The notes under the pieces were generated by a model. That model was given only the letters and a program-made list of their open reading frames with translations. It had not been told where the DNA came from and ran no database searches. From Hexactinellida sp. DTS-2022 (taxonomy: Eukaryota > Porifera > Hexactinellida): a stretch of 64,000 bases of DNA. Made by a program: the position numbers and the translations under genes. Shown one piece after another: positions 1-64,000 of the stretch. The DNA lies in assembly GCA_028753945.1 (NCBI GenBank), contig JAPNXP010000002.1:9362001-9426000 (forward strand). Reading direction: 5' to 3'. How positions within the stretch are numbered: position 1 is the first letter of the stretch; each line of letters starts with the position of its first letter.

Positions 1-414
1 TTGGTCTACAGAATTTATAGACGGTCGACAATTTTTTGGCTTATTTGTATGGGCTTTTTATACGCATAGACCGTCTACATATAAGGATGCTCTTTAATTA
101 ATCATACGTAATTATTAATTATATGCTGAAATTGCACTTCGTTCATTTACATTCATTTAAAGCTATAAATCCAGAAGAACCATTTTTTGGTCCAATAAAT
201 GTCAAAATACTCCCAAATTGATAAATTCGTGGTTTAAGGACGTTGCCGCCTCTTTCTTTTGATGCTAAAAATTATTAATGTTTTAATCACACTATCAAAT
301 ATCAGCGGCTTGATAGAGACAAAAGGAGCATGATTTACAGATCCAAGCATGTCAAGTTGTGCTAAATATAAAAGTTTTGTATTTTAACATGTTGTATGTT
401 ATTGTATATAGGCA
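1..414. other. No gene recognised; short inverted repeat at the left edge
   Basis: AT-rich sequence with no coding pattern I can support. Positions 10-85 hold a small imperfect inverted repeat: TAGACGGTCGAC on the left matches GACCGTCTA on the right, around an AT-rich spacer. It could be the end of a fold-back element cut by the window edge. Confidence 0.3.
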
Positions 415-1170
415 ATGAAACAGAGTGTTGACTTGTACGAAGAAGAACAGAGAAAATTCACTGTCTCTAAACCATCTACATTAAGATCTCCAATGATTGT
501 TTTTTGGCACCTTGATACCACATTTATATTGTCAATAAGACATCAAATATTGTCATTTCAGTCCAAAACATTATTACTATTGACAAGTTTCTTCAAGTTA
601 GAGTGTTATAATCGTGGAACCCTTGCGAATCTCTCAATTAACTGGATGTTTGAAAACCGATTGAAATGGACATTGATTGATTGATTAATTCTTGGAAGGG
701 AGTTCGTCTCAAGGAACGAGATTCTTTAAGGAATGAGATTACAGATGTAAAACTACAATGTATTGTTTCGTCAAGTCCTGGAAAATGAGAGGGCACTTAA
801 ACAGTCTAATATTCTCAAGTTGTATAATAGGAAAGATTATGTCCATAAAGATAGAGATTCGTTTATGGAATTTATCAGCAGCTTCGAAACCCATGAAGAT
901 TATCTTTATCGCAGCCATCTGGAGAATTGTGATCTCACACATAAAGTCTATGGCCACTCTTTTGAAGTTTTTTCCTGAATTCATACACAAGACAACCTCT
1001 AGCTTTTATCGAAGGATATGCTGCCTTCCTTATTAAGGAAATTGTCTAAAATCTCAGATTTGTACCCCAATCGTTGTTCAGTCCTCATTGAAAATATACG
1101 GAATTGAATGGAAATTGAAGACCCGAATTTTAACTTTTGCCTTTTGATAGGCCTTTTTGATCGTGGCTGC
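415..1170 (+). other. Unidentified coding-like remnants
   Basis: Short open stretches on the plus strand look protein-like but match nothing I recognise. The best is 763-978, which reads on past its stop into further sensible residues (IHTRQP..., FVPQSLFSP) interrupted by stops, as a decayed exon would. Neighbours give no clue: the block ends against a TTAA-flanked element at 1175. It may be a transposon relic or a host exon, and chance open frames in AT-rich DNA are also possible. Confidence 0.2.
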
Positions 1171-1174
1171 TTAA

Positions 1175-1870
1175 GGTTCAGGTATACTCAACAAATTTCG
1201 AATATTTATATAAAATCCAAATCATTGTCTATTTCTCTTTTATTGCATTTTGGGATTGTATTGATACCAATGAGTACTCTCAAGAGATTTCTAAGAAAGA
1301 TTCCTATTATTTTTCCATTTTGACACACTTTGGTCACCTCAATTTAGGAATAATTGCTGTAAATTCTTTTTTCAAAAGCCGCTATCTAAAAACTAACATT
1401 TTCAGAATTGCGGAAGAAGTCATTTTGTCAATTTTGGTCGTAGAATCAAAAACTCAAAGGTTTCGGAGAGATCTCGTAAACATACAACTTTTCAGTGCAG
1501 CGATTTACCCTAATATGAATAGTTCATCTGTTTTTTTGATTTTGGATAAGGAAAATCTTCATTTGAAAATCGACATCACATAAAAGTATTTGAAATCCAG
1601 AAAAATGTAGATATTCACAATTCCTGTACTCAAAAGTTATATTACATCCAGCTAAACACATTTTATCAATAATATTCTTGGTATTGTTTATCTTTTCTCA
1701 ATGATCTATTCCGCAAAAATGGTAAAATTTAAAAAAAGATTTTTCCTCTATTAGTTTATTTGCCAATATTATTGTATTTTTGGCATCCTGAGGATGAAGT
1801 AAATCCGCATTAAAAAAATTAATTCATTCGGGTGAATAGTTATGATAGAACTCTAGAGGATACCTGAACC
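1175..1870. mobile_element. Non-autonomous TTAA-flanked TIR element, family A
   Basis: A 696-bp element bounded by TTAA on both sides (1171-1174 and 1871-1874). The left terminus reads GGTTCAGGTATACTC and the right terminus, reverse-complemented, reads GGTTCAGGTATCCTC. The same termini recur at 45,347-47,096 and, more diverged, at 18,812-19,484. TTAA duplication is typical of piggyBac-like elements, but the termini lack the usual piggyBac start, so the superfamily is left open. No transposase is visible; open frames inside are short. Confidence 0.75.
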
Positions 1871-2984
1871 TTAAAATGGCCGTTCCAATTACGTGTTAAA
1901 TGTGGTGTTTACACCTTGGATAGTGTTTACAATTATGTTTTCAATCGGATTCAAGCAACTCCCCCTCCTAAAACTCGATAGTGAAAAGTGCGAAGACTTC
2001 GTTGATGAGTGTATAGATTGCTTAGTACAGAAGGAAAATCAATTTATTACTTTAAATTTTAACAACAGTAGCCAATTGTTACTTAACATCAACAAGGCAA
2101 AGAACCATATTGTATTATTGTTCCTACTACCTGCTTCAATGAAAATCATGAGAGATTCCTCTAAATATTTGCTTAGTTTTCATAATTATACTATCTAGTT
2201 TGCATGTAATAATAATACTTGAGCTTGAATTTATGTTGGGAGACAACTATGACCCATATATAAAACTTTGATATGTATAGTTGATATAATGAGTATAGTA
2301 TTAATCAGGTAATTGGTTACAGTTAGAAAAATAAACCCGCCTTTATCTTATCCCTGGTCCAAAGCAGTGAAATGGCCTTTATATAGTAGGCTATGGTTAT
2401 CTCTATATTTCATACAACAGAAGATTACTTTTTGAATGTACAAACATAGCTTTAGAATGCTATGGTACAAATTATCTTTTAGTGAGTAACCAATACTTCA
2501 TTGTGATTTACGCAGGAAAGTTGCTTATACAGTGTAACCTCGATTTCCAGACTCTTCGGGACCACTCAAACAAGTTCGTATAATCTAGTAAATCTACAGT
2601 CCGGATAACTGAGGTTATTTATGTTTTGACAAAAACAGTTGTACTGTACATACGAAAAGATTTAAGCTTACATGAGATCAAACTATGATATTTCTATTTC
2701 CTTCTGACAGATTTAATTCCAGAAAGTTCATGAAATTCATTTGAATACAAATGAGTTGCGTACAAATTACTACATTCCACTAATAGCACGAAGAAAGTGT
2801 TGGTTCAACAGTTATATTAACATTTGTAGTTTGAACATTGCAAAATTAGTACCAGACTTACGTAATAATTGATGCAATAATTTGTCACCTCAAAAAATGA
2901 AGTATCAAAATAAAATACAGTTTTTGATTACCATTTGTTATATAATGTATCTAAATTCAAATTCACTATAAAATGTAGAAATAA
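1871..2984. other. No recognisable gene
   Basis: Contains an open stretch at 1893-2198 (about 100 codons) that I cannot identify. At 2541-2625 there is a partial pogo-like terminus (CAGTGTAACCTCGATTTCC) and a weak inverse match (ACTGAGGTTA) nearby. The rest is AT-rich sequence leading to the integrase relic at 2985. Confidence 0.25.
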
Positions 2985-4940
2985 ATGCAAAAATCTATAC
3001 ACTTTACATTGACATTCTCATCTACCTTCAAAACAATCGACCCCTCCGAATATGAACTCATATTGTCATACTTGATGACCGACTCCTACAAAGATCATAA
3101 GAGGAATTTACGAAAGAGAGCCTCCAAATATCTTGCTAGAAATTACAAGCTTTTAAAGCTCTTTGAAGGCAAGCAACTTCTTGTAATCAAAACTGATGAT
3201 ATTCCAAGTATTCTCAGAGAAATCCACGATAATGTTGGACACCAATGTGCACGTTACTCATATAATATCGCGAAAGCCCGGTATTTTTGGCCTGGAATGC
3301 TAAAGGAAATTCGTTCTTACGTGGACAATTGTATTCGCTGTCAAAAGAAACAGCCTACACTGAGAGCTACCATTATACCACTACAACATCTCCCAGTTAT
3401 TACTAAGGTGTGGTTTCGTGTAGGAATGGACCTTACTGGCCCACTTGTGAATTGCGAAGGGTACAAGGATATGTTAACTATGATGGACCACTTTACTAAG
3501 TGGTTAGAAACTCGCCCACTTAGATCTAAGGAAGCGAAAGAGGTAGCAAAAGGGATATTCTCCAATTATTGTAGACAGGAAGCATCTGTACAAATTATTT
3601 GTGATAACGGGACTGAGTTTACAAACAAAATTTCCAAAGCCCTGCATGATGCTTATGATTGTAAGCTAATCCTCTCAGCCCCATACTACCCTCAAACCAA
3701 TGAGTTAGTTGAATCTGCCCACAAAGCACTCAAAAGATGCCTAGTGAAATCGTTGGATGAAAAGAATGAAAATTGGGCTCAATATCTTGACGAAATCACC
3801 TTTTCTCTTAACATAAGTCCCCGAGATACTACAGGATTCTCAGCATTTGAATTGATGCATGGGTCACGTAAACCTCGCTTACCAATAGAGGCAGAAAATC
3901 TTGCAATGCTACATCCTGATGTGGCTATTGAAGAATCCCAGTCTCTGGGGAATAACACAAGTGAAAATACAACAACGGAACTAATTCAGTCCATGCAAGT
4001 TGCACAGCTAACGATCATGTTGTGCTGGCTAACTTCTATTGCGCACAAAGGAGTTGATGAAGAGACGCCATGACAGGAATCTTAACCCGATCACCTTCAA
4101 TAATCTGGATAAAAGAGACGAAGTCCTCATTGAAAATGTCTACCAAAAGAAGAAAGGAGCGAAATTTCATGATAAATGGCTTGGTCCTTATAGAATTGCT
4201 AAATTTAATCGTAATACAGGCAAAATATATCGTAACAAATCCATCCAACGCGTGAAAAGATCCAAAGTTATGCTCCTGAAATGATTGACTCCTATAAATT
4301 CTGCCGACAAACAAGCCACAAGATCTCAGCGCTTATCAACTGAAATTGAAACCTCTCCTATCCAAAATTTACAAACTGAAGATACACTATCCATTGGCGC
4401 CGAAGAAACGGTATTTGCGACGATATCAACTCCTAGGCATACCCGCCAAGACATGATTGATAAACTCAACTAAATGAAAAGTTTAATTATCAACTCAATC
4501 AAAACAAATATTCCTCTGTCTGATCTCCATCGGGAACTTCACATACGACGCGATATGAAATTTTTTATTTATTCGATTGGAGAACTTACCGTTGTCCATC
4601 CTATTATACAGAGTATGCTCAAGAAGATCAATTGGAAATCACCTATGAAATGTTTAACTTGTTGGCTCAATGGTATTTAGATAGTTTTGAGATAAAAATA
4701 CAAAAACACCAATACACAGGTGAGGACTTCGATTTTGCAACTCGCTGGAAAGGAGAGAGCATGGACTATTGTACGAATGTTCCTCTACCTGTTGTTCAAC
4801 AGTTGCTAGCAACTTCTAAAGCATCGGCAAACAATGATAATACTCTAGCCACACCTGCACCACTTCGTCTGGAAGATTCATGTGTTACTTGGGTTGGTCA
4901 ATTCGAAGGGAATGAATTTAGTCAATACTTGTCCGGTTGA
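2985..4940 (+). pseudogene. Ginger/GIN-type integrase-like transposase, frameshifted
   Basis: DDE integrase of the kind shared by Ty3/gypsy elements and Ginger DNA transposons; it would cut and join element ends in the nucleus. Domains in order: an H2C2 zinc-binding region (IHDNVGHQ then CIRCQ, about 3219-3345), and a core with the first Asp at 3429-3431 (GMDLTG), the second at 3603-3605 (CDNGTEF) and the Glu at 3711-3713 (ELVESAHK). All three catalytic residues are present in a 362-codon open frame. A +1 shift near 4000-4050 is followed by a GPY/F-type module (DKWLGPYRI, about 4180) and a polar tail broken by stops at 4282 and 4471. No reverse transcriptase, protease or LTR is seen, which favours a Ginger/GIN-type element over a retrotransposon. 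Terminal repeats were not found. Confidence 0.85.
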
Positions 4941-5885
4941 CAATTTCATAACTCTACTAAATTTGACATTGCATAAAGTCTCTTCGGCTCTTCGGTTAGC
5001 AAATGTTTCTACATCTCAGCGTCTGCAAACCACCGAAATATTTGGTCCAGGGAGGAACCAAAATGTTTAGCCGACCAAAGATTACTGAAATATTTAGTCC
5101 GAGGAACTATTTGCTCGCCAGGACCAAATATAACTGAAATATTTGGTCCGGCCGGACCAAAACAACACGGGCCAAATAATTCCAACATGCCGTTTAAAAA
5201 ACAATGACTGTATTTCTGCATACTATATTCATAGAAATACGTACAACACATCTTAATAAGGTATAACCATTTTGGTAATCATTGTTAGATCTGGTTACCT
5301 ATATAGTACAAACATACTTTCAAACCTCCCTTATTCGGGCACTGTGGTCCGTAGGCTCCGCATCAACTAGAATTACTCGGCAGAAATACAATGGCTAGTA
5401 CATGTGCAATCCCAAATAGTATAATCGATATTTTCTAAATTCATTCAAAAAACAAAAACGGACGTTAACGGATGTTATTTAAAAAATATTTGCTCACTAA
5501 AACATAAAAAGAGTTGAAAAACTAAAAGAAACAAACCTGGCTAAATCGATTAAGGATCATTTTATAATTGAGGTTACTATTCGAAAAAATAAATAAGAAA
5601 GTGAATTCATTTTGGCGCAAAGTGTCATAAGAAAATTATTTACTTTTTTGTGATTTTTTCAATAATTTCATAATAATCATGGAAAACAACATTTGCGGCC
5701 TGAAAATAGATCAAATTATTTTAAATTTTTTTTAAATTTTCTCCCAAGTGACCTCAAATGTGAAATTTTTTGAATATTTTTCGGATACAAGATCTAGCTC
5801 TATTTACGAACTATATATTATATTATGAGTTTACTTATCCACCGATGATCGGTAGAAGTAATAATGTTGCCGATCATCTGTAGAT
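4941..5885. other. Non-coding; short tandem motif at 5030-5170
   Basis: A degenerate motif, CTGAAATATTTGGTCC, recurs about four times between 5030 and 5170 with palindromic GGTCC/GGACC parts. It may be the subterminal repeat of an unseen MITE. The rest is AT-rich with no gene. Confidence 0.4.
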
Positions 5886-5889
5886 TTCA

Positions 5890-8060
5890 CCGAAGATATT
5901 GTATTTAAGGCCCGTCTTTACTCAAGATGGAAATCGACATTAGAGTGTTTTTGGATAGTATCCAGTATCGTCTAGCTGCACTGAAAATTTGAGGTGAATC
6001 TGACCTCTACTTTTTCAGTATAGACTATTTTAAAGCATACGGAATGTGTACATCATCACCCAAAGGTCACTTTTCAAATGAAATAAAAATTCCGGGAGCG
6101 CGCCCGGTCACAGTTTTGCTACAAATTTGTTGAAACCAAGTTTAAACTAAAGAATACATATGGTCTGAGGTAACGAACCTTGATTTATTCTTTACAATCC
6201 AAACTTTCAAAGTTATAGACCTTTAAAATTCGACTTTGACTGCCATTTTTCATAATTTTGACGAATTTTGAAGAATTTATTGGCTTGGCAGTTAAAGTCT
6301 GACTTCAAAAGGCTGGGATTTTCAAAGTTTGAATTGTAGAGAATAAATCAAGGTTCCTTACCTCAGAACATATGCATTCTTCAGTTTAGACTTGGTCTCA
6401 ACCAATTTGGACCAAAATTGTGACCGGGCGCGCTCCCGGAATCTTTTTTTAAATTTACTTTTCGCACTATTTGAACATGATCAGAATGAATTTATATTAT
6501 TGCAATCATTAGGATAATGGTTCAATTTGTTCTTCCAGTGTGTTTGCAATACTATATGGGTGATATTTGAAATTTAACTGTAGACTGCCTACTGATACAC
6601 GTTGTGCCAGGAGGAAAACAGGTCGATCAAATAATTCAAATTTCATGAAAATTGGGATTTAGACATGGTTTTGTACTCTCTATCGATTTCATTCAAAAAA
6701 TCAAAATTTTCAGAAATTGTTATGATGACGTAGCATAAAAGTGAAATGCTCCACTTGCCCGCCACTTGCTTTTCTAAATTATAAATGTTATAATTTCACC
6801 GTATAAATACCCGAAAGAAGATATTAGACTAAATAATATCTATTTTAGTATATTTGGTTTGACTAATACAGAGTTGTGATAGATATAACTCAAATATATG
6901 TAATTTTTAGTAATCCATGGTTCATTAAAAACAAATTTGCCGATTTTTAAAAAAAGATGTAACTTTCGTTTAGTGAATCGGATTTGTTCAATTTTTGAGA
7001 TCTGATGACTAATAAGATAGTCGTCATTATTCATGTTTTTAAAAAAAGGATCACTTACATGTTAACGGCGTTATTTCGATTTAAAGAGAAAGTATGTGAC
7101 ATCATTTTTTGTCGAAATCCTTTAGTAAATTTTTTCAAAAATTCTAGAATGTTGATATATTATTGTGCTCTTGTTGGATTTCAAATTATTAGGTTCTAAA
7201 TATTAAATTCAAAGAACTACAGGGTATGCTATTTTCCTGAAAATCACTCCGGCAGTCTACGGTTAATGCTAGAATCTAGAGTTTATTTATCAGGAGTTGT
7301 AAATTTGCTAAATCATCAAAAATTGGCACATTTCTATACCCATATATGGTCATTTTGAAAACGGAGTTAGTTAGGCTCACAATATGTATTATGGACGGAT
7401 AGGAAGTCGGGTAGTGCGAGCATTTTGCACACAAAATTGTAATTGTATGTCCACGGGTTTGTGAGAAACCATAATATAAAATCACAGGGACCACCCAATG
7501 AGATGAACATTATGAAAAGTTTATTTGTTGCAAGGGTCACAGATTTGGTCAAAATTTAATGAAATCAAGTTTAAACTATTAAATACACTTCTATTTAGGG
7601 AATGATCCTAACTCTAAGCTTCACAATGCAAATTTTCAAAGTTATAGCCATTTGAAGTTCGATTTGTCAACTTGGCAGTCGAAATCTAAGTTCAATTGTC
7701 GATAACTCTGAAAATTTGAATTGGAATGGTATAAATTTTGGTATACACCCAAATTACATATGCAATTATGCTAATGTATGAATAATAACGTGAATGATTG
7801 AAAATTGAGACTGTGTGAGCCTACAAAACTCTATACATTTGAAAAAACACCTTTCATGATGACCTGCACATTCCTGGCACATATAATGGTCACTACAGCA
7901 AAACGAGATATCAGATTCACCTGAAATTTGAAATGTAGCTATACTTTATAGGGTGCTATCCAAAAACAATCAAATCTCAATTTCTCTGACGAGCATTGTA
8001 GGGCCGGAAATTACTAACACTGAATTTGGCAAGATAACAGAGATTTTTCGCTTTCACATT
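5890..8060. repeat. Large fold-back repeat element, copy 1
   Basis: Both ends carry inverted related sequence: GGTGAATCTGACCTC near 5995 on the left and TCAGATTCACCTG near 7912 on the right. A second copy with the same outer sequences lies at about 31,445-32,500. Inside, 6089-6442 is a strong inverted repeat whose outermost 20 bases are perfectly complementary (ATTCCGGGAGCGCGCCCGGT and its complement), with arms of about 150 bp. No transposase is recognisable. Exact borders are uncertain by about 50 bp. Confidence 0.55.
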
Positions 8061-8338
8061 GCCATAACGTGTTAAAAACTTCTCAGAATTAAAAAAAAAA
8101 ATTCCAGCTGATCTTACCGATAATACTACAAATAATAATGAAATAAACTCAAAAATAGTTATTTTGAAATCTTGAGTAAATTTAAGTAATTAGTAAAACT
8201 TAAAATAGACCTGAAGCAATGTGCTTAGTAATACAGCCGAACCTCGTTACATTCGACTATAACTAGACAGTTTAATTTAACACACAAAAACACTATGACT
8301 AATTAATTATTATTGAGACTAAGCAGGGAATGAATCTA

Positions 8339-11257
8339 TTTCCTTTTTCTTCGCCGTTTAGGAAACTCATCAGGACTCTTCTTTCGCTTTTGAGACGGAC
8401 GACCCTTACTAAGAGGAATTTTAGGATTCTGTATGATAATTTCTTGATTTGATACCATAATATGAGGAGCTACAATATCCAATTCATTGTATTGCAGAAG
8501 TCCTGATATTTTCATTAATTCTATTCTCACCTTTTCAGTATTTCAGAGGTTAGAGAAGCTATTCTAGCGACGTTCTTGAAATCGTTACAAAGAAGCGCAT
8601 ATCTTTCGTCTTTAGTCTGTGGAAAATGTGAAACGTTATATTCGTGTACTCGTCGATTAGCAGTTATTGACTCATTTACTAAGTTATCTCTCTGTCTCTC
8701 ACCTTTAACTAACCATAAACTGGATCATCAGGTATTTTGGTTTGTTCCTATACAGATATACACGTAGGATATGCCGACACAGTAGTCCCAAACAAGTGGG
8801 GAAAAGGCATGTACATGCTGAGATTGACACGCGTCTAAGTGTTTCTGAACTTGTAGTTATCTCAGAAGTGAAAGAAAGATCACAAGCATTAAAGTGATCA
8901 CTCAAAATAGGTGTTGTTGAATCTTGAAGCTCCAAATCCATCCTCTAGAACATTGTTTAAGAGCAAGTCGGGACCTGTCGGGTTGACTTCCCTTCCCACT
9001 CTCGGAGATAATCTGGCGATATTATTCCAATTTCCCTGCAAGATCCGTTAGGAGTGTATGTGAGCTTAGAAAATGCTTAATAGTTGCATGTATTGACTCG
9101 GATCGTTGAGTGGAATGCGCCCCCAGTGTTAAATGGTTCCATGTCCACCTTGAAACCCACTGTGTTTTTCGTTCATATAAAGTAAACTTTGCAACCATTT
9201 CTTTGCAGATTCTAATGTTTTCACACTAGTACTGTGTCAATAGACTCCAGTATTCCAAATAGATCGTGCCATTCTGCATCAAGACTAATACATGATTCAG
9301 CATCTTGCTTTTTACAAATCCAGCTTTATCAATAAACAATGGTTTTATATGAGTACTAGCCGGGTGCCCGCGCTTCGCCGCGGTATTCAAATACACGGGA
9401 TGACTTATAATGAGTTTATGATTTGAAATATGACGGATATCTAATATGACGGATGTGTAATATGATGGATATGAAATGTGTAATATGACGGATGTGTAAT
9501 ATGACGGATATGACAGTAGTTAACAATATTGTAAACAGTTGTATTAATATTACGGGGACCATAGGAATGAGACTTTTGACAACGCAATACAAGCTGATAT
9601 TTTATTGGTTGAATAATGTCAGCTATAGCAAGGGACATTCAATTGTTGTTTTTTTTCATACACAATTGACCCACTTTAATTATAGACCAATAAAACTCGA
9701 GTCAGAATAATGTGAAAACTCTGCAATCTGATAGGTCAAGGTCGGTACCCTCGCAAAGTGTGAAAAATATGCATGTGATAAATTGCAAATTATGCATTAT
9801 ATTGACTTTAAAATATCATATTTGGATTCCTCATACACTAAAACCTAGATTGCACGTTTGAAATGTGTTTCTAGCAGCACTGTGAACTTTTGATAATTCT
9901 CATTGAAATGTATGGGAAGGTGCCAAATAATCACATATTTTGAGTTAACTTCGCGAGGAATGCAAATATCTCTTCAAAATTCCTTATTCAGGGTGGTGGG
10001 ATAACTCCTAAGTGACATACAAAATTTGGTTCAGATCTGTTGAGAACTCTCAGAGGAGATGTGAGGACACACATACATACACACAAACAACTTTATATAT
10101 ATTGATATAGATTTTTAGATAGATGGTACGTACATAGTAGATGAGAAGTATTTGATAACGCGCTGCTAATTGCGGATCTCCATCAGTAAACAAAACCTTT
10201 GGGGATGTTTGAAAAGCTTTACGAATTCTCTATATACCCAATCAAACGAGGATTCGGTTTAATTACTTAATAATGAACTGGCAAGAATAATTGTTCTTCG
10301 TCAGGGCTCCAAACTTAAGGCAATATTTGTTTGTACCATGTGATGTGTCAAAAGATGCAAGATTGTTCTCATAATCCTCGGCCCAGCGTTCCAGCCCATT
10401 CTTCATTTCCCAGAATACTTTGTCTAAACAACCATCCGGGTCAGTAGTTGCACTGTTATGTAGAGGTCGTTGTCCACAATACGTTTCCGTAGATATTCAA
10501 TGAAATTTGTAGTATCAAAAGACCTTTCTTCTGTGCTTGGTGAAAGATTATTATAAACATATTGATGGGTCCATGATACTGGAAGTTCTAGTCGATAAGC
10601 CTCACTCTCAAAAACTTGAGAGATTTTTGAAGCTGAAAAACCAGCACTCGTCAAAGTTTCACCGAGTTTTAGCAAGTCCTTAGGTATAGAGCGACGAGGC
10701 GCTTCTGCTAGACTAGACCCAGTAGTTTGGTGAAGTGCATGATTATGTTGAATGTTTCCACGAACAATAACCCATCCGTCAGAACATTCTTCAATGCAAG
10801 CAAAAACACGGACAATTGCATTTAAATGAGGAGGTATATCTTCCTTCTCCAGTCAGTTTTGCCTTTCTTGAACGATGACAATTTAGAATCTTTTGGTGAC
10901 CTTTTTACTCGTTCTTACAAGATTAGCACCCCAGTTTAGACTAAAACGTCCTCAACCTGTTTATAAGCTGTGAGCCCATGAAGAAAGTTCTTGCTTCGCA
11001 GAATCTGTTGAGGTCCACGGACCAGATGGAACATCCTCCGGTAAATTGATAGTTCTAGCACGCACAACTTCTGCTACAGTCCGGAACTTACTATATGGGC
11101 AAATATTTGCATCAATGCTATTAGGAATTGTTATTGTTTGGTTTGTTGAGTCAGCGTTGATTTCTTCTCTTTGAATTGGATCAGGATTAGGCGGAATATT
11201 TGGATACAAACTTTGACTTGAATACTCTTGAACATTAGTTGGTGCTAGTGTAGGCAA
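8339..11257 (-). pseudogene. SWIM-type MULE transposase relic
   Basis: Reading the minus strand, successive fragments in shifting frames follow the order of MULE/ZSWIM-like transposases. There is an N-terminal stretch with SAKQELSSWAHSLG (about 10,960-11,010), then a FLYWCH/FAR1-like zinc region (CIEECSDGW then HNHALHQ, about 10,725-10,790), then PRRSIPKDLLKLGETL. The DDE core has its first Asp in DTSHGTNKY (10,349-10,347) and a second in LFTDGDPQLA (about 10,176-10,187). Next come STQRSESIHA (9095-9114) and a SWIM zinc finger CTCLF...LLCRH (8815-8771). A basic tail, KGRPSQKRKKS, ends it near 8339. There are at least four frameshifts or stops. A retroposon-like insertion at about 9352-10,115 splits the core after the second Asp. 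Family assignment is firm; this copy cannot make a protein. Confidence 0.85.
9352..10115 (+). mobile_element. Retroposon-like or Helitron-like insertion with CA-rich tail
   Basis: Begins CTAGCCGGGTGCCCGCGCTT, a GC-rich head common to short invertebrate repeats, and ends in ACACACATACATACACAC followed by ATATTGATATAGAT. Both sides are sequence of the minus-strand MULE relic, so it inserted there. Positions 9415-9510 hold an 18-21 bp minisatellite (ATATGACGGATGTGTA). I could not define a target duplication. The class (SINE-like, RTE-derived or Helitron-like) is unresolved. Confidence 0.55.
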
Positions 11258-11717
11258 GTTTAGTCAACATGTTGATTATCAAAATCGGGAAATTTGGAAT
11301 AACCAGGAAGTTCTGGTAGGAGTTGATATTCTGAGGAGAGATAATAGCTGCAGTCATTAATATCATTCATATAATCGTCATTTTCATATTCAAACATAGG
11401 TTTGTTCTTGAATAGATCGAATTTTATAGGAAAAACAGATAGAGAAAATGAATTGCCTTGGTATTATAACGTGGAGGACGAAAATGATATTACCTAAATA
11501 ATACTCGTTGAAGATATTTATAAACAACACACATTATTAAGTTCGGTCATTGAGTCCAATTACTAGTGATAGTTCAAACACGAATAGTTATCACAAGGAA
11601 TTAGTTATGTTATAATTAGACATCATATTAACCTTAATGGATTTGAAATACTTTTATGTGATGTCTACCTTCAAATGAAGATTTTCCTGATCCAAAATCC
11701 AAAATCCAAATGAACAA
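11258..11717. other. No gene recognised
   Basis: The first 150 bp continue the acidic, polar coding-like composition upstream of the MULE relic on the minus strand and may be its lost 5' end. Nothing else is supported. Confidence 0.25.
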
Positions 11718-11975
11718 CCGTATATACTCTAATAGTAGCCCCTATTCGAATAATCGCATACCTCCAATAATAGCCTCCCCAAATTAGCAAATACAAATTT
11801 ACTACCGGGACCCTGAGTAAATTTCTGTATCTAATATTAGTCGCAATACGATTATGAACCGACTATACTAAATAAATTATATCAACAAGTGATATTCTCG
11901 AAAAGTAACAAAATTTAATGTTCAGATAAAGGCCTAAAAAAAATCGCCTAGGCTTCTATTTAAATAAATACGGTA
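11718..11975 (-). mobile_element. MITE of the CGAATAGTAGCC family, diverged copy
   Basis: An inverted, diverged copy of the elements at 23,229 and 25,663. It has TAGTAGCCCCTATTCGAATA on one side and TCGCCTAGGCTTC...AATAAATACGGTA on the other, with CAATAATAGCC and CCGACTATACTA internal matches. There is no coding content. TA-type flanks are likely but decayed. Confidence 0.55.
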
Positions 11976-12722
11976 TTCATAATGGACTAAATCGCAAGAC
12001 TCAAAAGTTGTATCTTTAATAGCTTGTTAGATATATTTAAAATCAATTACTAAAGGTTATTCCAATAGAAAATATCGTAAACTAATATTTAAAGCAAGAA
12101 ATCCGCCTTTGCAAAATTTAGCTAACCAACCAGCTAACCAACCACAATGTTTACATACAACATTAAATTTGGAATTTATGGAAAATTTCAAGTGACCCAG
12201 TATGTGAGAGGTAACTAAACAAATTATCGGGAACTTTCGAGAATTTAGAATTGGCTTTATTAAATAAAGAATTTAAAATGCTATCATATAAAACCTACGA
12301 GAAAACTTGTCAGAACGCGACAGATAAAGTTTTGAAACTTTGTAGTCAACTAACGGATGAAAAATCTAATATTGAATTTAGCAATTCATTGAACGCGATT
12401 ATTTTATGTGTTATTAGAACTAGGATTAAATACTCTCAACGTTATTATGAAACTCATCTATAATAGCAACCAAAAGAAGTCGTTATAATGCACTAGTTGT
12501 ATTTATTTTAAGAATTGAGTGTGATAATACACACTGTTCATTTGTGGTTTTGAATAATTCTCTCTGAACAATTAGAATAGTCACACTAGGCAAATTCCAA
12601 TTGTAGCTATACAACGTGAGGCAATACTGCTATTTTTATATTTTTGAAGTTATATGATATTCAGCTTTCAGTTTAGCATTAAACTGTTACGATATTTGAG
12701 ATATAAAAATTGGCCTACATCC
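11976..12722. other. No recognisable gene
   Basis: Positions 12,251-12,463 hold an open stretch of 70 codons (FKMLSYKTYEKTCQNATDK...) that I cannot identify. It lies just upstream of the PPM1G-like relic but does not resemble a PP2C. No repeats are obvious. Confidence 0.2.
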
Positions 12723-13286
12723 AGGTACCGTGCCACTGTGCATAAGCCTACAGATGACAGGGAATATTTTCGGATTGTTCAGGATTGTGGAAAGGTAGTG
12801 AATGGTCGATCTATCCCGGGGTAGCCCTGAATATGTCACGTTCATTTGGAGACCATGCCTACAAGGATAATATGATATCCCTAATCTGCCTCCTGAAGAG
12901 CATATGATAATTAGTTGTCCGGAAGTCCTAACCTCAACACTCATCGAGGGGATATATTTATTGTACTAGCTTGTTACGGGATATTTGAGGTGATGAGTTG
13001 TCAACAAGTGGTTGATTTCATCAATTTAACTCTGGATGAGTACTCGGACAAGCAAAAGATAGATGTTTCTGGAATAAGTTCCATTTGCAAAGACCTATGT
13101 AATCGGCGTGTTGCTAAAGAATATGGCGCACACAATTGGGCAGGTCATGATAACCTCACACTAGTTGCTATTTTGCTAGAGACGTATCCTTTAGCCCGTT
13201 TAGTACACAAGGTCAAGAGGAACAAAAGACGTCTTGAATGCAACAACAGAGATGCGAAACGACCCAGGAATTCTTTTAATGAATGA
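12723..13286 (+). pseudogene. PPM1G: PP2C phosphatase relic, PPM1G-type C-terminal half
   Basis: PPM1G is a metal-dependent Ser/Thr phosphatase of the nucleus. Three frames must be joined to follow it. Frame 1 reads HKPTDDREYFRIVQDCGKVV (12,741 on). Frame 2 reads LNMSRSFGDHAYKDN (about 12,829-12,873). Frame 3 gives NLPPEEHMI, then a shift to GDIFIVLACYGIFEVMS (about 12,945-12,995), QQVVDFI, and HDNLTLVAILLE near the end. This order, and especially the NLPPEE spacer after GDH.YK and the lysine-rich tail after the last strand, match PPM1G rather than other PP2Cs. The metal-binding Asp of the DGI motif is Tyr here (ACYGIF); the final Asp (HDN) is kept. The N-terminal half is missing. With two or more frameshifts it is a relic, from a diverged paralogue or a processed or broken gene; introns were not resolved. 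Confidence 0.8.
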
Positions 13287-13890
13287 GTATTGTCTTTTTT
13301 AAATTCCCAATTTATGCGGCCAAACTTAAGATCTTCAATGAATTTCCAAGTGAAATATTATGCCTTTTCATTATACATTAGTTGGGACTATCTTAGTTAC
13401 TCCGTTCTTGTTCACTCCTACTGTGGACTAATTTTTAGAATTTGGTTTAGTACTCAATTATTAGTGTATTTAGTACCAACTAGTACAAATTCCTGCGATA
13501 TACTCTATCCTTCAATTGGTTTATCTACACAATTGTCATTTTAGTTAGCAAACTTACTAGCTTTTAATGGAATCTTTATCCGCGAGCCTTTCCTCGGATT
13601 ATCTATGTACTACGCTTTTAATAGTTTAGTGCACGGTATTGCATTCATAGTCTCTTACTGTGAATTTTCGACCGACTCTTTATTTCGGCCTGGACACCTT
13701 CAATCCGCCATCAACTACAATCGAACTTTCGATGCTTTGGGGTTTGAACTCTCTCCGCACCATAATCTTACTTTCAGTACCTTATTGGTTTATTCCTATT
13801 TACATCGATTCTCCTTAGCTATTCTTAATTATGGTATAACTTTAGCAATTTCGAAATTTATTGTCTAAATTTAAACTTATACCTTCCTAC
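13287..13890. other. No recognisable gene
   Basis: Open frames at 13,290-13,544 and 13,605-13,868 are hydrophobic and low in complexity, and look like chance frames in T-rich sequence. Nothing else is seen before the hAT MITE at 13,891. Confidence 0.25.
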
Positions 13891-14616
13891 CAGGGATGCA
13901 ACCGAATAGTTGAAAATATTCGGTTTAATTAAAGCAAGGTCCCGCAAACTATCTTTTTCAGGCCGCATGCTGCCTTAAACTACCCTATGTGTGGCCAGAT
14001 AACCCAATGCAAATTTATATCATGTGTGGTCTGAGAGCTACATTTCAATTTTTCATCTGGCTTGTACACATATACACACTGATTAATGTACTATAGTAAA
14101 CAGTTAATCTAGGCTCTTTTTGCTTAGAAATTACTATAGTTCCAACAACATAATAGTTTTGTTATAAATTTCAAAAAATCTCTCGATATTGTTTGCGGCC
14201 TGAGTAAATTCTGTTAAGAATATGTGGCCTGTTATAAATTAAAGTTTGCGTAACCCTGGTTTAACGAATTTATATTTGGTAAATAGTTGATATTCGGTTT
14301 GTAACCGAATATCATTATTTGATACCCGGTAGACAACCAAATAATTCGTCAACCGAATAATTTGGATAACAGAAAAATGTATTTACCGAAAGATTTGATT
14401 TAACAAATTCATAGGATTTTTGTGTTTGTATACAATATCTATATCCATTAGTTGCAAGCTACAAGTTTGAATTGGATATAATATGGTTATCCAATCTGAA
14501 GTAAACTATTCGGTTGAGCAAATAATTTGCTTCACCGAATTATTCGGTTTACCAACTTATTCTGTCCGAACCTTGTTTGGTTAAATTGTTATTTGGTTGA
14601 TTCGATTGAAACCCTG
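13891..14616. mobile_element. Non-autonomous hAT element with perfect 8-bp TSD
   Basis: The element is 726 bp, beginning CAGGGATGCAACCGAAT and ending ATTCGATTGAAACCCTG. It is flanked by a perfect 8-bp duplication, CTTCCTAC (13,883-13,890 and 14,617-14,624). Subterminal ACCGAATAATTCGGTT palindromes are repeated, as expected for hAT transposase binding sites. A second element seems nested at 13,935-14,258: it starts CAAGGTCCCGCAAACT, and its end reverse-complements to CAGGGTTACGCAAACT. There is no coding capacity. Confidence 0.85.
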
Positions 14617-15010
14617 CTTCCTACCATGTTGCTGAACCATGAATTTCATAAAATTTAATGAATCTATTGGCTCCGCCACTTCTCTAATATATCACAATAT
14701 TTCTAATTTATATTTTGGTTTATATTTCAGATTTTTCTGGAGGCTATTTACTCATTAACTATATAATTAGCCAATTAATGATAAATTTCTGTATCATCAA
14801 AATGCAATTTGAATATACAAGTTCTGATAGCCGATTTGAAACCACTTGGTCGAATTACTCTAAGTGAATAATTTCAAATTATAACGATTATTTTCTATTG
14901 AGATACAACCATATTCCCAGTCGTGCCACAAGTGCGCACGTGGAAGATATCTTATGCAACTTCATGGATATTGCCTAAAATGGCTTGAATTACAATGCAT
15001 TTGAATTTAT
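14617..15010. other. No recognisable gene
   Basis: AT-rich sequence between two hAT insertions. Removing the hAT at 15,011-17,843 joins this block directly to the caspase-like relic, so it may have been intron or upstream DNA of that gene. No coding match was found. Confidence 0.25.
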
Positions 15011-17843
15011 CAGGGGCGAGGAACGCTATCCGCAGGGGTGGGGTATGTCCAGAGAGAGGGGGGAGGGGGGGGGGCAAAAAAAACAGAAATCCCAATATGC
15101 CCAAAAACGTCCGTATGTTCATTGACTAGTAGATACGTCTTCCATTGATGGTTATAAGATGAATCTTTATATGAGTTTTTTCGTATTTTTTAAGATATCA
15201 TGTTTAAATCCAAGAGATTCCACTCTGAAGCCGATTCCGATGCGGTCAGTGCGACTTCATCGGCTAGTGAAAGCGGCAGTGAGTACAGTCTCGGCCCCGC
15301 ACTGGGATCCTTTGACTGAAACGATGACACTGCCGTGGAGTATCATGTAAACGAGCACGATGCAGAAGAGCAAGGTGGTGTTCTCCCCGTGTCTCCCAGT
15401 GCTGCCCAGGTCGCAGCCGGTGCTAGTGATTCTGCCCGCGGCCCATCCGATCTTTCCAGAGGACCTGGAGATGACCCCGTGATATGCCCCAAGCCAAGAG
15501 GCGGTTATCCCAAATCATTTCCTGCCAAGTCTGCACCTCGTTGTTTGAAGGAAGACTGGAAGACTTCCTGGCTGGAGTACTCTTCTTTGACAGATATGGT
15601 ATACTGTCATCGCTGTAGACACTTTGGAAAAGGTGCACTCCCAGTGTGGGAAGGCCATGGTAGCCGTTTCAACATGTGGAAGAAGGCCACGACCTCAATC
15701 GAAGCTCATAGGACTAACCCAGCCCACAGTCAGGCGGAAGTAAGATACGCAGACTGGAAACAGTCTCTGATAACTGGTGGGATCAGAGGTGTCGTGGTGA
15801 AAGGTGCGAAGAAATTTGCAGCTGACAATACCCTGTATGTCGCGACTGTGGCTGAAGTGGTCAACTTCTGCGGGCGGCAGGGTATAGCATTGAGAGGACA
15901 TGGAGAACATGTTGGAAGTGACAACAAGGGAAACTTCCTCGAGTTGCTGGACGTTATATCTCGCCACGATGCTGTCGTCAACGACAAGCTGCGAAGTGGT
16001 CGAAACTACTACACCTCGCCATGCATCCAGAACGAGCTCCTAGAAATACAGGCAAACCTCATCCACAGGGACATTTGTGCTGAGATCCGGGAGGCAGGAT
16101 TCTACGCCGTCATGGCTGATGAGTCGAGGGATTTTGGGAAACACGAACAGATCTCTATCACCTGCCGGTACTTCCGCGAAGGCAATGTCCAGGACGCGTT
16201 CTTGCAATTCGCAAAGGCTGACAGCCTCACGGCTGACTCACTGTCGGAGGACATCCTGGATGCTCTGAGACGGGGCAGGCTTCCTCTGGAGGGTTTAGTT
16301 GCACAAGCCTACGATGGAGCCAGCGTTATGAGTGGCTCAATCAACGGAATCCAGGCTCGTATCTTGCGTGAGACTGATGGAAGAGCCCTCTTCGTTCACT
16401 GTAGTGCGCACCGTCTAAACCTTGCAGTTGTGGGGGCAATTCGCCATGTAGGCAAGGCTGTGGACCTGTTTCACAACATATCTCTGCTCTACTCCTTTGT
16501 ATCAACCTCCGTTGTCCACGCGAAGTATGAAGAATTCCGTGGTCCGACGAACAGGCTGGAGTTGCAGAGGTTAAGCGGAGTCGAAAGTACTCTTCGAATA
16601 TGTTTATTTCTATAGGCAAAGGTAATATTAAGCGAGACGCGGTGGGTGTGCCAACACGCTGCGTGCCACAACGTTCGGGTGAACCTTCCAAGCATCATCG
16701 AAACACTGAACTACTTTGCTGATAGTTCCGCCAACGTTGATGCCAATAGACGATCCGAGGCGCGTGGGCTGTTATCCTTCATGGACACCTGTTTCGTAGC
16801 AGAACTATGCATCCTGGAAGAAGTGCTAGCGAAGCAGAAGACTCTACACCAGGCATTGCAGCTTGAGAAATTGGATCTTCCCGCTGCCACCCTCATGATT
16901 CAAGCTAGTATCGAACACTGTGAAAGAGAGTTATCTGGTGGTTTTGCCAGTGAAGTTTGGACACAAGTGTGGGGGCGCTTCAACCATCTAGTAGAGGAAC
17001 TCGACCTTCCGCGTCCACAACGGCGATCGATTCGCAGAGTGAGGAGGGATGAGGCGGCACAGACTGCCATTTTCTTAGATACACAGCAGGACTACTGGAC
17101 AAACTTATATGAACCAATACTCCGGGCTACTGTAACAGAGCTTCAGAGGAGATTCAGTGGCGGCACAAACGTGGCCTTCAAAGGAATTGATTCCTTATCC
17201 CCTCCGTCCCCACACTTTCTGAGCCTTGAACATGGGCTTCACGAATTCGCGACCCACTATGGCGTGGATACCGACACTCTGCGCCACGACATCCAGACAT
17301 ACACTACCCTTGTTGTCAACAAGAGGGAAGTGGACAGGTAGTTTGTTGCCCCAGCATGCATAACCGACCTTTTGAATCTCACGGCACCATACAAGCTGGC
17401 CATGTCTGCGCTGTACCAACTCGCACAAATAGCTGTGACTATTCCAGTAGGCACAGCTTCTTGCGAACGGTCCTTCAGCTCTATGCGGAGAATCAAGACG
17501 TGGCTTCGCGTGCAGACTGCCGACGAACGTTTATCCTGGGTGGCGATTCTCTCTGTAAACAGAAAGAGGGCCAAACATTTGGGAGAGAACGGGTTTCGTA
17601 GGGTTGTCGAGGAGTTCAAGAACCGTAGTGCCAGGAAGTTGATGTTGTCCTAGTATGTATGTAGTATGTAGTACATAACAGTGGCGTGCAATACTTTTGC
17701 ATAGTTTTTCAATTTTTGACACACAAGGGTTATTGTTGTATATAATAGCAGCAAACCCCCTGCCCCCGTAGGGGGGGGCAGTATGGGGGGGGGGGCAAGG
17801 GGGAAGCAGAGGGGGGCAATTGCCCCCCCTTCATCCGTCCCTG
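15011..17843 (+). mobile_element. Near-complete ZMYM1-like hAT transposon
   Basis: A 2833-bp element with a perfect 8-bp target duplication GAATTTAT (15,003-15,010 and 17,844-17,851). The left terminus is CAGGGGCGAGGAACG and the right terminus, reverse-complemented, is CAGGGACGGATGAAG. Both subterminal zones are extremely G- or C-rich: runs of 6-12 G at 15,054-15,074 and several runs at 17,755-17,830. The transposase fills most of the interior. The clean duplication and single reading frame mark this as one of the youngest insertions in the window. Confidence 0.93.
15200..17653 (+). pseudogene. hAT transposase, ZMYM1-like (TTF zinc finger, DUF4371, dimerisation domain)
   Basis: Cut-and-paste transposase acting in the nucleus. 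One frame can be followed for about 817 codons from the ATG at 15,200. It starts with an acidic Ser-rich start (SEADSDAVSATSSASES), then a TTF-type zinc finger (YCHRCRHF... to H of NPAH, about 15,600-15,730). The DUF4371/RNase H-like core follows (GFYAVMADESRD near 16,100; AYDGASVMSGS near 16,310; VHCSAHRLNLA near 16,400). The C-terminal hAT dimerisation motif is GTASCERSFSSMRRIKTWL (about 17,450-17,510). Only three in-frame stops occur: TGA at 15,317, TAG at 16,613 and TAG at 17,339; there is no frameshift. The 16,613 stop may lie in a short intron: removing GT..AG at 16,570-16,632 (63 nt) leaves the frame open and joins LQ to SETRW. If the other two are not recoded or spliced, this copy is dead but recently so. 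Confidence 0.9.
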
Positions 17844-18811
17844 GAATTTATAACTATAGTAATATATTTATAGTCTTTTCAGAGTAGTTTATACAGCCGT
17901 AAATAAGTTACCAAACGAATATTGTGTCTGCATAAAAATTAGTAAACGTTCGAATACATTAGGCTGGGTAGTGATATAATATTCTCCTATAGAACAATTA
18001 ATGGAACAACTAGAGTTAACAAATAAAATGGATCACAGCCTCTACGACGCGTTTGCTTTTGTCATTTGTACTCATGGAAGTGATCGAAAAAGATTTGGAC
18101 CGACCACGTGTACTCGGTTAATGAGAAAGGACTCTGATTTAGTCTTGTAGAAGTACAATAAGATAGTCATTTTTTTTGTTTCAACCAATTGTTCGTCACT
18201 TGCCAACAAACGAAAAATATTTATTTTCGATTGTTGCCACGGCGAAAGAGGTGGACCCACCATTCGTAATATTACCGAGCATTTACCACAGCTTTTGCTC
18301 TGAATTCCACGACACCCATTTATCAAGATTGTATAATTATTTCTTCTTCCACGTCTGGTGATACTTCTTGGGGAACTAAAGATAATGGTACTTTTTTTTC
18401 TGGAATATTTCGCCATGTTTTAACAGACAGTAAACTCGTGGAATCATTTCATTTTCAGGAACTTTTGAATTTAATTTCTCATCGCACTTTGGAGGTTTCC
18501 ACTAAGCATAGTTATCCTCAGATGAAACAAAGTACGGATTTACTTTTCCAGATCTTGAATTTTCGTAGGTGTTCCTTGATTAATTTGTATCGTGACAAAA
18601 TCCGACCTTTGTCGTACTCTTGCACTGGCTATCCCTCCTCTAAATTCCTCTGTGATGATATATACTGGCCCAATTCGGTACTCTTTCTTGATAATCATGT
18701 TTTCAATGATGATGGAGGGAATCACAGAGTTTGTGTCTTTGACATATCTGGAAAATTTGTCAATTCGATTATCCATGGTTTACTACAGCTACCTCACGGC
18801 CATGGAGTTAA

Positions 18812-19484
18812 GGTTCCAATATCCAAATAAATTTACCAATTTCGGGTACTTTGCCACTTATAGGTTTTATATCATTTATGGATAGAACAGCCTATGACGC
18901 ATCTCTATTCCAAATTTTGTATAGAAATATTGAAAACTTTTAATAATACCGACTTTTTTGTCACTTGCACATAAGCCACTCCTGTAGGGGGTCATTTTTT
19001 TCTTCCCGCCATCTCCAGTCGCAACTTTTGTCGAGATGTAAGACACATTTTGGCTCATATACAACCTAGAAACAAAATCTCAACGGTTTTGGACAGCTCT
19101 CAATTAGTTCTATCATATCAATGTAGGGATTTCATTTGATCTTTTCTTTGAATTATGATTAATTTTCGAATGATAAAAAAAGTGATGTCCACTGTCATTG
19201 ATGAAAAATTGAACTCATAAGTAATCAAAAGAAGTTGTACATTCATATGATCGATTAGAAGCTTCTCTAAGTAATAAAACTGGAAACAAGTGTTAATCAT
19301 TAAGAGGAAATAACTTGTGTATTACATAAAGTGTGTTTTTATAAAATTTTAAATTTTCTCTATGTTACTTAGGTCGAATATTGTTGCATTTTTGGATATA
19401 TCTCGCCGCTGGGAATCTGAAACAAAAAAGATCTTTCAAATTTGCAAAAAACTGTAGAAAAGTGATTTGAAGTATACTGGAACC
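18812..19484. mobile_element. TTAA-flanked element, family A, inserted in an NHL repeat
   Basis: A 673-bp element between TTAA at 18,808-18,811 and 19,485-19,488. The termini are GGTTCCAATATCC and, reverse-complemented, GGTTCCAGTATACTTC. Internal sequence matches the outer part of the element at 45,347-47,096 (for example GGACAGCTCTCAA, TTCATATGAT). It lies back to back with the next TTAA element, sharing one TTAA. It has no coding capacity. Confidence 0.85.
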
Positions 19485-19505
19485 TTAAGGAGATAGAGTC
19501 GTAGG

Positions 19506-20134
19506 CAGGGGCGGCGCTAGGTATTTAAGCTTTAGGGCGCATAGGGTTCGCAGATTATTTTCAAGGGATTGCAATAAAATTGAAGGGAAACAAAAAATGC
19601 TTTAGTTTATTATATTTCATGATTAAAAACATTTGTAGATTTTCTGATTTATAGTATTTTGTGTTGTTATTATTTGTTACTAATAGTGTGCACTTATAGT
19701 ATAAAACTATAGTAGAACCCTACTACAGTAGATGTCGGATATAAGCTCACCGGTTATAAGAACATATCGGAAATATGCACACAATGTTGGGAATCGGTAA
19801 CCAAATACCATTTATAAGTGATGTGGGTTATAAGAACATGCCGGTTATGAGCACATCAAGTGCAGGACCCGACGATGTGCTTATAAACGGTATCCACTGT
19901 ATAACATTTTTTATTAGAAGAAGCTCTATAAAAATTGTATATTAGTATATGAAACTTTAGTACTAATATTTATGATTCATTATTAACAAAGGTTTTCTAA
20001 TCCAAAATATATAGAAGTGAAATCACAAATTATCACACAACTATTTCTAAATATTCTGCGCCCCTGTAGGGGACGCAAGAACTTTATCAGGGAGCGCAAC
20101 TGCGCCCCCTGCGCCCCCTCTAAAGCCGCCAATG
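19506..20134. mobile_element. hAT MITE with perfect 8-bp TSD
   Basis: 629 bp, flanked by GTCGTAGG at 19,498-19,505 and 20,135-20,142. It begins CAGGGGCGGCGCTAGG and ends AAAGCCGCCAATG, with GC-rich subterminal blocks (GCGCCCCCTGCGCCCCCTC). It inserted 17 bp inside the left end of the TTAA element of family B and carries a pogo-type MITE itself. Confidence 0.85.
19726..19899. mobile_element. 174-bp pogo/Tigger-type MITE
   Basis: TA-flanked, starting CAGTAGATGTCGGATATAAG and ending AACGGTATCCACTG. A 174-bp copy of the same family lies at 37,603-37,776. Internal repeats of GGTTATAAGAACATGCCGG are diagnostic. It is nested in the hAT MITE at 19,506. Confidence 0.8.
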
Positions 20135-20914
20135 GTCGTAGGTTTTCGACACCCGGTAACCCCCAATCTTTATTGCGTTTTTGGACATAACTTTTTGATA
20201 GGAACAAATAACAGTATCATCACAATTCTCTAAAATGAAGATTTGAATTAGATATTGATAGTTTAAAAATAGCGTAATAGTGAATCCATAGGAATTCTAG
20301 CAATTTTCTCTATTTGACGCATAGTTCTAATTTAGTGCCAATTTAACTCTACACTATTAGTATAAGGGATTTCGCAAATCAAAATTTTCGATATCGGTTT
20401 AAATCATTTTTCTATGGATTTTCAAATAATCACTCAATTATATCAGAATTTTCGCATTATAAAATTAATAACTCTATAACTTTGTATTAAAGTTGAAAAT
20501 CGATAAAGCGAAATTTGAACAACTACTGATAAGGATCAATTTTAAGGAAAATCTGTTTCTCTCCGACTTATACCTTTTGAGATATGCGAGTTATACAAAG
20601 GTCACTTCCCGGAGATTATTGAGGAATTTCTTTTGCACAAAGTAACGGTGTTTTGACCTTTGGTGACTTCACAAATGTCAAACAAATGTCCGAATCAAAA
20701 TTTTCTTTCGGAGTTGGATAGATTGTATATCAATGTATAGCTAGGAGTGCTTAAACAAGAATCCATCATTTTTCAGGATATATCTATAATTTGGTATCCA
20801 TTCTCCATATTTGCACAAACCCCCTTTCTTTGACCTTTAGTGACGTTGAAAGGCCAAAAGAAGAAGACGAATCTTATTTTTTCTTCGGATACGGAGAGAA
20901 AGCATATCAAAGTA

Positions 20915-21655
20915 CAGGTATCCCTCTTTTTACGCGGTAGATGCGTTCCTTGAAAAGCCCGCGAAAACGAAATCGCGTAAAAAAAACGGTTCATTCTCAT
21001 AGTAACACATATTAAACCAATAGTTGCGTTTCCAAATATTATAAACATCGAATAAAATTTTTAATACCTAGTGTTTAAACACTAAAAAATCCAACATCCG
21101 GACCTCTCAGATAGCCAAGGTTTCCGTGTGTATGTTAATCCCATGGGTATTCCCATAGGATTTCCAATATCGTTTTGAATGGTAATTATTTTTACCTATG
21201 GGAATCCTGATAGAAACCAACTTGTGAGAATACTTGGGAATTCCCACAGAAAGGGAATTGTGTTGTGAAGGGAATTAAAATTCACTTCACACCGCAACCC
21301 TACACCTTCGGGTACCTCCCACAACTGGGTATCTCTAGTGTGAATAGTGAAGCAAATATGTATTCATTTGACCAATAATATATTTGGATGAACTTACTAT
21401 ACGACAAATACATATCCCTAACTATATACTATCTCTAAATCATCATTTTTGTTTTTTTGGAAATGTAGAACCGCTTTGTTACCACTAAATCTCAAAAATT
21501 ACCGAAAATATCCATAAAAAAGAAAATTAATTGTATGAAAATCATAGAAAAACCGCGTAAAACGAGTTGAGGTTCGCGTAAAAATGTTTTGGTCATAAAA
21601 AATTGTTCCGCGTAAAACGAAAACGCGTAAAAAAACCGCGTAAAACGAGGTATTA
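20915..21655. mobile_element. GCGTAAAACG-type TIR element, borders approximate
   Basis: The left end reads CAGGTATCCCTCTTTTTACG and the right end GCGTAAAACGAGGTATTACTG, which are complementary over about 20 bp with several mismatches and have TA next to each. Subterminal GCGTAAAA motifs recur. An inner block (21,110-21,320) with GGGAATTCCCA palindromes and GCAACCCTAC looks like another insertion. There is no gene. Confidence 0.6.
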
Positions 21656-22320
21656 CTGATAGCTGGGAGTGGTTAATCTATCAAATATAGTATTTTGTTA
21701 TATTTGTTAATCCCATGACCCTATCTCCTTAACAAAGATGGGAATCTAATTGTTAGTTGTTGGGCTAGCCACACAATTGAAATATTTGCAAAACATTGGT
21801 GAGTTTGGCTCGACCAATGAAATATTTATTCGTCCCAATGGTCTAGCCATTCACCCGAAACATAATGACACGTTTATCTGTGACCTCAATAACCACAGAG
21901 TGCAAATCTTCAAACCCGTTTTCGATTTCATTACTTCAATTTTGGAACTGTATTATCCTCAAGATATTAAATTCAATTCTTCAAATGTCGTTATTCTGGA
22001 TAAATCTGATTTTGTATACACTTCTACGATCTTGACAATCTATTTCCTACAGGGATCATAGTATCACGTCTACATGATTTTGGGTTAGCATGTTTTTTTT
22101 TCTTTTGATGCCGATAACACCTTATCATTCCTGATTATGTAAACCATTGCGTGTGGTTTTTCTCTGCGATTGGGAAAAGTTATTGCACAAGTTAGGGCAA
22201 AAGGGAAATGACCCCGGAAACTTTATTTCACCAAAAAGCGATTACTTTGTGCACGAATAATGTTTTGGTAATATTATCTAACATAAACAATGGTCGCCTT
22301 CAGTATTTCCAATAGTATTC

Positions 22321-23228
22321 AACAAATTGTCATTACCTTATCATCGTCAATGATTAATCCTCATTTGTTAAATGTTGGTATATCGATATTTACTCAATTA
22401 TCCATTTAGTACTCAACTTTTGCTAAATACTGTGATTTTCTTGATGTCAAAATTTCTTTATTCACTCAATTATCAATTTAATACACAAATCTCAGTCAAT
22501 CACACGATTTACTTAGCGTCAACATTACTATTTTTTCAATTTAAGTTCAACTTGTTGCTCACTTTTGTCTATCGTTCTTTTTGTATTTTACATCTTGCAT
22601 ATACACATACTATTAACAATTCTCTGATTTCATTTAGGTGCTTCAAAAGTTGAAATTGAAACGAACTTGTTTTTAAAAGTGGCACGTATTAATGATCCTT
22701 TTGTCGAATTTGGTATTTTAATCAAATTCATCATAATGAATAGTTATGATGACGAACAAAATACTATCCTGTCTACTTGATGCATCCCCGTTCTATAGAT
22801 TTTGGTCTAATAGAGCGGAATCGTCTGTATTACACTATCAGGAATCTATGTATGAAATTAGATTTGGGGGGAAGCTTTAAAACATTTTATTTACTCACCC
22901 TATTCGTGAAGGGACTAATGACAATATTTTGGGCAGCAGAAGGAATACGTGCATATAATAACCATACTCGATTAGTAGTATATTAGTAATGCATTAGAAC
23001 CTCATTAGTACGTATACCAGGTGTCCATCAAAATGCTTTCGCCTTATCCTGAATCGGTTTTCACCAATATGTTTTATGTTGAAAATGCTTTGAAGGGAAA
23101 TGAAATAGTGATAATTTATAACTAACGAGGTTCTACTGTTATGTCGATTTTGTTGAATGTCGATTTTTTAAAATCAAAATCAAAATAGATGATTTTGGAA
23201 AATCAACATACAAACTTATGTTTAATTT
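22321..23228. other. No recognisable gene
   Basis: Follows the last NHL scrap. Open frames at 22,372-22,653 and 22,777-22,986 are hydrophobic and unidentified. Towards 23,140 the motif GTCGATTTT begins to recur, leading into the palindromic cluster beyond the next MITE. Confidence 0.2.
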
Positions 23229-23503
23229 GTAAATATCGTATTTAATCGAATAGTAACTTAGGCGATTATTGTTTTTTACTCCATTTTTGGACCAATAATT
23301 TTGAGCAATTTTCTAGAATATCACATTTTATAACAATTTATTTACGATAATCGGTTGATAATCGTATTGTGAGTTATATTAGATATAAATGTTTACACCA
23401 GGTAGTAGTAATGAATTTTTATTTGCTACTTTAGGGGGGCGATTATTGGAGGTAGGCGATTATTCGAATAGAGGTTACTATTCGAATAAATACGGTAGTT
23501 GAT
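23229..23503 (+). mobile_element. MITE of the CGAATAGTAGCC family
   Basis: Nearly the same sequence as 25,663-25,924, including TTTTTTACTCCATTTTTGGA, AGCAATTTTCTAGAATATCA and GCGATTATTGGAGGTAGGCG. The ends are complementary: TCGAATAGTAACTTAGGCGA on the left and TTCGAATAAATACGGTA on the right. There is no coding capacity. The family is also found at 11,718. Confidence 0.8.
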
Positions 23504-23775
23504 CTTATAATATCAACATTTTTTATTACATTGTGGTTGATTTTGTAAGATCGACATTTCTAATTAGTTGATTTTGTGAAATCGACATTTCAGAATCTCG
23601 ATTTAATTTAAAACAACATAGTAGTAGATTTTGTAAATTGACATTCTGAAATTTAGATTTTGTAAAATCAACTAATTAGAAATGTCGATTTTACAAAATC
23701 AACTAATAAAAAAAAGTTGATTTTATAAAGCGACATATTTTATTCGTTGATTTTGCAAAATCACCTTGGAATATT
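23504..23775. repeat. Cluster of TTGATTTTGTAAAATCGACA inverted motifs
   Basis: The motif and its complement occur at least eight times in about 270 bp, so the strand can fold into several alternative hairpins. Related motifs lie at 23,140-23,215 on the other side of the MITE, so the MITE probably inserted into this repeat. Confidence 0.65.
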
Positions 23776-24185
23776 TTTTCATTCTAGTAAAAAAATTCAT
23801 TTTGGTAAATTTTCTTCATACAAGTCTGTAATACTATATACTTGGATGAGCGAATTCTGAACAAAAAACAATAAAACCTAGGCCTATCCGTGTAACATAG
23901 CCAAATCGAACACTTGTTTTTGTTCCGTTGATTCATGTTGATTTTGTAATTCGAAAATATGCTGTTCAATCTGTAATAAATCGACGTGTCTTGCTAAATA
24001 CAGGCGTCATTTACTTGGGCACGTGAAATCAGGGGAACAGTTAGCTGATGGCATCAATCCGATTTTTTTTTAATTTAATGGATGACATGTTTAACTATTA
24101 AACTATTCTTCCACACGGTGCAACATTTATATTTACAATCAAAAGCACAACACAGTCTATATACAAATACAATTACAATTGGATA
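23776..24185. other. No recognisable gene
   Basis: AT-rich. At 24,018-24,036 the motif GGGCACGTGAAATCAGGGG appears; it recurs at about 24,879 on the far side of the next MITE, suggesting two members of one unidentified repeat. Confidence 0.3.
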
Positions 24186-24682
24186 CAGTGCAACCTCTAT
24201 AAGTGGGGTCTCTATAAATGGGGAACATCTGTAAGCGGGAGAATTTTGGTCCATATTCGTTCATTTCCATACTAATGATCCTCTATAAGCGGGGAAGTGG
24301 GGAATGGGGGACCTTAATTTTAAAGTAATTAGTATCCCCATACAAAATGACCTCTATAAATGGGGGAGATGGACAAATTCTAACATAATACTTATAAATT
24401 ATGCTGCATTTCTAATAAATGCACTCTAAAGTTCTACAGAATAAATATTTTTGATGGACACTATGATGTTTTTTAAGAAATGATCGGCAGTGATCAGAAT
24501 TTAACTAAATTGTGAAAATATACAAATACTGACTATAACTTACATTAATGGATGTGTTATAAGTATATATTTCATAATATGACCATATGTAGTGTCTATC
24601 CATTGAAAATTATAACTGGGGAATGGGGGGGGCAATTGAAATTTTCCCCTCCCAAGCTCCCCCACTTTTAGAGGTTGCACTG
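24186..24682. mobile_element. 497-bp pogo/Tigger-type MITE
   Basis: TA-flanked (24,184-24,185 and 24,683-24,684). It starts CAGTGCAACCTCTATAAGTG and ends CACTTTTAGAGGTTGCACTG, a nearly perfect inverted pair. Subterminal CTATAAATGGGG motifs repeat. No open frame of note. Confidence 0.85.
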
Positions 24683-25100
24683 TATTTACACAAAGTTAAA
24701 AGGTTCAAGTTCAAAAATTGCTTCCAGTACTAAACAGATTTCATGCTCAGGGCGGCGGGCAACCTGATTAAGTGCGCCTATTGGGGGCGCCTATTTAGGC
24801 GAACACCTATTGGAGGCGCCTATTACGGTCCATTCAACAGATCGGGTTACACCGACCTGTTGAATGGAAGTGCCGCTCCTGGGCACGTGAAATCAGGGGT
24901 CCATCGGCATTCATTAATATCCTGGCATTCCGCGTTGTTGGCAACTTCTCCTGACCATGAGCGGCGCCAGGAATGGGAATGCCGAAATATAATTTCAAAT
25001 TAACATTCAAATTATTGCTCGATGCACACCTTCGGACCGATGCCCAGAATATTGATTAAATGAATATTATTGGATGTTCCTCATGCTCTATGGATGGTGT
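24683..25100. other. GC-rich repeat scrap, no gene
   Basis: Contains three GGGGCGCCTATT-like units at 24,780-24,830 and an inverted repeat CCATTCAACAGATCGGGT / ACCGACCTGTTGAATGG at 24,831-24,868. Probably a MITE remnant; the open frame across it is a by-product. Confidence 0.4.
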
Positions 25101-25345
25101 CAGGGAATGAAAGGTTCACGAACGGACATAATTGACGCAATTCAGTTCATCTTAAGTTGACGCACGTTCAGTTCGTTCAAGTTCATCTCCTAACTTCAGC
25201 TCCTCCAGCGTTCGTTCTGTTCGTTCACGGGCTAAGCAGCGTTCGTTCAATCCGTTCAATTATGTTCATTCAATCAGTTCAATACGTTTAGTTCAGTTCG
25301 TAGTGTACAGTGAGTGGGTCGAACTGTTCAGTTTATGATAGACTG
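25101..25345 (+). mobile_element. hAT left terminus with GTTCGTTCA repeats
   Basis: Starts CAGGGAATGAAAGGTTCACG and continues with many degenerate GTTCRTTCA motifs. The same terminus, inverted, ends at 35,952. Neither end has a matching 8-bp duplication with the other, so these look like two broken copies. The inner border is unclear. Confidence 0.55.
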
Positions 25346-25633
25346 TTCAATCATACAAAACTATTATTGAAGTTCAGATTAAAAGGTTCTAAGTTCTAAC
25401 CAATATGTAGGCTATTCGAGTTTTTCTTTATTTTCCACAATTTAATTATAATTTATAATTTAGTATTTACTGAGTTCTACAATAACAATTGATAATATCA
25501 GAGAAGTTTATCTTATGGTGTGATCACGGGCGTATCCAGGCGGTGCCAATCCCCCCCCACTTTGTTCCCATGCGCCCCTTGAGGCGCCCCACTTGGAATT
25601 GGGATAGATAAATAGATTCAATATATATGTTTC

Positions 25634-25662
<29 letters not shown>
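25346..25662. other. No gene; partial hAT end and AT microsatellite
   Basis: 25,528-25,600 resembles a hAT terminus (GGGCGTATCCAGGCGGTGCC with C-runs). 25,637-25,662 is an (AT)n run just before the next MITE. Confidence 0.4.
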
Positions 25663-25666
<4 letters not shown>

Positions 25667-25924
25667 GTATTTTCTCGAATAGTAGCCTAGGCGATTATTG
25701 TTTTTTACTCCATTTTTGGACCAATAATTTTGAGCAATTTTCTAGAATATCACATTTTATTACAATTTATTTATGATAATCGGTTGATAATCGTATTGTG
25801 AGTTATATTAGATATAAATGTTTACTCAGGGTAGCAGTAATAAATTTTTATTTGCTACTTTAGGGGGCGATTATTGGAGGTAGGCGATTATTCGAATAGA
25901 GGCTACTATTCGAATAAATACGGT
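25663..25924 (+). mobile_element. MITE of the CGAATAGTAGCC family
   Basis: The ends are complementary: ACCGTATTTTCTCGAATAGT on the left and ACTATTCGAATAAATACGGT on the right, flanked by TA. The interior matches the copy at 23,229. It is the best-preserved of three copies. Confidence 0.85.
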
Positions 25925-26500
25925 ATACACATATATACGAGTCCTTCTGTCTCGGTCCCATTACGACAGATCGGTGCTACGCACCTTAAGTTAACTACCG
26001 CGTAGCTACCTTACTCCTCACTAAACAAATTATTACATAGTTAGTAATATTTGTCATAGTTATATACTTATAATACACGTTTACTTATAATGCCCGTTGA
26101 AACCTAACTTCTAGGTTGATTTGGAATTTCTTTAATTGTTTGCCTATTTGTATGAAAACAACAACAAAGATTTATGTTGGAAAGTTAGAAACGCGAAATT
26201 CGTGTTCAGCATACTTGTTTACCTATAATACCCGTGAAAGCTAACATCTGGATTGATTTGAATTTAATTAATTCTTAACCTATTTTCTGTAATCAACAAC
26301 AATAATATTAGAAATTTTTAAACTCGAAATGCGTGCTCAGAATTCTTGTTTACCTATTATAACATTTGTTACCAATTATAACATTTGACAGTTAGTTTAT
26401 ATCACATATATTAATGCGGTTTATATCCCCCCGTCGCTTTAACACAATCTAGACAAACAAACACACAAACACAAAAATCGAGATTTTATAATATAGATAT
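25925..26500 (+). mobile_element. Retroposon-like repeat with GTAAACAA blocks and CA-rich tail
   Basis: The head reads GAGTCCTTCTGTCTCGGTCC and CAGATCGGTGCTACGCACC. The middle repeats blocks with ACAACAACAA and TTGTTTACCTATAATACCCG, and the tail is AAACACACAAACACAAAAAT then ATAATATAGATAT. Inverted relatives lie at 33,930-34,420, 52,310-52,450 and 53,320-54,125. It is non-coding. The class is uncertain: internal minisatellite plus conserved ends would suit a Helitron-like or retroposon family. Confidence 0.6.
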
Positions 26501-26507
26501 ATTTATA

Positions 26508-26898
26508 CAGTCAACTCCCGTTATAACCAAGTCGGATATGACGAAGTACCTGCTTATAACAAACTCATTCCATTGTCCGGAAATCCTTCTATCTTATTAC
26601 ATTAATAAAACTTCCGTTACAACGAAATGGATATAACGAAATTCCGCTTATAACGAGGTAATTTAAATCCCATATAGCCTCTAAGCTATTGAATTTACCC
26701 CGGTTATGACCAACTCCGGTTATTATGAATTCTGCTTTTAACGAACTCCGGTTATAACGAAATCCATCAATAATAAACACCGGTTACAACTAAATTAAAC
26801 TTGTAATGAACTCTTTTAGATCGAACTTCGTGACGAACTCCGGTTATAACGAAATGAAACTAAGGTACCGAGCACTTCGTTATAACGGGAGTTGACTG
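26508..26898. mobile_element. 391-bp pogo/Tigger-type MITE with perfect 20-bp TIRs
   Basis: TA-flanked (26,506-26,507 and 26,899-26,900). It starts CAGTCAACTCCCGTTATAAC and its end is the exact complement. The interior is filled with degenerate CGGTTATAACGAA units, probable transposase binding repeats. It inserted within 10 bp of the tail of the preceding repeat. Confidence 0.92.
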
Positions 26899-27143
26899 TA
26901 TGACACATTACATTTTGAACTTGTAACCTTAAATATATTTGAGACTTTGCAAGTTTCATTTAAATGGGTATAGGAATTTAACATTAGCGAAATTTAAAAA
27001 TTTAAAATCTAAAAAAGTGTTATTTTAATGGTTGATTGATTATATACTATGTATAAGTGTTCTACAGTAAAACAATAGATATGCTGAGACCATAATCTTT
27101 TGATTATATTGAATTGCCATAATTAAATATTAGCTTACTAATA

Positions 27144-29534
27144 ATGTCGAGCGAGTCAAGCTTCGATGAACAGATTTTCAATGAGCAAGATGATTTAATT
27201 CCCAAATCTATTTCAACAGATCGGGACAGCTTTCCTTCAGATACCGAGCCCCCCGTTGCAACCATTGCTTCACAAGCCCTCCTCCACTTGCGCCAACATC
27301 ATCCCAAACATATATACCTCCATCAACACCGGGGATTTCGGAGTCATTTTTTTCACTTGACACAGCATCTCAGGCCACAGACAGTTTTCGAATCCGGAGA
27401 CGTGGGGGTCGCCCTCGCAAGCGAATCTACGTCGGAAGTAACACTGTTGGCAATCCTGATACCAAAGAATTTCCATCAGTCAAGATTGAAGACCCTAATT
27501 TCCAAGATAAGCAAACCGAAGAAACACAAATTCTTCAAAGCCCACCCGATTCGAGGATATGCATCTAAATTCCGCGTTCCACCATATACCCATTCTCGAC
27601 CAGTTGAATTTGAAACATCTAGGGTAGTTCTTTAAGGACCGCTTTAAAACCAACTGGAATGAGGATTCTTGATGTAGGCATTTTAGCTGAGGTATTCTCT
27701 ACCTTTCAATGCAAAATATGCAATGGTCCTCTCGTCTTGTACGAAGAAAGATGGCAGCACGGCTGGCAGACATTCTATAGAGTCAAGTGCCAGACGTGCC
27801 ATTCAGAACACGCAACCTTCCCTTCCTCACGTTCTCTGGGCATGCCCAGCCACCATACTTGTGTAAATGTCCCGTTTACCAGCAGAGACATGAATGAGGT
27901 TACGAGGTCGGTACTGGCCACACATTCAACCGCTATGTCATGGCGTGATTTACAATAAAATTGCTACAATATTTGATATGCCACCACCAGTTCAATCGAT
28001 ACCATCTCGATATGCCATTCGTCTTAAAGGTGCTACAAAAAAAGCGGTTAATCTTTCGATGTCTGAAGCTGCTGATCAGCTACACCAGAAAGTAGATTCA
28101 GAACCATCTCCCGAGCCTAATGCTATCAACGTAACAATAAGTTTCGACAGCTCCTGGAAGACCAGGGGTTTCTACTCCAATATAGGTTTCGGTGCTGCCA
28201 TATCTACCTCCACCAAAAAGTACTGGACTACGAGATCTTGAGTCGACTATGCGATCCGCGAGAAGTGCACTATCTGGAAGGAAGAGAAACAGAAGGACAA
28301 ACCATCCGAGTACGAGAAGTGTGGCTAGAGAGTCATAAGCCGAACTAAAACATGAATTACACAGGTTCTTCCTAAGCAATGGAGCCGGAAGCTGCCGAGA
28401 GGGTCTGGGGTCGCAGCTTGGAGAAGAACCGTTTGGTGTATTCCGTGTTTGTTGGTGACGGAGACTCTAAGGCCTTTCAGCATGTAACAACACTTGATCC
28501 TTACCCTCTTATCAAAGTGCGAAAAGAAGAATGTCTGACACATGTTGCCAAGCGTCTGAAGAAGAACCTAAAGAAAATCAAGCCTAATACGAAGACAAAA
28601 GCTTATATAGAACATAAAGCTGCCCGAATGGAAAGCAGACTATATCGTCGCGAACTATCCCACTGTTATCTTGCAGAACCGTGGGACAACACCTGATAAG
28701 CTGTCACGAGATCTACATATTCACGTCGATCATGCGTCAGGAATTCATTCTGGCTGTCCTACCGGAGAGAACACATGGTGTCGTTGGAATACACCATCTA
28801 GTTCCACAGCACCAGCTACTTTGAGTTCTGCAGCCATCTGACGCTAGGTCTAACTCAGAATGCAAACGAATCCCTACACAACATGATATGGTGCCTCTGA
28901 CCCAAGAACAAACACGTTTCTCCTCAGTCTATCAGGATTAGCACTGCCATCTCTGTTCTGAGTTTCAATGAGGGAGAACTGCCACTCTTCGGGATTATGT
29001 ATTACCTTGGACTGTCTCCATCGCGACATGCCTATCAATCAATGATCGACCGTATTCATAAGTTGCAATATTCCCGTACTGCCAAGATTAAATCTAATTT
29101 CCAACGATGACGAAGAAGAATGAAGCTAGTCAAGCAGCACCTAGAGAAGGCACTACTGAAATCAGAAAGCGGGGGTAGCTATAGAAGAGGACAGTTTGGA
29201 GCTGAGAGAACGCAAAGCAAGATGCGTGGGCGCACCCGAGGACGGGCTAGACAGGCGAGAGGAGCGTGAAGAGAAACTCAAAGAGCGTAGTACTCCTTCT
29301 GTCTCTAGTCCGTCTTCTGGTGATGCTTCTAGGAGTTCTGACGAGTCGACCACCCTTTGTGCCATTTGCGATAAGAGAGAGCCGGATCCAGTAGCACTCA
29401 GACGAATCAGGAAGAAGATTGAGTCGCAATGGGTATGCTGTGATGAATGCTCAGGCTGGATACACTGCTACTGTGCTGATGTAGATTACGAGACTGTCTC
29501 TGCTGGATCTTTCACTTGTGACAAGTGTTCTTAA
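27144..29534 (+). pseudogene. Mutator-like transposase with AT-hook and PHD finger, decayed
   Basis: DDE transposase of the animal 'Mutator-like' family, read in shifting frames. It starts with an acidic Ser-rich start at 27,144, then an AT-hook (RRRGGRPRKRIYVGS, about 27,400-27,440) and a zinc-binding region (CKICNGPL... CQTCHSEHATF, about 27,698-27,833). The first catalytic Asp is in VTISFDSSWKTRG (28,146-28,148), followed by the C-rich insert (LCDPREKCTIW). The second Asp is in FVGDGDSKAF (28,457-28,465), then GENTWCRWN and NANESLHNMIW. An in-frame TGA at 28,898 stands where the family has Cys before PKNK. The end has a basic stretch and GGSYRRGQFGAE, then a complete C4HC3 PHD finger (CAIC... 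WVCCDEC..WIHCYC... CDKC, 29,360-29,531). At least five frameshifts or stops. The PHD finger itself is uninterrupted. Confidence 0.85.
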
Positions 29535-30146
29535 TATGTGAGTTGTTCAATTTTTTCCTTCACTCGAACTATTTATTAATCAAAATAGGTACGAATTGAC
29601 AGCTATTTAGTACGACTATTTCTGTTTAGGTCACTTAGCGAGGGTTCACTTCACAAGTTCCGTTTTCCGACTTTGTTGTTCGTATTTGGTGTTACCGGCC
29701 TCATTCGACCACCGTTACTATTGTAACAATATGTATTCCTACTTAAAATTAATAACTCACTTGTATACCAATTATGCTTCTTTGAAGATCGCTTTTTGGT
29801 TGATTTTTGAATTAACTCCATCCAGTCGAAGAATATTTAATTGATAACCTTCCTCCTTCGAGTTTCTGGGTGTTTCATTGATTCATTATACCTTATTGTT
29901 GATGGATCATGATGGTAGTTTGTGTTGTAGGGTTTTTTACTCTTTAGTCTCGGGAATTGTGTTTAAACCCAGGTTCTCGGAATCACGATCTGAGACGTAA
30001 TACTGGTGATACACGGGTTTTGCATTATTGGCTGAAATAGGTTTCAAATACTATATACTACACCTCGATTATAATAAGACTCTGTGCATTATCATGGTGA
30101 TGTCATTTTTTCAATGAGTAAGCATATTCGTGATTTGGGTGGGGGA
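29535..30146. other. No recognisable gene
   Basis: 3' flank of the PHD-bearing transposase. T-rich and without clear terminal repeats; I could not find the element's right end here. Confidence 0.3.
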
Positions 30147-30856
30147 CAGTGATGTGCTCCGTTACTAAAACTTCCGTTACTCCGTTAGCGTTGCTTTTTC
30201 CTCCCGTTACTTTATTCCGTTACCGTTACTTTATTTCTTCCGTCACCGTTAACTCCGTTACTTTTGTTAATTTTATCCGTTTACCTTTATTCAGTACAGT
30301 TTAACTAATGTAACTGTATTGGCAATGGAATAAGTTTGACTTAGTAAGGCTCTCCAGCCCTACTGAATCAAAAAACCCCCAAATTTTACGAAAAATCGAT
30401 GTCTTTCCTGAATGTTGCATATAATATTTGGCTAAATGCTTCTGCCAAGTTTGAGCAAATTCTATTCAATAAAAAACAAATTATGCGCAGCCAAAGTTTA
30501 CTAAGTGAAGAAATCTCATTAGAGTCATTAGACAATCCCGGGGATCAGCAAAACCTGAACCCAATTCATAAAAGTTGGTAAGAACAGTGTCCATAGTAGA
30601 GCTATGAACTTTAGTGTAATCAATAGATAAATATATTAGGTAGGGAGCAATGGAGAGTTATTTCCAAAAATAAAACATTAACTTGTGTAACACTAATAAA
30701 ATAGGCACATGATATATGTTTGATAGCCAAATTCTCGAAAATTCCGAAGGGATGACGTGTTATAAAAGATGTATAAGCATTATTGTTAATCTGGCTTCAT
30801 AGCTCCCTACCTGGATATTTTATACAATTGATCCATAAGCATATTGACTTAATATA

Positions 30857-31400
30857 CAGTCTACTCCGCTTAATTGGGACACGTTTGTTCCAAGCCTCTT
30901 GTCCCAATTAAGCGGAGATCCCAATTAACCGAAAAACCTTTGTAAAGTTGTGAATTACCTGTGATTTACACCAATTTTGATTTTAAACCTGCTACAACAA
31001 TTCCTCCAATGCCTGCGGACCCTTGATTCTTCTCAAACCCATAGAATGAGCCGTAATATTCTCTGGACAGTTTGATATATCCCTGAACCACAAGGTCATA
31101 ATCTCTGCTAAATTTCAATATTAATGAAATCTAAAGAAATAGACAATATTTAGATATTTTGTCCTGTCTTCATCAGTATTGACAAAGATTTATTAGAATT
31201 TGTTCTGATCAATATGAATTTTCTATTGAGCGAGCACCAATTTTGAACCAAATTTCTTTAGTTTGTCCCGATTAAGCGGAGTTTGTCCCGATTAACCGAA
31301 AATTTTGTAATAGCTTCTAATGAAAGGATTCAGTTCTTGGGGCGTTGCCACAATTAAGCGGCCCCGATTAACCGGTGTCCCAATTATGCGGAGTACACTG
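30857..31400. mobile_element. 544-bp pogo/Tigger-type MITE
   Basis: TA-flanked. It starts CAGTCTACTCCGCTTAATTG and ends TTATGCGGAGTACACTG. Repeats of GTCCCAATTAAGCGGAG line both ends. The homologous site at about 63,775-63,790 lacks it, an internal empty site. Confidence 0.88.
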
Positions 31401-31444
31401 TATAACCATAGCAGAATTATCGTAAAGTAACCTGTATAAGGGAC

Positions 31445-32500
31445 TACGATACTCAAGATCGAATTTGAGATTATAATGTTTTCGGACAGTACCCAGTAAA
31501 TACAGCTACACTGAAATTTTCAGGTGAATCTGACCTCTACTTTTGCTCTAGCGACCATTTTAGAGCTCAGGAATGTGTTTATCATCATGCAAATGTCATT
31601 TTTCAAATCAAAAGTATTTACATTAGGTTCAACTATTGCAAATTTGGTTCAAATTGGTTGAAACCAACTCTAAACTACTGAGGACATGTGTAATTTCGGA
31701 GAATCTTTCAAACTAACATCTACCATTCATACTTTGGGAGTTATAGCCCTTTGAAGTGACATTTCGACCTCCAAATTTGAATGATAGGACTAATTTTGTA
31801 AATTGGCAGTCCATAACCAACTTCAAAGATATAGAAGTTAGAAAGTTTGCATAGTATAATTTAGTTTGAAAAATATTCCGGAATTACATATGTCCTCAGT
31901 AGTTTAGACTTGGTTTCAACCAATTTGGACCAAATTTGCAATAGTTGAACCTAATGTAAATATATCTTTATTTTACTTTTCACACTATTATGGGCGTAAA
32001 CCGTTGAATTTATAAGTTCGCAAACTTTTGGATAATGGGTTCAATTGTTCTTCTAATAGGTTTGAAATAATGCATGGATGTGATTGGAAATTTAGTGCTA
32101 AGCTCTAGAGTCATTATTTGAGGAGTTATTAATTTGCTGCGTCATCAAAAATGGGCATTACATGCCCATATATGGATCATTTTGAAAACGGTGCGTGTTA
32201 GGTCACGAAAAGTTTTTCGAATAATAAGAAGTCGGGTATTGCGAGCATTTTGCGCTCAAAATTTCAATTATTAGTGGACGGATGCCTAAGAATCAAAAAA
32301 TATTAAGTGGACCACCCAATGAGATTCATGTTGACGTTCACATTCCTGGAACTTATAATGGTCACTACAGCAAAACTAGTTGTCAGAATCACCTGAAATT
32401 TTCAGTGAAGCTGTATCTTTAGGGTACTATCGAAAAACAGACTAGTATCAATTTCTCTGAACAGCATAGTGCGTATATCATATATACTTCCACTAAATTT
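31445..32500. repeat. Large fold-back repeat element, copy 2
   Basis: Same family as 5890-8060: CAGGTGAATCTGACCTCTAC on the left and CAGAATCACCTGAAATTTTC on the right. An inner inverted repeat (31,645-31,955) is built around TTGGTTGAAACCAA-type arms, and it shares the TAATGGTCACTACAGCAAAAC block. It lies inside family X copy 1 and is absent from copy 2. Confidence 0.65.
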
Positions 32501-33127
32501 GGCCAAATATCATTGATTTCACGATTTCACCGAGCCCTAGTGAGTTCAATTCAACTCAGAATTTAAAAAAAATTTGTCTGCTTATCTTCCCCATTAGTAC
32601 AATCAGGAATATGAAATAAGCTCGAAAAGAATGTTTTTGCAATCTTGAGTATCGTTGTCCGATAAATAACTATATGGAGATTTGTATTGATTCCATATAG
32701 TGCTATTTTTGTAATTGATGCTATGGTAAAGGTATGCAATCGCAAGTTGAGTTGAGAATATTCATATATTCATTATATGATGCAGTCATAAAATATCAGT
32801 TAAAAACGAGTTTGCTCAGTAGGAGAGAAGAGCCTTAGTAACGGTTACTGTGTTACGGTAATGTAATGGTAAGAGTGACGGATTAAAGATAACGGTAACT
32901 AGTTAAAAGTAACGGATGCCCGTTACCGTTACTTTTCCGTTACCGTTACTCCGCGATGCCCTTCACCGTTACTTTTGCGCTACCGTTACTCCGCGATGCT
33001 CGTCACCGTTACTTTTCCGTTACCGTTACTCCGCGATGCCCGTCACCGTAACTTTTCCGTTACAGTTACTTTTTCAGTTACGTTACCGTTACAGTTACTC
33101 CGTTTCTAGTAACGGAGCACATCGTTG

Positions 33128-33930
33128 GTGGGGAATATGTTGGTACAATAAATATGCATATTATATTATACTTTCTCTTATAGCGTGTGAGTTCTGATTA
33201 ATTGGGTCGATTCCAGTGGCGGCGCCACGGGGTGGACTGGGGTAGACTTGTCCACCCCACCTAACCTAGGGGTTAGATTTTCTAGGTGGCCTAAATTTGA
33301 TTTTCCACATTTGTAATGCTTTGGAATTCTGTGAAAATATTGCATCTCAAGATATATTATTTGTTTTTAACTATATTTCCACTTTTTATATTTATTACAC
33401 TATCTTTCAATTAACATTTGACAGACACTAAAAGCATTCAATTATACTAATTGAATGCTAGCTGCTAATCCATACTGGAACAACCCTCGAATTTAATTGG
33501 CTAAAGGTTTTGACACCTTTTGTGATGGAAGATGTGAATATCTTTTTAGATATTGAACTTGTTTGTACATACAGTATTCCCCACCCCACTGCCAAATTTT
33601 AGGTCTGTAGCTTTTACCTCAATCAATTCTGAACAAACACAAAAAACATTGTGATATAATATTTAAGATAGACTAAATACAGCCTTTCTAAACTGAGTAG
33701 ATCTGTGAATTTATTGAAAAGTTGAGTAGATTTGGAATTTATTGAAAAAACTTGAGCAGAATTAGAATTATTCTGAAAAACTTGAGTAGAATTGGAATTA
33801 TTTTGAAAAACTTGAGTAGATTCGGAAAGATCTAGTTTTATATTTGAGTATCAGTAAAAAGTTGAGTGTATTTGGAAATTTTAAAAAAACTTTAGTATTT
33901 TTGGAATTTTCCCATTAATTAAAACTCTAT
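33128..33930. other. No gene; partial hAT end and a 34-bp minisatellite
   Basis: 33,214 begins CAGTGGCGGCGCCACGGGGT, a hAT-like terminus whose partner I could not place. 33,690-33,910 is a degenerate tandem repeat of about 34 bp with the core GAAAAACTTGAGTAGA, five to six units. Confidence 0.5.
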
Positions 33931-34420
33931 TGTTGTTTTTAGTGTGCTTCTTCTAAGTAAAACATCATAGTAAGTTATATTACACTAAATGTAAGTTGAA
34001 TATTGAAATTCTAGTTAAATTAACATTCGGGAATTGCAATCAGAAGAAGCACACTCCCATCCCGTCTGTGAGGGGTTTTGGTGTTTGTTTGTCCTGGATA
34101 AGTGGTAATTAAAGTAATGAGGGAATAGAAACCGCATTTATAATTTTGATGGGAACTAACTTCCAAATGATATAAATTATATAATAGGTAAACAGATTTC
34201 GAATTTCGTATTTATAAATTTTCGATATGAAGATTTATTGTTGTTGTTTACTCAAATAAGTAAACAAATTAATGAATATTCAAAATCAACCCAGAAGTTT
34301 GCTTTAAGGAATTTTATTTCTACATGTGGGAAGCCTATCGGAAATCTCACAGAAATCCTGTCGGAATGGGATGGGAATGGGAATCAAAATTCCCTTCCCA
34401 CGGCAACCCTATAATACTGA
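33931..34420 (-). mobile_element. Retroposon-like GTAAACAA repeat, inverted copy, with a fold-back insert
   Basis: Relative of 53,320-54,125 (GGGGAATAGAAACCGC, ATTGTTGTTGTTTAC, AAATCAACCCAGAAG). A 110-bp inverted repeat AGTGTGCTTCTTCT / AGAAGAAGCACACT sits at 33,942-34,053. The right end (34,320-34,420) has GGGAATGGGAATCAAAATTC sequence related to 21,200-21,320. Confidence 0.5.
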
Positions 34421-34747
34421 TAATAATTAATTAAGTAATAATTATCATAAGGTATAGCCATTTTTGGTATTCTTAGTTAGGACTGGATATCTATATATTC
34501 ATCCAAACCTCATTTATTCGGGAACTGTCGTCCGGAGGCTGCCCAGAACTAGAATTAACCCGGATCTTAGAAATACAATGGTTAGTACATGTGCAATCCC
34601 AAAGTGTCTAATCCATATTTTCTAGATTCATTCAAAATCTAAAAACGTCGTTAAGGGGTCCTGGATAATTTAGATGTGTAGTATTTCTAGGAAAAGAATA
34701 TGCAGCAATACAATCAGTGTTTTTAAAACCGGGCTCAAATTTCTAAT
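34421..34747. other. No gene recognised
   Basis: 34,450-34,660 repeats sequence also present at 5255-5460 (TATAGCCATTTT, GGCTGCC/GGCTCCG...AACTAGAATTA, ACAATGGTTAGTACATGTGC), so both belong to one unnamed dispersed repeat. Confidence 0.45.
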
Positions 34748-35181
34748 ATATATGTTACGGAAGATGTTGGCGATTGGAAGATGTTGGCTTGGTTAATTTG
34801 TATGGCTTTTCTTCAGCACTAATGAGGTTTCAGTTAACCACAGCACTGATCAGGTTTCTAGTTATGTAGCATTGTAAAGGTTTCCGGTGAACATTTGGAG
34901 TAATTAGGATTCCACAAATAAGATTTTGTAAACGCCAACATCTTCCGTGTTGGAAGATGTTGGCTCGGGAATTACAAATATAATTATTGGTCTGAAATAT
35001 AGATAATATGTAAATACTAGAAGTAAACATGAATATAAAGTGAACTCTCATTATACCGAAGTGCTTAGGAACTGGAAATTCCTTCGTTAGATCCGGATAT
35101 AACGAAGGGATTTACAGTAATTATATTTATAATTCCCGAGCCAACATCTTCCAATCGCCAACATCTTCCGTAACATATACA
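34748..35181. mobile_element. Fold-back MITE with ~44-bp TIRs
   Basis: The ends ATGTTACGGAAGATGTTGGC and its complement are each followed by a second GATTGGAAGATGTTGGCT unit. A third hairpin of the same motif (CCAACATCTTCCGTGTTGGA) sits inside at 34,938. A pogo-like fragment (AGTGAACTCTCATTATACCG ... TTTACAG) occupies 35,040-35,120. Confidence 0.8.
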
Positions 35182-35730
35182 TTTGTATTCGCATCATAAG
35201 TGGCTTGATTAAGGGTAGTGAGAGTAAGTAGTAAATTAAATAGGTACACAAGAAAGAACATGTGAATTTTTCAATTGTTTTGAGTAGGTGAAAAAATGCA
35301 AACGAAAATTATCTGAAAAATTTATACTGAATTTCCATATTTTCGTGCAACAATGTTGCAAGAAAATTGAACATTTCCAATTTCCATGCAACATGTTGCA
35401 TGCAACAATATTACGCGCAACAGTCAACATACACGGTGTAACTTTGTTGCACGCAACATTTCAACATACACGATGCAATAAAGTGGCATGCAACATTGTT
35501 GTATGGAAAATTTAACATACATGGTGCAACAAAGTTGCATGCAACAGTTGCATCGTGTATGGTGGGCTTAATAAAGTAACTTCCATACATTTTTGCACGA
35601 AATTGTGTTGCATGCAACATATTGCTTGCAACATTGTTGCACCGTGCATGCTACCTTGTTGCATGCAACTTTTTTGCGTCCAACAGTTGCATCGTGTATG
35701 GTGGGATTAATTCACTTCATCACAATATGA
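35182..35730. repeat. Palindromic CATGCAACA/TGTTGCATG cluster
   Basis: From 35,345 to 35,700 the motif TGTTGCATGCAACA, or its halves, occurs more than 12 times on both strands, mixed with CACGGTGTA/TACACGATGC. Any transcript would fold strongly. Open frames across it on both strands are by-products of the repeat. Confidence 0.7.
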
Positions 35731-35952
35731 CGTACTTTGACTTTGTTCAGTGCCGATGAGTGGGTGGTGGTTATTAAGGTATGGCGAGCAGATATGAGTA
35801 GAGATCGATTTATATTTACTTTTCTAGTTATATATTTATATTCTATGTATATTGATAAGTATTCCCTTAAGTTCGTTCAGTTCATTAGTTCAGTTCGTTT
35901 AATTCGATCAATTCAAGTCCAATCAGTTCGTTCGTGAACCGTTCATTCCCTG
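35731..35952 (-). mobile_element. hAT right terminus with GTTCGTTCA repeats
   Basis: Ends CGTGAACCGTTCATTCCCTG, the inverse of the terminus at 25,101 (one mismatch over 24 bp), and is preceded by GTTCAGTTCGTT motifs from 35,872. The other end is not identified. Confidence 0.55.
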
Positions 35953-36284
35953 TGCACAACTGTTACACTTGTACACAACGGTCGTCCTCAGTGGCGCCCA
36001 TAGGGGACGCAATTATACGCATTTACTTGGTAATTTTGACCATTTCATATTTTACTTTCAGCTCACTGTACTTCTCGCACACAATTTTTGTAAATATATA
36101 TCCTTACATAATGTGGGCGCCTTTGGTCGAATTCCTATTCAATATAATCTACAAATCTTATCATATGATTTGCAAAGATAACTATTATACATGTGATTCA
36201 TATGCATAATAGTTATCTTTGCTTCATAATTAAAAAATTATCTGTAAGTAATGAACAAATTCTCAACAATTAAAGACCCGTATC
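35953..36284. other. No gene; partial hAT end
   Basis: 35,990 begins CAGTGGCGCCCATAGGGG, a hAT-like terminus, with TGTGGGCGCC at 36,111 as a weak partner. Also a palindrome ATAACTATTATACATGTGAT / GCATAATAGTTAT near 36,178-36,220. Confidence 0.35.
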
Positions 36285-36414
36285 CAGGGCCGTAGCTATG
36301 TGTCCTGGGCCCCCCCCGGACCCTTCAGGGGCCCCCTACATAGGAATGAATAAGTAATATAATTTTGTTATATGAATTTATGGGGGCCCCCTAAATGCGC
36401 TTCCTACGGCCCTG
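36285..36414. mobile_element. 130-bp hAT MITE
   Basis: Starts CAGGGCCGTAGCTATG and ends TTCCTACGGCCCTG. Flanks are CCCGTATC (36,277-36,284) and CCCGTAGC (36,415-36,422), 7 of 8 matching. The interior has GGGGCCCCCT palindromes. Confidence 0.85.
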
Positions 36415-37602
36415 CCCGTAGCTCCCAAAGGTAGTATGTAACTACTAGTAAGCAACGAAAAATATAATCCACTGAGTTGGCATTCCATTTGTTAAACAAT
36501 TATATAAATAATAATAATATACGATAGATTTAATGGTATAGATTAAAATTATTTTTAGCATAAGTTATAAACATGACGATTTTATAAGCACCTATATTGA
36601 CATTATGCAAGTTGTTAAGAGTATAAATAGTTTTTGTTAGCTTTTAATATTGTGTCCTAGCTGACCCAGTGTATGACGAATGCTCTATGTATAGCTGGGG
36701 GTCCAACCATCGAAGCTTTGTTGAACATACTGCTAGCTAAGCTTTCTTCCGCTGTCCTAGATTGTTGGACCAGGAAGCTAGAACACTTTTTATATTTTTT
36801 TCCTTTTTCTCTTTTTTTCTTTATTATAAAATTAGTCTTAACGCGAATAAATTTTATAAAAAAATTTCAGGATTATTAATCTCCTGATTAATTACTATTT
36901 ATTGTGCCCAAATAGGCTTCCAATCTACTTGATGGTATATCCTTTCAAATTAGTTGCAAATCTGAAAATATGTAACTCGGAAGTTTGTCTATCCATTGTA
37001 TAATTTTGCTAAATAGCAGGAAATTAAGGTCATGGAAATTAACGCTCCATGAAATTATCGCGAAGGAAATTAACGCGATTTGGAGAAATTCGCGTTAATT
37101 TCATGGCGCGTTAATTTCCTATAATAGGGTATATTGCTTGGCTGATGATTCTCCACGAGTTCATAGTATCGAAATGATAATTAGCAGGAACAAGTCCACG
37201 TCTAGCAGCAATGACATATCCAGTTATTCTCATCGGTTGCCAAATCTGATTATAATCCATTTGCGAATTCAGAAGATATTCTGTTGGTGAGTGTCCACTA
37301 ACTTGACTTCCAAGTAAAGCAAATAAATCCAGCTCCTTCTATTTCTTTATATTGTACAGTAGATGCCGTATATAGAACACTGGTTATAAGAACATGCCGG
37401 AAAATAATAACATTCTACTGGAAAACGGTTGCCATAGACCCCTATATAATTTATGCCGGTTATATTATGAACATTGTATGTACTTGGGTTGAGGTTAATT
37501 AACCGTTCTTAGGGTACGGTTGCGATTCAATTTCTCGACATGGTTAACTGGTTAACCCACATGCTACTCATACAACTAATCCTTTATCATATTTAGATTA
37601 TA
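36415..37602. other. No gene; small MITE scraps
   Basis: 37,030-37,130 is a hairpin repeat (GAAATTAACGCGATTTGGAG ... CGCGTTAATTTC) also found at 62,655-62,705. 37,357-37,470 is a truncated copy of the 174-bp pogo-type MITE (CAGTAGATGCCG). No coding sequence is supported. Confidence 0.5.
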
Positions 37603-37776
37603 CAGTAGGTGATGGATATAAGCACACCGGTTATAAGAACATATCGGATATAAGCACACTATGTTGGGAAACGGTTGCTATATACCCTGTATAATTTATG
37701 TCGGTTATAAGAACATGTCGGTTATAAGCACATCAAGTGCAGTTCCCGACGATGTGCTTATAACCGGCATCCACTG
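37603..37776. mobile_element. 174-bp pogo/Tigger-type MITE
   Basis: TA-flanked, starts CAGTAGGTGATGGATATAAG and ends AACCGGCATCCACTG; same length and layout as 19,726-19,899. Confidence 0.85.
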
Positions 37777-39037
37777 TACTACTGAATAAGACTCAGCTTT
37801 AAAAAGTATTACCCAAAAGTAGTTGATACATTTCATAATTTAGATAAGGTAAAAATAAAATATATTATGTGGCCATGCCGTAATAGGTCAAGGAAAATAG
37901 TCACATAGTATTATACTGTTTTTTGTAGAAATTAGTCCGGGAGACCAAATGAATACAAGTTAGAATTTTATGCGGAATCTGGTTCGCCCTGAAGAATTTG
38001 TTGCCCTCTTCCGAATATGACCACAAAAACAAAAACATATGAGTACGACGTCCATTTACACTATCTCTTTATGTAACAGTGAGGGATTTAGTGTTTGTGT
38101 TTATTACACGATAGCGATAAAATCTCTTATCAACTAAATGTCCATCCTGAACGTCAATCTTTGATTGAATCTGCAACAATTATTTGGGATTAAGAACCAA
38201 CCCGGAAAATGTCCTAACTGACTCCTCAAATTTGTCCTAATTTTACTTTGGAATTTGTCCTAAGGGAATTCCCAACTTTGGAATTGACCTAAAATAAATT
38301 TTTGGATATCGTCAAAAAAAGGAAAATGGAATTTTTCCCAAACTGATTTGGATTTGTCTTACATACCATTGAGACCAATAAGTATAATTCAAGGAATTAT
38401 CCAGGAGCGCGAGACGCTCCTTTTGGAGTATGATTTTTGGAAAATTTTATTTAGGAGCGCGAAAATTTGGAATCTTCTCCTATACCGTAACGTTAATTTG
38501 TGATTTAGGCGTATGAAAATTGGATCAGACCAGGATTAATGAAAATGTTACAATTACTGTATAATATTTATTTGCGTTATTTGAGAATTTCATTCAATTA
38601 CTATTGAGTGAATTATAGTCATTTGATGAAGTATTTTATAATTAGTTTTGTTCATTTGAGTATTTACTATTTAGAGCTCATGTTGTCAACACTCACCAGT
38701 AATTAATTGAATAATTAGAACTTGAGCAATTTTCTAGAGAATACAGCAAATTATGGATGATTGTAAAAACATTACAAATTATTAGATGAGAAACTCAATT
38801 TAGAGAATTTATCTCTCGACTTCTTGTTTATATCCCATAATTGTAACTGACAAATTTCAGTTCCAAATTACGTATAATTCTGTTTGTTTACAAACTCATG
38901 AGTAACGTGATCAATAAACAATATAAAAGAATAGGCATTCGCGTTTGAACTGTTCTTCTCAACTATTCTTTCCAAACCACTAAACTCTAATTTGATCACT
39001 TTTGGAAACAAAACAAAAACACTAATATAATCGAATA
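37777..39037. other. Upstream flank of a Mutator-like transposase; no gene
   Basis: Near 38,403-38,465 GGAGCGCGAGACGCTCC and AGGAGCGCG form short hairpins. The last 300 bp would hold the promoter of the transposase at 39,038, but I cannot point to a TATA box or terminal repeat with confidence. Confidence 0.3.
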
Positions 39038-41006
39038 ATGGCATCACAAGGCTCAAAAGGAAGAGTGCTAGGAAAGAGTGCTCAGGAGAGCAGACATTCT
39101 CTTGGATCTCAAGACTTAATTGACTGTATTGACGGGTTGGATATGAGCAGTCAACCCATTGATAATATTTCGGAAAAAGAGTTCAAGATACCACGCAGAA
39201 GTAAAGCCGTAACTACTGGAACTATTGCTTCAAAAAAGTTGAAGTATAATGAAAAAAGCTTTATCCCGAATCCCAGAACGCTTTATGTAAAGACGAAAGA
39301 CAACACTTCTCCAAAATTGCAAAAGGTCCAAGAATTATCTGGTAATCATATTGTTGATCTTGGAGCGATGATGTCATCTATGTCAGAAGTTGCTTCGTGT
39401 AGAGAGTGCAAGGACGGGGTTCTGGAACTATTTGAAATTGCTTGTCGTGGCACTTGTGCTGAAAAGCTATTGCTCAGGTGCGGAACGTGCAGCAATGGAA
39501 AATTCTTTATGAATGTGGGCGAAATTAAGTCTCCTAAGAACCCAGTCAACCAACTCGATGTTTCATATGTACTAGCTGCTCGTGTCGTTGGTATGAATTC
39601 CGAGAATTTGCGCACTTTTAATGCATGTATGAACCTTCCACCTGCACCGACCCCATATACATTCGAGAAGACTCACACGGTATTACATGCTGCAGCTGAG
39701 GAAGAAGCTGCAGCGTGCATGAAAAGGGCGACGATGGAGTTAAAATCTCAGAACAAAATTGATCACACTACCAATCTCGTACATGTTCCTGATTCTATAG
39801 ACGGTGCTTATAATTCTTCGGCTTGCTTTTCTTCTATTGTATCCACGGAAACAGGCAAAGCGCTTGCATACAAAGTAGCCGCCATCAATTGTCGCACTTG
39901 TACTAAATATAAAAATCTCGCCAATGATGACAAAGCATCAAAAGAAGAACGTGCGAAGTGGGATGTTCACAAAGTGGAATGTTGTCTATTAGAATTTCCG
40001 GAATTGCCTGGTGATCATATGGAAACTGCAGTAGCGCCTGATATAATTAAACAAGCTTTCAATAGAGGAATCGTTTTTCATACACTAGTCGGTGATGGAG
40101 ATAATAATGCTATTGAATCCTTGAATGAAAACTTCTGTATTCAATTTGGTATTCCGAAAATTAAGAGGTTGGAGTGCCTTAGCCATGTGATAAGAAACAT
40201 GCTTGGTAATCTTCTGAAGGGTAAATTTATAGCAGCACAAGTCGAACCTCAGGGTGTGGAAATCAAAGACATGACTCGTTCGATAGCTGGTTGCGTTACC
40301 CACCTGTATCGTCTTGCTCTGGAAAATAACGATAGAAATCCTATGGGAGCAAAGGCTGAAATAGATGCGATACCGTCTCATCTTGGGGCAAATGACGACA
40401 ATGCGGACCGAAACCACCAATCATGTCCTGTTGGTAAAGATACCTGGTGTGACGATCAAAAAGCTATTTTTAACAAATCTGATCTGCCTAACCACTTTAA
40501 CTATCTATCTGTGGAATTAGTTAAACACGTTCAAATTATCTTCTCAGATTACCGTTACATCGCGTATAATTTATACAAACTGTGAGTTTTAGAATGACTA
40601 CAAATCATAACGAAGTTATACACAGTCTTTTGAATGATATGGCCCGAAGAAAGATCATGTTGGACTTAATGCGCTAAGACTGGCAGCTTCATTGTCCGTC
40701 ATGCGGTACAATGAGGGATATAATGCTATATACGAAATATTAAAAAGACTTCTTGCATCAATGGATTTCATACACACAAAGGAGAGATTTCGTCTGCTTG
40801 ATAATAAACGGATCAAGACTAGCACAAAATAACACGTATGGGAAGACGGCTTTGCTAGAGAGGAAATGCGTAAGGCGGAGCGTAAAGAGCAAGCATTTTT
40901 GTATGGAAGTGGTTATTTGCATGGGAGTTATTCCCTAGCTAAATCAGATACTGTGGATATGGCATCAGATTCAAATGTTCAAGAGGATTCTCTTGCTGAT
41001 AATTAG
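39038..41006 (+). pseudogene. Mutator-like transposase, long open N-terminal two thirds
   Basis: Start ATG at 39,038 opens a 515-codon frame. Features in order: a Ser/Lys-rich start, a zinc-binding region (CRECKDGVLELFEIACRG... LLRCGTC, about 39,395-39,490), and the first catalytic Asp in PDSIDGAYN (39,800-39,802). Then come CRTCTKY, the second Asp in LVGDGDNNAIES (40,093-40,101), CLSHVIRNM, and WCDD. After a stop at about 40,583 homology goes on in other frames: HNEVIHSLLNDM, then PKKDHVGLNALRLAASLSVM (about 40,645) and a C-terminal YGSGYLHGSY ending at the TAG 41,004-41,006. Family members run through this region in one frame, so the 3' third has at least two shifts. Unlike the relative at 27,144 there is no PHD finger. 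No terminal repeats were found. Confidence 0.85.
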
Positions 41007-41391
41007 GATTTTCTGCATCCAAGACAAGTGAGTTTACTCATCATAAGTACTATAACCCCTATCTCGGTATAAGCGACTCCTAGTATATGCTCCTAATACG
41101 CGGAAATATTCAATATGGATTCTGTAATGTACAGACTAATGTAGGATCACGATCGCGATCCTTTTTAACGATTGAAACGGAATCTGCCATTTATTTTCCT
41201 GAGTACCGAAATGGTTCGCGTTCGTTTTTGGCGACACAACAAATTATGGTTTTATGACGTCATGTATGAATTTATTGGGATTCACCTCTCACTTTTGATT
41301 CGGTTGACCAAAAATTTTCACATAAGATCAATTGTATTCAATCTTTTCTCAAAATTGTATAATTTTACTATGCGCTAGTTACAGGTGAAAC
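41007..41391. other. No recognisable gene
   Basis: 3' flank of the Mutator-like transposase. An open frame at 41,172-41,378 is unidentified and likely chance. Confidence 0.25.
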
Positions 41392-41587
41392 CGGATTTTT
41401 CTAACACCAGGTTATTCTAACTAACGGTTTTTTCTAACGAATTTACTGCACTTATTATTTATTAATTTATTTCGTTATTATTCTTATTTAATTTATTTCG
41501 GTTTTTTCTAATTCAAGTTATTTACTCATGGCCGTGTCACTAATACAAACTGTCCAGGTCAAACCTGGGCAGAGTTTTTCCAGACCA

Positions 41588-43375
41588 GCGGCCGTATTCA
41601 CTAAGAACTTAAGATCGAACTTTAAACTGATCTTAGTGCTTAAGTCTTAAGTTCGATCTTAAGTCGTATTCACTAAGATCGGTATTCACTAAGATTTAAA
41701 ATCGATCTTAAGACCGAACTCAATTGCGCTCAAAAATAAAAATAAAGAAATATATATTTTACTGATCAATAATAAATAAACACTTGCCATAACTAAATTA
41801 TACATTAGTTTTGTATTTAATTAGGATAATGCTCTATTCTAATCATATTTCCCTTAACTATACTTTTAAGTTCGGTGTTAAGATCGATCTTAAGACTTAA
41901 GATTGATCTTAAGACTTAACGCTTCCATACATTACTATTTTGTCAATTGTTACAAAATCCAAAAAAATAAATATTTACTATACAACGCTTCATTCAGCTC
42001 GCAAGGACATGCAAAGGTCAAATGTGGTTCATATACACTATTTTGACCTTTATGTGAACAATATATCAGATTTTGAGTATAGATTTTCAGTGATTCAGGA
42101 CTTTTAGATGCATTGATTACTTGTAACTAACAAGATTTTGGTGATTTCCTTTTAATTTATGATCCATTTGGTAGTCTTGGGGTAAACACCAAAATTGATC
42201 AAAATATCATATAGTAAGAGAAAATTCGAAAAGTTAGGGGCCATTATCGATCTTTGGGGTACAAATTCTCACGTGCCTCCTCTGAAAACAATTCTCAGAC
42301 TCCCGTGCAACTAGAATTAAAACTTACTAGTGAAAAAGACTCGCAATACACGATTTAATATACGTCCCTAATACATTTTGGGACTCTCAGATGCACGGTT
42401 TAGAAAATGGCCATATATGGGCATGGATATGTGCCACATTTTGATGATACAGCATTTTTGTATTTCATAAACTATAGATTGTAGATCTTAGCTCTAAACG
42501 ATTATTCACATCATTATATCATGCATATAACATTGGAATAACAAATGAGAGTATATTCCAAAGATTTACCATGCTAAGAAGTCCAATACCATATATGGAG
42601 GTGTTATGTGACCATCACATAAAATCAATTATTAAAATCAAAGTTGTACTAGAGCTTAGTTCTTTCTTGCTAACACTACTAGTGATCGTTTTCAAGGTAT
42701 ATGAACTGCTTGAAATGGGTTCAAAAACCTTTTCGGTAGGTGTTAATGAAAGATAGAGCCACTATTGTGTCTTAATAAACCCATTTCTCCACATAAATAT
42801 TTGGAATATTGGGTGAGGCAAAATATTTATAACATCGAAAATAATTATGATATAACCTAGAAATTTTTGGAAAGAAGCTAAACATCAATAGAAATAATCT
42901 TACCGTAGCGTTTCCCCAAATCTTTCATTGTTTCTAAGTTATTCATGAAATATTTCCAAAATCGGTCCAATTTAGGCAAAATCCTGACTAAATTCCGTAA
43001 ATTGCAAATATTTTAAAACTAAGGTGTTTTAGAAAGGAAAACGTTCGTTGGAAATTAAGTAAATATATCGTTGATGAGATATTGGATTAAAAAACAATGG
43101 TTTCTTATGATTTATCACTTCAAACAAATCAAATGGACACTATTATCGTCAATGGGGACCAAAAACCACATTTTAAAAAAAATCTTGATACATGATGACA
43201 TTCTCGGGCATGTTTTGAAAATATATTGTTTACTTTAGGTACCCAGAGTTGGCCCACGTTTAAAATTTTAAGTTTATACTACAGAAAAAATCATAGCCAT
43301 ACCACGTAACACTAAGGTAATGTAAGGAAGCGTTAACATTGATCTTAGTCTTTAGTTCTTAGTGAATACGGCCGC
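41588..43375. mobile_element. TIR element with CGTATTCACTAAGAACTTAA ends
   Basis: GCGGCCGTATTCACTAAGAA on the left, and its complement on the right, bound a 1.79-kb block. Near the left end CTTAAGATCGATCTTAAG palindromes recur (41,605-41,910). Inside, about 42,390-42,760 is a partial inverted copy of the fold-back family of 5890 and 31,445 (TTTTGATGATACAGC, CATATATGG). It is non-coding. Confidence 0.7.
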
Positions 43376-43394
43376 AGGTTTTGACCAGGTCAAC

Positions 43395-43565
43395 CTGGTC
43401 ATATATATATGTTACAGTCATTCTGTGTAATCAGTCATTTCACGTAATGCCTAGAAATTTTAGGCATTTCGCGTAATAGCTGTGACCCTTAGTCATTTCA
43501 TGAAATGCCTAAAATTTCTAGTTGTCTCATGAAATGGCGAAAATTATAGATTTCTTGTTACATGA
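43395..43565. repeat. Left long TIR of the Ginger element
   Basis: About 170 bp that reappear as the reverse complement at 49,020-49,193, roughly 90% identical by eye (for example TCATTTCACGTAATGCCTAG and TTTCGCGTAATAGCTGTGAC). The pair brackets the minus-strand integrase-like gene, so it is the best candidate for that element's terminal repeats. Confidence 0.75.
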
Positions 43566-45346
43566 AAAGACTGAATTGTAATTATATGATTCATACAGAA
43601 TTACAGATGAACGATTTATGTAATAGTAAAATGACAGATAATGTATTTCAAATATTTTTTGACACATTGTCAATTTTCCAGTCCTTGCTAGGTTACTTCT
43701 GTTTACATGCCAAGCTGCTATGACAACGACTAGAACACTTGATCTTGTTCTTGAAACATTTACATCTGTTACTTTCGCAACGTTTGGGCCCAGCACAGTT
43801 ACATTTCACAAAACCTTGACCTCCACAAGTGGACTCTTCTGTGACTGCTTGGCGTAAAGTGGTAGTTTTTGTGCGATCTACATCTGTTTCCTGTAAAAGG
43901 CGTTGGGGACACAGGTCAAACTGGTTGTGGGCATACTTTGATTTAAGAATACCAGATTTAACACAAATAGTGTACATGTTGTTCTCGTTACAGTCAAGGA
44001 TCACTCCCAGAATGTTACGGGGGTCACCACGTCCTCTGTCAACTAGAGGTATTGGTACTGCTACATTATCACCAGGATGTCCGTGAGCTAGATCAATCCG
44101 ACTTCTCTTCACCGTTCGTTCAGCTTGGGCAAACTGGGCAGTTCTGGCACCCTGTCGTTCCACTAATATGCTATCTATGTGTGAGGTAATGATATCCATA
44201 GTTGCAGAGCTCATGGGAGGTGGATCTTCTGACTGGGATAAACTGTTTGTGACAGATGTTGGAACTGTAGTGAGTACTGACATGGTGGTGCCAATCGCTG
44301 AATTATTTTCATAGACAGTTGCTATTGGTAGATCATTAGTAGACATGGAATAGTTATGACCTGTATTTACTACATTTAAGTCGCTTTGACTGCTATTGGG
44401 TATATTTGGTTCAGTTACAGTTGCAGAGGGACTTTGTTGTTGTGTCTCTATGAGTGGTGTGCTTAGTGCTGACAAGAGATCATCCTCGCTCTGCATGCGT
44501 TCAATGACTTCTTTAGGAAGAGATGAAGAAGTCAGACCAACTTTAACATCGCAGCCAAACATGGCTGCGTATGGAGCTCTTTTGATCCCAGAATGGAGAC
44601 TGGAATTTTTTTGGAATTGAATGAACTTGATGCCTGTTGACCAATCACCTGTAGAATTGTCTCCCATCCATGCAACAAGCATATCTTTGATGTCACCATT
44701 GGCTCGTTCCACTGAACCTTGGCTCTGTGGGTGGCGCGGCTTGCCATGAACCATAATGAGTGTAGGCCATACGATTTTGAGTTCTTGGATCACCTGTGCT
44801 GTGAACTCACTGCCATTGCCACTCTGCAGAATGGCAGGGGCACCAATGAGAAGGAATATATCCAGGAGATGATGTGCTACTTCAGCTGCACGTTTTGAGG
44901 TTAGCGCACGTAAGATCACAAACTTGGTCAAGTGGTCCTGATACACAAGAATCCATTTAAACGAGTTCTGTACCATAGACTGCATGTCAATCAAGTCAAC
45001 TTGAGCACGAGAAGAAAACTCATTTGTGAGAATAGGGTGTACAACAACACCTTTGGTTATAACTTATAGGACGTTTACGCTTCTTTTGGCACTCCAGGCA
45101 GTAGGATTTAAACAGTTCCAGAGCATCCCGAGTGACATTGGCATATTTTTTGCTAAGTTCCTTTAACATTCGATCACGTCCCCCATGACCAGTAGATAGG
45201 TGTGCTCGTCTAACCACATCGTAGGTATCCTCTATACTCACATAGTACAAAGGGGTTTCTTCAGGATTTTGCCGCTTCTTAATCAATTTCTCCAGATCAC
45301 CACATTGAAGTATCTCGTAACCTAAAAATAAGATAAATATGTTTAA

Positions 45347-47096
45347 GGTTCAGGTATCCTCTACAAAATCCCAAAATTTCGATAAAATCCCAAACTATGG
45401 TAAATCTCGTTTTTATTGCATTTTCTGATTGTGTGGATACCTAAGTGGACTCTCACGAAATTTCAAAGAAAAATCCCAATTATTTCTCCAGTTTGACTCA
45501 CTTCGAGTTTTAAAAAAAATATTGGGGTTCTGGTTTTGGTTGCCGGTTGCAGTATACCATAGAAACTTGATAATTTCGGGACATTGCCACATTTAGGTTA
45601 TATCTTATATTTGGATAGAACAGCATATATCGCATCTTAATTTCAAATCCTATTGAAAAATATTGAAAACTTTCAATGATACAGACTTTTTAGTGTCCTC
45701 CACCTAAGCCATTGCCATAGGGGACACTTTTTTTCAAACCCCGCTATCTCCAAACACAATTATTGCCATTGCGGAAGTCATATTATGACTCATATACTAC
45801 CTAGAAACAAAATCTCAATGGTTTTGGACAGCTCTCAAATAGTTCTATCATATGAGTGCAGCGATTTCAATTGTAACTTTTCTTTTTCTTTTTATTTAAT
45901 TTATTGATGATGAAATAAGTGATGTCCACATTTATTGATGAAAAATTTGACTCATAAGTGATTAATAGAATTCTTGCACTCATATGATAGTTTAGAAGTT
46001 TCTTCATGCAATGCAACAACAATCTACTCTTAATAATTAAGGAGATAGAGGCTCAAATTTTAGACACCCGATAACCCCCAATTATTATTGCGTTTTTGGA
46101 CAGTACAAGTTATTCTAAGAAGGACGTAGATACTCCGAATTTCAAAAATCGAAAAATTTGGATTAGATATTGATAGTCAAAGTTTAGCCTAATAGTGAAT
46201 CCATACTAGATAATGTAAGAGCTAGCAATTTACTCTATTAGGCGCAAGTTCTGTAATAGTGCTAATTTAACTATTTACTATTAGTTACATCAGATCCGCC
46301 ACGTACATTTTTCAGAATCAATTTAATTTTTTTTTTCTATAGATTTTCAAATAATTGCTCAATCTTTACCAATATTTGGCTCTGATTAATTATTAACTCT
46401 ATAACTTTGTTATACAGTTGAAAATCGACGCGGCGGATCTGGTAGCTCTACTAATAAGGATCATTTTTGAGGGATATTTTTTGTCTCTCCGACTTATACT
46501 TTTTGAGGTATCACGTGCATAATCAAGGTCACTCCCCGAAAATTATTAGACAATGTATTAGTACAAAATGGCGGTGATTTTGACCTTTAGTGACGTCAAA
46601 AAGGTCAAAAGATTGTCCGAATCAAATTTTTCTTTCTGATTTGGATAGATGGCATGTAAATGTATAACTAGGAGTGGCTAAACTAAATTAATCTTTTTTC
46701 ATTAATTTACAATAATTGACTATTCTATGGCCATTTTATTCTATAAGACGACGATTTGGACCTTTGGTGGGGTCAAAAATGTAAAAAAAATGTCCGAATC
46801 GAATTTTTCTTCCGGAAGTGGATAGATAGTGTATCAAAGTATAGTTGGAATGCTTCAGCAAGAATTTTTGCATTATCTAATAATAGATATCAATTTGAGC
46901 CTCTATCTCCTTAACAGGAAAATACTTATCCGTTCCGCAAAATACGATTTTATAGAAAAGAAGAATTTCACTGAGTTGCTTAGATCGAATATTATCGCAT
47001 TTTAGCCATTTAGAAGATGAAGTAAATCCGCTGTAAAAAAATTAATTAATTCGGGTAAATATATTTGGTAGAAGTGCTCTAGAGTATACCTGAACC
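45347..47096. mobile_element. TTAA-flanked element, family A, in a Ginger intron
   Basis: 1750 bp between TTAA at 45,343-45,346 and 47,097-47,100. Ends GGTTCAGGTATCCTCTA and, reverse-complemented, GGTTCAGGTATACTCTA. The arms match the shorter copies at 1175-1870 and 18,812-19,484. It contains the family B element at 46,041, which accounts for 874 bp. Confidence 0.88.
46041..46910. mobile_element. TTAA-flanked element, family B, nested in family A
   Basis: 870 bp between TTAA at 46,037-46,040 and 46,911-46,914, with perfect 19-bp inverted ends (GGAGATAGAGGCTCAAATT). Homologous to 19,489-21,728, where the extra length is later insertion. Confidence 0.9.
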
Positions 47097-47431
47097 TTAA
47101 GTCGTAGAAGTTTTTCTCTTTCATGTCAGATAAATACTTTTCTAAATTTGTTGCTTGATTGTAAAGTAATAATTAATAATTTCTAACATTTTAGCTATTG
47201 AAATAGTATTATGAAAAATAAACTAGTACTGAAAATTATAAGCATTGAATTTAGACTTACTTTTGAAGGAGATAATAACAATGACGATTCTTGGTAGCAG
47301 GGTTTGCAGCAGCTGATTTAACATCCTCAATAGTTGAATAATATTGATCTTTGGGTATCAGTATTTTTTACAAGTCTCATATTTAATGTAAAGCTCTCTC
47401 TTAAATTTTTCTTCATAGGAATCATCCATGT

Positions 47432-48299
47432 TGTTGTGTCTGAGTAAATACGTATGGTAATTTTTATGTGACAAATTTTGATGACGAAGCAAATTTTCTA
47501 ACTCTTGATCTATGGACAGCAGAAACTAGCTCTAAATTCCAATCACATAATGATACTATTTCTTACTCATTGGATAAACCTTTGGGATTATATTTCAATT
47601 TTAATGATGTGTTCTGATTTCAAATGCCCATATAAGGTGCTGGCACGTGACAACAAATGATGTAGCAACTAGAAAACAAACTTCCCAAACGTGGGAGTTA
47701 GAGTTTAGCTTGAACCTCCCAGAAATAATTACTAATAATTTCAGTGCACATTTGCAACTAAAATTCGATTGAAATCGTGTTTTAACTAAGTATCAATTTG
47801 TAGATTGTGCCACTTCGACACAATTCAAACAAATAATAATCAAGTCAAGCGCGGTTTAAACAATTTATACCTCAAAATGCACAGACTGATACTGACTAAA
47901 AGATTTCCACATCGTTCCCAACATCAAAGTGAATTAATTATACCTTGGATTGTGGATTATGTTTTTTTTGGAAATATGGGAAGTGTTTTCGTTCGAAAAT
48001 ACACAATATAAAACCAATAAAACAGGTGATCTGGACAAAAAGTGGCAGAAAATTGTGACTGAGAAGTTTCAAAAGCTTACAGTGATTTATGCGCAGTAGT
48101 ATCAGACACTAAACATTATTCCTATGAATTTTCAACCCTTTTTAATATATACAAAATGTGACTTTTCACGACACGATCCAATCATTATTCGATAGGTTAT
48201 GGCCATTTACACCTCAGAAGGAGGCAAAAAATCACGCTTTTCACACCTGCTGATATTTCACAAACGATTTGAGATAAAATGATTATAACCAGGCTTTCA
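47432..48299. other. Fold-back family remnant, no gene
   Basis: 47,465-47,660 matches the inner part of the fold-back family (TTTTGATGACGAAGCAAATT, GAAACTAGCTCTAAATTCCA, CCCATATAAGG). Nothing coding is supported. Confidence 0.45.
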
Positions 48300-48475
48300 T
48301 CCAGGCAAAATTTCCAGCGCGCCTAAATTAAGTTTGAGCTCGCTCACACGCGCCTAAAATACTCAATTTGTATTACGTCTATGGGAGCATCTATCGATTT
48401 TCCCGGCGCCTAGAAAAGTTTCCTTTTGAAATTACGCGCCTGGAGGCGCGTAGCATACGCCTGGATGAAACCCTG
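48300..48475. mobile_element. 176-bp hAT MITE with perfect 8-bp TSD
   Basis: Flanked by ATTATAAC at 48,292-48,299 and 48,476-48,483. Starts CAGGCTTTCATCCAGGC and ends GCCTGGATGAAACCCTG. The interior has several GCGCCT motifs. It lies inside the Ginger element. Confidence 0.92.
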
Positions 48476-49019
48476 ATTATAACCATTAGAAAATACTGTA
48501 ATACATGACTTTAGATACGCATATAATACATTTCATCGACACAATTTGTCACGGTTTTCAACATGATCATATACTGTATAAATACGTTATATTATAAAAT
48601 CCCTTCCTGCCTTCCCTTTTATAATTGGACAATGAATATTTGAAGTATGAAGACATCTATTATTGACTGTTAAACAAGTCTCAACGAATGAAGAGATTCA
48701 AGGATTCTTGTTTTAGCTCAATTAGCAAAGACAATGGGAGGCCATATTTGGATAATTACAATCAGATGAGCGCATGCATTAAGTCGAAATTATATGTGGG
48801 CATTAAGTCTAGTCGAATTGAGGATGTTGGCATTAGAGGAAAAGATAGAATGTACTAGCGGGGATAATACATAAAAATTGGCTTTGAATTACATGGTTTA
48901 ATAAAATTATTATATTAAACCATGCAATGTCGTCAAACTCGTCATACTTTGGGATGTTCTACCAATATACTACCTATATACTCAAGCAATTACACAAAAT
49001 GACTAATTGCATCTTAGGC

Positions 49020-49193
49020 AATATGTGTAACAAGAACTCTATAATTATAGTCATTTCATGAAACAACTAGAAATTTTAGGCAATTCATGAAATGACTAAG
49101 GGTCACAGCTATTACGCGAAATGCCTAAAATTTCTAGGCATTACGTGAAATGACTGATTACATAAAATGACTGTAACATATATATGACCAGGT
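49020..49193. repeat. Right long TIR of the Ginger element
   Basis: Reverse complement of 43,395-43,565. The stretch 48,476-49,020 between the MITE and this repeat is AT-rich and holds no gene. Confidence 0.75.
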
Positions 49194-49199
49194 TCTCAC

Positions 49200-49667
49200 C
49201 AGGGTTGCCAATCCAATCCAATCCAATCGAGGAAAATTTCGACAATCGGCAATCCAAATTTGGACAATCGATTATTTTGATGACAATCCAATCGCAATCG
49301 ACAATCCAAAATATCATCTATTTTTTTTTATTGTTTCTCCGATTTTTTTCAATCGTTTATTCCTCAGTATTATATCAAAAAGAGTTATGTTTCATCATAT
49401 GTTCAAACTTAAAACATATATTATTGGGTTTAATTGACGAGCAATTGAGCATTTAAAATTTTGGCATTATTTAGAAATTGAAAAATCAAACAATCGAAAA
49501 AATCGATGAAAATTCATCGATTGCAATCCAATCGATGAGAATCGAAGCAATCCAATCGACAATCCAATCGATGAAAAATGCAGCAATCCAAACGATAATC
49601 CAATCGATGAAAAAGGCAGCAATCGGCAATCTAAAATCCTCTCGATTGGATTGGATTGGCAACCCTG
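49200..49667. mobile_element. 468-bp hAT MITE with perfect 24-bp TIRs and TSD
   Basis: Flanked by GTTCTCAC at 49,192-49,199 and 49,668-49,675. Ends start CAGGGTTGCCAATCCAATCC and are exact complements. The interior is a degenerate tandem of AATCCAATCGATGA-like units on both sides of a T-rich core. It inserted 6 bp outside the right Ginger repeat. Confidence 0.94.
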
Positions 49668-51088
49668 GTTCTCACTAACTTGCTGAGTTTCAAAACAAAT
49701 ATAAAGATAATATTTAAAGTTTAAACTAGTATAATTTTCTAGCGAAAACCAAAATACAGGAAGCCAAGAGTTTAAGGTTAAATTACGGCAGATTCACCCA
49801 AAAAAACACATGAATTTAGTTTTGAAGGTGGGAGTTTGAATTTCACATATATGATGGAAGACATTATAGCTATATCGAAACTGAAAACGAAATCTAATTA
49901 TCTTCTATAAATTCGAAATTATTGGGCTTGCAGTATTATGCTAATACAAAAGTCCCATAGGGGGATTTTTTCAGACTACACCTGATAAGTGTGTGGTTTG
50001 CAAGATCATTATTTGCTAAAGACCTGTACTGTGTGATCTATCAGATAGATCAACGTTATGGGCGGTTGGTGAGTGGTTTAGAATTTTGATAAGATCTAAA
50101 TAAAAAATATTGCGACCTTTTGGAGCCAAAAAATGAATAAAAAGGTCATCTTTTTATGCGAAATTTGATTAAATGCTTGATAAAAAAAATTCCAAGTCAT
50201 AATTCAAAAATGTAAACCGTCTACCTACTCCGTACGCTTATAATCTTTAAATATTGATTCTGAAAACAAACATTGATGGCCGCATTGCCAAATTACCGCA
50301 TAATATCTACCACCACTTTTGGAAATCGCCCTATGGGAGATTTGTATTAGCCAAATTTTGAAACCGACAAAAAATAAAAAGTATAATAGATAGGGACATT
50401 TTCTTTTTGGTTTATTGATTTGTATCGAATAGGTATATATTTCTCATAATTACAGATTAATACAAGAACTTTCATTCACGTGGGGTAATTTAACCTTAAG
50501 AAGTTAATGATAGAATAAATTTTTTGCAATGGGTTTCAATTATGCTTACTCCAGTTAGGTTTGACCTGGTCCTGGGCAGGTATCAATAGGCTCGCACGGC
50601 CCTGCTACTTATCGGTTTTTTCTGAATATTTGTGGTGTAATTGATTCCAACTTGACTAGTAGTATTTTCCATTGTTTTTTCTAACTATCGGCTTTTTCTA
50701 ACTCATACCTGCCAACTAAGTTCAGTCTTATCCCTGTACGCCGTGTACGGGGCTCTAATTCAGTCTCACAATCAGTAATTTTGTCCAGACTATAAATCCC
50801 TGTACGAATGTAATCCATCCCTATAAGCCTGTACAGATCCGCCAAAATGGTTTAATCCCTTAAGGTTGGCAAAAATGCTAAATATCGGTTTATTCTAACT
50901 TTTTACTTGTAAAGAAATGGTTAGAAAAAACTGGTTTCTACTGTTTTAACAAAAATGTATCCTCCTACAGTCCTACTGCTGCCTCACGCACAAATTAGGT
51001 TTGTTGAATTTATTATCTACCTACATTATTTCCGAAATTGCATACTTAGATTGATCGATTTTGGCTTTCCAATCAGTTTACTTCTATT
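49668..51088. other. No gene; MITE scraps
   Basis: 50,715-50,870 has ends CCTGCCAACT and AGGTTGGCA and repeated CCCTGTACG, probably another small MITE. 50,555-50,943 is the right arm of the outer inverted repeat. No protein-like reading is supported. Confidence 0.4.
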
Positions 51089-51438
51089 CAGAGTAACCGC
51101 GTACGTTCGTACGGTACGGTACGGAGAGTCTCCGTACCGTATTATTTCGACGGTACGTCGTACGGTACGAAATAATACGTTGTGGACAATTTTCAATATA
51201 ACCAAATACAAGTTGAATTTTCTACTAAAAATCGACAGTAAGTCTAGATAAATTTACCTAACTAATTCTTCAATATAAAATAAGAATAAAGTGTTAAAAG
51301 ATAAGCATCTATACTATCATTAACTAAGTACGTACGGAGTGCATACATGGTGCGTAAGTACGGTACGGAAGGATAATCTGCGTATTAAGTTCGTAACTTC
51401 GTACCGTACCGTACAGTACCCCGTAATAGGTTACTATG
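51089..51438. mobile_element. 350-bp hAT MITE with perfect TSD and TACGGTACGG repeats
   Basis: Flanked by CTTCTATT at 51,081-51,088 and 51,439-51,446. Starts CAGAGTAACC and ends GGTTACTATG. Dense GTACGGTACGGA palindromes sit near both ends. Confidence 0.88.
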
Positions 51439-51667
51439 CTTCTATTGGCGATTTACTGTTAGCATAAGTCAATCACATATGTAGAATATTACTATCAAAG
51501 ATATTATGGATTGCTTCGAATAAACGCCCCGGTGCGTATTTTTAGAAAATTATCCAGATTTTTTGTTTAATCCAGAAAAATATTTTATTGACCCGGCGCT
51601 TATTTGAAGCTATTTGGTAGCAATGTTACTAACCCAGGATTAATATTCTGCATAATAGATTTGATTA

Positions 51668-52152
51668 GTGTAGCCATGGCTTACTATATATACGGCTGTG
51701 ATGTTCCCGACTTGGCCTTCAAACAAGAAGGCCAGTTTCTAACTTTCATTCTAGGATAAACTATGCCTCCTATTGTTGTTATTTGGGTTGTATATGGGGT
51801 AATCAACCATTGTGAATCCATTGGAAACACTTTTGAGAATCTCAGATTTGTGGTTAAGCTATTTAGGCGCCATTTAATGATGACGGTAACAAATTTTTTC
51901 AATTTTTATGATGACGGTAACCAAAAATTGTTACCGTCATCATTAAATGGCGCCTAAATAGCTTAACCACAAATCTGAGATTCTAAAAAGTGGTTCCAAT
52001 GGATTCACAATGGTTGATTACCCCATATACAACCCAAATAACAACAATAGGAGGCATAGTTTATCCTAGAATGAAAGTTAGAAACTGGCCTTCTTGTTTG
52101 AAGGCCAAGTCGAGAACATACACAGCCGTATATATAGTAGGCCATGGTGTAC
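51668..52152. repeat. Near-perfect 480-bp palindrome
   Basis: Two arms of about 230 bp, over 90% complementary by eye, meet at about 51,910 with a spacer of about 25 bp. Arm landmarks: ATGGCTTACTATATATACGG, GGCCTTCAAACAAGAAGGCC, CAAATAACAACAATAGGAGG, and TTTAGGCGCCATTTAATGAT. Opposed open frames in the two arms encode the same residues and are a by-product. It may be a fold-back MITE; no target duplication was found. Confidence 0.85.
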
Positions 52153-52309
52153 CTTATTCCTATTTATTCTACAGAAGCTAAATCTTGGGTTAATGATGGC
52201 ATTAATTATCTACTTAACATACCTTCGCTCCCAAATCCAAATTAGCAACATGCTGAACTGAGTTAAGTGATTGTAATTTACAAGTGACATGTTTAACTTA
52301 TTTATTAGG

Positions 52310-52450
52310 AGTGATATTTTTAGGAGGGTAAGACCGCGAAACGGCCGTTAATTGTATTGCTAGTACACGAACGAACAAAGGTCCGAAGGGCCGTTTTTTA
52401 AAATCGATTTTTGTCGTGTTTGTGTTTGTGTATTAAAGTATTATATTCTA
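52310..52450 (-). mobile_element. Short retroposon-like GTAAACAA-family fragment
   Basis: GGAGGGTAAGACCGCGAAACGG and TCGTGTTTGTGTTTGTGTAT match the head and tail of the family at 25,925 and 53,320, with the minisatellite missing. Confidence 0.5.
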
Positions 52451-52660
52451 TAATAGAAAATTTAAAAAATTCAAACTAAACCTAGAAGAAACTTCCAACG
52501 GGTATTATAGGGGTTAACGACTAACCTTTTTAACTTCGGTTGTTATATGTTTGTGAATCTAAATATTTGTCGTTTTTAAATTGAGCTAAACATACATAAG
52601 AGATATCGAAATGTTCATGTGCTTTCAAACCAGTATTTTTGCCCTCAAACCCCTCAAATT

Positions 52661-53216
52661 CAGTGTTCCGCAACCCCACATTTGCCGGCAAATTTCGGCC
52701 GGCAAAAATGCGGCCGGAAAAAATTTCAGACAATAATTGTTTTCTAGAATCTCTTATGTATTTGAAGTTCCATGCAATATTGCATTTCTTTATGTTCCTA
52801 GGACCATTTTTCCACCGAAAACCTTTTGGGGATCGATTTTCTAGTGACATCCATTTTTAGGTACTGGTACACGTCTTGTATCAGATCTTGAGTCTCCCTA
52901 ATCCTATCTTCCATCAGGTTGATTCTGCATAATTATTATTGAGTAACTAATTTCTATGAAATATTTCGTCACTATTCAGAGCCTAGTCTACAAATTTGGG
53001 CGTTGACATTTAAATAAAAAACTATCATTATATTATACATGATTTGTTAATCAGGGTTATCCACCTTTTTGAACAATAAAACATTTAGTATACTATACTA
53101 CATAAACCACCAAAATAAGTGATACACTAGGGAATTTTTGCAAATTTTTTTGAGGCCGGCACAGCTGTGGGCTATAGAAAATTGGCCTCGAGAATTAAAA
53201 AGTTTGCGGAACACTG
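52661..53216. mobile_element. 556-bp hAT non-autonomous element
   Basis: Perfect 13-bp ends CAGTGTTCCGCAA / TTGCGGAACACTG. Flanks CTCAAATT (52,653-52,660) and CTCTAATT (53,217-53,224), 7 of 8. Subterminal GCCGGC motifs on both sides. The open frames across it are not protein-like. Confidence 0.85.
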
Positions 53217-53319
53217 CTCTAATTAGATATTTAACGTGTTATTTTTAATTGTTTGTTTTTTGGAAATGCGTTGCCTTTTCATTGTAAAGTGGTCTATTAA
53301 TTATAATGAAAGATCTATA

Positions 53320-54125
53320 TTATTAAATCTCCATTGTTGTTTGTGTGTGTGTTTGTGTAGTTGTCCGGATTATATTAAAGTGATGGGGGAATAGAAACCG
53401 CAATTATATATGAGATATAAACTAACTTTCTAATGTTATAATCGGTAAACAAATGTTATAATAGGTAAACAAGTATGCTGAACACGAATTTCGCGTTTAT
53501 AAATTTATCATATTAATATTTGTTGTTGTTGTTTACACAAAATAGGTAAACAAATTAATGAAAATTCAAAATCAACCTAGAAGTTAGCTTTCAACGGGTA
53601 TTATAAGTAAACAAGTATGCTGAACACGATTTTCGCGGTTAAAAATATATAATATGAATATTTGTTGTTGTTGTTTACACAAAATAGGTAAACAAATTAA
53701 TGAAAATTCAAAATCAACCTAGAAGTTAGCTTTCAACGAGTATTATAAGTAAACAAGTATGCTGAACACGATTTTCGCGGTCAAAAATATATAATATGAA
53801 TATTTGTTGTTGTTGTTTACACAAAATAGCTAAACAAATTTTCTGAAAATTCAAAATCAACCTAGAAGTTAGCTTTCAATGGGTATTATAAGTAAACAAG
53901 TGTGCTGAACACGAATTTCGCATTTATAAAATTCTAATATGAGTATTTGTTGTTGTTGTTGTTTACACAAATAGGTAAACAAATTTATGAAAATTCTAAA
54001 TCATAACGTCCCTTTCTACCATTTCTATGGTAGAAAATGTGAGGAGTAAGGCCGCACAGCGGCCGTTAACTTGAGGTGCGTGGCACCGATCTGTCGCAAA
54101 GCGACCGAGACCGAAGGGCTCGTAA
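53320..54125 (-). mobile_element. Retroposon- or Helitron-like element with 142-bp minisatellite
   Basis: CA-rich end (TTGTTTGTGTGTGTGTTTGT) on the left, and a GC-rich end (GTAAGGCCGCACAGCGGCCG, CGATCTGTCGCAAAGCGACC) on the right. Between them a 142-bp unit repeats about four times: the AGGTAAACAAATT landmark recurs at 53,544, 53,686 and 53,828. Relatives lie at 25,925, 33,931 and 52,310. It is non-coding. Confidence 0.7.
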
Positions 54126-54456
54126 ATTACAAATTTATAGGACTCATAGAAGTTTTGATTTCATATAAGGATAAGGCACAACATCTACTAAAAGGGGTGC
54201 TCCATTCCTGCACCTGGCTAGCCAAATACTGTGACCGAAAATATTAATACGAGCCCTTCTGTCTCGGCCGCTTTGCATCTGATACTGACTGCATCTAATT
54301 TGCTATTCATTGCCTAACTATTTGTGAGATTCCAAATTAGTTTCCATACATAATGATTTCCGAATGCTAACTATTTTAACATTCACGCTTCTATTCTATA
54401 TATTGACTAACATTTTGAACTTTTTGTAGTTTATAGCACAGTTCCTCCTGTATTAA
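54126..54456. other. No recognisable gene
   Basis: Contains another head fragment of the preceding family (GAGCCCTTCTGTCTCGGCCG, 54,252) in the opposite orientation. Confidence 0.35.
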
Positions 54457-55163
54457 GGCTCGAGTCGCACAGCCAGAAAAATCTTTTCAAAGCAGTCAAA
54501 TTTAATGTAAGTGCATATTTAGCAAGCTTTATATGTCTAGAGTATTCACTTAAAATTTCAGTCAGAAATTTCAAATACTTTGGGAAATATCAATACTTGA
54601 AGTACATTCTTCTCCATATTATTGTTAAAGATTTAAAAAATGAATTTTCAATCAAAGTGATGAACATGCGCCGGTCTAGAAAAAAATCCCATCAAGTATA
54701 ACATGTTTTCTGGATTTAGCATTATTCAGTGTATACTTGTACATAACCGAAAGCTCCAAATAACGTTTCAAAACCTCAAAAGAATTGTTATAAGAATTTG
54801 AATCAAGAAAATGCAAAATAACCATGAGTCATTGACTAGGTTTCACTTTGAAGACTAATAATTCATTGAATATGCATAAACTTGAGAGTATTAGAGGTAT
54901 GTCTTATACACTAGTATATCTATTGAATAAATAATGCTGGATCAGCGCTTAATCTTCTGTTGTTTAATTGTTACAAGGGCGCACATATTTCAGTCTGGTA
55001 TAGGAATTTAATATTACGCAATATGGAACTATAGTCAATCACTCGAGTGAATATTATTCGAAATCAATTCTGATGGTGGATTTGTTATCACTATAGTGTA
55101 GGCTTTTACTGATATAACTATGGATTTATTGGGAGTAAAAATTTCCGCTGTGCGGGTCGAGCC
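54457..55163. mobile_element. 707-bp TTAA-flanked element, family C
   Basis: TTAA at 54,453-54,456 and 55,164-55,167. Ends GGCTCGAGTCGCACAGC and, reverse-complemented, GGCTCGACCCGCACAGC. No coding capacity. Confidence 0.85.
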
Positions 55164-55911
55164 TTAACGCACTTCTTCAATTCAATAGCTCTCAAAGGCA
55201 AGGTACATCGAACCTTGTGGGACCTCTTCCCGAGGTTATTCAGGCAATGCAATCCCTATCATGGTGAGCCCAGATAATGGAAACGTGACCTGCATACGGC
55301 ACATCCCCAGTGGCGAATTACGGCTAATTTGGTATCAAACTCGAGGACGAATTTATTCAACAACTGCAGTCATTAACACCTTGCCTTCTCAAACTGTTTG
55401 TACACGTTTAACTCATTCATTTAATAATACATCCTGTGTGCAGGCATCTCGTTTGCAAGTGAGTTATGAATTGATGCTAAACCTCGGTATAGGTATATAC
55501 ACATAGGTGTCGGTGCTTATCACGCCCTGATCCATTTCACGTAACTCGAATACGCTCTCGTGTAATAAACCACAAATTTATTTAAGGCCATATAGAATAT
55601 ATTACTTGTTTGTCATCACACCCAGCCCCATTTTTACTCCGCCCGGACAATATTTATTGTTTATTTTAGGCAGCATAATGTCAGGGTTTCAATAAGGCCG
55701 ATGTTGTTGTAAATTTGCACCAAGATTTGGGAGTTACACCACAATTTGTGTCGGCCGCGGCCGCTGCAGTGCTGAGTTAAACCAAGGCCTACTACATAAC
55801 TATACGGCTAGATAAGTCAAGTATTTGCTCATTTCATTTCCAGGCCTGTGTTTACTTTCTAATTGCTCGTAAAATGAATTACCTATTGTCAATGGAATAA
55901 ACTAAACTTAG
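55164..55911. other. No recognisable gene
   Basis: The open frame at 55,261-55,506 is unidentified. 55,755-55,765 holds GCGGCCGC, a rare site but without other vector-like sequence. Confidence 0.25.
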
Positions 55912-56759
55912 GTTTTCAAATGCGCTAGAAACATCTAAAATACTTTGAGAATGATTTCACATCGGATTTAACCACAATGACGTAATCAAATATGCATACC
56001 CATATATGGAAATTATTACTCTATACTATCAAAATAATTCAAAAAAATTAGAATATGAGTACTTTAATAATTCCAGTATCCATTTGGCTTGTTGTCAATT
56101 GTTCATATGTAGCAATTTGTCATCTGTCCAAATATCTTGTGTTAAATTTAATAGTACATGAGGAAGGAAGCAGATCAGTGAAACCCGCCGTAAAGATCAG
56201 ATTTCCGCTTTTAAATCCAACAAACGCCGGAAAACTTAATTGTGTACCTTCTCACATTACTAAAATCCTTGTATTTCTTGTTCTAAATGAAAAAAATAAA
56301 GTACTCATTTTCTATTTTTTTGATTTATTTTAATAGTATAGACATGAACTACTATAGATAAGGACTGGAAATGACTATAAAAAATTGGACCATGGGCGAA
56401 CTAGAAGTGCATTCGATATTTTTGCCTATTACAATAGGTTATGAACTTTACACATGAATTATCTTGTTTTTAGCTGGATTCGACACTAAAAATGGACTGG
56501 AAATGCATTTTAAGTGTCTAGAATTAAGGTATTATTAATGACCCATAAATATTGAAACTATATTTGAGTATATATATTTGTTTTTGTATTATGTGTATGA
56601 ATTATAAAATTTGTACGGTATTTTGTAAGCGATAATTGTTACCCAATTCTTTTATGCATTTACTCCATATTTCTTTACTTTTTCTATATTAACTAGTTTA
56701 TATGAGTCAAACGCGTTGTTATACTTAGCACACGTTCTGTATTTGGAAGACAAATTACA

Positions 56760-57860
56760 GAGGTCACCTTAGTACCACAGTTTTCAGATTGCCGAAGTTT
56801 CACGTGATATCAAAGCCAAATGGAGTAGAGCTCTCCATGGACTGATATCTCCATGAATGCAAGATATTATTTGTATCCACAACCTTAGAGCGGAAGAATA
56901 CATTACTTCCTCAAGTTCCACACCCAACTTGTCCAGAGAGAGCTCTATATATTGTTTCATTGGACACAATAAAGTTGATAAGAAACAATTGGCTAAACTT
57001 GGACATTGAATCATTGATGTTACGTTACTCTATCCTTCACTCATTTGACTACTAAACTGAATGAAGCTAAGTTTAGTGATATTCGATTATTGTACAAAGA
57101 AGAACGACTTTCTACTATAAAGTAAGCTCACTACCTCAGTAATGTATGTTGGTCCACAAGTTTAGTTCTGAAATTTATCTACCACTTGGCGTATTCAACG
57201 ATAAATACTCATCTTAAACATGTGCGTTTGAATGAAGAGTATTCTAGACATCATAGCGTTTGGGTTTCTTGAATTAGTTTGTAAATTGCTTGAGCGATGG
57301 AGTTCAACAATTGGAAAGGATGATAAACTTAGCACACAAAATTTCAAAAGTTATAGTTTTTCCCAATCTTGTATTGCTCTGCCATTAACCAATTCACAGC
57401 TCACTCTAATTGTGGTTATGAGAATGTTCTTAGCTATAACTCCAGAATACCCATTACCCAATAGAGCACCTATTTGGGATTTATATTGAATGATGAGCGA
57501 TGCTTAATATCACATGACCTAATCTATAGTATTAAAGAGTCAACTTGGCCTATTCCCAGTTATGGATTTGACAAATCCATCTACTCCACATTTCTGCTTA
57601 AACCTATAATTTTTCTTAATCAATTTATCCACACTTTCTTCAACAACAGATGGAAATAATTCATTTTCTTGCGACAAGGATATTGAAGTTATGCATGATC
57701 TAAGTTCTATCAACCTCGACATTCATGTTCTCCAATCTGTTGTGGTTGCTCTTATTTTCTTGAAACCACTAACTGCCATCATTATATTCAACGATCAACT
57801 ACTTACTGAAACAAGGATATTGAGATTAAAGAGGCTACGAAATATAACCATGTAAGATAT
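56760..57860 (+). other. Coding-like scraps inside the long-TIR element
   Basis: Fragments such as EVSRDIKAKWSRALHGLISP (about 56,797), HLKHVRLNEEYSRHHS (about 57,212) and VMHDLSSINLDIHVLQSVVV (about 57,689) occur on the plus strand, separated by stops and frameshifts. Their position between the long TIRs suggests remains of the element's own transposase, but I recognise no family motif. An alternative is a captured host exon. Confidence 0.3.
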
Positions 57861-58162
57861 GTATATATTGATCGTGGTTCTATTAAATGGCCTTCAGATA
57901 TTGAAACTGAATCAATTGTGGTATTGTTGGAGATATCAATCAAGTTAGATTAAAATAAAGCTTTAAAAAACAATCATATCCCCCGCATTCTAGAAAAGTG
58001 CGTATTCGACTAGCTCAAAACGTATTCGTTGATAAATCTTGCTTAAAGGAATATCTCTCATAGTTGTAGAGTTCGGAGGATATTTAGTACTAATATCCAC
58101 TAAATGCACATTACCTAAAGATATTCGGAAGAAAATTGAAACCAATTATTTAATAACAAATA

Positions 58163-58346
58163 CAGGTAAACCTCCCAAAGCGGCACCTCCGAGTAGCGGC
58201 AACCTCCGAGAAGCGGCACAAAATCATTCTCCCGATGGGTGCCGCTTTTGGAGTTTTACCCTACGAGCAACCTCCCAAAGCGGCAACCTCCGAGAAGCGG
58301 CACAAATTCATTCTCCCGATGTGTGCCGCATTGGGAAGTTTACCTG
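58163..58346. mobile_element. 184-bp pogo/Tigger-type MITE with internal duplication
   Basis: TA-flanked (58,161-58,162 and 58,347-58,348). Starts CAGGTAAACCTCCCAAAGCG and ends TTGGGAAGTTTACCTG. About 85 bp (AACCTCCGAGAAGCGGCACA ... TCTCCCGAT) is present twice in tandem. It lies within the long-TIR element. Confidence 0.85.
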
Positions 58347-58742
58347 TACTGTGCATAGTAATTCTGTTTTCATTTCACATTTTGTTATTTGAGAACTTAT
58401 AATATTGCTTGTATGTTAATGGATAACTTATTTCTACAATGAATGGATGTCAAATATATGACAATATTACATACTTAGTTTACAGAGTCAAATCCAGGTA
58501 AAAACAACATAATTCATGTGTAAAGTTAATTACCAATTGTAATAGGCAAACATATCGAATGCACTTCTAGTTCATCCATGGTCCATTTTTTATTGTCGTT
58601 TCCAGTCCTTATCTATAGTAGTTCATGGTATAGAGTAATAATAACCATATATGGGAATTATATTTGATTATGTCATTGCGGTTAAATCCCGCGAGAAATC
58701 ATTATCAAAAGTGTTCTAGGTGTTTCCAGTCTATTTGAAAAC

Positions 58743-60702
58743 TTAAACCAAAGTGTGCTAAGACAAGAAATACACTAACTGAACACTCTGCTCCTCCGCC
58801 TGGACGGTAGTGCCTGTTCATGTGTCGCTCAATATTAAATAAATATAGTAATTTAGTTAAACCAAACTGGGCTAAGGCAATCAATTTACTTTGAGGACAG
58901 TCTGCTCCTCCGCCTGGACGGTACTTCCTGTTGATGTGTGGCTCAATATTTAATAAATAAAACAAATTTAAGTTAAACCAAAGTGTACTAAGACAAGCAA
59001 TACACTGAGTGAACACTCTGCTCCTCCGCCTGGACGGTAGTGCTTGTTCATGTGTCGCTCAATATTAAATAAATATAGTAATTTAGTTAAACCAAAGTGG
59101 GCTAAGGCAATCAATTTACTTTGAGGACAGTCTGCTCCTCCGCCTGGACGGTACTGCCTGTTGATGTGTGGCTCAATATTTTATAAATGAATCAAATTTA
59201 AGTTAAACCAAAGTGTGCCAAGCAAGCAATACACTAAGTGAACACTCTGCTACTCCGCCTGGACGGTAGGTAGTGTTTGTTGATGTGTGGCTCAATATTA
59301 AATAAATATAGTAAATTTTAGTTAAACCAAAGTGGCCTATGGCAATCAATTTACTATGAGGACAGTCTGCTCCTCCGCCTAGAAGGTACTGCCTGTTGAT
59401 GTGTGGCTCAATATTTAATAAATAAAACAAATTTAAGTTAAACCAAAGTGTACTAAGACAAGCAATACACTAAGTGAACACTCTGCTCCTCCGCCTGGAC
59501 GGTAGGGCCAGTTCATGTGTTGCTCAATATTTAATAAATATAGTAAATTTTAGTAAATCCAAAGTGGCCTATGGTAATCAATTTACTATGAGGACAGTCT
59601 GCTCCTCCGCCTGGACAGTACTGCCTGTTGATGTGTGGCTCAATATTTAAAAAATAACACAAATTTAAGTTAAACCAAAGTGTGCTAAGACAAGCAATAC
59701 ACTAAGTGAACACTCTGCTCCTCCGCCTGGACGGTAGTGCCTGTTCATGTGTGGCACAATATTTAATAAATATAACAAAATTAAGTTAAACCAAAGTGGG
59801 CTAAGGCAATCAATTTACAATGAGGACAGTCTGCTCCTCTGCCTGGACGGTACAGCCTGTTGATGTGTGGCTCAATATTTAATAAATATAACAAATTTAA
59901 GTTAAACCAAAGTGTGCTAAGACAAGCAATACACTAAGTGAACACTCTGCTCCTCCGCCTGGACTGTAGTTCCTGTTGATGTGTGGCTCAATATTAAATA
60001 AATATAGTAATTTAGTTAAACCAAAATGTGCTAAGACAAGCAATACACTAAGTGAACACTCTGCTCCTCCGCCTGGACGGTCGTGCCTGTTCATATGTCG
60101 CTCAATATTATATAAATATAGTAATTTAGTTAAACCAAAGTGTGCTAAGACAAGCAATACACTAAGTGAACACTCTGCTCCTCCGCCTGGACGGTACAGC
60201 CTGTTGATGTGTGGCTCAATATTTAATAAATATAACAAATTTAAGTTAAACCAAAGTGTGCTAAGACAAGCAATACACTAAGTGAACACTCTGCTCCTCC
60301 GCCTGGACGGTAGTGCCTGTTCATGTGTCGCTCAATATTTAATAAATATAACAAAATTAAGTTAAACCAAAGTGGGCTAAGGCAATCAATTTACAATGAG
60401 GACAGTCTGCTCCTCCGCCTGGACGGTACAGCCTGTTGATGTGTGGCTCAATATTTAATAAATATAACAAATTTAAGTTAAACCAAAGTTTGCTAAGACA
60501 AGCAATACACTAAGTGAACACTCTGCTCCTCCGCCTGGACGGTAGTGCCTGTTCATGTGTCGCTCAATATTAAATAAATATAGTAATTTAGTTAAACCAA
60601 AGTGGGCTAAGGCAATCAATTTACTTTGAGGACAGTCTGCTCCTCCGCCTGGACGGTACTTCCTGTTGATGTGTGGCTCAATATTTTATAAATGAATCAA
60701 AT
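58743..60702. repeat. ~115-bp satellite array, left block
   Basis: About 17 units. Two unit types alternate: one with GTGCTAAGACAAGCAATACA, the other with GGGCTAAGGCAATCAATTTA. The dimer period is close to 230 bp. Every unit has the GC-rich core CTGCTCCTCCGCCTGGACGG in otherwise AT-rich sequence, then TGTTGATGTGTGGCTCAATA. One strand stays open over two units because 114 is divisible by three; this is not a gene. Confidence 0.93.
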
Positions 60703-60706
60703 TTAA

Positions 60707-61602
60707 CGGTGTCCGGATAGGGATTCAGACAAATTACAATGGTAAATTTGTATTGCTTCTTCATAACTACTTGTGATTCATAACAAGTATCTTCGAAGGC
60801 ATTTCTAAGAATAACTGCACTTTTAAAAATTCAAATTTCAAAATGTAGGAAATTATAAATAGAATTTCTAAAAATGGCTTCTAATTGACCGTAACATAGT
60901 CTAATAGTCTATAATCTTTTGTAGAAGCACTTCCCAACTTCTAACTAGTTGTTGGATAAGAAATTGAGTTTCTTAGAAACCTATCGAACTAGCGATAACA
61001 ATGAATTTAATTTTTTCTCCTCGATTTTTTTAGAGTTTTCGATTCAAAGTCCACATTTCTTCAATTTATTGGGAAATTTCACACATTCTGTTACTATATT
61101 CAATCCCAAATCATAAATTACTCATTCTACTTCCTATTTTTTTTCGATATAGTTATGTTATTGACAATGCAGTTGAGTTTGTAAAGATAACTCAATCCAT
61201 TTCATCAAAACTAAGATTTCTAAATCAATTTTATTATTCTTTGAAACAAGCATTTGAAAATTAAGTGTTTATTTGTTCTAATTTCTCAATATAGTCACTT
61301 ACTAACATTTCATTTTGATTCTAAAGTGTCTTAGTATTCCCCCCCAATATATTACTTCTAGAAAAAACAAGATAATGTCTACTATTACTCATACTCTACT
61401 GTAAAATTTCAATGATATCGGCAAAATTTGTAATCTTTACCATATATGGAGGTGTTGCAACGTCATATTGTGACACTTATGAATGACAAAATCAAAATTA
61501 AGATTGGAGGACAAATATTTATGTCATTGAGTGTATATTTATTAAAAAAAAAAAACCCGGTGGAATAAAAGAATTTCTGTAATTAGCCCTGTCCGGACAC
61601 CG
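60707..61602. mobile_element. 896-bp TTAA-flanked MITE, family D, inside the satellite
   Basis: Ends CGGTGTCCGGATAGGG and, reverse-complemented, CGGTGTCCGGACAGGG; TTAA at 60,703-60,706 and 61,603-61,606. The uninterrupted satellite unit carries TTAA at that point (AAATTTAAGTTAAACC), so the insertion duplicated it. A second, 3'-truncated copy lies at 63,040. Confidence 0.92.
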
Positions 61603-61606
61603 TTAA

Positions 61607-62650
61607 GTTAAACCAAAGTGTGCCAAGCAAGCAATACACTAAGTGAACACTCTGCTCCTCCGCCTGGACGGTAGTGTTTGTTGATGTGTGGCTCAATATT
61701 AAATAAATACAGTAAATTTTAGTTAAACCAAAGTGGCCAATGGCAATCAATTTACTATGAGGACAGTCTGCTCCTCCGCCTGGAAGGTACTGCCTGTTAA
61801 TGTGTGGCTCAATATTTAATAAATAAAACAAATTTAAGTTAAACCAAAGTGTGCTAAGACAAGCAATACACTAAGTGAACACTCTGCTCCTCCGCCTGGA
61901 CGGTAGTGCTTGTTGATGTGTGGCTCAATATTAAATAAATATAGTAAATTTTAGTAAAACCAAAGTGGCCTATGGCAATCAATTTACTATGAGGACACTC
62001 TGCTCCTCCGCCTGGACAGTACTGCCTGTTGATGTGTGGCTCAATATTTAAAAAATAACACAAATTTAAGTTAAACCAAAGTGTGCTAAGACAAGCAATA
62101 CACTAAGTGAACACTCTGCTCCTCCGCCTGGACTGTAGTTCCTGTTGATGTGTGGCTCAATATTAAATAAATATAGTAATTTAGTTAAACCAAAGTGTGC
62201 TAAGACAAGCAATACACTAAGTGAACACTCTGCTCCTCCGCCTGGACGGTACTGCCTGTTGATGTGTGGCTCAATATTTAATAAATAAAACAAATTTAAG
62301 TTAAACCAAAGTGTGCTAAGACAAGCAATACACTAAGTGAACACTCTGCTCCTCCGCCTGGACGGTAGTGCCTGTTCATGTGTCGCTCAATATTAAATAA
62401 ATATAGTAATTTAGTTAAACCAAAGTGTGCTAAGACAAGCAATACACTAAGTGAACACTCTTCTCCTCCGCCTGGACGGTACTGCCTGTTGATGTGTGGC
62501 TCAATATTTAATAAATAAAACAAATTTATGTTAAACCAAAGTGTGCTAAGACAAGCAATACACTAAGTGAACACTCTGCTCCTCCGCCTAGACGGTAGTG
62601 TCTGTTGATGTGTGGCTCAATTTTAAATAAATATAGAAAATTTTAGTTAA
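61607..62650. repeat. ~115-bp satellite array, right block
   Basis: About nine further units of the same dimeric satellite. The successive units from 62,066 and 62,296 show an exact 230-bp period. The last unit fades at about 62,650 into the hairpin repeat GAAATTAACGCGATTTAGAG also seen at 37,060. Confidence 0.93.
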
Positions 62651-63039
62651 CGTCAGTGAAATTAACGCGATTTAGAGCAATTCGCATTAATTTCCTATAA
62701 TAGGGTATTAATATAGGTAAATAGTAACTTCATTAGTAAGTATAGCAAAACTCGTTAGTAACTTAGAATTAACATGATTAATGCTAACTTTTGGTTAGTA
62801 CGAACACAATTTTTGGAATTTTAAAATTCTTTAAATTTAAATTACACCGTTAAAACCGGCTTCGGATTAGACGAACAATTTTTGATCGTCTCTTGGTTAA
62901 TCAGGAAGTTTATATCAATATCTAAAGTACTTGACCTGATCCTAATCAGTTATGAACTTTACGGGGGCTATAGCCCTCGTAGCCCCCCGTGGTCCCGCAG
63001 CCTATGCATGAGCGGCAACGAAAAATCCATTTCCGTTAA
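62651..63039. other. No gene recognised
   Basis: Hairpin scrap at 62,655-62,710, then AT-rich sequence. The block 62,960-63,035 is unusually GC-rich (GGGGGCTATAGCCCTCGTAG) and contains a short palindrome. Confidence 0.35.
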
Positions 63040-63572
63040 CGGTATCCGGACTGGGATTACATAAATTATAATGGTAATTATTATTGATTCATCATAACTA
63101 CTTTTGATTCATAACAAGTATCTAGGAAGGCATTTCTAAGATTAACTGCACTTTTACAAATTCAAATTTCAAAATGTAACTAAATATATATAGAATTTCT
63201 AAAAATGGCTTCTAATTGACAGTAACATAGTCTAATAGTCTATAATCTTTTGTAGAAGCACTTCCCAACTTCAACTAGTTGTTGTATAAGATATAGAGTT
63301 ACTTAGAAACCTATCCAACTTGCGTTAACAATGAATTTACTTTTTTTCCTCGATTTTTTTACAGTTTTCGATTCAAAGACCACATTTCTTCAATTTATTG
63401 GGAAATTTCACACAATCTGATCCTCTATTCAATCCCAAAAAATAAATTACTCATTCTACTTCTTATTTTTTTATGATATAGTTATGTTATTGACAATGCA
63501 GTTGAGTTTGTCGCGATAACTCAATACATTTCATCAAAACTAAGCTTCTAAATCAATTTTTATTATTCTTTG
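63040..63572. mobile_element. Truncated TTAA MITE, family D, copy 2
   Basis: TTAA at 63,036-63,039, then CGGTATCCGGACTGGGATTA, collinear with 60,707 on (CATAACTACTTTTGATTCAT, GGCATTTCTAAGATTAACTG). Homology stops at about 63,572, where family X copy 2 begins, so the right half was lost or displaced by that insertion. Confidence 0.85.
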
Positions 63573-64000
63573 AAGGCTCTCCATCCCCACCTAGCGAACT
63601 CGTTTTTAACTGTTATTTTAAAACTACATCATATAATGATTCTATGAATATTCTAAACTCAACTTGCGTGTGCATACTTTTCCCATAGCAACAATTACAA
63701 AAATAGCACTATATGGATTCCTATACAAAGCTCCATATAGTAAATTATACAGGTTACTTTACGATAATTCTGCTATGGTTGTATATTAAGTTAATATGCT
63801 TATTGATCAATTGTATAAAGTATCCTGGTAGGGAGCTATGAAGCCAGATTCCCAATTATGCTTATAACTTCCTTTATAACAGGTCATTCCTTCGGAATTT
63901 TCGAGAATTTGGATGTCAAACATTTACCATAGGCCTATTTTATTAGTGTTACATAAGTTTATGTTTTATTATTGGAAAAAGCTCTCCATAGCTCCCTACC
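63573..64000 (-). mobile_element. TIR repeat family X, copy 2 (runs off the window)
   Basis: Starts AAGGCTCTCCATCCCC and is the reverse complement of the two outer parts of 30,345-32,838 joined together. The sequence crosses both points where copy 1 is interrupted, without the inserts. The last 172 bp carry the GGTAGGGAGC...GCTCCCTACC sub-element, which ends exactly at the window edge. Confidence 0.8.

Follow-up and report, generated by a model that had tools for sequence, protein, structure and literature searches.

A broken caspase-NHL fusion family and intact caspase-NHL genes, apparently of separate origin, in the genome of a hexactinellid sponge

Does this locus preserve a single protein in which a caspase was joined to an NHL propeller, or only the remains of two genes that came to lie side by side, and, if such a protein existed, are others of its design still encoded in the same genome? 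The window, i.e., the whole stretch of 64,000 nucleotides that was analysed (C11:9,362,001-9,426,000 of a 112-Mb genome in 18 contigs), contains at 17,989-22,257 a broken gene in which a caspase domain (PF00656) leads through a linker into an NHL propeller (PF01436). Caspase and NHL domains are each well known singly; their combination appears to be new, and a literature text search, with most subscription papers outside its reach, found no description of a caspase-NHL architecture. Among sponges, the legend of the receptor figure in a study of Halichondria panicea immune receptors includes NHL among the domains (PMC8242945), a likeness to the proteins considered here, and the accessible parts of that paper describe no caspase-NHL protein, nor do the accessible parts of PMC3386278. 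Relatives were likewise found in neither a scan of prokaryotic genomes (52 pattern matches, none a relative) nor one of viral contigs (60 pattern matches, none a relative).

The features of the locus, identified with Pfam and with caspase and propeller HMMs built from intact genes of the same genome (own-genome HMMs), are as follows:

13,602-13,790, + strand: exon 1, N-terminal segment of the caspase large subunit (own-genome caspase HMM, E = 1.1e-6)
15,320-17,653, + strand: transposon remains between exon 1 and the remainder of the gene, outside the gene (successive open frames)
17,989-18,147, + strand: part of the large subunit that carries the catalytic His (THG) (own-genome HMM at 17,992-18,090, E = 0.0025; alignment)
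18,151-18,270, + strand: part of the caspase that carries the catalytic Cys (FDCCHGERGG) (PF00656, 9.7e-6)
18,270-18,566, + strand: caspase small subunit (PF00656, 3.4e-5; own-genome HMM at 18,321-18,566)
18,567-18,659, + strand: linker between caspase and propeller (within the open frame 18,270-18,830; aligned across five copies)
18,660-18,812, + strand: first NHL blade (own-genome NHL HMM; in one open frame with the small subunit)
18,813-21,745, + strand: insertion with dispersed repeats, interrupting the propeller (parts recur in the window and at other loci)
21,746-22,257, + strand: remaining NHL blades, with stops and frame changes (NHL, 2.3e-6 in 21,750-22,058)

An earlier note on this DNA, made without database searches, had proposed a broken caspase-NHL fusion beginning at 17,992. 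The fusion stands, whereas the start does not, since a caspase exon at 13,602-13,790 that extends the gene upstream had been missed. This exon has no Pfam match; it has counterparts in a closely related copy at C12:992,736-999,807 (97% identity, in the same order and orientation relative to the rest of the gene) and in a fragment on C4 (51%), and a diverged copy at C11:10,665,041-10,667,501 (C11b) has a similar upstream segment (L019 5041-5220; Pfam 7.2e-4, under the cut-off in bits). The intervening transposon remains contain DUF4371 (15,320-16,612, 5.6e-19), which we take to be associated with hAT-type elements, and the C12 copy contains a hAT-type frame of 769 codons. The His-bearing piece finds no match by Pfam alone, has a counterpart of 92% identity in the C12 copy and ends where a stop codon in its frame occupies 18,148-18,150; the small subunit lies in a different frame from the Cys-bearing piece before it. 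Parts of the insertion in the propeller are repeated in the window at 37,601-37,778 and 45,572-46,865, and the propeller of C11b has no gap corresponding to it; beyond the insertion, the remaining blades are recognised by the own-genome HMM at 21,771-22,022 (E = 3.2e-18). With an in-frame stop, frame changes and later stops besides the transposon remains and the insertion in the propeller, the copy in the window is indeed broken, as had been proposed.

Both domains are detected without joining any pieces across the breaks. The stretches 18,151-18,300 (PF00656, 9.7e-6), 18,270-18,827 (PF00656, 3.4e-5) and 21,750-22,058 (NHL, 2.3e-6) all score above the Pfam curated cut-offs, and a whole-genome search with PF00656 returns 18,013-18,258 at 1.9e-8, so that the significant caspase match on which the earlier note had made its reading of 17,990-18,570 depend is present. 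A read-through of the window copy with X placed at the breaks (residues 1-336) matches PF00656 at 2.1e-19 (profile positions 57-226) and NHL at 7.3e-5. The junction between the domains falls within a single open frame of 186 codons at 18,270-18,830; this frame had been given as 18,438-18,830, which was right in that it crosses the junction and too short in its extent. The first blade inside the frame is not called by Pfam and is called weakly by the own-genome propeller HMM (18,660-18,809, E = 0.0041). Stronger support for the junction than this weak call comes from C11b, which the frame matches over query residues 60-178 (40% identity, E = 2.1e-18) and in which the match continues into a clear NHL propeller (L019:6803-7501; 2.7e-19 in three stretches of the read-through). 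In the window copy as in C11b, caspase and propeller meet within a single open frame, and the same junction and linker are found in five aligned copies. The Pfam matches on unjoined pieces, together with the C11b match across the junction, bear out the claim that the caspase was fused in frame to the NHL repeats.

The gene in the window belongs to a family. Six long copies with both halves were found including the one in the window, and every one of them is broken: the C12 copy (in the longer aligned pieces, 93.6-96.2% identical to that in the window at the DNA level), C11b (one stop in the propeller, caspase broken), C11c (C11:8,379,346-8,381,152), C11d (C11:10,466,383-10,467,775; 92-94% DNA identity to C11c over the gene) and C11e (C11:6,072,925-6,080,969). 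Fragments of the family lie at C4:1.327M, C11:11.020M, C1:10.283M and C1:12.290M. No intact member of this family was found in the 112-Mb genome, and the matches listed for the pseudogene queries are either copies that are broken or caspases and NHL genes that stand alone. The caspase halves of the six copies form one clade (99/96 in a tree of 28 rows, 99/97 in a second tree), as do the propeller halves of five copies (99/98 in 20 rows, 98/97 in a second tree), C11e having been excluded from the propeller trees. Since each half forms a single clade, one old fusion explains all six copies; duplication of the fused ancestor then gave rise to two or more additional branches, and all six long copies found have decayed.

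Before decay, the protein of this family seems to have been constrained and working. In five copies compared in eight between-branch pairs, pN (0.43-0.52) is below the saturated pS (0.77-0.79) in all eight, a difference to be read with the caution that the protein-guided read-through alignment on which it is based can lower pN; codon position 2 shows the least change in all eight pairs as well, and the pattern of pN below pS is present in the caspase and the propeller half. The omega values of the recent pairs (window/C12, 0.92; C11c/C11d, 0.67) suggest neutral or almost neutral change.

These results bear on the simplest alternative, namely that a caspase pseudogene came to lie beside NHL sequence by chance and that the family of the window gene never included a fused protein. 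NHL sequence is very common in this genome, with 2,268 first-look candidates; the best 150 were scored, and all 150 exceeded the cut-off. Caspase and NHL are moreover close but separate at L030, L031, L032 and L035. Against such an accident stand the shared linker of five copies and pN below pS in both halves, and we reject it because the junction lies in one frame in two diverged copies and because both halves form clades; its probability seems to us close to negligible.

From what kinds of genes were the two halves drawn? All PDB matches shown for the caspase half are caspases (the best 60 of 130 for C11d and the best 60 of 106 for the window copy), as are the best 60 of 202 for L073, one of the intact genes described below; among the matches listed, caspase-6, an insect caspase-type chain and caspase-3 lead. 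Its closest solved structures thus place the fused caspase half of the window family with the executioner type. The likeness to executioner-type caspases (caspase-3, -6 and -7; peptidase C14A) consists in these matches and in the catalytic His and Cys, whereas the fused proteins differ from them by an NHL propeller C-terminal to the caspase. In the first caspase tree (28 rows), the fused clade joins L001 and L037 (90/88), apart from the MALT1-like paracaspase L032; in the second, from which L032, itself a long branch, was excluded and which contained other rows, the join to L001 and L037 is not fixed. L037 consists of two exons, split near the split site of the window family. The same genome has metazoan-type caspases, CARD, and the MALT1-like gene L032 with its Ig domains.

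For the propeller half, intact NHL genes of about 410-440 amino acids (L027 among them) match the propeller, its lead-in and its C-terminal end, from residue 117 of C11b on, with 32-35% identity in the best rows, and these alignments trace the propeller half of the window family to an NHL gene. Such genes have no caspase and instead carry about 120 N-terminal residues of another kind, coiled-coil-like by eye. TRIM-NHL proteins head the 18 sequences that the C11b propeller matches in the PDB. TRIM2, TRIM3, TRIM71, Brat, Thin and Mei-P26 likewise have a C-terminal NHL propeller, which selects RNA or protein targets; in the fused proteins, a caspase stands where these have RING, B-box and coiled coil.

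This genome does contain caspase-NHL genes that are intact. The reading that it holds no intact caspase-NHL architecture was overturned when the flanks of other caspase matches were scanned and four intact stop-to-stop frames were located:

C1:879,234-880,940: L071, 568 aa (PF00656 and NHL above cut-offs)
C1:891,421-893,163: L072, 580 aa (PF00656 and NHL above cut-offs)
C2:2,151,477-2,153,249: L073, 590 aa (PF00656 and NHL above cut-offs)
C5:4,523,733-4,525,766: L074, 677 aa (PF00656 above cut-off; propeller weak)

The four match PF00656 at 3.5e-26 to 8.3e-30, and L071-L073 match NHL at 1e-7, 2.2e-7 and 1.6e-9; L074 has no Pfam NHL match, and its propeller reaches 0.028 with the own-genome HMM. 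An alignment of L072 with L073 extends across both domains (29% identity, 4.4e-46). At E <= 0.1, the Pfam matches of L071-L074 include no death-fold family, and RING and B-box are absent from their Pfam matches. The earlier note had allowed that relatives might always keep caspase and NHL as separate genes; these are intact genes with both domains in the proposed order. An NHL signal was present near four of 36 non-fused caspase loci, some of these being flanks of one gene, and in none of five further flank loci (L079-L083). Since the flanks of only part of the 64 caspase matches in the genome were scanned, more intact fusions may exist.

The two intact genes on C1 are informative about selection. 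The caspase halves of L071 and L072 are diverged (dS 2.2, omega 0.13), whereas their propeller halves are nearly identical (dS 0.06, omega 0.16), with a sharp border between the halves. The low substitution ratios show purifying selection on both halves, and the simplest reading of the border is that the propeller half recently underwent gene conversion or recombination.

Could these proteins still cut, and after which residue? In the pseudogene copies, the catalytic His is kept in all five that are readable and the Cys in six of six; both residues are present in L072-L074 (rows L048, L042 and L043) and were read by eye in L071. The residue two before the Cys is Asp in all six pseudogene copies, compared with Gln in 15, Asn in six and Asp in one (the MALT1-like L032) of 22 other rows, three of the six Asn rows being the caspase halves of intact fusions (L042, L043 and L048); six further caspases have Gln (3), Glu (2) or Asn (1). 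The Glu in two intact caspases means that an acidic residue at this position is not unique to the window family. A pocket Arg has become Gly or Ala in five of five readable pseudogene copies and is kept in 21 of 21 other readable rows (that of L032 by a doubtful alignment), including L042, L043 and L048, which combine it with Asn two before the Cys. At the other, N-terminal pocket position, the window copy still has Arg, and C11b has Leu.

The Arg/Gln pocket of caspases is made for Asp at P1, and the window family lacks this Arg/Gln combination, by which it departs from executioner-type caspases. With the substrate pocket changed in this way, probably no preference for Asp is left, and the cutting preference of the window family may putatively have shifted away from Asp, a weak claim given the N-terminal Arg kept in the window copy, the Glu in two other caspases, and its reading from pseudogenes. 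MALT1-like paracaspases share the Asp two before the Cys, which in such enzymes accompanies cleavage behind basic residues; however, the window family is a caspase proper by its PDB matches and by the first caspase tree, in which it does not group with the paracaspase, and it is without the Ig domains of L032. The altered pocket (Arg lost in five of five readable pseudogenes, Asp in place of Gln or Asn in six of six) would also be expected if the caspase fold had been kept for binding, as in the scaffold or decoy c-FLIP, and cutting were beside the point. We consider this improbable, as the pseudogenes retain the catalytic His and Cys wherever they can be read, and L042, L043 and L048 retain His, Cys and the pocket Arg.

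Are the intact genes then surviving members of the window family? When the propellers of both were forced together, the arrangement was rejected (p-AU 0.00016), and it was rejected again in three tests with C11b as the sole pseudogene (p-AU 0.00024, 0.00055 and 0.00072), long branches being flagged in the propeller tests; for the caspase halves, the same one-clade test was borderline (p-AU 0.053). The expectation of the earlier note that live members might exist elsewhere is thus borne out in that the genome holds intact caspase-NHL frames, which apparently lie, however, outside the window gene's own family. Since the propellers of the intact genes derive from a different section of the NHL family, a caspase and an NHL propeller were probably fused at least twice in this genome, well supported by the propeller halves and hinted at by the caspase halves. 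For the intact propellers among themselves, a single clade is neither shown nor rejected (p-AU 0.17), and the caspase halves of the intact genes group without support (71/38). A single fusion, with the window family and the intact genes diverged beyond recognition from the same caspase-NHL ancestor, would account for their identical domain order and is eased by the borderline caspase test and the flagged long branches. It nevertheless seems unlikely to us, not only because the propeller halves reject it, but because in the window family an N-terminal exon stands apart, at a split close to that of L037, while L071-L074 are single frames, and because Asp precedes the Cys by two residues in all six pseudogene copies where L042, L043 and L048 have Asn.

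Taken together, we lean, on balance, towards a decayed caspase-NHL family, separate intact fusions and a one-chain sensor-protease as the best explanation of the whole. Animal caspases are usually activated through death-fold prodomains and adaptor platforms. In the window family, a fusion linked an executioner-type caspase with the propeller portion of an NHL gene; in the model that we propose, the C-terminal propeller of the fused proteins would stand in for a death-fold prodomain, a role that it probably takes given that the intact proteins have no such prodomain. The propeller might bind a ligand or partner and, once bound, assemble the caspase domains or position them on a substrate, and this assembly or positioning would turn on cleavage. 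The propeller is most likely a built-in sensor or targeting arm. It might instead only place the protease (at a membrane, on RNA or with an E3 partner) without controlling its activity, which would fit the TRIM-NHL proteins as its closest solved relatives and which we regard as possible, though rather unlikely. More tentatively still than the model as a whole, one may suppose that one-chain sensor-proteases arose repeatedly in this lineage, each with an NHL propeller, drawn from a very large gene family, that directly gates an executioner-type caspase, with the sensor half homogenised or exchanged between paralogues and one branch shifted off Asp; if true, this would parallel caspase activation of the apoptosome or NLR type while dispensing with adaptors.

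With an NHL propeller carried by the caspase chain itself, protease activation would follow directly from sensing. The single-frame proteins of 568-590 amino acids offer concrete cases for NHL-propeller sensing and gating of proteolysis, and L071 and L072, with a near-identical propeller on two diverged caspases, provide a natural domain comparison. A dead fused gene, together with intact genes of the same design that are apparently of separate origin, suggests that a possible sensor was wired directly onto a caspase more than once in this animal.

Besides the caspase-NHL fusions, caspase-type genes of other designs were found in the genome:

L032 (locus at C13:4.96M), 6114-8828, MALT1-like gene
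L054, C6:325,501-330,500, two intact caspases within a tandem caspase cluster

The MALT1-like gene is a single frame of 905 codons comprising Ig domains and a C14 peptidase domain, and in both intact caspases Glu replaces Gln two residues before the catalytic Cys (IIEACRG). At six further loci, a caspase domain stands at the end of a very long open frame (1,090-1,859 codons):

L002, contig C14:4.73M
L003, contig C14:4.51M
L005, C1:2.495M
L006, C11:716k
L007, C10:597k
L008, C4:883k

A CARD was detected in L002 (E 4.1e-8) and a COR-A-like stretch in L006 (9.9e-4, under the cut-off); the six are possibly Roc-COR-CARD-caspase proteins.

Mobile and repeated DNA was noted at these places:

L018 (C12 copy, C12:994k), 5180-7489, open frame of 769 codons
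Window 18,830-21,700, 37,601-37,778 and 45,572-46,865, dispersed repeats, ~73-87% identical among themselves

The 769-codon frame lies within the C12 copy, carries a hAT dimerisation domain (1.9e-5) and is perhaps a recently active element. Pieces of the window repeats are also present in loci L019-L022 and L024.

NHL genes of ~410-440 aa, many of them with no visible introns or stops, are very strongly expanded in this genome (2,268 first-look candidates, 150 of which were scored). Two of the intact caspase-NHL genes lie ~10 kb apart:

L071, C1:879,234-880,940, caspase-NHL gene
L072, C1:891,421-893,163, caspase-NHL gene

Their caspases have diverged (dS 2.2), whereas their propellers are almost identical (dS 0.06), a pattern that conversion or exchange of the propeller half would produce.
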